Shown here: positions 1-35,733 of the stretch, in pieces
Layout of the letters: every line of letters starts with the position of its first letter
Numbering within the stretch: position 1 is the stretch's first letter
Origin: a virus
DNA: 35,733 nucleotides
Strand: one strand, 5' to 3'
IMG/VR virus record: IMGVR_UViG_3300045747_000105
Coordinates: 1-35,733 of that record
Program-made: the position numbers and the translations under genes
The notes under the pieces: model-generated
What the model was told of the DNA's origin: nothing
Database searches by the model: none
Seen by the model: only the letters and a program-made list of their open reading frames with translations

Positions 1-2
1 TT

Positions 3-44
3 CTGGAAGTTCCAGATGTAGATACAGGGTGGGGTGAACTATGA
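3..44 (+). CDS. C-terminal end of an upstream late gene (partial)
   Basis: This frame is open from the window edge and ends in TGA at 42-44. The last residues read LEVPDVDTGWGEL. Its stop overlaps the ATG of the next small ORF in an ATGA arrangement, the same coupling used by many genes here, so I prefer this frame to the other two, which stop at 21 and 37. Too little is visible to assign a function. Its place ahead of a holin suggests a lysis or tail gene. Confidence 0.4.
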   Translation: MEVPDVDTGWGEL

Positions 45-160
45 ACGACTGGATCAAGACAATCATGGGCCTCGCGCCTACCGTGGCCACGGCATTGGGT
101 ACGCCACTTGCCGGGGTCGCCATCGCCCGCAACGAGGCAGTCACGCTCACTTACAAGTAA
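41..160 (+). CDS. 39-aa holin-like small protein or remnant
   Basis: The product begins MNDWIKTIMGLAPTVATALG and is one amphipathic/hydrophobic stretch followed by a short polar tail. The N-terminal pattern (W-x-x-x-x-G-x-A-P-T-V-A-T-A-L-G-x-P-L-A-G) resembles the start of longer phage holin-like proteins known from memory, which usually run well past 100 residues. This one ends after 39. It overlaps the preceding gene by ATGA and ends 11 bp before the 3TM holin, so it may be a small lysis partner or a truncated remnant. Upstream is the G-rich stretch GGGTGGGG, a poor Shine-Dalgarno, so translational coupling is likely. Confidence 0.5.
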   Translation: MNDWIKTIMGLAPTVATALGTPLAGVAIARNEAVTLTYK

Positions 161-171
161 GGAGAAACCAC

Positions 172-576
172 ATGGTTGATATTACTGGATTGGGTACGGC
201 AGCTTCTGCGGTCAAGGACATAGTTGGCATGTTCTTTCCAGACAAGACGGAGCAGGAGAAACAGCAGATAGCGTTCACCCTAGCGGTGATCCAGACTCAG
301 ACTGACACCAACAAGGAGGAGGCCAAAAACCCCTCAGTGTTCGTCAGCGGATGGCGGCCATTCATCGGTTGGGTCTGCGGTGCAGCGTGTGCATGGAATT
401 GGATTGGACTGAAGATGGCACTATTCGTCGCAGCGTATCTGGGCCACGACTTGAAGATGCAGCCAGCGGACATCAGTGAGATGATGCCAGTGCTCCTGGG
501 AATGCTTGGGCTAGGGGGTCTACGCACTGTTGAGAAAATCAACGGGGTAGCTGCGGTGACGACTAAGACAAAATAA
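172..576 (+). CDS. Holin of the 3TM family
   Basis: This is a 134-aa protein started at ATG 172 because AAGGAG lies 7-8 bp upstream; an in-frame start at 34 would have to cross the neighbouring small ORF. After an N-terminal hydrophobic stretch and a charged linker (PDKTEQEKQQ) comes the family hallmark N-P-S-x-F-V-S-G-W-R-P-F-I-G-W, then a Trp-rich membrane segment and another hydrophobic stretch near LLGMLGLGGLRTVEK. This matches the GTA/phage 3TM holin type, which opens the inner membrane so that lysis can proceed. It lies beside a holin-like mini-protein at the end of the late region. The endolysin is not in the window and would be expected upstream. Confidence 0.8.
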   Translation: MVDITGLGTAASAVKDIVGMFFPDKTEQEKQQIAFTLAVIQTQTDTNKEEAKNPSVFVSGWRPFIGWVCGAACAWNWIGLKMALFVAAYLGHDLKMQPADISEMMPVLLGMLGLGGLRTVEKINGVAAVTTKTK

Positions 577-598
577 AAGGGGCTTGTCGCCCCTTTGT
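576..598. terminator. Bidirectional intrinsic terminator between convergent genes
   Basis: AAAGGGGC (576-583) pairs with GCCCCTTT (589-596) around the loop TTGTC. On the minus strand it is followed by TTATTTTG, a reasonable U tract; on the plus strand the tail is weaker. It sits exactly between the convergent holin gene and the minus-strand block. Confidence 0.75.
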
Positions 599-612
599 TA
601 GGTTGTATATTG

Positions 613-912
613 TTAAGCCTCAAACGTCAGGGACAGCAGATCGTTCTTGCGATCCATCAATTCCTTGACGTCGTTCTCCAACTCCATGCGCTTCTCCAGG
701 ATGGCCTTGTCGATAGTCGCCACAGCCTGTTGGATGCGCTCGTCGGCGGTATACTCGTCAACGTCCACTATCTCGATTTCCTTCACAAACGTCCAATCCA
801 CGCTGGGGGTCTTGTATGTGAACAGCGAGTACATGGGGGTTTCTGCCTTGACAGCAGAAGCAAAGGCGGCATAACGGTACACGTATGCGGTCAGTTTGAT
901 GGGATGGGCCAT
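613..912 (-). CDS. Hypothetical protein, 99 aa, C-terminal helix
   Basis: The last gene of the minus-strand block, started at ATG 912 with AAGGAG 6 bp upstream. No family is recognised. The N-terminal half (MAHPIKLTAYVYRYAAF) looks beta-strand-rich. The C-terminal half (about 58-95) is a charged helix with heptad-like spacing (ADERIQQAVATIDKAILEKR), suggesting a coiled coil. It lies 3 bp from the stop of the membrane protein gene upstream, so it is probably co-transcribed and read last before the terminator at 576-598. Confidence 0.6.
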   Translation of the reverse strand: MAHPIKLTAYVYRYAAFASAVKAETPMYSLFTYKTPSVDWTFVKEIEIVDVDEYTADERIQQAVATIDKAILEKRMELENDVKELMDRKNDLLSLTFEA

Positions 913-915
913 GGG

Positions 916-1104
916 TTACTCCTTACAACCGGCGTGACGGATAAACTTGGACTTGGCCGGTAAGCAAGTACAAGCAGAGTTGATGCAACGCGCATCAGAA
1001 TTTGGGGGCGGCAGGTAGTCTGCGTCATGGTACAGGATGATGACCGCGGTGAAGTACACTCCCAGCCCTGCGAAGGCGTAGATGAGCCAGCGGAGAAGTT
1101 TCAT
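916..1104 (-). CDS. Small single-pass membrane protein, 62 aa
   Basis: The product begins MKLLRWLIYAFAGLGVYFTA: two basic residues then about 20 hydrophobic residues, a signal-anchor or transmembrane segment. The C-terminal part carries four cysteines (two as a C-x-C pair) and a basic stretch. I start it at ATG 1104 rather than at the upstream in-frame codon at 1278, because that extension is explained by another gene in a different frame that ends by ATGA overlap here. The cysteines suggest an exported, disulfide-bonded tail or a lipoprotein-like role, but no family is recognised. Confidence 0.6.
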   Translation of the reverse strand: MKLLRWLIYAFAGLGVYFTAVIILYHDADYLPPPNSDARCINSACTCLPAKSKFIRHAGCKE

Positions 1105-1253
1105 GCCCACCGCCAGAATTTGATGACCATACGTACCAGCAGGCAAGGGGTCGGGCGCTTGTCCAGCAGGGCTTCTTGAACGGACAACATGTCGTGGTCC
1201 ATACTCGGGGGGTTGTACTTGGGCACGTACATGGCTCCAATCTTCACATTCAT
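1101..1253 (-). CDS. Small hypothetical protein, 50 aa
   Basis: Reading frame from ATG 1253 (AGGAG about 5 bp upstream) to TGA 1101-1103. The product starts MNVKIGAMYVPKYNPPSMDH and ends KFWRWA. Its stop overlaps the ATG of the next gene (ATGA), which supports translation of both. It competes with a longer frame over the same bases. I prefer this pair because each has a good ribosome site or coupling and protein-like composition. Function unknown. Confidence 0.55.
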   Translation of the reverse strand: MNVKIGAMYVPKYNPPSMDHDMLSVQEALLDKRPTPCLLVRMVIKFWRWA

Positions 1254-1279
1254 AATTGCTCCTAGGTTCGTTACACACT

Positions 1280-1314
1280 AAAAGAATTATACCCCTACAA
1301 CTCTTGTAGGGGTA
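1280..1314 (-). terminator. Strong intrinsic terminator
   Basis: A perfect 11-bp stem, TACCCCTACAA (1290-1300) with TTGTAGGGGTA (1304-1314), has the loop CTC. On the minus strand it is followed by ATAATTCTTTT. It lies 13 bp after the DUF3310 gene stop, ending the nucleotide-metabolism sub-operon. The three small genes beyond it therefore need read-through or their own promoter. Confidence 0.85.
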
Positions 1315-1327
1315 CTTGTTTCGCTTG

Positions 1328-1657
1328 TTATTCGGCTACGTTTCGATTGTAGTCGTACTTACGCTGCTTGTCGTCATCATCCTCAAAGGATGCCTGAATC
1401 TCGGCGGCGGATTGAGCCTCAGCCATGGTATCCTTCATTCGGGTAAGGTCTAGGGCTTGCTGCACCACCTCGATGTACTTCTCCAGGAAGTGTTGAGCCT
1501 TCTGGAGGTCAGTCATGCCGTTCTTCTTCTTCCAGCGGGTCACGTACTTGGTGATCTGGGCCTGGAAGTAATCCAACTCGTTGGCCACCACGTAGTCCCA
1601 ATGCTGTATGAAAGCATTGTAATGCTCACCACCTACTTGCTTGTCATTTGCACTCAT
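1328..1657 (-). CDS. DUF3310 domain protein (SaV-like)
   Basis: A 109-aa protein with the family signature near its start: KQVGGEHY, then HWDYVVANELDYFQAQITKY and K-K-N-G-M-x-D-L-x-K-A-x-H-F-L-E-K-Y-I-E. Phage DUF3310 proteins are small helical proteins of uncertain function, sometimes labelled nucleotide-kinase-like. Here it overlaps the HD nucleotidase gene by 4 bp and follows the thymidylate synthase homologue, which fits a nucleotide-pool role but does not prove one. The tail is rich in Asp and Lys. ATG 1657 has GGAGAAG upstream. Confidence 0.8.
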   Translation of the reverse strand: MSANDKQVGGEHYNAFIQHWDYVVANELDYFQAQITKYVTRWKKKNGMTDLQKAQHFLEKYIEVVQQALDLTRMKDTMAEAQSAAEIQASFEDDDDKQRKYDYNRNVAE

Positions 1658-2127
1658 CTCAACTTCTCCAAAAATGCGGACGCCGTAGTTGTCGGAGGTA
1701 TGCGGGCGTCCAGATACGCAATACCTGCCCTGACGATTGATTCCATCTTGGTGTTACCCATATCGACCTCAGCCTGGCAGTACATGATGAGCTCCAGCAT
1801 GTCGGCCCACTTGATGCACTCCTGCTCTTCCGGCAGCAACCCGTAGTCGATGCCCATACGCTTGTTGAAGCTATCCTCCAATCTGGCTAGTGAATCCCGC
1901 AACTCACGACTGGCCCACTTAGCAGTTGCTGGGGTGTCACCCGTCACTGACTCAGCAAGGTCGTGGGTCAAGGCTACGTGGAGCAGCATAGCGCTGGGCT
2001 TGCAAATCTCAATGAGAATCATTGCTACGCCCCAGCTATGCTCGGCCACATTCTGTGTGTGGATAGTACGCTTGGTGTGGAACCGCTTGGTCACTCCAGC
2101 GTTGTACAACTCTTTGAATCTGTTCAC
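1654..2127 (-). CDS. YfbR-like HD-domain 5'-deoxynucleotidase
   Basis: A 157-aa HD phosphohydrolase. The metal-binding set is visible: H30 in NVAEHSWGVAM, H55-D56 in LTHDLAESVTGD, and D109 in IKWADMLEL. The order and the TGDTP motif after the HD pair match the YfbR type, which dephosphorylates deoxynucleoside 5'-monophosphates. The start is GTG 2127, overlapping the stop of the thymidylate synthase homologue (GTGA). In a phage that may replace thymine with a modified base, such an enzyme could remove dTMP or other competing monophosphates. That role is inference from context; the fold call is firm. Confidence 0.85.
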   Translation of the reverse strand: MNRFKELYNAGVTKRFHTKRTIHTQNVAEHSWGVAMILIEICKPSAMLLHVALTHDLAESVTGDTPATAKWASRELRDSLARLEDSFNKRMGIDYGLLPEEQECIKWADMLELIMYCQAEVDMGNTKMESIVRAGIAYLDARIPPTTTASAFLEKLR

Positions 2128-3107
2128 TTCTCTTTCCTTTCAAGCCACTCTAAGCACGCCACCTGTACGGCTGTGTCGGCAATGGTGCTGGCGTAGCTGA
2201 CGGCTCGGATGAAGCTGCCCTCTTTGTAGCACTTCCACGACTTGGCCATCGGCTGGAGTACCCAGTTGACGTATGACGACTCATAGCTGCCGTAGAAGTC
2301 ATCCGCTAGTATGTTGTCCACAAACAATTGGAAGTTTTTCATTGCTGCCCACGGAGACTCCGCATCCGCAAACAGGGGTACGTGCCGCCACTCGGGAGTG
2401 TAGATGTCCTCTCGGGCAGCGAATGGGTGCTCCATCAACGGGAAGTGCTTCTGATAGATGTGCCAGTCATTGCTGACCTGCGTGTACGACCCCACGGGTA
2501 CGCCAATGGCTAGGGCCACAAATTCCTGTAGCACAGACATGTGTACAGCGTTGGCCCCGTAGCAGCCCCAGACGATGTCGTTGGAGCGATTGAGCACCGT
2601 CATGTCGAGCTTGTCGCCCTTGATGCGGAAATAGATGTGCGTGTTGCAAGGAATGTCTTTGGACGCAAAGGCGCTGTCGCCATCGGTGAATCCGTCCCAC
2701 ATGGCGATTACAGCCCTGCGTGTGTTGGGTTCGCGCTTCATCAGTTCGACCACATCGGCTATCTGGTTGCGGTTGAAGTGTTTGCGCCATCGGTAGCCAT
2801 AGGCACCGTTGAGGGTTTCCCCGTCATCGCTGAAGTCCGACATGTTGGCGGCGTAGAGGCTGACGAAGGCGGTGTCGTTCCGTCCAGCCAGCATCCAGAT
2901 GGACTCCATAATGTGGAAGTACGGGTTGGCGTTGCGACGGATGTCAAACAACATGCGCTCGGTCGGTCGGGCGTACACGGTAGACACTGGGGTAGGGTAC
3001 GTCTTGGCGAGACCATTGCGGCTAGTCTCGGTGATATGGTTGCCTCGGATAGCCCAGAGGGCATCCGAGTAGGCGTCATTGACGTTATTTGCACGAATAA
3101 CTAGCAT
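2124..3107 (-). CDS. Thymidylate synthase family; candidate dUMP hydroxymethylase
   Basis: A 327-aa homologue of thymidylate synthase. Visible elements are the phosphate-binding arginines R130-R131 in NTRRAVIAMWD, the catalytic Cys C154 in KDIPCNTHIYFRI, R174-S175-x-D177 in NRSNDIVWG, and N186, close to where normal enzymes have the pyrimidine-selecting Asn. Asn there favours dUMP over dCMP. The usual G-L-P-F-N is replaced by G-C-Y-G-A-N, one residue longer, so the pocket differs from housekeeping ThyA. The enzyme makes dTMP or, in hypermodifying phages, 5-hydroxymethyl-dUMP. Its operon with aGPT-Pplase-like proteins favours the latter. ATG 3107 has AAGGA upstream; the start overlaps the previous gene by 23 bp. 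Confidence 0.85.
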   Translation of the reverse strand: MLVIRANNVNDAYSDALWAIRGNHITETSRNGLAKTYPTPVSTVYARPTERMLFDIRRNANPYFHIMESIWMLAGRNDTAFVSLYAANMSDFSDDGETLNGAYGYRWRKHFNRNQIADVVELMKREPNTRRAVIAMWDGFTDGDSAFASKDIPCNTHIYFRIKGDKLDMTVLNRSNDIVWGCYGANAVHMSVLQEFVALAIGVPVGSYTQVSNDWHIYQKHFPLMEHPFAAREDIYTPEWRHVPLFADAESPWAAMKNFQLFVDNILADDFYGSYESSYVNWVLQPMAKSWKCYKEGSFIRAVSYASTIADTAVQVACLEWLERKEK

Positions 3108-3360
3108 TGTATTCCTTCAGTAGTTGGTTGAGTTCAGCCTTGATACGTCTTGCCTCGTCACCCTTCCAACCTGCGGCGTTGGTCAGGAAACGGAGCACGA
3201 TGTCGTCTGCGGGGTCCAAGCCATAGGTATCGCCTATCGACTTGAGCGATAGCATAGCGTTTACGTATGGCTTGCACCAAATCTGGTACACCTTCTGGTG
3301 GGGAGGTGGACCCCAAGCGGCTATTATGTCAGCCGCAATCTTGTTGAGTGGACGAGACAT
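3085..3360 (-). CDS. Conserved phage protein, 91 aa, unknown function
   Basis: The product starts MSRPLNKIAADIIAAWG and contains Y-x-x-A-M-L-S-L-K-S-I-G-D-T-Y-G-L-D followed by F-L-T-N-A-A-G-W-K-G-D-E-A-R-R-I-K-A-E-L. I recognise this arrangement (PYxxAM, DxYGxD, FLxNAxxWxGxxAxxIKxEL) as a recurring uncharacterised small phage protein, but know no function. ATG 3360 has GGAG upstream, and a candidate promoter lies 28 bp further up. The gene overlaps the thymidylate synthase homologue by 23 bp. Confidence 0.7.
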   Translation of the reverse strand: MSRPLNKIAADIIAAWGPPPHQKVYQIWCKPYVNAMLSLKSIGDTYGLDPADDIVLRFLTNAAGWKGDEARRIKAELNQLLKEYNASYSCK

Positions 3361-3387
3361 GTCGTTCTCCGTAGTTGCGAAGCCTCT

Positions 3388-3417
3388 ATTTTACCGTCTA
3401 AACGTATGGGATAGTAA
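3388..3417 (-). promoter_or_regulatory. Candidate middle promoter for the nucleotide-pool genes
   Basis: On the minus strand TTACTA (3417-3412), an 18-bp spacer and TAAAAT (3393-3388). The segment TTTAGACGGTAAAATAG is nearly the same as that before the gene at 6510, and both -10 boxes lie 24-28 bp before their start codons. It sits over the end of the methyltransferase-like gene and would drive 3360 down to 1328. Confidence 0.55.
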
Positions 3418-4123
3418 CGAATCGCTTGTTACCGTATGCTGCCCCAGACCGTTTGGCCACGCAGTAGAACTCACCTGCCTCTCGCATGGCGTCGGTAATG
3501 GTGACCCCCAGTTGGCTGAGCCACATGTCGTAGGCTTCCAGATATGACTCAGCTGTGGGTAGCACCTCCCCACCGAAGTCCTTGGCATAGGTTTTGTAGT
3601 TCAGGTGAATCTTGTGGCATGAGGTGTCGGTAAACCAGACGATGATTTCTGGCTTAATACGCAACGCCCTTGAGACATTGTCCCACATTTCCTTGACGCC
3701 CTTGGTCTTGATGGTTCCCACCGACATGTCGAGCAGCAGGACGTCATAGATTGTCAAGTCTGCTGATGCCAGCATCTTCATAGAGTCATCAATGGCGTGC
3801 ACGTTGGGGTACAGGCTGCTGAGGTAGTCCAGGCAGGTTGGGTCACGCTCAAAGAAGAAGTGGGTGGCGTTGGCTACCGATTGGTCCACCACTTGAGCCG
3901 ACGCGCCGACGCCACCGAAGGCATGCAGCACGTATGGGGCGTCCAAGTCTTCAATAGCCTTGGGCAGCAGGGTCGTGAGGCAGGTAAGGTGGCGTACCAC
4001 GTCACGGGTTGACTCCTTGAGGAACTCTTGATATGAGTCCCGTACAGGGGTATCCATCGTTGTCTCCAGACCAACGGGCAAATTGATGGAAAATCCATTC
4101 ACTTTCAGGGTTTCTACGTGCAT
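3398..4123 (-). CDS. Rossmann-fold, class I methyltransferase-like protein
   Basis: A 241-aa protein. Residues 64-76 (YVLHAFGGVGASA) form a beta strand and glycine loop like SAM motif I. The acidic E92 after strand 2 (HFFFERDP) would bind the ribose. D112-D113 (HAIDDS) and LLLDMS at 129-134 look like later strands of the fold, with D131 at the catalytic strand. A C-terminal helical part follows. No typical NPPY or PC motif marks it as a standard DNA-base methyltransferase, so its substrate is unknown. It lies between the thymine-modification-like genes and the thymidylate synthase homologue, making it a candidate tailoring enzyme. ATG 4123 has GAGAGGA upstream. Confidence 0.55.
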   Translation of the reverse strand: MHVETLKVNGFSINLPVGLETTMDTPVRDSYQEFLKESTRDVVRHLTCLTTLLPKAIEDLDAPYVLHAFGGVGASAQVVDQSVANATHFFFERDPTCLDYLSSLYPNVHAIDDSMKMLASADLTIYDVLLLDMSVGTIKTKGVKEMWDNVSRALRIKPEIIVWFTDTSCHKIHLNYKTYAKDFGGEVLPTAESYLEAYDMWLSQLGVTITDAMREAGEFYCVAKRSGAAYGNKRFVTIPYV

Positions 4124-4161
4124 TTTCTATTTCCTCTCGGGGTTAGGTAGGCCGGCAATCA

Positions 4162-4249
4162 GCCTAGGGCTTTGTAAATCTTTGTCAGAGCGTTTATTTT
4201 CTCTCGGGTAGGGGGTAGGTACTACCCGAGCGAAAAACGCGCCCTAGGC
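4162..4249. promoter_or_regulatory. Nested inverted-repeat element in the 120-bp gap
   Basis: Outer arms GCCTAGGGC (4162-4170) and GCCCTAGGC (4241-4249) enclose a second inverted repeat CTCGGGTAG (4203-4211)/CTACCCGAG (4222-4230). On the minus strand the gene end also makes a small CGCC-TAG-GGCG hairpin followed by CGTTTTTC, which could act as a weak terminator. A related element with CCTAGG arms and repeated GGGTA lies at 12963-13036. Confidence 0.45.
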
Positions 4250-5068
4250 GGCTGGTTTATACTTGGATTTAGGCTTGCCTCCATAGTATTTCGTGCGGAC
4301 GTACTTGGAGAACTCGCACAGGACGTTCTGGGTGTTCTGGGCACAAAGCCCCATACCAGTATTGTCTTCAATAATGTGGCGTACCTCATTGACTTCCTTG
4401 CGGAATTGTGCCTCACCGATGGCCTTTTGCGGGTGTTCGAACAGGTAGTTCAGCCCAGCAGTAGACCCTGGTCCGACACCGCACCACGTGGCGTAGTCAT
4501 TGGCGAACTCTAGGGGCATGTAGTCCATCTTGAGGTCGGCAATGATCTGTCCCCGCAGGAATGTACCGATGCCTGTAACCGCCAACTTCTTCTCTGCTGA
4601 CTCAAGATTGTCGTCCAAATCGATGGGGTTCTTCTTGAGTTGGTCGTGTAGGTTGGTCAGTACACGGGCTATGATGACCTCTTTGGGCTCCCCACCTGCG
4701 GAGTAGCCACCTGTGATCATATAGGCGCTGGTCCAGACCTTGACCCCTGTAGCCTTGCGTCGGGCTATGGCACGTATGAACTGCGCTGGGTCCCACTGGT
4801 ACGGGAAGTCAATCTCTGCTAGCGTCTCCGGCAGGTTGACCATACGGGCCAAGCCGGCAGCGAAGGGCAAGCTCTCGTAGCCCCTGCCTTGGTACAGCCA
4901 GGTGTACACCCACTTGGTGACCTTGTCATCCTCACGGCGCACGTTACAGAATCTGTACCCAGCCATGATGGGGTCGTTGGTCCATGGAGGTAGATACCCA
5001 AGTGCTTTGCGTTGGCGCATAACTTCTCGGGTTTTTACCCAATGGACTAGATCGGGTAGGTGCTTCAT
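4244..5068 (-). CDS. aGPT-Pplase1 / 5-hmdU DNA kinase helical-domain protein
   Basis: A 274-aa protein with the marks of the alpha-glutamyl/putrescinyl-thymine pyrophosphorylase clade 1 (5-hmdU DNA kinase helical domain). They are PWTNDPI (28-34), RFCNVRREDDKVT (39-51), the helix-hairpin-helix-like GIGTFLRGQIIADL (166-179) and GVGPGSTAGLN (197-207). In hypermodifying phages this family acts on 5-hydroxymethyl-dU in DNA, placing a (pyro)phosphate on the hydroxymethyl group for later displacement. No P-loop is present in this protein. The likely kinase is a separate gene at 5585-6136 in the same operon. It overlaps the upstream gene by ATGA. The family call is from motifs; the reaction is by analogy. 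Confidence 0.75.
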   Translation of the reverse strand: MKHLPDLVHWVKTREVMRQRKALGYLPPWTNDPIMAGYRFCNVRREDDKVTKWVYTWLYQGRGYESLPFAAGLARMVNLPETLAEIDFPYQWDPAQFIRAIARRKATGVKVWTSAYMITGGYSAGGEPKEVIIARVLTNLHDQLKKNPIDLDDNLESAEKKLAVTGIGTFLRGQIIADLKMDYMPLEFANDYATWCGVGPGSTAGLNYLFEHPQKAIGEAQFRKEVNEVRHIIEDNTGMGLCAQNTQNVLCEFSKYVRTKYYGGKPKSKYKPAA

Positions 5069-5340
5069 GGCCCGTTCCTCAGATCATGGCTCATGGCCGT
5101 TGTTCCGCAGCGCGAACAGGTGACGCTCATGCAGCAGCCGTCAGTCGACTCCCAATCAGGACCGTCCCACTTGTGCTCGCAGGTTCCACGTGGATCTGAG
5201 CCGCAGGCGCAATAGCATGCGTCAGGGTTGAATGTTGAGTGAAGCGACACACCGTACTCGGCTTCCAGCTTCTTGTGCCGCTCTTGCACTGCTGCGTTAC
5301 GCTTGGCCCGCAACTCGTCAAAGTTAAATAGCTTGCTCAT
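5065..5340 (-). CDS. Cys-rich small protein, probable zinc binder, 91 aa
   Basis: The N-terminal third is a charged helix (FDELRAKRNAAVQERHKKLE). The rest has C-Y-C-A-C-G, then C-E-H, C-C-M, and C-S-R-C-G-T-T, a pattern expected of one or two zinc ribbons. The final CSRCG is a typical zinc knuckle half. No named family is recognised. It sits between the P-loop kinase and the aGPT-Pplase1-like gene with ATGA overlaps on both sides, so it is made with them and could be a DNA- or partner-binding accessory. Confidence 0.65.
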   Translation of the reverse strand: MSKLFNFDELRAKRNAAVQERHKKLEAEYGVSLHSTFNPDACYCACGSDPRGTCEHKWDGPDWESTDGCCMSVTCSRCGTTAMSHDLRNGP

Positions 5341-5588
5341 GGTAATACCTTACGTAATGCGTCTATTGCTGCGTAGCACAGCTTGCCTTTGCCTGCCACG
5401 TTGTCCAAGGCCACAAGAGCCTGTTTTGAAGCTGTGCGCAAGCGTTCAATCTCCGCTGCCTGCTCTTTGACCTTGTTCCAAAGATCGTTGACCAGATAGC
5501 TTGTCCCCATGTGCATAGACATAGGCTGTCCCGGCAACTCAAGGCAACGGAATTGAGTTACTCTATCCTCAAGGCTCTCGGCGGTCAT
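5337..5588 (-). CDS. Small coiled-coil phage protein, 83 aa
   Basis: The product contains MGTSYLVNDLWNKVKEQAAE followed by a leucine/isoleucine heptad-like helix, and ends ALRKVLP. It resembles small phage proteins with a predicted coiled coil and no known function. ATGA overlaps couple it to the kinase gene upstream and the Cys-rich gene downstream; it has no clear Shine-Dalgarno of its own, so coupling probably drives its translation. Confidence 0.6.
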   Translation of the reverse strand: MTAESLEDRVTQFRCLELPGQPMSMHMGTSYLVNDLWNKVKEQAAEIERLRTASKQALVALDNVAGKGKLCYAAIDALRKVLP

Positions 5589-6136
5589 ATCAGAGCCAAC
5601 AGTTGGGGCAACATGGGCTGGTCGTGTTGTAGAATCTCCACACGATGACCCAAGTCAGGCAGACGCTTGCGGAGACGCTCAATGGTAGCGTGCTTGTCCT
5701 TCGTCAGCTGGGGGTTGAACTTGTTGATGCTACCATTGGACTTGCGTCGTGCTACGACACGCTCCAGGCATACGTCGATGGGGGTGTCAAGAAACACGTA
5801 CTTGTAGGAGTCACCGTACTGCTTGGAGTCAGTACCCATCGCACCGTAGTACGTGGATTGGAGCAAACCCTCGTGGACCACATGACCCATCTTGCCGTAG
5901 TAGTTCACCAGCTTCATTGCATCGGCTGCGGACGATACGGTGTCCATACCGCCGCAGTTGTTGTCGTATGAGCCCAACACGAACACTAACTCTTCCGCAC
6001 CTGGTACGTCCAGCATGTAGGCTTCCACCTTGCTGGCGATGTTACGCAGCTTGGTTACTTTGGATGCCTTCATTAACTCTCGGACAGCAGTGGTCTTGCC
6101 TGCTCCCGAGCATCCGTGAATTTTTAAGATCGTCAT
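5585..6136 (-). CDS. P-loop kinase of the hypermodification type
   Basis: A 183-aa kinase with Walker A GCSGAGKTT (8-16), then N-C-G-G-M-D-T (60-66), the acidic HEGLL (88-92), LDTP (116-119) and an Arg-rich lid CLERVVARR (123-131). The CGG-x-D-T plus EGLL combination is what I know from P-loop kinases in phage clusters for thymine hypermodification. It could phosphorylate 5-hydroxymethyl-dU in DNA together with the helical-domain protein at 4244-5068. It could instead phosphorylate the free nucleotide 5-hm-dUMP. Both ends overlap neighbours by 4 bp. The kinase call is firm; the substrate is inferred from neighbours. Confidence 0.75.
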   Translation of the reverse strand: MTILKIHGCSGAGKTTAVRELMKASKVTKLRNIASKVEAYMLDVPGAEELVFVLGSYDNNCGGMDTVSSAADAMKLVNYYGKMGHVVHEGLLQSTYYGAMGTDSKQYGDSYKYVFLDTPIDVCLERVVARRKSNGSINKFNPQLTKDKHATIERLRKRLPDLGHRVEILQHDQPMLPQLLALI

Positions 6137-6510
6137 ACAGTTGCCTTTGGTTTCTCTGTCAACCCGACAGCAGGGAGTGGGGGAATCTGCCCCAATTCTT
6201 CCATGAATTTGAAGCTACCGTGGCGGTAGGGCTTCTTGGCTACGTCGCCGTGAATCTTAGCATGCTCGTCCAGCAGGTCCATGCCAAAGTTCCAGAGGTA
6301 CTCATAGTTCTCTTGCGACTCGTTGCACCACTTGACCCACTCGTTGTCGAGGGGCAGAAGCTCAATGGAGCGAGTGATCGGGGGCTTGCGAAATTGCTTC
6401 CATACGGTGAACAGAATCTGCGTCACACGAATGGGGTACGTGATGATTTCATCAACTGTGAGAAGGTCAATAGCCTCCTCATTGTCGTCTGCTGGTATCT
6501 CAATTAACAT
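6133..6510 (-). CDS. Protein resembling the C-terminal part of pyrimidine-dimer DNA glycosylases
   Basis: The segment WVKWCNESQENYEYLWNFG followed by L-L-D-E-H-A-K-I-H-G and the end P-P-L-P-A-V-G-L-T resembles a phage family related to pyrimidine-dimer DNA glycosylase, where W-x-x-x-S-x-x-N-Y-x-x-L is conserved. The typical N-terminal D-x-D-P and H-C-D-K-H motifs of that family are not visible, so enzymatic activity is doubtful. At 125 aa it is shorter than most relatives. ATG 6510 has TAGGAG upstream and is the first gene after a candidate promoter, so it leads the modification sub-operon. Confidence 0.4.
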   Translation of the reverse strand: MLIEIPADDNEEAIDLLTVDEIITYPIRVTQILFTVWKQFRKPPITRSIELLPLDNEWVKWCNESQENYEYLWNFGMDLLDEHAKIHGDVAKKPYRHGSFKFMEELGQIPPLPAVGLTEKPKATV

Positions 6511-6534
6511 TGTTACTCCTACGTTGAAAACTAT

Positions 6535-6563
6535 ATTTTACCGCTAAAGTAGTTGGTGGTAAA
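6535..6563 (-). promoter_or_regulatory. Candidate middle promoter for the modification genes
   Basis: On the minus strand TTTACC (6563-6558), a 17-bp spacer, then TAAAAT (6540-6535). The core TTTAGCGGTAAAATATAG is nearly identical to the element at 3388-3417, and the -10 box lies 24 bp before the start codon at 6510. It fills the 56-bp gap between the helicase and the next gene. Confidence 0.6.
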
Positions 6564-6566
6564 GGA

Positions 6567-7976
6567 CTATCGTATGGCACTTTTGGCGTAGTCAATTAGG
6601 GCTTGATCTACTCGGGACTGCGTGGTGTCCTTGGCCGTAATGGCGTCCAACACCTTATCGTCGGTCGTGTCGTCCGAGAGTATGATATGGTTCTTGACCA
6701 CAGGAGAATCCTGTCCCTGACGCCAGACGCGTGCGATAGCTTGTAGCCATAGCTCCAAATCCTGGTTGAGACCAAACCAGCAGATGTCGGAGCACGCACC
6801 TTGTAGGTTGAGACCGTGCCCTGCTGACCGCGGGTGACCTATGAGCAGGGGTATCTTCCCAGCGTTGAAATCAGCCACTACCTGGGCTATGTTCTTGCAC
6901 CCAGTAATGTTGATGGCGTTCGGGAAACGCTTCATAATGCGGGCACCGTCAGCGATGAACTCGTACATGAGCAGTAGGGGTCTGCCCTGTAGCTCTTCCA
7001 TGAGCTCCGTCAGGGCGTCCAGCTTCTCATCGTGTATGGGTAAGAACTCACCGCGTTCCTCTTGCGAGTAGATGAAGCCATTGGAGACCTGCCGGCACTT
7101 GACCCCCAACGATGCTTTGTTGAACGCTGGTATGGTCTCGTCCAGCACCTTGATCAGGAAGTCGCGCTCCAGCGTCTTGTACTGCTTGAGCACAGCAGGC
7201 GGCAACGTGACCCGTATGGGATTGTGGATCAACTCCGGCATAGCCAGCTTGTCCTTAGCCCGCATACGGAGCAGCATGTGCTGTACCCTAGCCATGATCT
7301 GCTCTTCAGCGTGTACGTTCATCTCATAGACGTACTGGATGTACGGGTGAGGATGCATGAACATCTGACGGAAGTGCGTAATGTACTCTCCCAAGGCTTT
7401 GCCGTCGTCAAGGAAGTAGCACTGACCGAACAGCTGATGGAGACCATTCGGGGCTGGCGTGCCCGTGGCAATGTTGCGGTACTTGATCTGCGGCAGCACT
7501 GGCTTCAGCATTTTGAAGCGTTGAGTTTGTATGTCAGCGAATCGGGTGGACTCGTCAGACAGTATGAGGTCAAACCCCCACTTGTTGGGTACGCCCAAAC
7601 CTCGCACACCCATCAGCTTGGTAGGGTTGAGCACCTTGTGGAGACTCTCAGGGTTGATGACGTAGACGTCAAAGCCCATACCGAGTAGCTCATCCCGTTC
7701 CTTGTCGGTACGCTGGCACAAATCGCAGACTTTGAGGTGGTTGAAGTCCTTCCACTTCTGAGCCTCAAACGGCCAGACGGTCTGGGCCACCCGTAGGGGT
7801 GCGACCACCAGTGCCCTGCGAAGCTCCTTGCGCTCCAACAGCACGCAGATAAGGGCAAGGAATGTGGATGTCTTGCCCAGGCCTGGGTCCAACAGTAGGC
7901 CTGAGTTGGTACGACCCAAGGCGAAGGCCAATGCCTCTTCTTGGTAGTCGCGGGGCGTCCAGTTAATAGGGGCCAT
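6567..7976 (-). CDS. SNF2-like DEAD/H-box helicase
   Basis: A 469-aa superfamily 2 ATPase. Motif I is DPGLGKTS (30-37), motif Ia is VVAPLRV, motif II is DES (141-143) in the SNF2-type context LILSDESTRFA, motif III is TGTPAPNG, and the C-terminal RecA lobe has GHPRSAGHGLNLQ and a Q-x-x-x-R-x-x-R-Q-G-Q motif VI. Such proteins are common in phage replication operons and translocate on or remodel duplex DNA. The start at 7976 overlaps the aGPT-Pplase2-like gene by 14 bp. The C-terminus reaches a 56-bp gap with the next promoter. Confidence 0.9.
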   Translation of the reverse strand: MAPINWTPRDYQEEALAFALGRTNSGLLLDPGLGKTSTFLALICVLLERKELRRALVVAPLRVAQTVWPFEAQKWKDFNHLKVCDLCQRTDKERDELLGMGFDVYVINPESLHKVLNPTKLMGVRGLGVPNKWGFDLILSDESTRFADIQTQRFKMLKPVLPQIKYRNIATGTPAPNGLHQLFGQCYFLDDGKALGEYITHFRQMFMHPHPYIQYVYEMNVHAEEQIMARVQHMLLRMRAKDKLAMPELIHNPIRVTLPPAVLKQYKTLERDFLIKVLDETIPAFNKASLGVKCRQVSNGFIYSQEERGEFLPIHDEKLDALTELMEELQGRPLLLMYEFIADGARIMKRFPNAINITGCKNIAQVVADFNAGKIPLLIGHPRSAGHGLNLQGACSDICWFGLNQDLELWLQAIARVWRQGQDSPVVKNHIILSDDTTDDKVLDAITAKDTTQSRVDQALIDYAKSAIR

Positions 7977-8733
7977 ACGATTTCCAATCTTGTTTGCGGG
8001 GCAGTAGCACTGACTCGAACATGCCCTTCATCTGCTCGTGGCGCAGGTCGATGTCCTCGCCAAACTTGTATGTGCCCTTCTCCAACCCACGTATGGCGCA
8101 CATGATCGTCTCTGCCTCAGGTATGCCGCAGTTGCGGGTCGGAGCACCTGGGGCGATGAGGTCATCTATCCAGCTGACTATGTCCGCCAGTACGTCCTTG
8201 AGGGCATAGTTGGGGTAGACACTCTTGGCGCATTTGCGGGGTGACTCCGGCAGCAGGGTAGTTGCTACGGGCATCGAGAGTTTGACGGGCAGACCCATAG
8301 TGCGGTCAAAGATGTCCATGGCCTTCCACCGGAAGTACTCACCAATCTGACAACCCTCAAAGTTTGCCTCGATGTTGTAGTACAAATCAGCGTAGTTGTC
8401 ACGGTACATTGCCCTCCAAATATCCGTGGGCTCTCCCATACCGCTGAGCTTCATCATGGCGTCCCAACCCTTGTCGCCACGGAAGTGCCTGCGCTCTGAG
8501 CCACGCTTAGCAGTCTTGTAGTGGGTAGCAGTGTACGCCCAAAAGCTCTTGGCGTCCGCAGCCTCGACAGCTGCCCGTGCGTCGTAGAACATGAATAGGT
8601 ACAACGCATACTTGTCGGCCCACTCGTCGTTGTTAGCGGTGCGGGAGGCGTGCATGAAGTCGTACATGGGGTCAAGCTCTTGCGTAGTGACCAGGTCACG
8701 TGCGAATTGCTTGTATTTATCTGTTATCAACAT
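7963..8733 (-). CDS. aGPT-Pplase2 / amino-acid:DNA transferase-like protein
   Basis: A 256-aa mainly helical protein. Motifs fitting the alpha-glutamyl/putrescinyl-thymine pyrophosphorylase clade 2 are T-x-x-x-x-T-A-K-R-G-S-E-R-R-H-F-R-G ending at 86, IGEYFRWKAMD (130-140), ESPRKCA (163-169), ETIMC (208-212) and GTYKFGEDID (220-229). In studied hypermodifying phages this clade transfers an amino acid onto the activated 5-hydroxymethyl-uracil in DNA. It sits between VRR-NUC and helicase genes, overlapping both, about 3 kb upstream of the clade 1 gene. I recognise the motif order from memory, so profile searches should confirm it. Substrate amino acid unknown. Confidence 0.65.
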   Translation of the reverse strand: MLITDKYKQFARDLVTTQELDPMYDFMHASRTANNDEWADKYALYLFMFYDARAAVEAADAKSFWAYTATHYKTAKRGSERRHFRGDKGWDAMMKLSGMGEPTDIWRAMYRDNYADLYYNIEANFEGCQIGEYFRWKAMDIFDRTMGLPVKLSMPVATTLLPESPRKCAKSVYPNYALKDVLADIVSWIDDLIAPGAPTRNCGIPEAETIMCAIRGLEKGTYKFGEDIDLRHEQMKGMFESVLLPRKQDWKSYGPY

Positions 8734-9013
8734 AGCTTTTCCAGTCCTTGATGAGTTTAGTTGCCAGTTCGTAGTTGTCTGCCCATTGGGCGCGGAACCC
8801 CCTCAACATGAGACGCTCCATGGTGTAAGCCTGTAAGGGTTTGGGCTTCTCACCTTGCTTCTTGAGCTCCAGGAACATCACGCTGCCTTTGTACATCAGC
8901 GTTCGGTCTGGCCAGCCAGATTGGCTAGCCAGTTTGAGCTTCTCGCAGAGAATCTTCTGACTGTTGCAGTATTCCACAACGTCAATCTCTAGCTTGGACT
9001 CTAATAAAGACAT
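8717..9013 (-). CDS. VRR-NUC domain nuclease
   Basis: A 98-aa stand-alone VRR-NUC protein. The active-site set is S-G-W-P-D-R (proline-Asp) followed by M-F-L-E-L-K-K (Glu-x-Lys) and a conserved Gln in K-P-L-Q. This fold is a PD-(D/E)XK-type nuclease that in phages is thought to resolve branched DNA. I start at ATG 9013 (GAAG upstream) rather than GTG 9043. It overlaps the RecB/Cas4-like gene by 13 bp and the next gene by 17 bp. It probably works in replication or recombination beside that nuclease and the SNF2 helicase. Confidence 0.85.
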   Translation of the reverse strand: MSLLESKLEIDVVEYCNSQKILCEKLKLASQSGWPDRTLMYKGSVMFLELKKQGEKPKPLQAYTMERLMLRGFRAQWADNYELATKLIKDWKSYVDNR

Positions 9014-9663
9014 GGGCCGTTCTTCGCCTTCTTGTAGTCGCACCAGCGGCAGGCACTGCCTGGGCAGGGGTCAAAGTCGTTGTCGCTCATCATCTTGATG
9101 GCGTCCTTTTCCCACTTCTCGATAGTCTTGGGGAGCATAGCATGAATGAGACTACCCTCCATACCCTCGTGTCCGGTGTCAAGGTAAACAGCTGAGGTCT
9201 CGACACGCTTGACCTGCGGGTACTTCTTGAGTCCCATGATGCCGTAGAGCTCTAGCTGGCTACGATGGGAGTCGTACATCTGTCCAGACTTGTAATCCTT
9301 GACGAACAATATGTCGCCCAACACGTAGTGGACGTCAATGATGGCCTTGACCCACGCTTTTGACTGGTCATCGGTGGGGTTCCAATCTTTGTCCAGCAGC
9401 CAAACCTCCTCAGACTTGGCCCCCATACCCTGTAGGATGGTCAGAAGCGGCCCGACACGCTTGATCTCCGTGGGTACATAGGTGATCTTGCCGTTGACGT
9501 AGTCCTCGCACATGGAGTGCATACGTGTGCCGCGGGTCATTGCTGCGCTGGGCTCCCACGGTATGTTGTCAATGTACGAGAACTTCCACTTGGCGGGGCA
9601 CTCTCGGTACGTTGAGATGCTGGAGTAGCTCCAGCGGGTAGGTCGTTTGATGGTGTCGCTCAT
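9001..9663 (-). CDS. RecB/Cas4-like PD-(D/E)XK exonuclease
   Basis: A 220-aa nuclease. Y-S-S-I-S-T-Y-R-E-C-P begins the domain, RGTRMHS supplies H49, IIDVHY supplies D110, VKDYKSG supplies D123-x-K125, and QLELYG supplies Q136, the complete RecB motif set. A C-terminal cluster C-P-G-S-A-C-R-W-C with a final G-P-C, together with C22, could hold an iron-sulfur cluster as in Cas4 and AddB. Start ATG 9663 has GGAAG upstream and overlaps the preceding stop by ATGA. Phage members act in replication or recombination; there is no CRISPR context here. Confidence 0.88.
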   Translation of the reverse strand: MSDTIKRPTRWSYSSISTYRECPAKWKFSYIDNIPWEPSAAMTRGTRMHSMCEDYVNGKITYVPTEIKRVGPLLTILQGMGAKSEEVWLLDKDWNPTDDQSKAWVKAIIDVHYVLGDILFVKDYKSGQMYDSHRSQLELYGIMGLKKYPQVKRVETSAVYLDTGHEGMEGSLIHAMLPKTIEKWEKDAIKMMSDNDFDPCPGSACRWCDYKKAKNGPCLY

Positions 9664-9806
9664 TTGATTACTTCCATGTTTTTGATTCCCCATACGTTCT
9701 GTAACTCAACTTGGGGCTTGTACTTCTTCATCTGTATGCCTCGTGGCTTACATTTCTTGCGGTCAGCGTTGCTACAAACCTCTCGGAACAACCTGAGCCA
9801 TACCTG
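9660..9806 (-). pseudogene. In-frame continuation after TGA, basic Cys-containing tail
   Basis: Directly after the TGA the same frame reads QVWLRLFREVCSNADRKKC and continues to MEVIK, ending in a TGA that overlaps the start of the Cas4-like nuclease (ATGA). Coupling at both ends of the whole 9660-9911 frame suggests it was or is one 83-codon gene. A shorter product could start at ATG 9731 (GAGG upstream), giving 23 aa. No family is recognised beyond a zinc-binding look. Confidence 0.4.
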
Positions 9807-9911
9807 TCAGGACTTGCAGAAGTAGCTGTAGTCACCTCTGATATGGTTACCCGAGAACTGACCAGTGGGCAGCGCCTCTTTGCAGCAATCGCAGGAGAGT
9901 AGCTTGGTCAT
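9807..9911 (-). CDS. 34-aa Cys-rich protein ending at an internal TGA
   Basis: Starting at ATG 9911, inside the stop of the DNA polymerase gene (ATGA overlap), the product begins MTKLLSCDCCKEALPTGQFS and ends Y-F-C-K-S before TGA 9807-9809. C-x-C-C and F-C-K-S look like a zinc ribbon cut off just before its last ligand. The frame remains open past the stop to 9660 (next entry). Either this is a truncated gene, or the TGA is read through. Confidence 0.5.
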   Translation of the reverse strand: MTKLLSCDCCKEALPTGQFSGNHIRGDYSYFCKS

Positions 9912-11692
9912 AGCACCCTCTGAGTAGGTGTCAGGTCGTGCCAATTCTCACCTTGCTCCATCTCAACGATGAAGGGTACATCGAATCCCTCCAAGTCCTC
10001 CATGGCGGAGGCGAGCAAGTCCACTGTCTCTTTGAGGTAGTCGGGGTGGACGCTGATGACGTTCTCATCGTGTACCGTCATTAAGAACCTGCCCTTGGGG
10101 TTCATAGAGTGGTAGCGTATGATGGATTCCTTGGTCTGATCGGCAGCAGTACCCTGAATCAGATGGTTGACGAGCTTATAGTTGAACGTCCATGAGCTAC
10201 CGTCAGCATTAACTTTGGGCTGCTCGACAGGTATAATGCGCTTGCCCCAGGTCTTCACTTGGCTGCGAGCCTCTACGCTGCGCTGGAAGTCCTGCAGCCC
10301 CACCATAGCCTTGAGATAGGCAATCTTGATCTGCCGTCCCTCAGCCATTGGTACCCCAAGCTGCTCGCTGAGGGCAGCTACCCCGGCACCGTAGATCAGG
10401 GAGAATCCGGTGATCTTGGCCTGCTTACGCTTGATGGCGAGTCCAGCCTTCTCCTTGACTAGTCTCACCGCCACCTCATGGAAGTCTGCTCTTGGATCAA
10501 TGCGGTAGATTTCACCCGCTTGCCCCTCAGCAAAGTGAGCCAATAGACGCATTTCTTGACCATTGTAATCCGCTGCCACCAGAATTTCTCCTGGGTCTGG
10601 AAGAATGTAAACCCGCATAAAGGGCAGCGGCAGGAAGCCAGCAAGAATGCCTGTGTAGTCAAAGTCAAATTCCGTAGGCACGTTTTGTAGGTTTGGATTC
10701 GAGCAGCTGAGTCGCCCTGTGCGAGTACCGTAATCGTCACCTCTAACTGAGTTCCATGACGGGTGTAGGTGTCCGTCAGCCAGAGATAGGTCGAGCCACG
10801 GGCGCATAAATGTACCCAATAGTGTCTTAAGGGCACCCCGATACTTGAGAAGGGAGAGTAAGTCATCATCGTCCTTTATTGCGTCTTCAAGGGCTGACTG
10901 GGCGGTCGATACGCGGCCAGTCTTGGTCAGGGCCAGTTTGTACCCAGCTGCTACAAGGGCTTTGGCCACTTGGGCAGGGGTATCGATGGGGTAGTCGCCA
11001 AGTACAGCACGAATGGCGTCCTCGCACTGGCTGAGCATCACCTCGTACAGGGGAATGTCGTTGGCCAGACGGCCGCTGTCAATGAGTACGCCACGACGTT
11101 CAGCCCAGTATAGTATGGGAGCCAGCTTGAGTTCGCGCTCATAAGCCTCCAGCATGTTGCGTTGGACTATGGAGTCATACAGCAACTCGAACAGCAGCCC
11201 TGTACGCTCCACGTCCCCTATGCAGTACTCGCCAACTAGCCCACCTGGGGCTTTGGAGATATGTGCACCCCACGATTTGGAGTTGGAGGGTACGACACCG
11301 TGGGCCATTAGCCAGTCCCGTACAGCATCCTGCTCGTCAGGTGGTAGGCCCAGCAGACGCTCACTGCTAGGCTTGAGGGACACTGTCTGAGCCAGCGGAT
11401 TGTCGAGGTAGATCAGGTACATGGTGTCGTGGTACACCTTGGGCCACTCTAATCCCCAGTGCTCCATTGCGACGCCGATGTCGAACTTGGCGTGATGGAA
11501 GACAAGGGGTTCGTCCCAAACTGCTTGAAGGGCCAGACAGGCCTCAGCCTCGGAGCAGTTGTTCTCTGTGGGATGGCCAAACGCATAGTAGCGTCCGACA
11601 CCGTGTAGGGGCTTGATGCCCACGCCTACAGGTTTGGGGGATTTGCCTGATCCGTTGACGATGGCCTCTGTTTCAAAGTCTACAATATACAT
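9908..11692 (-). CDS. Family A DNA polymerase with 3'-5' exonuclease
   Basis: A 594-aa replicative polymerase. The exonuclease domain has DFET (D5, E7), FHHAKFD (D71) and YCIGDVERT (D160), all intact. The polymerase has TGRLSCSNPNLQNVP (325-339), motif A VAADYNGQEMR (D375), motif B KRKQAKITGFSLIYG (421-435) and motif C VHDEN (540-544). F430 aligns with E. coli Pol I F762, a residue reported as Phe or Tyr in mostly virulent phages and Leu in others. There is no 5' nuclease domain. It is preceded by a terminator and a TATAAT box, so it may begin its own transcript. Confidence 0.95.
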   Translation of the reverse strand: MYIVDFETEAIVNGSGKSPKPVGVGIKPLHGVGRYYAFGHPTENNCSEAEACLALQAVWDEPLVFHHAKFDIGVAMEHWGLEWPKVYHDTMYLIYLDNPLAQTVSLKPSSERLLGLPPDEQDAVRDWLMAHGVVPSNSKSWGAHISKAPGGLVGEYCIGDVERTGLLFELLYDSIVQRNMLEAYERELKLAPILYWAERRGVLIDSGRLANDIPLYEVMLSQCEDAIRAVLGDYPIDTPAQVAKALVAAGYKLALTKTGRVSTAQSALEDAIKDDDDLLSLLKYRGALKTLLGTFMRPWLDLSLADGHLHPSWNSVRGDDYGTRTGRLSCSNPNLQNVPTEFDFDYTGILAGFLPLPFMRVYILPDPGEILVAADYNGQEMRLLAHFAEGQAGEIYRIDPRADFHEVAVRLVKEKAGLAIKRKQAKITGFSLIYGAGVAALSEQLGVPMAEGRQIKIAYLKAMVGLQDFQRSVEARSQVKTWGKRIIPVEQPKVNADGSSWTFNYKLVNHLIQGTAADQTKESIIRYHSMNPKGRFLMTVHDENVISVHPDYLKETVDLLASAMEDLEGFDVPFIVEMEQGENWHDLTPTQRVL

Positions 11693-11719
11693 ATTGTCCT
11701 TAAAGGAAGTTGAACCCTA

Positions 11720-11725
11720 ATTATA
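11720..11725 (-). promoter_or_regulatory. Possible -10 box upstream of DNA polymerase
   Basis: TATAAT on the minus strand within TTATAATTAGG, the same 11 bases found at the promoter of the gene at 13554. No good -35 lies 16-18 bp upstream because the terminator hairpin occupies it. It is 28 bp before the start codon. Confidence 0.3.
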
Positions 11726-11730
11726 ATTGA

Positions 11731-11754
11731 AAAAGCCCCGGTTAGGGGGCTTTT
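11731..11754 (-). terminator. Intrinsic terminator after the Cys-rich conserved protein
   Basis: AAAAGCCCC (11731-11739) pairs with GGGGCTTTT (11746-11754) around GGTTAG. Read on the minus strand the stem is followed by TTTTTC. It separates the three-gene leading operon from the DNA polymerase operon. Confidence 0.85.
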
Positions 11755-11780
11755 CGATTGGCTAACGTATGGCACTTGGG

Positions 11781-12560
11781 CTAGAACTTGCCGCCCTTGC
11801 TAGCGGGGGCAGGAGCGTCCTCCATCTTGGGGTAGGGCTGGAACATAGCCTTGTTAGCCCCAATATGCCGGTCGTACAAGGCTTCCAAGTGCTCCTGGTT
11901 CTCGATCTTGTCCAGGATAGTCCAATGTACTTGGAACAAGCTGGTAGGGTGAGGCTTGGTAGCGATACGGACAACAACACCGAATGGGGGAGTGTCCATT
12001 ACCTTCACCGCTTGGTTAACGAACGTGCTGAAATTCTTCAGACTCGTCACTGGAAGTTTGCACATTACCATACCTGCTTTTTTGATTGCGTCGGGGCCAC
12101 CCTTGAGGCAGTCAGCGGGAATAATCGATATGCGTCGGGTGTTCTTGCAAGCCTTGCCGCGGCCACCCTCGGTGTCGCTACCCCACTCGTTGTTGGGGCA
12201 ACCCTCGCACTTGGAGCTCTGCGGTTCCTCGGACTCCTCATGTGGGGCCAACTCGGACTCATCCCGACCGATGGCGTAGCACATTGGCGAGGCGGGTTTG
12301 CTGGGGTTGTACTTGTCGCGGAAGATGTTGTTCTCCAGCACGAAGTCCAGCACGATGACGTCCATGGAGTTGCCAGGGATGAGGTTGTCGTCATACGACA
12401 TATTGCCGCCCTTGAACGACAGGAAGCCACCCTTGGGCGCTTCAGTAGCAGCGGCTTGTGCGGAGACAGCAGCCATCTTCTCTTTCCAGGTCATGATAGC
12501 AGTGCCTGGAGCCTTTGCTGGCTCGGCGTCGATGGTTTTGGGGTCAGGTTTGGTGGCCAT
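11781..12560 (-). CDS. Conserved phage protein with Cys4 motif, possibly DNA-binding
   Basis: A 259-aa protein. A zinc-like set is visible at C-E-G-C-P-N-N-E-W-G-S and G-K-A-C-K-N-T-R-R, about 25 residues apart. The flanks are beta-rich (ISIIPADC, KLPVTSLKNFS) and the tail is Pro/Ala/Lys-rich. I recognise the C-x-x-C-P-x-N-x-W-G-S...GKACKNxRR pattern from uncharacterised phage replication-region proteins. Abundance and place before DNA polymerase would suit a single-stranded DNA-binding or recombination accessory, but this is only inference. It follows the coiled-coil gene by 1 bp and ends at a strong terminator. Confidence 0.6.
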   Translation of the reverse strand: MATKPDPKTIDAEPAKAPGTAIMTWKEKMAAVSAQAAATEAPKGGFLSFKGGNMSYDDNLIPGNSMDVIVLDFVLENNIFRDKYNPSKPASPMCYAIGRDESELAPHEESEEPQSSKCEGCPNNEWGSDTEGGRGKACKNTRRISIIPADCLKGGPDAIKKAGMVMCKLPVTSLKNFSTFVNQAVKVMDTPPFGVVVRIATKPHPTSLFQVHWTILDKIENQEHLEALYDRHIGANKAMFQPYPKMEDAPAPASKGGKF

Positions 12561-12561
12561 G

Positions 12562-12921
12562 TTACGCTTTCGTGATGGTTACAGTGTGTTTGACGAGCTT
12601 GTCGACGCCAGGGATGTCAACCCCTGAGTCCCAACGGGCTTTCACCGCGGATTCAGTGAGACGCTTCTGGAGCAGGTCAACCTGTCCAGTAGTCTTGATG
12701 TAGTCCAAAGTTGCCGCCCAGTCTTGAACGATGGGGGAATTAACTGTCTTGCGCTTGGCTACGAAGCCATCTGTTGTAGATGTGAGGACGTCATCGGACA
12801 CCATACTATTGGTGAGCGTGTACATAAGGTCTTTCTCATCCTGCTCCATCTTGTCGACTTGACGTTGGAGGGTAAGACGCTGTTCACGCATTTCAAAGAG
12901 TTGGCGGAGGATATTGGGCAT
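12562..12921 (-). CDS. Helical phage protein, 119 aa, unknown function
   Basis: The N-terminal 45 residues form a long charged helix (LFEMREQRLTLQRQVDKMEQ). The C-terminal part has DYIKTTGQVDLLQKRLTESA and G-V-D-I-P-G-V-D-K-L. The L-L-Q-K-R-x-x-x-x-A-V...D-x-P-G-V arrangement recurs in small phage proteins near replication genes. No biochemical role is known to me. It is 1 bp from the next gene and clearly co-transcribed. Confidence 0.65.
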   Translation of the reverse strand: MPNILRQLFEMREQRLTLQRQVDKMEQDEKDLMYTLTNSMVSDDVLTSTTDGFVAKRKTVNSPIVQDWAATLDYIKTTGQVDLLQKRLTESAVKARWDSGVDIPGVDKLVKHTVTITKA

Positions 12922-12962
12922 GGTTTACTTTCTACGGTTGGGAGCCTCTAGGAGGCGTTTTC

Positions 12963-13036
12963 GCGGGTAGCGGGTAGGGTAGCCTAGGGTAGGGGTAGAA
13001 AACCCCGCCTAGGCTTGTCAGGGCCTGTCGGCGGGG
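12963..13036 (-). terminator. Terminator within a GGGTA/CCTAGG-rich structured gap
   Basis: On the minus strand CCCCGCC (13036-13030) pairs with GGCGGGG (13009-13003) and is followed by TTTTC, a likely intrinsic terminator just after the 13048 gene. The right arm can alternatively fold with downstream sequence: AGCCTAGG (12981-12988) with CCTAGGCT (13008-13015), plus GGGG/CCCC inside. Five GGGTAG units lie in 12965-12998. The two folds share bases, so partial read-through with an alternative fold is possible. Confidence 0.55.
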
Positions 13037-13047
13037 CTGTCTAGTCG

Positions 13048-13554
13048 TTACTTAGACTTACCTTTACGCGAGGCGCGCTTGGGGGCTTCCTCAGCAGCTT
13101 GCTCTTCAGCAACTTCTTGCTCGGTGTACTCGCCTTGGGGCTCGACATCGCCTGGTTCGTCTTCAGTTGTGACGCGCTTGGCTTTGGGCTTGTAGGTGGA
13201 GACCCGAACAGCCTGGGTTTCGTCAAAGCTGTAACCGTCAGGGAAGTTGATTTCCACGTCAGCACCTGCCCCCAGCACTACGTCCTTGGGGAGGTAGAAG
13301 CCAGTGTTGTTGATCAACAGATAGGTGTAGCTTGCGCCACGACCAGCAGTGACGGCAGCGTGAGCCTCGACACCGTCGACGCTGAGGGTGAAGGGGATGG
13401 CCTTGGTGGGGAATGCGTACTTCAGCAACTTGTGGGAAACGCCGTCAACCGTAGCAGTCAGTGCGGGAGCGCGAGTGCGAGTGCGAGTGCGAACGGGAGC
13501 AGGAGTGGCCTCAGCAGTAGCTTCATTCTCGGTGGCGTCATTTTCGTATGTCAT
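13048..13554 (-). CDS. Acidic/basic-tailed protein, 168 aa, unknown
   Basis: First gene of the minus block. An N-terminal Thr/Ala/Glu-rich tail with R-T-R-T-R-T-R is followed by a compact beta-rich core (about 33-120), then an acidic linker (EDEPGDVEPQGEYTEQE) and a basic end EAPKRASRKGKSK. The basic end is very like that of the protein at 16939-17334 (EAPKAKRTRKG). Its promoter also shares an upstream motif with that gene. The tails suggest nucleic-acid binding or protein contacts, but no family is recognised. ATG 13554 has AGGA upstream. Confidence 0.65.
   Translation of the reverse strand: MTYENDATENEATAEATPAPVRTRTRTRAPALTATVDGVSHKLLKYAFPTKAIPFTLSVDGVEAHAAVTAGRGASYTYLLINNTGFYLPKDVVLGAGADVEINFPDGYSFDETQAVRVSTYKPKAKRVTTEDEPGDVEPQGEYTEQEVAEEQAAEEAPKRASRKGKSK
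13471..13494. repeat. 6-bp tandem repeat (GCGAGT)
   Basis: Three GCGAGT units and a fourth altered one (GCGAAC), read on the minus strand as alternating Arg-Thr in the N-terminus of the 168-aa protein. A likely slippage-prone site changing the length of the RT tract in steps of two residues. Confidence 0.7.
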
Positions 13555-13621
13555 TTGGATTGATCCTATACTATGCCTTGCGGCGGTGGGTAAGTGTCAG
13601 GGCTAATTCCCCAACAGCCTA

Positions 13622-13668
13622 ATTATAACCGGCAATAATTGGGTCGGGTAAGGTTTCTATTGTATTTC
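13622..13668 (-). promoter_or_regulatory. Early promoter of the minus block
   Basis: On the minus strand the -35 TTACCC (13651-13646), an 18-bp spacer and -10 TATAAT (13627-13622). Upstream of it lies GAAATACAATAGA (from 13668), matching GAAATACAATTAGA before the gene at 16939. It is 68 bp before the start codon at 13554, leaving a leader with small inverted repeats. Confidence 0.6.
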
Positions 13669-13780
13669 GATTGAGTTGGAGAACAGTATATATAGTTAGC
13701 TTGGTGTACGCGCGCGGGGGTAGAATTAAGGGCGATACCGAACGAAGCATTGGTACGCTTGTAGATTGTAACCAAGACAA

Positions 13781-13815
13781 AGAAAAACCCCCAATCAGCG
13801 GAAACTAATTGGGGG
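13781..13815 (-). terminator. Minus-strand intrinsic terminator in the divergent region
   Basis: CCCCCAAT (13788-13795) and ATTGGGGG (13808-13815) form an 8-bp stem. On the minus strand it is followed by TTTTTCTTTG (13787-13778). On the plus strand no U tract follows. No protein gene on the minus strand precedes it within 350 bp, so it must end a short or antisense transcript. Confidence 0.75.
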
Positions 13816-13852
13816 TCAAAGGTGGGTCGAGTTTGGCAACTGCTTACATCCC
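13781..13852 (-). ncRNA. Candidate small RNA of about 70 nt
   Basis: A perfect TATAAT on the minus strand (13864-13859, within GTCTATAATACC) would start RNA near 13852, and the terminator ends it near 13781. There is no ribosome site or credible ORF in between. The -35 region is poor (TTCGAT-like), which is the main weakness. If real, it would be divergent from, and overlap, the promoter of the small gene before the primase. Confidence 0.35.
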
Positions 13853-13863
13853 GTAGGTATTAT
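13833..13863 (+). promoter_or_regulatory. Plus-strand promoter for the primase operon
   Basis: TTGGCA (13833-13838), a 19-bp spacer, and TATTAT (13858-13863): good hexamers with a long spacer. It shares its -10 bases with the opposing TATAAT. Inverted copies GGGTCGA (13824-13830) and TCGACCC (13872-13878) flank it and may be operator half-sites. Confidence 0.5.
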
Positions 13864-13876
13864 AGACGACTTCGAC

Positions 13877-13904
13877 CCTCAATCGAAACAAATTTTAATT
13901 GAGG
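13877..13904 (+). promoter_or_regulatory. Hairpin covering the ribosome-binding site
   Basis: CCTCAAT (13877-13883) is complementary to ATTGAGG (13898-13904), and the GAGG (13901-13904) is the Shine-Dalgarno for ATG 13911. The fold would hide the ribosome site, allowing translational control of the primase operon. Confidence 0.5.
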
Positions 13905-13910
13905 TTGAAT

Positions 13911-14165
13911 ATGACGCCAAATAGAGAATTACAACTACACTTGAACGATTCAGGTGGCGAGTTTAGGTTGGAGGTCTACACCAAGCTAAACCTAATGGAA
14001 TTGACCATAGCGTTTCTGGGTACCGCCGCAGAGAATCATAGGTTTATGGGTGAATACACCCCCAGCGACGTAATAGCTATGATGGCTTTGTTTAATACAA
14101 AAAAGCTGGGCGATGGCTATACTTCCAAAGACAAAGACATGGCTAGGCAGATGGGAGAACAATAA
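13911..14165 (+). CDS. Small hypothetical protein before the primase, 84 aa
   Basis: I start at ATG 13911 (GAGG 6 bp upstream) rather than at the TTG at 13899. The product begins MTPNRELQLHLNDSGGEFRL and continues with a helix and Y-T-P-S-D-V-I-A-M-M-A-L-F-N. No family recognised. Its TAA overlaps the primase ATG by one base (TAATG), so the two are translated together. It heads the plus-strand replication operon. Confidence 0.65.
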   Translation: MTPNRELQLHLNDSGGEFRLEVYTKLNLMELTIAFLGTAAENHRFMGEYTPSDVIAMMALFNTKKLGDGYTSKDKDMARQMGEQ

Positions 14166-16261
14166 TGACTGTATCCCCTTTTGCTGTTCCATTTGGTTTA
14201 TCCAAGGGACTTGCTGAGTTAGCCAAGCGGGGGCTGACTGATGAGGTAATAGCAAGCTCCCATATTACGATAGTGAGTGGTGAGCAAGCTATCGCAGAGT
14301 TGGGGTTCTCCATAGGTCGTTGTACCTCTGAACGCATACCCTACCACGACCTGGATGGGTCGTTCCTGAAGACAGATACTAACATGATGGCCGTGCGCTA
14401 TCGCCCGCATAAGGTGCTTAGTGAGGGACAAAAGGGCAAGTATCTCTCGCCACGTGGTAGCGGTTCAGCTGCCTATCTCCCACAAGTACCCGGTATCAAC
14501 TGGGCTGAGCTAGCCCACGACGCTACCTCACCGTTGTTCGTCACTGAAGGTGAGTACAAAGCCCTGAAGGCATGCGTGGCAGGGTTCCCCACCGTAGGCT
14601 TGGGCGGGGTCAATATGACGAAGGGCAAGCACGGCATAGTTGGGCCGCTCAACAAGTTCGTGTGGGAGAGCCGCAAGGTCTACATAGTGTTTGACTGCGA
14701 TGAGGAGTCTACCCCTCACGCGCCGTTCAAGCCCCAAGTGGACAAAGCGCTGACTCAGTTCTGCGCCATGCTCTCGTTGTACAGGGCTGAGGTGTACGTA
14801 CTATATTTGGCGCGTACCCCGCAGTGGTCAGCAGGTCAGAAGATGGGCCTTGACGATTACATCGAGGCGGGTGGCACTCTTGAGGACTTGGTAGGTACAC
14901 AGTCTACCCCCACCACTGAGCCCCAGCTAGCCAAGATGATGGATAAGTACGCCATCGCTCTAGTGAACAAGCCCCACATACTTGATTTGGAAACCGGCAA
15001 CAAGTACACTACTGGGGACTTCCACAACCTTATTGAGGTGAATAAGGTTCGACCCCACCCTGAGAGCGCCAAGCGTGTAGTGAAAATCTCGCAAGACTTC
15101 ATTACTCATGATAGTCGGCCAACATTCGGCAAGTATGTCTTTGACCCGCAGAACGCGCCTGGGCTAGACCAAGAGCTTGGCGTGTACAACGAATGGCCAG
15201 GCATGCCGGTATTCCCTGTCTACAACGAAGAGCAAGAGGCTGTATTTGTAGAGTTCATGAAGAGCATGTGCGGAGAGCACTTTGACTATGTAGTGTCGTG
15301 GCTAGCGCATATAGTTCAATGCCCCTGGGAAAAGACGACCATAGCAATGCTCTGTATGAGCGACGTACAAGGGGCTGGTAAAAGTATGCTTGGGGAGATA
15401 ATGGGTGAGGTGCTTGGCGGTCCACTCTCGCAACTGTACGGCTCGATACCGTTGAGCAGAGTGGTAGACCCCAAGTTCAATGCATCTATCGCACGTAAGC
15501 TGTTCGTTCAATCCGACGAAGCCGATGAGTTCTTCAGCAATGCGGAGAGTAGACTCAAGGACTTGATTAGCTCTCCTGTAGTTATAGTTGAGCCCAAAGG
15601 CCTGGACGCCTATCCGCTGGCCAACCTGATGCGGTTGTTCATTACCACTAACAGCATGACCCCATTGAGACTCGACAAGGAGAACCGACGCTTGTTTGTA
15701 TGGAAGCCGCCGATCACTAATGCTGACGCGCGTGGCGAGTGGGGTCAATGGGTAGGTACGTCAGTGAAGATGTTGAAGAACGAAGGTGCTGCGGCAGTCA
15801 TGTATTTCCTCAAGACCTGGGATTTGACCGATTGGGACGCAACAGCACCAGTACGGCAGACAGAGGAAATGTGGGACTTGGTGGAGGCATCCCCGACCAA
15901 GTCGCAGTCGGTAGCAGAGGCATTCTATGAGCGTCTGGTTGGAGACGGACTAGATTGGGTGTTTGTATCCAGTGACTTCACCAAATTGAACGATAAGCTA
16001 TGGCCTAAGTTCAAGTCTTTGGTTACCAATGCTGGCGGCGGCAAGTATCGGTACAATTACAGCGATGGGCGTACCAAGTACGGGTACATATACGACTTCA
16101 CTGGCGAGGTGGCGTGGGAGAAAACTACAGAGGGCAAAAAGGTGAAGGCAGGGGCCATAGTCAAGGATGAGGCTATGATTCGAGGCAAGCTGGCCATGGA
16201 CGTATACCACGAGTTGTTCGGCGCCATAGTGGGGCAGGGACATCAATCAAATAAGTATTGA
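14165..16261 (+). CDS. TOPRIM primase / SF3 helicase fusion
   Basis: A 698-aa replication protein. TOPRIM motifs are FVTEGEYKALKA (TEGE at 127-130) and IVFDCDE (D177, D179). The C-terminal half is a D5/DUF5906-type superfamily 3 helicase: Walker A SDVQGAGKS (399-407), acidic QSDEADEF (449-456), and the sensor stretch LFITTNSMTPLRLDKENRRL. It primes and unwinds DNA for the family A polymerase encoded on the other strand. The gene ends in TGA, but the frame continues open for 34 more codons through an iteron-like array (see next entry). The polymerase and primase being in divergent operons puts the control region between them. Confidence 0.9.
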   Translation: MTVSPFAVPFGLSKGLAELAKRGLTDEVIASSHITIVSGEQAIAELGFSIGRCTSERIPYHDLDGSFLKTDTNMMAVRYRPHKVLSEGQKGKYLSPRGSGSAAYLPQVPGINWAELAHDATSPLFVTEGEYKALKACVAGFPTVGLGGVNMTKGKHGIVGPLNKFVWESRKVYIVFDCDEESTPHAPFKPQVDKALTQFCAMLSLYRAEVYVLYLARTPQWSAGQKMGLDDYIEAGGTLEDLVGTQSTPTTEPQLAKMMDKYAIALVNKPHILDLETGNKYTTGDFHNLIEVNKVRPHPESAKRVVKISQDFITHDSRPTFGKYVFDPQNAPGLDQELGVYNEWPGMPVFPVYNEEQEAVFVEFMKSMCGEHFDYVVSWLAHIVQCPWEKTTIAMLCMSDVQGAGKSMLGEIMGEVLGGPLSQLYGSIPLSRVVDPKFNASIARKLFVQSDEADEFFSNAESRLKDLISSPVVIVEPKGLDAYPLANLMRLFITTNSMTPLRLDKENRRLFVWKPPITNADARGEWGQWVGTSVKMLKNEGAAAVMYFLKTWDLTDWDATAPVRQTEEMWDLVEASPTKSQSVAEAFYERLVGDGLDWVFVSSDFTKLNDKLWPKFKSLVTNAGGGKYRYNYSDGRTKYGYIYDFTGEVAWEKTTEGKKVKAGAIVKDEAMIRGKLAMDVYHELFGAIVGQGHQSNKY

Positions 16262-16366
16262 GGATTACGGTTTATTACTGAGCCAGAGGGCTGGCCAGTA
16301 ATGGTGTTTCCAGTGGAGATTACTGAGATTACTGGTATTACTGGTAAGAAAATAATTAAAGCGTAA
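16262..16366 (+). other. Open in-frame continuation of the primase after its TGA
   Basis: Past TGA 16259-16261 the same frame reads GLRFITEPEGWPVMVFPVEI and then T-E-I-T-G-I-T-G-K-K-I-I-K-A before TAA 16364-16366. The text is protein-like and the 9-bp repeats are in phase with codons. It may be an ancestral C-terminus lost by a nonsense change, or a read-through extension. ATG 16301 could also give a 21-aa peptide, but without a clear ribosome site. Confidence 0.35.
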
Positions 16367-16431
16367 GAAATACAAGAGCGTTTTTTATTTAGAGCGAGCT
16401 TTCTGAACCAGTAATCCAGTAATCCAGTAAT
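16274..16431. repeat. Iteron-like ATTACTG array, candidate replication origin
   Basis: Eight copies of ATTACTG or its complement CAGTAAT: 16274, then 16296 (inverted), 16319, 16328, 16337 (exact 9-bp period), and inverted 16409, 16417, 16425 (exact 8-bp period). The two triplets form an inverted pair separated by an A/T-rich stretch with a T6 run. Tandem phased repeats, A/T-rich DNA and a primase-helicase gene just upstream are the usual ingredients of an origin. A transcription terminator in the T-rich part is possible too. Confidence 0.55.
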
Positions 16432-16624
16432 TTTCATCGAGTTTTTAGTGGTTTTCCTGGCCTTTTGTGCTGTTTATCAGCCATGTCAAGCAATCACGGC
16501 ATGTTGTGCCCAACAGCAGCCCATGCCTGCCACAGCCCAAGCCCCCCAATAACCCTATAAGCCAGTCTACTATGAACTCCACAACCGCCTTGAGATGTCT
16601 CAGAATCGCTTCATACAGCGCATT

Positions 16625-16660
16625 CGCTATCTTACGCTAACCAGTCGCTAAAAGACGCTA
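16625..16660. repeat. Four helically phased CGCTA sites
   Basis: CGCTA occurs at 16625, 16635, 16646 and 16656, spaced 10, 11 and 10 bp, three of them as CGCTAA. This is one turn of B-DNA per repeat, as expected for cooperative binding of a protein to one face. It lies in the 677-bp non-coding region (16262-16938), about 180-215 bp before the strong promoter. Confidence 0.5.
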
Positions 16661-16699
16661 ACTACTAATCACACGTAGCCCATAGTTTTTGGCTAAACA

Positions 16700-16762
16700 C
16701 TATCAGCATCCTGGTTGTGGTAGGAAAATACAATTAGACGCAAGCTCCGAATCAGAGTATGT
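16700..16762 (+). promoter_or_regulatory. Upstream copy of a duplicated promoter module
   Basis: CTATCAGCA (16700-16708), 17 bp, AAATACAATTAGAC (16726-16739), then a spacer to a weak -10 (GTATGTG, from 16757). The same two blocks with the same 17-bp gap occur 107 bp downstream with a perfect -10. A palindrome ATGCGCGCAT (16770-16779) follows. Confidence 0.45.
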
Positions 16763-16806
16763 GTCATGCATGCGCGCATCGCGCGTTTCTGCTAGTCGTG
16801 CTTGGG

Positions 16807-16869
16807 CTATCAGCACACAAATCGTGATAGCGAAATACAATTAGACTTCAGCGAAATCTGGCGTATAAT
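16807..16869 (+). promoter_or_regulatory. Strong sigma70-type promoter for the 131-aa protein
   Basis: CTATCAGCA (16807-16815), 17 bp, AAATACAATTAGAC (16833-16846). Its TTAGAC (16841-16846) is the -35, followed by a 17-bp spacer and TATAAT (16864-16869). The leader downstream holds three TGTAAC(T) repeats and a Shine-Dalgarno (TAAGGA). Confidence 0.75.
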
Positions 16870-16900
16870 TGGTATCAGCGGTCAGGAATTAGCCTCCCGC

Positions 16901-16921
16901 TGTAACTTGTAACTTGTAACA
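16901..16921 (+). repeat. Triple 7-bp direct repeat in the mRNA leader
   Basis: TGTAACT, TGTAACT, TGTAACA in tandem, starting about 25 bp after the predicted RNA start and ending just before the ribosome site. It could be an operator or a translational-repressor site. Confidence 0.5.
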
Positions 16922-16938
16922 ATGTAAGGAAATCAATC

Positions 16939-17334
16939 ATGTCATACCGTCTCATCACCAAGGCCACTCTCACACTCAACAACAATGAGTCCATCGTAGA
17001 CGTCCGGGCCTACGCAGCCCCCAAGGGCGCATCGGTCGGAGAGTTCAGCCTCAATGGCGAATCCACCCCGTTCAAGCTCACCGGCGGACAAGGCCGAGGC
17101 ACCGTGGTTCGCTGCTACATGTACTTCATGCTGGATGAGGTATCAGCCTACATCGAGATCAACAAGGACCAACTCACGGAGCTCAAGGCAGGCAACCATG
17201 CTCGTGTGTATACCCAAGCCAAGGTCGTAGATATGATCGAGCAGGTCGTGGCCCAAGAGCAAGCAGTAGAGCCGGTGGTTGCTGAAGCACCCAAGGCCAA
17301 GCGCACACGCAAGGGCGCAGCAGTAGCAGCCTGA
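16939..17334 (+). CDS. Basic-tailed small protein, 131 aa, unknown
   Basis: The core (1-105) is beta-rich, beginning MSYRLITKATLTLNNNESIV, with VDVRAYAAPKG and a helix near DQLTELKAG. The last 25 residues are an Ala/Glu/Val linker and a basic end EAPKAKRTRKGAAVAA resembling the tail of the 168-aa protein at 13048-13554. It has a monocistronic arrangement: a strong promoter, repeats in the leader, a good ribosome site, and a terminator just after the stop. That implies high and separately controlled expression, as for a DNA-binding or early regulatory protein. No family recognised. Confidence 0.65.
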   Translation: MSYRLITKATLTLNNNESIVDVRAYAAPKGASVGEFSLNGESTPFKLTGGQGRGTVVRCYMYFMLDEVSAYIEINKDQLTELKAGNHARVYTQAKVVDMIEQVVAQEQAVEPVVAEAPKAKRTRKGAAVAA

Positions 17335-17342
17335 GCAGGCTG

Positions 17343-17403
17343 GTGGGGTGTAGCCCCACACTAACCCCCAAGCCCCCACTGCCAAGCGCACTGGGGGCTT
17401 TCC
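17343..17403 (+). terminator. Double hairpin terminator
   Basis: A first small hairpin GTGGGG/CCCCAC (17343-17359) is followed by AAGCCCCCA (17370-17378) paired with TGGGGGCTT (17392-17400) and TTTCC. It ends the 131-aa gene transcript. The remaining 228 bp to the terminase genes are non-coding. Confidence 0.7.
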
Positions 17404-17419
17404 TGCGCCCCAGCACCCA

Positions 17420-17490
17420 CATGCTCATGCTCATGCCCATGCCCACAACACACATGCCCACATGTGCTGTGGGTTGATGTGTGTGCTGTG
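17420..17490. repeat. CATGCY tandem repeat and self-complementary tract
   Basis: Four hexamers CATGCT, CATGCT, CATGCC, CATGCC run from 17420, followed by CCCACAACACACATG and CATGTGCTGTGGG, which can pair imperfectly, and then alternating TG. No gene is present. It looks like a structured spacer between early and late transcription units. Confidence 0.5.
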
Positions 17491-17595
17491 CTCTGTATTT
17501 TGATGAATCGGCGGGTGGGGGTGACGAAAAGATAGACTGGACCCAGAAATCAACTGGGACAACTTTGCCACACACACCCTCAACTAAAATATTCC

Positions 17596-17629
17596 TTTAC
17601 TTGTGTCCAAATCCAGCCTATAATCGCGC
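17596..17629 (+). promoter_or_regulatory. Late promoter P1 before the terminase genes
   Basis: TTTACT (17596-17601), a 17-bp spacer and TATAAT (17619-17624). The pattern TTTACTT-N13-GCCTATAATCGCGC recurs exactly at 24875-24908. The ATG of the next gene lies 7 bp after the -10, at the expected RNA start, so the mRNA would be leaderless or nearly so. Confidence 0.75.
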
Positions 17630-17631
17630 CT

Positions 17632-18033
17632 ATGAGCAATCCACTTGCCAATACCCCACTCGATGAGTCCCTGACTGAAGCTGAATATGAGAAGTTCTAT
17701 GTAGCTTCCCAAGTACAGGAACAGGCGGCGATGGAGACATTGCTCTCCAAAGGTCTGTATGGGGATAAACTGCCAAAGGTTCTCAAGAGCCAGAAGGCGG
17801 CCAACGCATTCCAGCACGCATTTGAGCTTATTGGGGGTGTCCCCCGACTTGCCCTGTGGGCGGACAAGAACCCCAGCGCGTTCTTTGCCCTGTACAGCAA
17901 GCTAATCCCCTCCACCGTCCAGGCCCAGGTGCAGTCCACCATCACTATCAACGCTCCGTGGATGGACCCCAACAGACTCAAGTATATGGACTCTAACACT
18001 ATTGAGTTGCCGGAGCCAAAGAGTGGCGATTGA
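17632..18033 (+). CDS. Terminase small subunit-like protein
   Basis: A 133-aa protein directly before the large terminase and overlapping it. The core AFQHAFELIGGVPRLALW followed by F-F-A-L-Y-S-K-L-I-P and V-Q-S-T-I-T-I-N-A-P-W is the arrangement I know from podovirus small terminase subunits of this kind. The small subunit recognises the packaging site and regulates the large-subunit ATPase. There is no Shine-Dalgarno; the start codon lies at the predicted RNA start of promoter P1, suggesting leaderless translation. Confidence 0.7.
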   Translation: MSNPLANTPLDESLTEAEYEKFYVASQVQEQAAMETLLSKGLYGDKLPKVLKSQKAANAFQHAFELIGGVPRLALWADKNPSAFFALYSKLIPSTVQAQVQSTITINAPWMDPNRLKYMDSNTIELPEPKSGD

Positions 18034-19345
18034 ATACCAGCCACGAGAGTGGTTCATACCCTTCCATAACCGCCATCAGCGGTTTGCAAGCATGAACACC
18101 CATCGGCGGGCCGGCAAGACGGTGGCGTTGGTCAACGACTGCATATATGGCGCCCTGCAGTGCTCACTCCGTAAGCCTCAGTTGGCCTACATTGGCCCAA
18201 CGTACACCCAGGCCAAACGTATCGCGTGGACGTACTTGAAGGACTACGCTGAACCGTACCTGGCCAAGCCACCGCAGGAGTCAGAACTGAAGCTCACGCT
18301 GAAGAACGACGCCACTATTCATGTGCTAGGTGCCGACAACGCTGACGCGCTACGGGGTATGTATTTGGACGGCACCGTCAATGACGAGTACGCCATGTGG
18401 CGGCCATCAGTGTTCAGCCAGGTCATCCGACCTGCCTTGTCAGACCGTAATGGTTGGAGTGTATTCGCTTCCACACCCCGTGGTAAAAATTTATTCTACG
18501 ACCTGCACCGCCAGGCAGAGTCCAACCCCAAGGAGTGGTTCCACCTGACCCTCCAGGCCAGCACCTCGGGAATCATCAACCTGCACGAGTTGGACGACTT
18601 GCGGAAGATGATGGACCCAGAGGAGTTTGCCCAAGAGTATGAGTGCTCGTTCGACGCAGCCCTCAAGGGGGCTATCTTCGCCAAGGAAGTGGACGAAATG
18701 TTCGCAGAGAACAGGTTCCACACTGTCGATCTGCCCACGTTGTATGACCCCAACCTGCCAACCCACTTCGCATTCGACCTGGGGTTCACTGACGCAACTG
18801 TCTGCATAGCATGGCAGGAACAGCGTGGCCGGCGAGTCATCATTAAGTGCACCGCCACCACTGGCCAGGACATCTTCTACCACATTGAAGAGCTTCACTC
18901 GTTCAGCGGTGAGATTGGCGATGTGTGGCTACCGCATGACGCCCGAGCAAAGAACTTGCAAACGGGCAAGTCGGTCGTGGAGCAGTTCCTCAGCGAGGGC
19001 ATCCGCCCACGGATTGTACCATCCCACAAGGTCAGAGACGGTATCAGTGCATGCCGTAAGGTGTTCCCGTCAGTGTGGATTGAGGAAGCCCACACAGGAG
19101 AGCTTATCGAGGCGCTCAAGAGCTACAGGCGCGAGTGGAATGACGACTTGGGCATGTTCTCCGACAGGCCGGTCCATGATTGGGCGTCCGACTACGCTGA
19201 CGTGTTCCGATACTTTGCCTTGGTTTCCCAAGCAAACGACAAGGTATCTTCGTCCAAAGACGCTGACGACTCCAATGAGTTCTCCTTAGAGAACCTGTTC
19301 ACTGACAACGAGTCTCGGCGATCACATATACAGAGGATTGCGTAA
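18023..19345 (+). CDS. Terminase large subunit
   Basis: A 440-aa packaging motor started at GTG 18023, which has GGAG 7 bp upstream; an in-frame TTG at 18002 lacks this. The ATPase has Walker A THRRAGKT (26-33), GPTYTQAKRIAW and the acidic V-N-D-E-Y-A-M-W. The RNase H-like nuclease has AFDLGFTDA, L-P-H-D-A-R-A and the terminal DWASDYADVFRY with its metal-binding Asp. It cuts concatemers and pumps DNA through the portal. It overlaps the small subunit by 11 bp and the portal by 1 bp. Confidence 0.95.
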   Translation: MAIEYQPREWFIPFHNRHQRFASMNTHRRAGKTVALVNDCIYGALQCSLRKPQLAYIGPTYTQAKRIAWTYLKDYAEPYLAKPPQESELKLTLKNDATIHVLGADNADALRGMYLDGTVNDEYAMWRPSVFSQVIRPALSDRNGWSVFASTPRGKNLFYDLHRQAESNPKEWFHLTLQASTSGIINLHELDDLRKMMDPEEFAQEYECSFDAALKGAIFAKEVDEMFAENRFHTVDLPTLYDPNLPTHFAFDLGFTDATVCIAWQEQRGRRVIIKCTATTGQDIFYHIEELHSFSGEIGDVWLPHDARAKNLQTGKSVVEQFLSEGIRPRIVPSHKVRDGISACRKVFPSVWIEEAHTGELIEALKSYRREWNDDLGMFSDRPVHDWASDYADVFRYFALVSQANDKVSSSKDADDSNEFSLENLFTDNESRRSHIQRIA

Positions 19346-21684
19346 TGGCTACCCCCACAAAAGACATGACCCCCATCGAACGGTGGAAGGCTGAGATTGA
19401 GCAGGCTGAGAAGGGGACAAAGAAGTTCCACCAGCGGGGTCGCAAAGTCACAAAGAAGTACCTAGATGAGCGTGACGCCACCACTTCGGGTGACAAGTGG
19501 TTCAACATCTTCTACGCCAACACCCAAATCTTGGAATCTGCGCTGTATTCGCAAATTCCCAAGCCGGTGGTTGAGCGCAAGTTCAAGGACTACGACGATG
19601 AAGTGGCCCGAGTGGCGGGAATCATACTGCAGCGGTCAATTACACAGGATTTGGATGACCCTCGGGACACGTTTGACGCCACGATGCGCCACTGCGTACA
19701 AGACCGACTGGTACCTGGGTTGGGCCAAGCCTGGCTACGGCTGGAGACCACCACCGAGGACATACCGGGCATCGACGCGATTGATGAGGAGTCGATGCCA
19801 GACACGGAGTTGGGCGATGCTACAGAGGAGACTGACACGCTCCAACGCATCACAGACCAGCAGGTTTGTGTGGATTACGTGTTTTGGGAGGATTTCTTGT
19901 GGAGTCCATGCCGAGTGTGGGAAGAGCGCCGATGGACAGCCCGCAAGGTGTACATGGACCGTGAAGAACTCATTGAGCGGTTCGGCAAGGAGAAGGGTGA
20001 GGAGGTCTCGCTCAACGCCACCAGCAATACCAACGTCAACTTGGGCTCTACCCCAGAGGATAACACCATCCCGAAGGCAGTCATCTATGAGATTTGGAAT
20101 CGCTCAGACCGCAAGGTGATTTGGGTATCCAAGGGTTATGATGAAATCCTGGATGAGATTGACGACCCACTCAAGCTCGTGGGCTTTGAGCCGTGTCCCA
20201 AGCCGATGTTGTCCAACATCAGCACCAGCAACACCGTACCCCGCCCTGACTACTACATGATTCAGGACCAGTACACTGAACTGGACACCCTCAACAACCG
20301 CATTTCTTTGCTCGTGCGGGCGTGCAAGGTAGTGGGTGTATACGACAAGTCTGCCATAGGCATCTCACGTATGCTCAAGGAGGGGTTCGACAACGACCTC
20401 ATCCCAGTAGATAATTGGGCCATGTTCGCAGAGAAGAACGGCCTCAAGGGGCAGATTGATTGGCTCCCACTCGATACAGTGGTCACTGCCCTACAGCGGC
20501 TTAATGAGGCACGCGAGGTCATCAAGGGTCAAATCTATGAGCTGACCGGCATTGCCGACATCGTCCGTGGGGCCAGTAAGGCGTCAGAGACGTTGGGCGC
20601 TCAGAAGATCAAGGCTCAATTTGCCAGCATACGCATCCAGAAGCTACAAGATGAGGTGGCCCGATTCGCCAGCGATATCATGCGTCTCAAGGCTGAGATA
20701 CAAATCAAGCACTTTGACCCCCAGATACTGATCGCACGCTCCAACATCCTACGCACTCCTGACGCCCAACTTGCCGGCCCAGCTATCGAGTTGCTCCAGA
20801 GTGAGGAGGGCTTTGAGTGGCGCGTACAGGTTACTGCCGATTCCATCGCTCAGGCTGACTACACCACCGACAAGCAAGATCGCATTGAGATGCTCACCGC
20901 GGTCAGCGGATACTTGGGTAAATCCGCTCAGATCATCCAGACGGTGCCAGACGCTGCGTTTATGCTGGTTAGCATGCTCAAGTGGGCGGTTGCTGGCTTC
21001 CGTAACGCCACGGAGATTGAGGGGGTCATCGACAAAGAGTTGGACAACATCGGCAAGGCGGCTAAGCAACCTAAGCCAGCCCCGCAGCCTGACCCACAAG
21101 TGATGAAGGCCCAACAGGATGGTCAGATCGCTCAGGCGCGGCTCCAACTGGATAGCCAGTCAGCCCAACAATCTGGCCAACTTGAACAAGCCAAGCTACA
21201 GCAGGCCGCCCAAGTGGAACAGGCCAAGATGCAGCACACGGCCCAACTAGAGCAAATGAAGGCCCAGTTTGCAGACCAGCAGGCCCAACGGGACAGGGCT
21301 ATGCAGGCTCAGCAAGCTCAAATGCAGCAAGAGTTGGACGCTTCCAATGAGAAGTACCGCATGCAGATGGAAGCCATCAAGTTGGATCGGGAGGAGCAAT
21401 TCAAGCGGGAAATGGAAGATCAGAAGATGGCGCTTGAAAAGTGGAAGGCTGAGCTGGACTACCGCAAAGCCATCGAAATTGCTGAAATCTCCGCAGCCAC
21501 TACCTTGCAGACAGCCCAAGCTACTGCCGCTATGTCGGCCAGCAAGGGTGAGACTGTAAAGGATAGCGGTGCCGGAAACGACGCAAAAGCGCAGAAAGCC
21601 ACGCTAGATGCTGTGGTAGCTCATTTGAGCAAGCCCAAGAAGTTGATTCGTGGGCCGGATGGTAAAGTATCGGGGATTGCATAA
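19345..21684 (+). CDS. Portal protein with long coiled-coil tail
   Basis: A 779-aa portal following the terminase. The N-terminal region (WFNIFYANTQILESALYSQI, DPRDTFDATMRHCVQD) is typical of podovirus portals of the P22-like class. From about residue 575 to 740 there is a Gln/Ala/Glu/Lys-rich helix with many QA repeats, long enough for an extended barrel or tunnel into the capsid interior as in P22. Twelve copies form the DNA channel. TAATG couples it to the terminase and to the next gene. Confidence 0.9.
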   Translation: MATPTKDMTPIERWKAEIEQAEKGTKKFHQRGRKVTKKYLDERDATTSGDKWFNIFYANTQILESALYSQIPKPVVERKFKDYDDEVARVAGIILQRSITQDLDDPRDTFDATMRHCVQDRLVPGLGQAWLRLETTTEDIPGIDAIDEESMPDTELGDATEETDTLQRITDQQVCVDYVFWEDFLWSPCRVWEERRWTARKVYMDREELIERFGKEKGEEVSLNATSNTNVNLGSTPEDNTIPKAVIYEIWNRSDRKVIWVSKGYDEILDEIDDPLKLVGFEPCPKPMLSNISTSNTVPRPDYYMIQDQYTELDTLNNRISLLVRACKVVGVYDKSAIGISRMLKEGFDNDLIPVDNWAMFAEKNGLKGQIDWLPLDTVVTALQRLNEAREVIKGQIYELTGIADIVRGASKASETLGAQKIKAQFASIRIQKLQDEVARFASDIMRLKAEIQIKHFDPQILIARSNILRTPDAQLAGPAIELLQSEEGFEWRVQVTADSIAQADYTTDKQDRIEMLTAVSGYLGKSAQIIQTVPDAAFMLVSMLKWAVAGFRNATEIEGVIDKELDNIGKAAKQPKPAPQPDPQVMKAQQDGQIAQARLQLDSQSAQQSGQLEQAKLQQAAQVEQAKMQHTAQLEQMKAQFADQQAQRDRAMQAQQAQMQQELDASNEKYRMQMEAIKLDREEQFKREMEDQKMALEKWKAELDYRKAIEIAEISAATTLQTAQATAAMSASKGETVKDSGAGNDAKAQKATLDAVVAHLSKPKKLIRGPDGKVSGIA

Positions 21685-22088
21685 TGGCCATTCAATATTC
21701 TCTGACGTCGCGGACAAACCGCATGACGCAACTCAATACGGACATTGGTATCAATGCCGTCATCAAGGTGTTCACTGGTGCAGCGCCAGCTAACTGCGGC
21801 ACCGCTGACACCGGCACCTTGCTGATGACCTTCGCTGGTAACGCAGCTGGGTTTGGTACGGTTGCCTCCCAGGTGCTGACTGCTGCTGCGGTGGCGTCGG
21901 TATTGGCCGCTGCGGGCGGCACGGCTGGATACTTCCGTGTCTATCCCAGCGCTGCGACCACTACCAATGCAGTCATCCAGGGTACTGCTGGCCTCACCGG
22001 TACGGACATGATACTTACAGCTAACCCAGTCACCTTGGGTCAGACTTGTAACTTCACCTCTCTCACAATCACACCTTACGGGGTCTAA
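21684..22088 (+). CDS. Ala/Thr-rich structural protein, 134 aa
   Basis: A small Ala/Gly/Thr-rich beta protein (MAIQYSLTSRTNRMTQLNTD, later VFTGAAPANCGTADTGTLL). I recognise this opening as common in phage structural genes between portal and capsid, but not a proven function. It could be a head decoration or head-tail accessory. Translationally coupled to the portal by TAATG. Confidence 0.55.
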   Translation: MAIQYSLTSRTNRMTQLNTDIGINAVIKVFTGAAPANCGTADTGTLLMTFAGNAAGFGTVASQVLTAAAVASVLAAAGGTAGYFRVYPSAATTTNAVIQGTAGLTGTDMILTANPVTLGQTCNFTSLTITPYGV

Positions 22089-22090
22089 TC

Positions 22091-22762
22091 ATGGCAGCAA
22101 AGACAGATCAAGTCATCATCCTGCCGCTTGACACCGGCAATACGGGAAAAAAGATACGCACCAAAGAGAGCGTAGTTGGCGCCAACACGGTGGAGGAATA
22201 TTTCTTCATCCCATCGTCTGAACGCGATACGGTCGGGCAGTACAAATTTACCTCAGGGGCTCAAGCTATCCCTACTGCTGTGCATACAGGTACAACGACA
22301 GGGTTTTTCTTCATGACAAATCCGTTGACTAGCACTATCAAGATTGCGGTTGATAGGTTGACGTTAAAGCAAAACTTTAGCACTACCCTAGCGGTTGATT
22401 TGATCGCCCCAATCATTCGTTGTTCGCGAATCACGTTCACTGGCACTTTATCTGCTGCTGCAATTACACCTGCCCGTCGTAAGAGCACTGATGCAGCCCC
22501 CCAAGGCTTAATCTCTCTCGCATCGACAGGACTTACAGTCACCAACGTAGCCCCATTCTATGAGTGGCTAGGCATGACAATGGACTTGCTAACGGGTGGC
22601 GCAGGTCATTGGGGTGCGCAGAATGACGAGTGGAACCCAGGCGATGATGATGATGAAGTTATCTTGTTGCCTGGAGAGGGTCTTGTCATTTGGTCAACTT
22701 TGGCTGTGACCACAGCAAACCGTAAGCTCATCATCAATGGGGCTTGGTTCGAGTACAACTAG
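22091..22762 (+). CDS. Putative structural protein, 223 aa
   Basis: A beta-rich protein beginning MAAKTDQVIILPLDTGNTGK and ending with an acidic patch (NPGDDDDEVILLPGEG) and LIINGAWFEYN. It starts 2 bp after the previous stop and ends 1 bp before the repeat protein, so all three are one unit. Composition suits a virion surface protein. No named family. Confidence 0.5.
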   Translation: MAAKTDQVIILPLDTGNTGKKIRTKESVVGANTVEEYFFIPSSERDTVGQYKFTSGAQAIPTAVHTGTTTGFFFMTNPLTSTIKIAVDRLTLKQNFSTTLAVDLIAPIIRCSRITFTGTLSAAAITPARRKSTDAAPQGLISLASTGLTVTNVAPFYEWLGMTMDLLTGGAGHWGAQNDEWNPGDDDDEVILLPGEGLVIWSTLAVTTANRKLIINGAWFEYN

Positions 22763-23722
22763 ATGGCTTTTACGCTCATTGACGGCGTCATCGCCAATGA
22801 CGCGTTTGCCACCCCTGCAACCCCAGGTACGTCGCAGCTTGTCGATGGCATAAACAACCAGACGTTCCAGACTCCTGCTACCGCCACAGCGCAACCTGTA
22901 GATGCCGTACTGGGATTGACTACCTGGACAGCTGGTGCTCCGGCAGCAGTGTCCCTCAGTTCCGCCACGACTGACGGTGCTGACGTACTTGCTGCTGTAG
23001 TCACACCTGTAGCTGCCGCAGTAGGGGTATCGGTCGCAGTTACTGACGGTGCGGATACCCTAGCTGCCGCGGTGAGCCCAGTAGTTGGATTGAGTAGTGC
23101 TACGACAGACGGTGCGGACACGATAGTTGCCCGAGTTGGCCCAGTAGTTGGCCTATCGTCAGTTACCACGGATGGTGCCGACGTTCTAGCTGCTGCGGTT
23201 AGTCCTATTGTGGAATTGACTAGCGCGACCACGGATGGTGCAGACGTACTGTCTGCTCTAGTGACCACTGTCTCCGCAGGTGTAGATGTATCTATTGCCG
23301 TCACTGACGGGTCTGACGTACTTGCGGCTGCGGTCGATCTAGGGATTGACCTATCCAGCTCTACTACGGATGGTGCAGACGTACTTGCTGCTACTGTAGA
23401 CCTAGTACCTGCATCGTTGGACGTCAGCGCAGATTGGACGGATGGGGCAGATACGGTATCGGCGGTTGTAGAACCAGTCTCTGAGGGGTTCACACGAATA
23501 GGGGGTGACCCTGGCCCGTCACCGTACCAGCCCAAGTATTTGGTTAAGCGCAAGGGTAAGACATGGGTATTTGATACCGTTGAAGAAGCCCAGGCGTTTA
23601 CAAAGTCAATGGAGAAGGTGGCCAAGATAGCGGCACCTATCCTTGAGGAAGTGGAAGTTGCATCGGCTCCACAGTACTATTCTGAAGAAGATGATATTGA
23701 AGAATTACTTTTACTAATGTGA
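22763..23722 (+). CDS. Eight-repeat DGAD structural protein, 319 aa
   Basis: Residues 70-240 hold eight copies of T-D-G-(A/S)-D-x-x-x-A-x-V, with DG at 71, 95, 116, 137, 158, 182, 203 and 227 (21- or 24-residue steps). Three degenerate units lie before them. The C-terminal 75 residues are different: K-G-K-T-W-V-F-D-T-V-E-E-A-Q-A-F followed by an acidic end. Tandem beta repeats suggest a fibre-like or bacterial-surface-binding part anchored by the C-terminal domain. Its position before scaffold and capsid suggests a head fibre or decoration. Function is not established. Confidence 0.6.
   Translation: MAFTLIDGVIANDAFATPATPGTSQLVDGINNQTFQTPATATAQPVDAVLGLTTWTAGAPAAVSLSSATTDGADVLAAVVTPVAAAVGVSVAVTDGADTLAAAVSPVVGLSSATTDGADTIVARVGPVVGLSSVTTDGADVLAAAVSPIVELTSATTDGADVLSALVTTVSAGVDVSIAVTDGSDVLAAAVDLGIDLSSSTTDGADVLAATVDLVPASLDVSADWTDGADTVSAVVEPVSEGFTRIGGDPGPSPYQPKYLVKRKGKTWVFDTVEEAQAFTKSMEKVAKIAAPILEEVEVASAPQYYSEEDDIEELLLLM
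22973..23482 (+). repeat. 63/72-bp tandem coding repeats
   Basis: The DNA behind the eight DGAD units. Copies share ACGGATGGTGCAGACGTACT-like cores but differ by many silent changes, so they are old repeats under protein selection rather than a recent expansion. Confidence 0.7.
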
Positions 23723-23728
23723 GGACAT

Positions 23729-24061
23729 ATGGCCCGTAAATCATACATACAAATAGATGGCGTCTTGATCGACAAAGAAGATCATGAGGCATTGGCCAAG
23801 GCTCGGGGCGAATTAGGCGGCAATTACGCCACGTTTGTCCCAGACCTGCCTGACTTCATATCTCCACTGGACGGTAAACGCTACTCCGGTAGGGCAGGTA
23901 TGCGTGAACACTGCGCCAAACACAACGTGGTCTCCAATATGGAGCTCACCGGATTACCCACGCTGCAGATGAACAGCGACCAACGTAGCTCGTCACAAAT
24001 TCGTAAAGACACCGCCTCTCGCAAGCAGATACTTATCAACCTAGTCAACACCCGATTATAG
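23729..24061 (+). CDS. Conserved phage protein before the scaffold, 110 aa
   Basis: The central motif DFISPLDGKRYSGRAGMREH followed by C-A-K-H-N-V-V is one I know from small uncharacterised proteins next to capsid or scaffold genes. N-terminal residues (MARKSYIQIDGVLIDKEDHE) look like a beta hairpin. ATG 23729 has GAGG upstream. A role in capsid assembly is only inferred. Confidence 0.6.
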   Translation: MARKSYIQIDGVLIDKEDHEALAKARGELGGNYATFVPDLPDFISPLDGKRYSGRAGMREHCAKHNVVSNMELTGLPTLQMNSDQRSSSQIRKDTASRKQILINLVNTRL

Positions 24062-24069
24062 GAATTGCC

Positions 24070-25128
24070 ATGCCTACCGAAACCATCGACCGTCGCTCAA
24101 CCCTCGAAGCAGCCTATGAGGCAGCTGAAAAGACTGAGCCCACTACTACAGAGGTAATCACGTCTACAGAGACAGCCCCTACGGAACAAATTGAAAAAAC
24201 TCCCGAGCCTAGCTCCACGGAGAATTCAGAAAAACCCGTTGAAAAACCCACCGAAACAACGGAAGCCGCTGATAAGACTGAAAATGTGTTGTCGGTAGAC
24301 AAACCGCCACAATCTTGGCGGGGTCCGCAGAAGGCGAAGTGGGATAAACTGGACTCTGACGTACGTCAGGAGGTGATGCGTCGTGAGCGCGACATCGCTA
24401 AGGTCATGGGCGATGCTAGCCAAGCTCGCCACTTCGTACAGCAATTCCAAGCTACTGTCCAACCCCACTCGGGTCGTATGCAGAGTTTGGGGGTAGAACC
24501 CATGCAGGCCATCAATAGCTTGCTGGAGGCAGATCGTATCCTGTCCACATCTAGCTCGTCGGACAAGGCGCGCTACATGGCCAAGCTGATATCAGACTAC
24601 CGCATTGACGTAGCTCAGTTGGACCAAGCATTGTCGAGCAACGGCGTAGTTGACCCAGTGGCGTCCAAGGTGGAGGCTTTGTTGGCTCAACGGTTGGCTC
24701 CGTTCAACCAGTTCATGTCGTACCAGCAGCAACAAGAGCAACAAGCTCGGTTGCAGCAAGAGCAGCAGACTATGAATACCATCGAGACTATGGCTAATGA
24801 CCCCAAGTTTGAACACTTCAACGACGTGCGCGGGGACATGGCCGATATTATTGACCTACAAGCTAAAAAAGGGGTTTACTTAACCCTAGAACAGGCCTAT
24901 AATCGCGCTATCGCCATGAATCCTGAGGTTAGCCAAGTGGTAGCTACAAACCGTGCTAATGAGGCAAAGACAGAAGCAGCCCGAGCAGCAAATGCTAAGG
25001 CCCAGCGAGCCTTGTCTGCCTCCAAGTCGGTCGGTGGTTCCCCCAGTGGGTTGAGTTCCGGTGCATCAGGCAAACCTGATCGTCGTGCAGCTATTGAGGC
25101 AGCGTTTACGGCAGCTGAGGGACGTTAA
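24070..25128 (+). CDS. Scaffold-like protein, 352 aa
   Basis: An acidic Thr/Glu/Pro-rich N-terminus (1-80) precedes a helical region with SWRGPQKAKWDKLDSDVRQE, a Gln-rich coiled coil (QQQQEQQARLQQEQQ) and a Ser/Gly-rich linker, ending in a short basic/Ala helix. It lies two genes before the major capsid protein. This composition and position match phage scaffolding proteins, which guide capsid assembly and then leave or are cut. A copy of the late promoter is embedded in its 3' part. The N-terminal RRSTLEAAYEAAE recurs near the C-terminus as RRAAIEAAFTAAE. Confidence 0.75.
   Translation: MPTETIDRRSTLEAAYEAAEKTEPTTTEVITSTETAPTEQIEKTPEPSSTENSEKPVEKPTETTEAADKTENVLSVDKPPQSWRGPQKAKWDKLDSDVRQEVMRRERDIAKVMGDASQARHFVQQFQATVQPHSGRMQSLGVEPMQAINSLLEADRILSTSSSSDKARYMAKLISDYRIDVAQLDQALSSNGVVDPVASKVEALLAQRLAPFNQFMSYQQQQEQQARLQQEQQTMNTIETMANDPKFEHFNDVRGDMADIIDLQAKKGVYLTLEQAYNRAIAMNPEVSQVVATNRANEAKTEAARAANAKAQRALSASKSVGGSPSGLSSGASGKPDRRAAIEAAFTAAEGR
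24875..24908 (+). promoter_or_regulatory. Late promoter P2 inside the scaffold gene
   Basis: TTTACTT (24875-24881), 13 bp, GCCTATAATCGCGC (24895-24908): the same 21 fixed bases at the same spacing as P1. The RNA would start near 24911 and carry the small 52-aa gene and the major capsid gene. Confidence 0.7.
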
Positions 25129-25129
25129 C

Positions 25130-25288
25130 GTGATAAACGCCATTCGTACAGTACTCGGCCCCGCATCGTACCCTGTCCTGCAGAGGCAAGAGATCATGTA
25201 TGTCAGTCAGACACCAACGCCCATTGATCCAAGGGCCCCAATAGTTCAACCTGCAGCGGAAACAATTCCCGTTGCTACCAAGGAGTAA
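25130..25288 (+). CDS. Small protein before the capsid gene, 52 aa
   Basis: Reads from GTG 25130 (GAGGGA upstream) to TAA, 3 bp before the capsid ATG. It ends in a Pro-rich stretch (PTPIDPRAPIVQPAAETIP). An alternative start is ATG 25196, giving 30 aa. Function unknown. It lies between scaffold and capsid on the P2 transcript, so it may be a leader for coupled capsid translation. Confidence 0.45.
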   Translation: MINAIRTVLGPASYPVLQRQEIMYVSQTPTPIDPRAPIVQPAAETIPVATKE

Positions 25289-25291
25289 ACC

Positions 25292-26311
25292 ATGGCTTTC
25301 GCCAACAGCGCTATCAGCGATATCATCGCAACTACCATCCAATCCCGCACCGGCGAGATTGCCGACAACGTCACCTCCAACAACGCTTTGTTGATGCGCC
25401 TCAAACAGCGCGGCAACATCAAGCCCTTCACCGGTGGTAACACCATTATGCAAGAACTCAGCTTCGCGTCCAACGGCAATGCCGGCTGGTACTCGGGCTA
25501 TGAGACTTTGCCAATCGCTGCTCAAGACGTCATTAGTGCCGCTGAGTACACGATCAAGCAAGCTGCTTGCCCTGTGACCATTTCCGGTCTGGAGCAAATG
25601 CAGAACAGCGGCAAACAGCAGATCATTGACCTGCTCGACGGTCGCATGCAAGTGGCTGAGTCCTCCATGGCCAACTTGATCGCTACTGGTTTGTACTCTG
25701 ACGGTACGGGTGCTGGCGGTAAGCAAGTCGACGGTTTGCTGAAGCAAGTGTCCACCACTCCGACCAACATCGTTGGCGGTATCGACCGTGCCACATGGTT
25801 GTTCTGGAAGAACCAGTACTTCCGTTGCACCACCACTGGCGGCGCGGCTATGTCGGCTTCCAACGTTCAGACCTACTTCAACAAGATGTGGTCCAGCCTG
25901 GTTCGCGGCTCTGACCGTCCTGACCTGATCTTGGTGGACAACATCGCCTGGTCGTTCTACATGTCCTCGTTGCAGAACATCCAGCGTTTCACCAGTTCCG
26001 AGACAGCCAACCTGGGCTTCGCTTCTGTGAAATTCATGGACGCTGACGTGGTGCTGGACGGTGGTCTGCAACTGAACTGGACTTCCACTGGTGCTACTGG
26101 TACTGCCCCATCGGCTGTTCCTGCTACGTCTGCGTACTTCCTGAATACCAAGTATATGTTCTACCGTCCGCACGGTCAGCGCAACATGGTTCCGTTGTCG
26201 CCTGGTCAACGCTACAGCGTCAACCAAGACGCTGCTGTTCAAATCCTGGCCTGGGCCGGCAACTTGACCTCGTCTGGCTTGCAGTTCCAAGGTCGCATGG
26301 ACAACACCTAA
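25292..26311 (+). CDS. Major capsid protein, HK97-fold type
   Basis: A 339-aa protein with the features of a podovirus major capsid protein. MAFANSAISDIIATTIQSR opens it, F-T-G-G-N-T-I-M-Q-E-L follows, then a central domain with DRPDLILVDNIAWSFYMSSL, and near the end KYMFYRPHGQRNMVPLSPG. Codons are notably regular and C-ending compared with neighbours, as expected for the most abundant protein. It has a strong ribosome site (AAGGAG) and the late promoter P2 about 380 bp upstream. It builds the head shell around the scaffold. Confidence 0.88.
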   Translation: MAFANSAISDIIATTIQSRTGEIADNVTSNNALLMRLKQRGNIKPFTGGNTIMQELSFASNGNAGWYSGYETLPIAAQDVISAAEYTIKQAACPVTISGLEQMQNSGKQQIIDLLDGRMQVAESSMANLIATGLYSDGTGAGGKQVDGLLKQVSTTPTNIVGGIDRATWLFWKNQYFRCTTTGGAAMSASNVQTYFNKMWSSLVRGSDRPDLILVDNIAWSFYMSSLQNIQRFTSSETANLGFASVKFMDADVVLDGGLQLNWTSTGATGTAPSAVPATSAYFLNTKYMFYRPHGQRNMVPLSPGQRYSVNQDAAVQILAWAGNLTSSGLQFQGRMDNT

Positions 26312-26359
26312 TCGTAGGAGGCTTGCCCCCTATATTTGTCCATCTTCAAGGAGAACATT

Positions 26360-26764
26360 ATGAGTCAAGGAAATGCAAGTGCGGCTATCGGGTTGGCAAA
26401 TACCAACAAGATTGCTGCCATCGGCGGGTATCTTCAGGATACAGACGTTCCTGGCCCCAGCGCTGAGGGCTATTACGCAGGTATCAACGCCCTTGGTATC
26501 TGGGACTACAACCCAGTCAATGAGACTGACTACTCTGCCGTTGGCGGGTTTACCGTGCCGTCTAACAGCGGTGCTGCCACCGGCAAGGTTGCTCGTTTGG
26601 TCTATACAGACGTAGCTGCTATGACGGTTGCTGCTGACGGTAAGTGCTCCGTCACTGCCGTTGGTGTGGTCACCGCTCTGGTCACCACTGGTCTGTACAA
26701 GACCTTTATTACGGCTGGTACGGTCATTCCAGCTGGACGTTACCTCTGGGTATTCCTCGTGTAG
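26360..26764 (+). CDS. Putative head decoration or head-completion protein, 134 aa
   Basis: I start at ATG 26360 (AAGGAG 6 bp upstream) rather than at 26336. The product is Ala/Gly/Thr/Val-rich and beta-like (MSQGNASAAIGLANTNKIAA, later TFITAGTVIPAGRYLWVFLV). It follows the capsid gene and is closed by a strong terminator, so capsid and this protein form one abundant unit. This position suits a decoration protein. No family identified. Confidence 0.55.
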   Translation: MSQGNASAAIGLANTNKIAAIGGYLQDTDVPGPSAEGYYAGINALGIWDYNPVNETDYSAVGGFTVPSNSGAATGKVARLVYTDVAAMTVAADGKCSVTAVGVVTALVTTGLYKTFITAGTVIPAGRYLWVFLV

Positions 26765-26767
26765 TAG

Positions 26768-26803
26768 TTGGGGTTGTCATGAAAATGTCAACCCCAATTT
26801 GTA
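26768..26803 (+). terminator. Intrinsic terminator after the capsid unit
   Basis: TTGGGGTTG (26768-26776) pairs with CAACCCCAA (26789-26797), topped by CAT-GAAA-ATG, and followed by TTTGT. It starts 3 bp after the gene stop and divides head from tail genes. Confidence 0.85.
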
Positions 26804-26805
26804 TA

Positions 26806-26834
26806 TTGTAACGATTTAATCCCAACCCCATAAT
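26806..26834 (+). promoter_or_regulatory. Candidate promoter for the tail genes
   Basis: TTGTAA (26806-26811), a 17-bp spacer, CATAAT (26829-26834), immediately after the terminator and 16 bp before the next ATG. Hexamers are fair matches to sigma70 but unlike the two late promoters. Confidence 0.45.
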
Positions 26835-26850
26835 CCCCTAGGAACACAAG

Positions 26851-27438
26851 ATGTCCACCGAAGCCCTTGATTTTGCGATGAACTTTGAAGACGGTCAACA
26901 ATCCGAAGCCGACAAGCGTCTGCTCGTCATGTTCTACCGTTCCACCGTCAAAAACGAACCAAAGTCCATCGACGCTGGTCGCCCCATTTTCGATGAGATT
27001 GACCTGATCAAGATTATCACCCCAGGCTCGCGTGACTCTTTCGTTGGCGATGCCACGTATGAGTACCAAACCCGATTCCCATCGCAGTGGGCACGCTACA
27101 AGGCTGGCTTGGAACAAACAGCTAGCGGCACCCCGCTGAATACGCTTCCTTGGATGACTATGTCCCAAGTGGAAGAGTTCAAGGCTGTCGGCTGCTCTAC
27201 CATTGAGCAGTTGGTCGGAATGCCTGACTCCGTGTCCCAGAAGTTCATGGGTCACCATCAGTTGAAACAACGCGCTCAGGCGTATCTTGACTCTGCCAAG
27301 GACGCAGCCCCTGCGCTGAAACTCCAAGCGGAGTTGGACAAGCGCGATGAGCAAATCAGTGAAATGAAATCCCAAATCGACGCATTGATCGCTGCGCAAA
27401 AGTCTGCAGCATCTGCGAAGGTACCATCTAAGGCATAG
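26851..27438 (+). CDS. Conserved tail-region protein, 195 aa
   Basis: The opening MSTEALDFAMNFEDGQQSEA and the middle T-P-L-N-T-L-P-W-M-T-M-S-Q-V-E-E-F-K-A-V-G-C-S-T-I-E-Q-L, then Q-K-F-M-G-H-H-Q-L-K-Q-R-A, look like a helix-hairpin-helix-type repeat, followed by a coiled coil (KLQAELDKRDEQISEMKSQI). I know similar uncharacterised proteins in the head-tail gene group. A head-to-tail connector or assembly role is inferred only. AGGAA precedes ATG 26851. Confidence 0.55.
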   Translation: MSTEALDFAMNFEDGQQSEADKRLLVMFYRSTVKNEPKSIDAGRPIFDEIDLIKIITPGSRDSFVGDATYEYQTRFPSQWARYKAGLEQTASGTPLNTLPWMTMSQVEEFKAVGCSTIEQLVGMPDSVSQKFMGHHQLKQRAQAYLDSAKDAAPALKLQAELDKRDEQISEMKSQIDALIAAQKSAASAKVPSKA

Positions 27439-27440
27439 CT

Positions 27441-28169
27441 ATGGCTCAATACTGGTCGGCGTTGGAGGTTATATCCCAAATTGCTGGGGAGATTGGACTT
27501 CCACGTCCGACCACTGTTGTAGGCTTGTATGACGTACAATCGTCCCAATTGTTGGCCCTGCTCAACAGCGGGGGCAACGAGCTTCAGCTGTACTACCCAT
27601 GGGAGCAGTTCTCGAAAGAGTGGGCTTTTACTACGGTAGCGGCACAAGACGAGTATACGTTGCCTACTGATTTGAGCTACTTTGTAGATCAAACTCAGTG
27701 GGATAACACCAATCGTTGGCCCCTATCTGGCCCCAAGTCTGCCCAAGAGTGGGCGTACATCAAGGGTTCCTTGGTGGCCCCTATGCCCCGTCTGCGGTAT
27801 CGCATCGCGGGGGATGTATTCAAGATATACCCAATTCCAACGGCTACATCCTCTCCGCTGAGCTTGTCTATGGAGTACGTGTCCAAGAACTGGATTGCTC
27901 CAGCTATCGACCCACTCAATCCTGTAGACATGATCTCCCAGGATTCCGACCTCTTGATGTATAACCCCTGGTTGCTCATCAAGTTCGTCAAGTTCAAGTT
28001 CTATGAGCTCAAGGGTCTACCTACCGCAGGGGTTCAAGGGGACTTCATGCGTGTATTCAACTCGTTGACGGGCAAGGATACGGGAGCAGATATACTGTCG
28101 TTGGCAGGTAGTCAGAGTACAATGTATATCAACGCCCGATCTATACCTGACGGCTCTTGGAACGTGTAA
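27441..28169 (+). CDS. Tail tube/adaptor protein (T7 gp11-like or P22 gp4-like)
   Basis: A 242-aa protein beginning MAQYWSALEVISQIAGEIGL, with Q-S-S-Q-L-L-A-L-L-N-S-G-G-N-E-L, YPWEQFSKEWAFTTVAAQDE-type strands and Y-T-L-P-T-D. This order is typical of the head-to-tail adaptor/tail tubular A proteins of short-tailed phages, which ring the portal. Neighbours support it: the nozzle protein follows 1 bp later. It ends LSLAGSQSTMYINARSIPDG. Confidence 0.72.
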   Translation: MAQYWSALEVISQIAGEIGLPRPTTVVGLYDVQSSQLLALLNSGGNELQLYYPWEQFSKEWAFTTVAAQDEYTLPTDLSYFVDQTQWDNTNRWPLSGPKSAQEWAYIKGSLVAPMPRLRYRIAGDVFKIYPIPTATSSPLSLSMEYVSKNWIAPAIDPLNPVDMISQDSDLLMYNPWLLIKFVKFKFYELKGLPTAGVQGDFMRVFNSLTGKDTGADILSLAGSQSTMYINARSIPDGSWNV

Positions 28170-28170
28170 C

Positions 28171-29766
28171 ATGTTCTTCCAACGCCCAACCCCTTCAAGT
28201 AACGCAGTAGTGAGCATACCTGCACCCGTGGGCGGTTTGAACGCTCGTGACTCTGTCGTTGCCATGCCTGAAGGGGATGCCATTGTTATGCGTAACTGGT
28301 GGCCACAGCCCTACGGTTGCTCAGTACGCAAGGGGTACCGTCAATGGGCCACCGGAATGGTCAACTCGGTACATACCCTTCAAGAGTGGTCTGGCATCGG
28401 GGGTACGCGCAAGCTATTCGCTTGGTCCGGTACCAACATGTACGACATCAGTACTTCAGGCGCGGTAGGGGCGCCCATACTGACTAGCTTGATTGGTCAA
28501 CCATGGGTATGTACCCAGGTTACCAACACCTCGGGCAGCAACATGATAGCCCTGAACGGGTTGGACAACGGAATCATATACAACGTATCTGGTGGCATCG
28601 CTAGATTGGTTGCCGGAGACGGTATAGTGACCAATACCTGGGCAGGTATCAATCCTGCCAACGCTACCCAGCCCATAGTGCACCAGCATCGTCTATGGGT
28701 GGTAGAGAAAAACTCCACAGCAGCGTGGTTCCTGCCCCCAGACGCAATCCAAGGTACGTTCCTCAAGTACGACTTTGGACCCCTATTCAACCGTGGCGGC
28801 TATCTTGCGTTCCTGGCCACATGGACAATCGACGACGGCAACGGCGCTGAGGACCACCTAGTAGCATTGAGCTCCAACGGAGAGGCAATTGTATACGGCG
28901 GTACTGACCCAACCAACGATACTCTTTGGGGGTTGGTGGGGGTATATTTCATTGGCTCTCCTGTTAGCGGTAAGGTTGGGTTCTGCAAAGCTGGGGGCGA
29001 TCTACTGGCGTTGACCCAACAGGGTGTGGTGTCCTTATCTGCCCAACTGGTGTCTACCAAGGTGAAAGAGGCCAACAATCCTCTGACCTCTAACAAAATT
29101 CAATACTTGATATCCGAGGCTATATCCTTGTACTCCCAGTACGCTGGTTGGGATTTGAAGTACTACCCCAGAGTCAACATGGTATTGGTTAACGTACCGT
29201 CCGTTGTGGCTGGGGGTACCGCACAATTCGCTGCCAACCAAATTACGTCTGCATGGACGTTATTCTCCGGCATGGACTCGTCAGTATGGGGCAACTACGA
29301 TACCAACCCAATGTTTGGCACCTATGACGGCAACGTCATGCTAGCCTGGACAGGCGAGTTGGATGGAGTGCTCTTGGACAATACTGGCGGTCAAAACATT
29401 ATAACTGAGGTGCAACAGGCGTACACCTACTTCGGCAAACTGGCCACCCAGAAGCAAGTCAGTATGTACAAGCCTTCGTTTATCAACACTTTGCCCATAG
29501 CTGTAGCTGCCAAGATAGAGTATGACTTTGCCGGCAGCACTATTACAGTCCCAAGCCCTGTTACCTTGACCGGCTCCACACCACTGTGGGATACGGCAGT
29601 GTGGGATACAGCCTTGTGGGGTGGCGGCTCGGAAGTCCAGAAGAGTTGGATTCAAGGCGAGGGAATGGGTGTAGCTTGCTCCCTACGCATGATGACCCAG
29701 TCTACTGGCGAGTGTATTTGGGTAGCCACAGACTACAGCGTAGTCAGTGGTAGTGGGTTATTCTAG
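28171..29766 (+). CDS. Tail nozzle / tubular protein B-like
   Basis: A 531-aa beta-rich protein. It starts with I-P-A-P-V-G-G-L-N-A-R-D-S-V, followed by E-G-D-A-I-V-M-R-N-W-W-P, a signature I associate with podovirus nozzle/stabilisation proteins. Repeated beta-propeller-like strands (MIALNGLDNGIIYNVSGG, FLATWTIDDGNG) run through the middle. WDTAVWDTALWGGG near 480 is typical of the C-terminal part. It forms the tail tip through which DNA exits. It is coupled to the adaptor gene. Confidence 0.75.
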   Translation: MFFQRPTPSSNAVVSIPAPVGGLNARDSVVAMPEGDAIVMRNWWPQPYGCSVRKGYRQWATGMVNSVHTLQEWSGIGGTRKLFAWSGTNMYDISTSGAVGAPILTSLIGQPWVCTQVTNTSGSNMIALNGLDNGIIYNVSGGIARLVAGDGIVTNTWAGINPANATQPIVHQHRLWVVEKNSTAAWFLPPDAIQGTFLKYDFGPLFNRGGYLAFLATWTIDDGNGAEDHLVALSSNGEAIVYGGTDPTNDTLWGLVGVYFIGSPVSGKVGFCKAGGDLLALTQQGVVSLSAQLVSTKVKEANNPLTSNKIQYLISEAISLYSQYAGWDLKYYPRVNMVLVNVPSVVAGGTAQFAANQITSAWTLFSGMDSSVWGNYDTNPMFGTYDGNVMLAWTGELDGVLLDNTGGQNIITEVQQAYTYFGKLATQKQVSMYKPSFINTLPIAVAAKIEYDFAGSTITVPSPVTLTGSTPLWDTAVWDTALWGGGSEVQKSWIQGEGMGVACSLRMMTQSTGECIWVATDYSVVSGSGLF

Positions 29767-29774
29767 GAGATAGC

Positions 29775-30167
29775 GTGGATCTCACTTCAATCATCACTGC
29801 GGATTTTTCAAAGAACCATGCCAACCGTGAGTATGACGAAAGGTACGTACACGATATAGTAGCCAAGTACAGGGAGATTGGGGGAACCATGTTTGTATCC
29901 CCCAACGTAGTCACGTTCTATGAGCCCAAAGACCCATACACGGTGGAGTTCCATTGTATGAATGGCGGTTCCGGCAAGGACTTGACTGAGGCAGTCAACG
30001 CATTCTTGGAGTTTATCTCCACACGATATACATATGCGTGTACGTTCTACGACAATCCACGCATAAGTGAACTTGCGAAGTATGTAAAGTTTCCGGTATC
30101 CGTGGACTACATAGATGACGGTATTGATCGGGCATACAAGATGTCATTTAACCTAGGTGGTATATAA
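29775..30167 (+). CDS. Small protein before the internal virion genes, 130 aa
   Basis: GTG 29775 with TAGGAG upstream. The product MDLTSIITADFSKNHANREY ends with N-P-R-I-S-E-L-A-K-Y-V-K-F-P-V-S and a final strand. Position between nozzle and internal proteins, and the alternating strand/helix pattern, recall the acetyltransferase-like small virion protein of T7-like phages (gp13 position). I cannot show the fold from sequence alone. Confidence 0.45.
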   Translation: MDLTSIITADFSKNHANREYDERYVHDIVAKYREIGGTMFVSPNVVTFYEPKDPYTVEFHCMNGGSGKDLTEAVNAFLEFISTRYTYACTFYDNPRISELAKYVKFPVSVDYIDDGIDRAYKMSFNLGGI

Positions 30168-31780
30168 TGGGCGCCATAAATAGTATTACAAACAGCGTAT
30201 CAAGTGCACTTGGTACAGACGGCAGCGGTGGAGGACTCATTAATGAACCCATCGTCAAGAACGTAGTTGCACCTGCGGCTACCGCCAATACAGGTGTCTT
30301 GGGGGGTTGGTTGGGCGGTACCTTGGATAAAATACCTATGAGTCAACTTGCTCCAGGATTGAATATGGCTGCTCTAGGATTGGGTACTGCTGCTAACCAA
30401 GTGGGTACTGCTGCTAACCAAGGGGGTACCAACGTGGCTATACCAGATTACGCCGCCATGGCGGCTGCAGACTTAAGTACCCAGCAGAAGATGCTGGAGG
30501 CTCAGACCAAGGCCAATCGGCCCAATCAGTACAGCCCATACGGCAGCTCTACTTGGAAACAAGACCCAACCACAGGTCAATGGTCGCAGACGGTTGAGAC
30601 CGGACAAGCGGGTACCAACTACCAGAACCAAATGAACGCCCAAGGACAGCAGGTCACTGCCGGCCAAGGTTTGTTGGGTCAAGGTATTACAGACGCCTCC
30701 AAGGGCTTGAATACGAATGGATTGCCTGCGTGGCAACAGTATCAAAACCCCACCCAGAACGTTGACGTAAACTCCGTGATGGGTCAGGCCAACAACCAAA
30801 TGGGTATGAACCCAGGTCAGAACTTCAACCCCAATACCTTGTCCCAATTCGGTCAAGCCGGACAAGCATTTGACCCTTCTCGTCTTGGGGCTGCTCCCCA
30901 AGCCGGTACGTTTGGCATGGACCCAACGGGCAACTCGAAGGCCATACAAGATGCCACATACGCCCTACTATCTCCACAACGTCAACAACAACGTGACGGA
31001 GAGATTCAACGCCTGAAGAATCAAGGTCTGACTGAGGACTCTCCTGCGTTTCAACGAGCTATGCAACGGGTGGACCAAGGGGATACACAAGCCCAGATGC
31101 AAGCTTTGCTAGCCGGTCAAACAGAGTACGGTAACGCGTTTAGTCGGGGCATGGGTCAGAACCAGCAAAACTTCAATCAAGGGTTGAACCTACGAGGTCA
31201 GTTGGCCAACGAGCAAGCTCAAACCTACGGACAGCAGAGTACCAACGCTAACTTGGCGAATACTATCCGCGCTCAAATGGCGGGTGAGCAACAGCAGCAA
31301 TATGGTCAACAGGCCACTACAGCTGCGTTTAACAACCAAGCCAATAGTACCAACTTCGGTCAGAATCTACAAGCTCAGAACTTAGCTATGGCTCTTAGGG
31401 GTCAACAGGCTACTCAGGGTAATGCTGCGGCAGATCAAGCCAACGCTATGCGCGGTCAGATGCTGAACGAGCAGTCGCAACTTAACAACTACGGATTGAA
31501 CCAAGCTCGTAGCCTACTGGGTGACCCCAACGCTTCTATGCCACAGTTTAATAGCTTCGCAACGCAGGGAGTTGGCCAATCCAATACCCTGGACGCTGCT
31601 CAGCAACAGTACCAAGCTCAATTAAACGCCTCCAACGCTTCTACAGCCCAAAAGTCTAGCCAGAACAAGGGTATTGGCGGGCTACTAGGGGCAGGTATCG
31701 GCGGGTACTTTGGCGGGTTGCCTGGCGCTACGTTGGGTGCCAGTGTCGGTGGCGGATTACTTGGAGGCCTGGTCGGTTAA
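30167..31780 (+). CDS. Gln/Asn-rich internal virion (ejection) protein, 537 aa
   Basis: The middle is strongly Gln, Asn and Gly-rich (ANQVGTAANQGGTNVAI; QQQQYGQQATTAAFNNQANS). A conserved helix lies at LLSPQRQQQRDGEIQRLKNQ with D-S-P-A-F-Q-R-A-M. The last 35 residues are a glycine-zipper hydrophobic stretch (GIGGLLGAGIGGYFGGLPGA), able to insert in membranes. Together with the next two genes it resembles the three ejection proteins that podoviruses push into the host to form a DNA channel. TAATG couples it to the gene before. Confidence 0.65.
   Translation: MGAINSITNSVSSALGTDGSGGGLINEPIVKNVVAPAATANTGVLGGWLGGTLDKIPMSQLAPGLNMAALGLGTAANQVGTAANQGGTNVAIPDYAAMAAADLSTQQKMLEAQTKANRPNQYSPYGSSTWKQDPTTGQWSQTVETGQAGTNYQNQMNAQGQQVTAGQGLLGQGITDASKGLNTNGLPAWQQYQNPTQNVDVNSVMGQANNQMGMNPGQNFNPNTLSQFGQAGQAFDPSRLGAAPQAGTFGMDPTGNSKAIQDATYALLSPQRQQQRDGEIQRLKNQGLTEDSPAFQRAMQRVDQGDTQAQMQALLAGQTEYGNAFSRGMGQNQQNFNQGLNLRGQLANEQAQTYGQQSTNANLANTIRAQMAGEQQQQYGQQATTAAFNNQANSTNFGQNLQAQNLAMALRGQQATQGNAAADQANAMRGQMLNEQSQLNNYGLNQARSLLGDPNASMPQFNSFATQGVGQSNTLDAAQQQYQAQLNASNASTAQKSSQNKGIGGLLGAGIGGYFGGLPGATLGASVGGGLLGGLVG
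30382..30423 (+). repeat. 21-bp direct tandem repeat in the ejection-protein gene
   Basis: GGGTACTGCTGCTAACCAAG recurs 21 bp later, encoding GTAANQV then GTAANQG. The identity over 20 bases indicates a recent duplication in a low-complexity coding tract. Confidence 0.8.
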
Positions 31781-31783
31781 ATT

Positions 31784-32986
31784 ATGGACTTCTCACAATT
31801 ATCTCAATTCCTCAACCCTAATGCGCCGCAGGGGCTATCTCCTGAGGACTTCCAGGGTCAGCAACTATCTGCGTTGAAACAACGTAAGTTAGCCAATGCC
31901 CTACGCGAGCAGCTGAAGAACAACCCTGTTGAGGGTAATCGCATGGTTGGGGGTCGGCTGATAACCCCACATTGGTCTGAGGGGCTGCTTAACGGATTGC
32001 GTACAGGCATGGCTGATTACCAAGGTATGCAGGCCGATACGCAGGATGCCAGCCTACTACAAGCCCAACAAGCTGCAGCTACCAAGTGGCGCTCGTCCTT
32101 GCCCCAGAGCGTACCAGCCAATCCTGGCGTGATGGGTGCAGACGGTATGGGGCCACCTGCTGGGGTTGCACCTGAGCAGCCCATCACTCGGGAGGCCATC
32201 CTTAAGCATACGTTGTCCGGCATGACTAACCCATTGACAGCCCAAGAGGCGGGGGTGGTCAACCAATCCTTGACGTCCGACCTGACTCGTGGCGAGGACA
32301 TGAAGTACCGAGACCAACAGGCTCGCGCTGCCGCCCAAGATCGTTCAGACAACCTAATAGCTACGTTGGTACAACGTGCGGATGACGCTGCTCGACGCTC
32401 TGAAGATCGGGGGGCTGATCGGGCATCGCGGGAAGCAGCTGCCGCTGAGGCTCTTGCCCTGCGTCGTGAGATCGCCAAGGGTCAGCAAGCTCTGACGGCT
32501 CAAGGTTTGGAGATTCGCAAGGCTGTAGCTGAGGGCAAATCCACACCGCCTGAGAAGCCCCTGCCGTCTGGGTTAGCCACGTCCTACGTCAACAATCAAA
32601 CCGCATTGGGCAATCTCACTGATGCCCTCAAGCACGTTGAGACCAATCCTGACGCTTTTGGGTTGTCCAATATGCTCCCGAACGCAATGGTAACCCGTAT
32701 GGACCCCAAGGGTGTCGCTGCTCGCGCTGCCGTATTCAACTTGGGTTCGTTGAAGATTCATGACCGTTCGGGTGCCGCTGTTACAGCCTCGGAAACCCCA
32801 CGATTGTTGCCGTTCATACCAACCCCTGGCGATGGCGCCAAAACCATCAAGACCAAGTTGGCTGGGTTCCAACGTGAGTACAAGTTGATGCAGCAGGACA
32901 TCGAAGATTTTGCCCAGGCCCAAGGATACAAATCCCCTAGTGGTCGGGGCAATTCGGATATAATCGACTTCGGAGGCTTGAAATGA
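31784..32986 (+). CDS. Second internal virion protein, 400 aa
   Basis: A mainly helical, Gln/Ala/Arg-rich protein starting MDFSQLSQFLNPNAPQGLSP. A long charged helix (SDNLIATLVQRADDAARRSE, DRADRASREAAAAEALALRR-like) spans about 185-250. The C-terminal domain (SYVNNQTALGNLTDALKHVE to the end) has a more globular character. Overlaps the next gene by ATGA. By order and composition it is the middle of three ejection proteins. No enzymatic motif is visible. Confidence 0.55.
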   Translation: MDFSQLSQFLNPNAPQGLSPEDFQGQQLSALKQRKLANALREQLKNNPVEGNRMVGGRLITPHWSEGLLNGLRTGMADYQGMQADTQDASLLQAQQAAATKWRSSLPQSVPANPGVMGADGMGPPAGVAPEQPITREAILKHTLSGMTNPLTAQEAGVVNQSLTSDLTRGEDMKYRDQQARAAAQDRSDNLIATLVQRADDAARRSEDRGADRASREAAAAEALALRREIAKGQQALTAQGLEIRKAVAEGKSTPPEKPLPSGLATSYVNNQTALGNLTDALKHVETNPDAFGLSNMLPNAMVTRMDPKGVAARAAVFNLGSLKIHDRSGAAVTASETPRLLPFIPTPGDGAKTIKTKLAGFQREYKLMQQDIEDFAQAQGYKSPSGRGNSDIIDFGGLK

Positions 32987-35253
32987 GAGTCATACTACCC
33001 GATGGCACCATTCTAGACAACGTCCCTGAGGGGACTACCAAGGCGCAGTTGTACGCCAAGTTGTCAGCCAACGGGTATGACGTAGCCAAACTAAGTGGCG
33101 CTACCAACGCTGGCGTCAATGACCTCCAAACCATCAAAGACGCTCAAGCGGCCTACGACAAAGCCCAACCTGAGGGGGGCTTCTGGGTCAACCTCGGAGC
33201 TGGCATGAATAACGCATACCAGGGGGTTAAGCAACTGGTGGGTCAGGGCGAGACTGACTCACAGATTGAAGAGCGTCGGCGCATCCACGCTCAGATGGCT
33301 GACAGTACCACCCTAGGGGGGTTGACCCAACTGGGTGGTGAGATTATTGCGGGTGCGCCACTTGGTATGGGAGCATCCTCTGCCATCGCCAAGGGTCTGA
33401 CTATGCTGCCGAAAGTTGGCGGGGCCATAGCCAACCTCGGAGGCGTAGGAGGCCGCGCCGTTAACCTCGGGGGGGTAGGTCGCGGGGCGGTAGAAGGCGG
33501 CGTCCTAGGGGCGCTAAATCCTGTTACGGAGGATGAATCGAGGGGGTTAAATACCCTTCTCGGTACGGTTGGCGGCACCCTAGTTCCAGGCGCACTTGTA
33601 GGTGGAAACGTCCTGCGTAAGACGTTGAACAAGGGTAATGCCTCCAACCGTGCGGCTAAGATATTTGAGGACCAACTGGGCCCAAATAACATGCACGACA
33701 TCAGTTTTCGGCTGGACACCCATCCTGCTCCATCGTTGCCCCTGTCCACCGCATCCACCACTGAGAACGCCACCCTTGCGGCTTTGGAGCGGGGTGCACG
33801 TGGACGCAACACGGCAGACTTGGGGTACAACCAAAGTCGTGCGGTAGCCAACAAGGCGTGGGATACCGTCAAAGGGGCTACAACCCAAGCTGACGACCTG
33901 ACCGCCCGAGTGGCTGACCGCGAGGCAACTATCCAGTTGTCCAAAGACCACCTAGACCAGTTCAATGACCCGACAGCGTTGGCTGGGGCATCCCAGCTGG
34001 TCTCCGATACCGCTGACGCCCTGCGTCGCACTACGGTTGCCCGTCAGAATCCTGAAGTCACAAACCTGCTGTCCCAGACAGAGCAGTTGCTAGCCCATCC
34101 TGAGCGTACAGCTGGGGACTATGCCTCGCAGTACTGGCGACTGAGCGATGTTGCCAATGGACCCAACGTATCGTCTGAAGCTCGGGGTATCATCCTCAAG
34201 ATGCGCGAAGCCGTCAAGCAAGCTGCCGATGAGGCTAGTAATGGTCCAGGCGCTATATTCCATAGCGGTAGCTACAAAGCTGGTGACCCCATTGACGGGG
34301 TATTGTATACATCCCCCAACAAGAACGTGGCCAGCAGCTACCTAGACATGTACAAGGATAGGTTCGGCAAGGGCGGTAAAACCTCTGCTTTGAGCACTAC
34401 TGCCAACAACCCAGCCCCACAAGACTTGGTTGAGAAGTTGGCCAAAAAGTACGGCATAGACAACGAGTACAACACTCCTGCTAGCGTATTTGACCAATCC
34501 TTGCACGACAAGGGCGCCATTGATTCTTTGGTCAAAGACTTGACCAAACGGGGTTATGACTCCACCGTATTGCCGGACATACCATACGGTGGCGGTGGTA
34601 AGCAGTTTGACGCCAAGATACTGTTCCCCAACGCCAAAACCAGCAAGTACGTTGATACAGGGGGCAACCAGTTCACCGATATGGTGGAGCGGTTCAAGGT
34701 GGATAACGCCCACGTAGGGGCGGCTCAGGCGTCCAAAGGGGTGCGGGAGTCATTCGTTGACCCGCTGGGTACCCCCAAGACTCCGCAGACGTTTGGGGGC
34801 ACACCCTCCATTACCGCAGCTGCCCTTCGCAAGTCTATGGTGAAGAATGGTACCAACGCCTACGGCGACGCTTTGGAGCAGCCCACTCGGGACTCGCTGA
34901 AGTCGCTGGAGGGTGAACTGACGCGCCATGAGATGTCAGCTCCAGCCAACTCTCCTGGTACGTCCCAGCTAGATATTGCCAATCCGCTGAACGTGGTGTC
35001 GTCCGGTCGGGATAACCCATTCAATTACTTCCCACTCGTCAAGGGTGGCGCTAACTGGCTGTTCGGCGGTGCCCGCAAAGCGACTACCCAAGCGGCTGAC
35101 GAGGCCATGATGGACCCAGTGGTTTGGCAAAAGATGATGGCTGAATACGCAGCCAGCAAGAGTCCGTTGACTCCTCAAGAGTATATGTCCAGAGCGCTGC
35201 GCAAAAGCACGATGCTCCCAGGCGATACCCTAGCCACCCAAATTGGAGAATAA
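32983..35253 (+). CDS. Large ejection protein with an embedded ADP-ribosyltransferase-like domain
   Basis: A 756-aa protein. Residues 1-40 (LPDGTILDNVPEGTTKAQLY) are a small domain seen at the N-terminus of other phage internal proteins. Residues 105-210 are Gly/Ala-rich hydrophobic (GGEIIAGAPLGMGASSAIAK), probable membrane-inserting segments. Residues 425-558 resemble the ART-PolyVal type: FHSGSYKAGDPIDGVLYTSP, A-S-S-Y, K-R-G-Y-D-S-T-V-L and Q-F-D-A-K-I-L-F-P-N. The residue where a catalytic Glu is expected looks like Gln, so activity is uncertain. It would enter the host with the DNA. GGAGG precedes ATG. Confidence 0.65.
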   Translation: MRVILPDGTILDNVPEGTTKAQLYAKLSANGYDVAKLSGATNAGVNDLQTIKDAQAAYDKAQPEGGFWVNLGAGMNNAYQGVKQLVGQGETDSQIEERRRIHAQMADSTTLGGLTQLGGEIIAGAPLGMGASSAIAKGLTMLPKVGGAIANLGGVGGRAVNLGGVGRGAVEGGVLGALNPVTEDESRGLNTLLGTVGGTLVPGALVGGNVLRKTLNKGNASNRAAKIFEDQLGPNNMHDISFRLDTHPAPSLPLSTASTTENATLAALERGARGRNTADLGYNQSRAVANKAWDTVKGATTQADDLTARVADREATIQLSKDHLDQFNDPTALAGASQLVSDTADALRRTTVARQNPEVTNLLSQTEQLLAHPERTAGDYASQYWRLSDVANGPNVSSEARGIILKMREAVKQAADEASNGPGAIFHSGSYKAGDPIDGVLYTSPNKNVASSYLDMYKDRFGKGGKTSALSTTANNPAPQDLVEKLAKKYGIDNEYNTPASVFDQSLHDKGAIDSLVKDLTKRGYDSTVLPDIPYGGGGKQFDAKILFPNAKTSKYVDTGGNQFTDMVERFKVDNAHVGAAQASKGVRESFVDPLGTPKTPQTFGGTPSITAAALRKSMVKNGTNAYGDALEQPTRDSLKSLEGELTRHEMSAPANSPGTSQLDIANPLNVVSSGRDNPFNYFPLVKGGANWLFGGARKATTQAADEAMMDPVVWQKMMAEYAASKSPLTPQEYMSRALRKSTMLPGDTLATQIGE

Positions 35254-35255
35254 GC

Positions 35256-35733
35256 ATGCCTCGCGACATATCTGGTAATTACACGCTGCCTACGGGCAAC
35301 CCAGTTGTAACTGGGACAATCATTGACGTGGCGTGGGCCAACCCTACGATGGCTGATATTGCGTTGCAGATGAACAACGTAGTCACTCGTGACGGGCTGC
35401 TTGGCCCTACAAATCCGTTCAAGTCGGTCAACGGTACTATTGCCTTGCCTGGTATTACGTTCGCAGCCAATCCAACTACCGGATTGTGGAGTGGAGCCTC
35501 CAGCGCGGGGTTCTCCTACAACGGCACTGACGGGTTTACCCTCACCGCGACCAGTATGGCGGTCAACAAATTGCTTACCGCCACTGCTATCAACTCCACC
35601 CCCATCGGAGCCACTACCCCCAGCACAGGCGCATTCACTACGCTGTCAAGTTCTGGCGCGGCAACTCTTGCATCTGCTTCTGTAACAGGTGCCGCAACTG
35701 TTGGCGCAGGCCTCGCAGTCACTGGCGCAATTA
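35256..35733 (+). CDS. Tail fibre protein, N-terminal part (runs off the window)
   Basis: Open from ATG 35256 (GGAGA upstream) to the end of the window, 159 codons. It begins MPRDISGNYTLPTGNPVVTG, then W-A-N-P-T-M-A-D-I-A-L-Q-M-N-N-V and a Thr/Ala/Ser-rich repetitive beta stretch (T-T-P-S-T-G-A-F-T-T-L-S-S-S-G-A-A-T-L), the pattern of tail fibre or spike shafts. The N-terminal domain would attach to the tail; the receptor-binding end is outside the window. Confidence 0.82.
   Translation, partial: MPRDISGNYTLPTGNPVVTGTIIDVAWANPTMADIALQMNNVVTRDGLLGPTNPFKSVNGTIALPGITFAANPTTGLWSGASSAGFSYNGTDGFTLTATSMAVNKLLTATAINSTPIGATTPSTGAFTTLSSSGAATLASASVTGAATVGAGLAVTGAI

Follow-up and report, generated by a model that had tools for sequence, protein, structure and literature searches.

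Which thymidine derivative is built by a virus that appears to carry the shared core of a hypermodification pathway, and which enzyme would finish it? Hypermodification of thymidine protects DNA from many restriction enzymes, a known armour of phages against bacterial defences, and its chemistry varies with the finishing enzymes that act after a shared core. We analyzed the early operon of an IMG/VR viral contig (IMGVR_UViG_3300045747_000105; the whole 35,733-nucleotide stretch is called the window, and coordinates are its own), for which a first-pass annotation had proposed such a pathway at 2124-8733. By comparison with relatives, the window lacks an estimated 4 kb between its two ends. The features considered are as follows.

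1315-1289, minus strand: terminator-like hairpin of 12 pairs, just past the last operon gene (from a consensus scan only)
1654-2127, minus strand: predicted HD-domain YfbR-like 5'-deoxynucleotidase (PF12917, E 6e-17), in 4-base overlap with the hydroxymethylase gene
2124-3107, minus strand: predicted dUMP 5-hydroxymethylase of thymidylate-synthase fold (PF00303, 77.5 bits, cut-off 24.3)
3085-3360, minus strand: small conserved protein of unknown function, overlapping the hydroxymethylase gene (phrog_13953, E 3.5e-16)
3398-4123, minus strand: divergent class I SAM-methyltransferase-fold protein, candidate tailoring enzyme (AlphaFold2 pLDDT 92.4, pTM 0.91)
4244-5068, minus strand: predicted 5-hmdU DNA kinase helical-domain protein, aGPT-Pplase1 (PF18723 HMUDK_hel, 105.5 bits, cut-off 25, E 4e-30)
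5585-6136, minus strand: predicted P-loop 5-hmdU DNA kinase, Walker A GCSGAGKTT (PF18748 HMUDK, 28.3 bits, cut-off 27)
6133-6510, minus strand: short, divergent member of the phrog_624 family (E 1e-5)
6567-7976, minus strand: SNF2/DEAD-type helicase (PF00176, E 3e-16)
7963-8733, minus strand: predicted amino acid:DNA transferase, ADDT or aGPT-Pplase2 (PF18724, 27.1 bits, cut-off 26.2)

The four enzymes named by the first-pass annotation (2124-3107, 4244-5068, 5585-6136 and 7963-8733) are all present as uninterrupted reading frames on the minus strand, and each scored above the Pfam curated cut-off of the family proposed for it, the kinase and the ADDT just above theirs. Their placement in one coupled operon also stands, with co-directional genes overlapping by 4-23 bases at several junctions (2124/2127, 3085/3107, 5065/5068, 5337/5340, 5585/5588, 6133/6136, 7963/7976 and 8717/8733); the interval given at the time omitted the HD phosphatase gene at 1654-2127, and the inventory did not mention the conserved ORFs 3398-4123 and 6133-6510. 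Three close contigs preserve the synteny of the set (protein identity 61-95%), and the pathway ORFs are all intact and under purifying selection, with dN well below dS. The small protein at 3085-3360 is kept in contigs L002-L004 and L013-L016. The helicase, a syntenic neighbour in most relatives, has a replication role and lies outside the modification chemistry.

In the first step of the pathway that we propose, the thymidylate-synthase-fold enzyme would make 5-hydroxymethyl-dUMP while the HD phosphatase would change the pool of dTMP, and through these activities 5-hmdU would enter the phage DNA. Consistent with its earlier prediction as a dUMP hydroxymethylase, the product of 2124-3107 matches phrog_5131 (E 4e-105) and shares 40-43% full-length identity with M6/YuA/PaMx11-type enzymes, some of which are annotated as deoxyuridylate hydroxymethyltransferase. 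Its Cys154 and Asn186 are invariant across seven relatives, and its nearest solved structure is the hydroxymethylase 5b6d (E 8e-18), with thymidylate synthases behind. The genes for the HD phosphatase and the hydroxymethylase are neighbours in M6, PaMx11 and P26218 as well as in most relatives, and the phosphatase probably adjusts the dTMP/dUMP pool. A reading in which 2124-3107 is an ordinary thymidylate synthase, the DNA is not hypermodified and the other genes are relics can draw on a fold common to both enzyme types and on the fact that sequence alone gives no reliable reading of a modified base (PMC5977210). We consider it very improbable: clade, operon and the Asn186 context reject an ordinary synthase, the protein groups with the M6-type enzymes, and the intactness of the pathway ORFs, together with the selection acting on them, argues against relics, as does an ADDT that retains every invariant residue.

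In the second step, 5-hmdU in the DNA would be phosphorylated on its 5-hydroxymethyl group by the P-loop kinase together with its helical partner. The window kinase aligns with its counterparts in M6 (gp54) and P26218, and the M6 and PaMx11 kinases used as queries find it at E 6e-15 and 1e-11, in agreement with its initial designation as a hypermodification P-loop kinase. The helical-domain protein, likewise placed correctly as aGPT-Pplase1, shares 28-31% identity with its PhiW-14, M6 and YuA homologues. The window appears to encode both components of a 5-hmdU DNA kinase, as judged from their sequence families.

The third step would fall to the ADDT, through which an amino acid or amine would displace the phosphate with its amino group to give an alpha-aminoalkyl-thymidine; the attached molecule may be glycine or some other amino acid or, as in PhiW-14, a polyamine from the host. 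The aGPT-Pplase2-like transferase of the first-pass annotation is borne out by a match of 7963-8733 to phrog_6364 (E 2e-31), a family that also matches other ADDTs, and by matches to ADDT relatives from PhiW-14, Rhodoferax P26218 and Acinetobacter (E 2e-16 to 3e-19). All 16 residues invariant in a 32-member ADDT alignment are retained, and on its own the protein matches the solved ADDT 25qc (E 2.5e-6) and the glycinyltransferase 8z2m (E 1.2e-4), supporting its classification as an amino acid:DNA transferase; its AlphaFold model from single sequence was of low confidence (pLDDT 37.5). Taken together, the window very likely holds a complete core gene set for the partial replacement of thymidine by a decorated thymidine. 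With families assigned from profile and operon evidence and chemistry taken from characterised relatives, these three steps are highly probable.

Known systems share this core. M6, ViI and PhiW-14 produce 5-NedU, 5-NeOmdU and putT, respectively, via 5hmdU and a 5hmdU DNA kinase (PMC6449724), and the M6-type cassette consists of the hydroxymethylase, Nmad5, aGPT-Pplase1, kinase, radical-SAM, PLP and aGPT-Pplase2 genes (PMC9476957). Pseudomonas M6/YuA has the hydroxymethylase, HD phosphatase, P-loop kinase, HMUDK helical protein and ADDT in common with the window, and in both the cassette lies close to a DNA polymerase gene. M6 carries PLP, radical-SAM and Nmad5 genes that the window does not have, whereas a SAM-methyltransferase-fold gene is present in the window and absent from the M6 stretch read; the two ADDTs are 24% identical and fall in different clades. 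The cassette of Pseudomonas PaMx11 (ADDT, FAD-dependent oxidoreductase, acetyltransferase, kinase, helical protein, hydroxymethylase and HD) contains the same core genes, with kinase, helical protein, hydroxymethylase and HD in the same order, but relatives of its FAD enzyme and acetyltransferase are absent from the window.

The expectation that the window holds no PLP, radical-SAM or acetyltransferase gene was upheld: M6 and PaMx11 proteins as queries found no relative of these, of the FAD-lyase or of Nmad5. In particular, M6 gp52 and gp53 had no window match by phmmer or iterated profiles, and relatives spanning the missing ~4 kb have no PLP or radical-SAM gene either. The window lacks the PLP and radical-SAM enzymes that characterise the M6-type 5-NedU pathway, and neither M6-type PLP/radical-SAM nor PaMx11-type FAD/acetyltransferase finishing has a homologue there to perform it.

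The best candidate for a step that would set the end product apart is the protein encoded at 3398-4123. It has no match in Pfam, PHROG or annotated phages, and its model points to a Rossmann-like SAM-binding fold of class I methyltransferases: a Foldseek search against the PDB gave Trm1 as the best match (E 1e-7) among 556 matches at E<=1e-3, and nearly all of the top 50 are SAM-dependent methyltransferases. Among aligned family members Gly71 and Gly73 are invariant, Asp94 is nearly so, and position 92 is Glu or Asp in most; the acidic position of motif I is His67 in the window protein and Glu in many relatives. The motif I glycines and the acidic residue after strand 2 are thus present, as expected of a class I methyltransferase. 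Its sequence resembles no characterised methyltransferase strongly (best profile match E 0.002) and lacks the classical DPPY motif, so the protein may have another role. It is 77-84% identical in L002-L004 and under purifying selection (dN 0.12-0.17 versus dS 0.63-1.08). At least 24 distinct relatives were found, every one within an ADDT operon; searches seeded by this protein alone return only hypermodification (ADDT) operons, and the gene was not found outside them at the sensitivity used. Fold, conservation and a dedicated association with ADDT operons are established for this protein, and we infer its substrate and reaction. As a homologue of M6 gp49, the gene upstream of the M6 ADDT, it is rejected (hhalign probability 0.2%).

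The distribution of finishing genes across the ADDT tree is consistent with a tailoring role. In the window clade (n=15) the methyltransferase-fold gene occurs in 13 members and PLP/radical-SAM genes in none, while a PLP, radical-SAM or FAD tailoring gene is found in 20 of 26 rows of the M6 clade and 0 of 54 in other ADDT clades. The methyltransferase-fold gene occurs in ADDT operons of two separate clades, directly adjoining the ADDT in one. Two M6-clade contigs, L075 and L084, carry it beside PLP and radical-SAM genes, so it is no strict substitute for them; strict exclusion is unsupported (Fisher p 0.26 among rows with kinase and hydroxymethylase), and a test on phylogenetically independent pairs had no power. 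The core set occurs without the gene in L048/L049 (L033-type contigs) and in L023. As for the phrog_624 member at 6133-6510, iterative profiles join it to full-length members beside the methyltransferase-fold gene in L015, L016, L017 and L033, making it a conserved operon part and recurrent neighbour. A dedicated partnership is rejected: its family is spread over no fewer than 588 phage records, with many cyanophages among them, and the ORF is therefore a linked neighbour only.

The pathway might instead end at the ADDT product, with 3398-4123 serving, for example, to methylate a different base or to regulate the operon. In PhiW-14, whose am37 mutant accumulates pyrophosphoryl-5-hmU in DNA before putrescine addition, the putrescine stays unaltered (PMC5977210), and the best annotated-phage matches of the window ADDT include PhiW-14 and not M6. 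This Delftia phage, with its alpha-putrescinylthymine pathway, has an ADDT and helical protein homologous to those of the window (E 6e-18 and 3e-16) and, like the window, no PLP or radical-SAM relative in the 49-kb stretch read. In the ADDT tree the window clade and the PhiW-14 pair lie on one side with weak support (84, an open fork); the two ADDTs are 28% identical and in separate sub-clades. Unlike the window, PhiW-14 is a large 157-kb phage with scattered genes, and no methyltransferase-fold relative was found in that 49-kb stretch. Moreover, the Rhodoferax P26218 sister clade (25 rows) combines ADDT, kinase, hydroxymethylase and HD without any of the tailoring genes that were tested, which makes a bare ADDT product plausible in nature. 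This minimal cassette, previously unannotated in the cultured phage P26218 and reported here, is shared with a Manatee Spring podovirus; both resemble the window in genome size and in a cassette beside polymerase and helicase, and differ in that no helical protein or methyltransferase-fold protein was found. Against an end at the ADDT stands the methyltransferase-fold gene itself, tied to ADDT operons in two clades and, at the sensitivity used, not found elsewhere, which is unlike the expectation for a general-purpose methylase. We regard this ending as unlikely, though less so than the other alternatives.

For finishing by 3398-4123 the chances are about even. The enzyme would complete the side chain, the simplest reaction being methylation of the amine or carboxylate there, and would stand in for the M6 PLP/radical-SAM or PaMx11 FAD enzymes; two ADDT lineages without PLP, radical-SAM or FAD finishing genes carry it. 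A precedent that works alike, with no homology claimed, is the wobble-uridine pathway of tRNA, in which MnmEG is followed by MnmC (cmnm5U to nm5U to mnm5U): an amino acid is joined through its amine to the uracil 5-methylene and SAM-dependent methylation follows (PMC9626948), although this pathway acts on tRNA with other addition enzymes. Transfer of the aminopropyl or aminocarboxypropyl part of SAM, lengthening a polyamine-like side chain, is a further reading. About one third of the weak PDB profile matches are spermidine synthases or aminopropyltransferases, one such enzyme appears in each of two Foldseek top-50 lists, and putrescine, the PhiW-14 group, is the natural acceptor of these enzymes. 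Yet by fold Trm1 and other methyltransferases match best, the sequence matches to aminopropyltransferases lie at E 0.02-0.7, and the Rossmann core is common to both, leaving this reading highly unlikely.

Taken as a whole, a thymidine-hypermodification pathway with SAM-dependent finishing is the probable explanation of the early operon. The kind of system is known, and this permutation of genes seems new. New here is 3398-4123 as a conserved operon part, a methyltransferase-like protein previously unassigned. Tentatively, and at somewhat less than even chances, it may be the founder of a SAM-dependent enzyme family devoted to finishing ADDT products, yielding a new class of DNA base: an N- or O-methylated aminoacyl-thymidine, the DNA counterpart of tRNA mnm5U, or an aminopropyl-extended polyamine-thymidine. 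A methyltransferase-fold protein that is tied to this pathway, in lineages lacking the finishing genes known so far, hints at DNA side chains that are new to science and at a compact group of enzymes able to install them.

All four protein families that the first-pass annotation had placed in a thymidine-hypermodification pathway are encoded in the early operon of this linear virus record (35,733 bases), each matching its Pfam family above the curated cut-off. The ADDT (amino acid:DNA transferase) and the kinase clear theirs narrowly and are backed by PHROGs, tblastn and alignments. A terminator-like hairpin lies just past the operon end.

Early operon of the window
9908-11692 to about 1328, minus strand: early operon, starting with the DNA polymerase gene (9908-11692); genes overlap at many junctions
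7963-8733, minus strand: ADDT, PF18724 (barely); aGPT-Pplase2 is its other name, the label on the phage Churro homologue
5585-6136, minus strand: 5-hmdU DNA kinase, PF18748 (barely)
4244-5068, minus strand: HMUDK helical protein, PF18723; its other name, aGPT-Pplase1, labels the phage AN14 homologue
2124-3107, minus strand: thymidylate synthase (TS) homologue, PF00303

Over its full length the TS homologue shares 40-43% identity with the M6/YuA/PaMx11-type enzymes; it retains the catalytic cysteine and carries Asn186 at the position held by aspartate in a CMP hydroxymethylase. In this family Asn favours uracil and Asp cytosine. The best solved relative of the window protein is a hydroxymethylase. 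The HD deoxynucleotidase gene (1654-2127) overlaps the TS-homologue gene, and an HD neighbour also adjoins the hydroxymethylase gene in M6, PaMx11 and P26218. Because 5-NedU in M6 DNA and putT in PhiW-14 DNA are both thought to come via 5hmdU (PMC6449724), a predicted hydroxymethylase is the economical reading.

In characterised relatives, DNA is made with 5hmdU, which a 5hmdU DNA kinase phosphorylates before an amine transferase substitutes it (PMC6449724); in PhiW-14 DNA a pyrophosphoryl-5-hmU intermediate was detected (PMC5977210). By the same steps, 5hmdU supplied by the hydroxymethylase would enter the phage DNA and be phosphorylated by the kinase, and the ADDT would substitute an amine at the phosphorylated base. 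The window ADDT keeps 16/16 invariant residues of a 32-member alignment and, as a single sequence, matches the solved ADDT 25qc (E 2.5e-6) and the glycinyltransferase 8z2m (E 1.2e-4); its far stronger profile scores are in part circular, since M6 gp51 is one of the aligned sequences. Some loci (L032:1353-2497, L033, L035, L041, L043, L056) have two tandem kinase genes between ADDT and helical protein, possibly for two successive phosphorylations, reminiscent of the pyrophosphoryl intermediate. M6 gp54 (L009:5686-6246) and phrog_800 are 5-hmdU DNA kinase homologues labelled 'terminase small subunit', which misleads automatic annotation of such phages.

The operon also holds ORF 3398-4123 (241 aa), for which Pfam and PHROG searches gave no convincing family and tblastn no match among 50,697 phage records. 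The protein is 77-84% identical across three related contigs and under purifying selection (dN 0.12-0.17 versus dS 0.63-1.08). An AlphaFold2 model from 21 sequences (pLDDT 92.4, pTM 0.91) has the fold of class I SAM methyltransferases in Foldseek (556 matches at E <= 1e-3; Trm1 top, E 1e-7; two phage proteins from metagenomes also match, at TM 0.70-0.72), and in the SAM site Gly71 and Gly73 never vary and Asp94 hardly does. Iterated profile searching of the loci brought up 24 distinct relatives, 24/24 in ADDT operons and mostly overlapping a pathway gene or within 300 bases of one. Because that first set had been fetched by ADDT, we searched viral contigs with the ORF as sole query; matches fell only in hypermodification operons, including a new contig, L097, where kinase, helical protein, hydroxymethylase and HD genes surround it. 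No member turned up in 84,980 genomes of bacteria and archaea, scanned at a sensitivity that reaches close relatives.

On a quick-method tree of 80 ADDTs (SH-aLRT support), the MTase-fold gene occurs in 13/15 rows of the window clade (support 98; one of the other two, L018, is cut off by the contig end), 7/10 of the L033-type clade (support 100; one of the other three truncated), 2/26 of the M6 clade (support 99) and 0/25 of the Rhodoferax phage P26218 clade (support 100), which usually lacks the helical protein too. PLP or radical-SAM (rSAM) genes occur in 16/26 M6-clade rows and a PaMx11-type FAD enzyme in four more; no tree row outside that clade has any of the three. The MTase-fold gene accompanies PLP/rSAM in two cases. 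The pattern is clade-level, with few events; an independent-pairs test has no power, and where a contig is short, a missing gene counts for little. In L048 (4997-5521) and L049 (5688-6212), a phrog_624 protein fills the slot directly upstream of ADDT, and the MTase-fold gene is naturally absent from an otherwise intact operon. Such proteins, which phage annotations call 'DNA binding protein' or 'endonuclease V/pyrimidine dimer glycosylase', adjoin or lie near the MTase-fold gene in both ADDT clades carrying it.

phrog_624-family copies
Window 6133-6510: short, divergent copy
L033:8546-9229: copy in that contig
L016:6492-6932: copy in that contig

The window record (ends 1 and 35733) is incomplete: in related contigs L011 and L012 the counterparts of its ends point towards each other, with about 4 kb of late region, carrying tail-fibre-like and lysis-type ORFs, in between. 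The earlier observation that the window has no PLP or rSAM gene was confirmed, and none of the 15 rows of its clade has one; since L011, L012 and L014 have no such relatives either, the absence is likely real.

Two further cassettes were seen. Cultured P26218 (36 kb; L005:9773-12777) carries an unannotated minimal set of ADDT (164 bits), kinase, TS-fold enzyme and HD phosphatase, in which no helical protein was found; we predict hypermodified DNA for this phage. An annotated environmental hydroxymethylase (Manatee Spring MW202897, L007:14195-15975; 42% identity) is a close relative, and a TET-associated glycosyltransferase (PF20691) and an HD protein replace kinase and ADDT beside it, which suggests glycosylated 5-hmU.

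The sequence evidence establishes the protein families, the intactness of the genes, selection, synteny and the fold of the extra protein; we infer which amine the ADDT attaches and that the MTase-fold protein methylates it. If glycine were the amine, N-attached to 5-methyl-uracil, the base would correspond in DNA to tRNA cmnm5U, whose side chain is finished by flavin-dependent cleavage and SAM-dependent methylation (PMC9626948). The likeness between the two pathways is one of chemistry, not homology. The hypermodification pathway itself is already known; Lee et al., in 2022, reportedly described side chains finished by radical-SAM, PLP, flavin and acetyltransferase enzymes, and many gene permutations in metagenomes. 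Given those finishing enzymes, a dedicated SAM-methyltransferase-fold component may be a new addition to the pathway.
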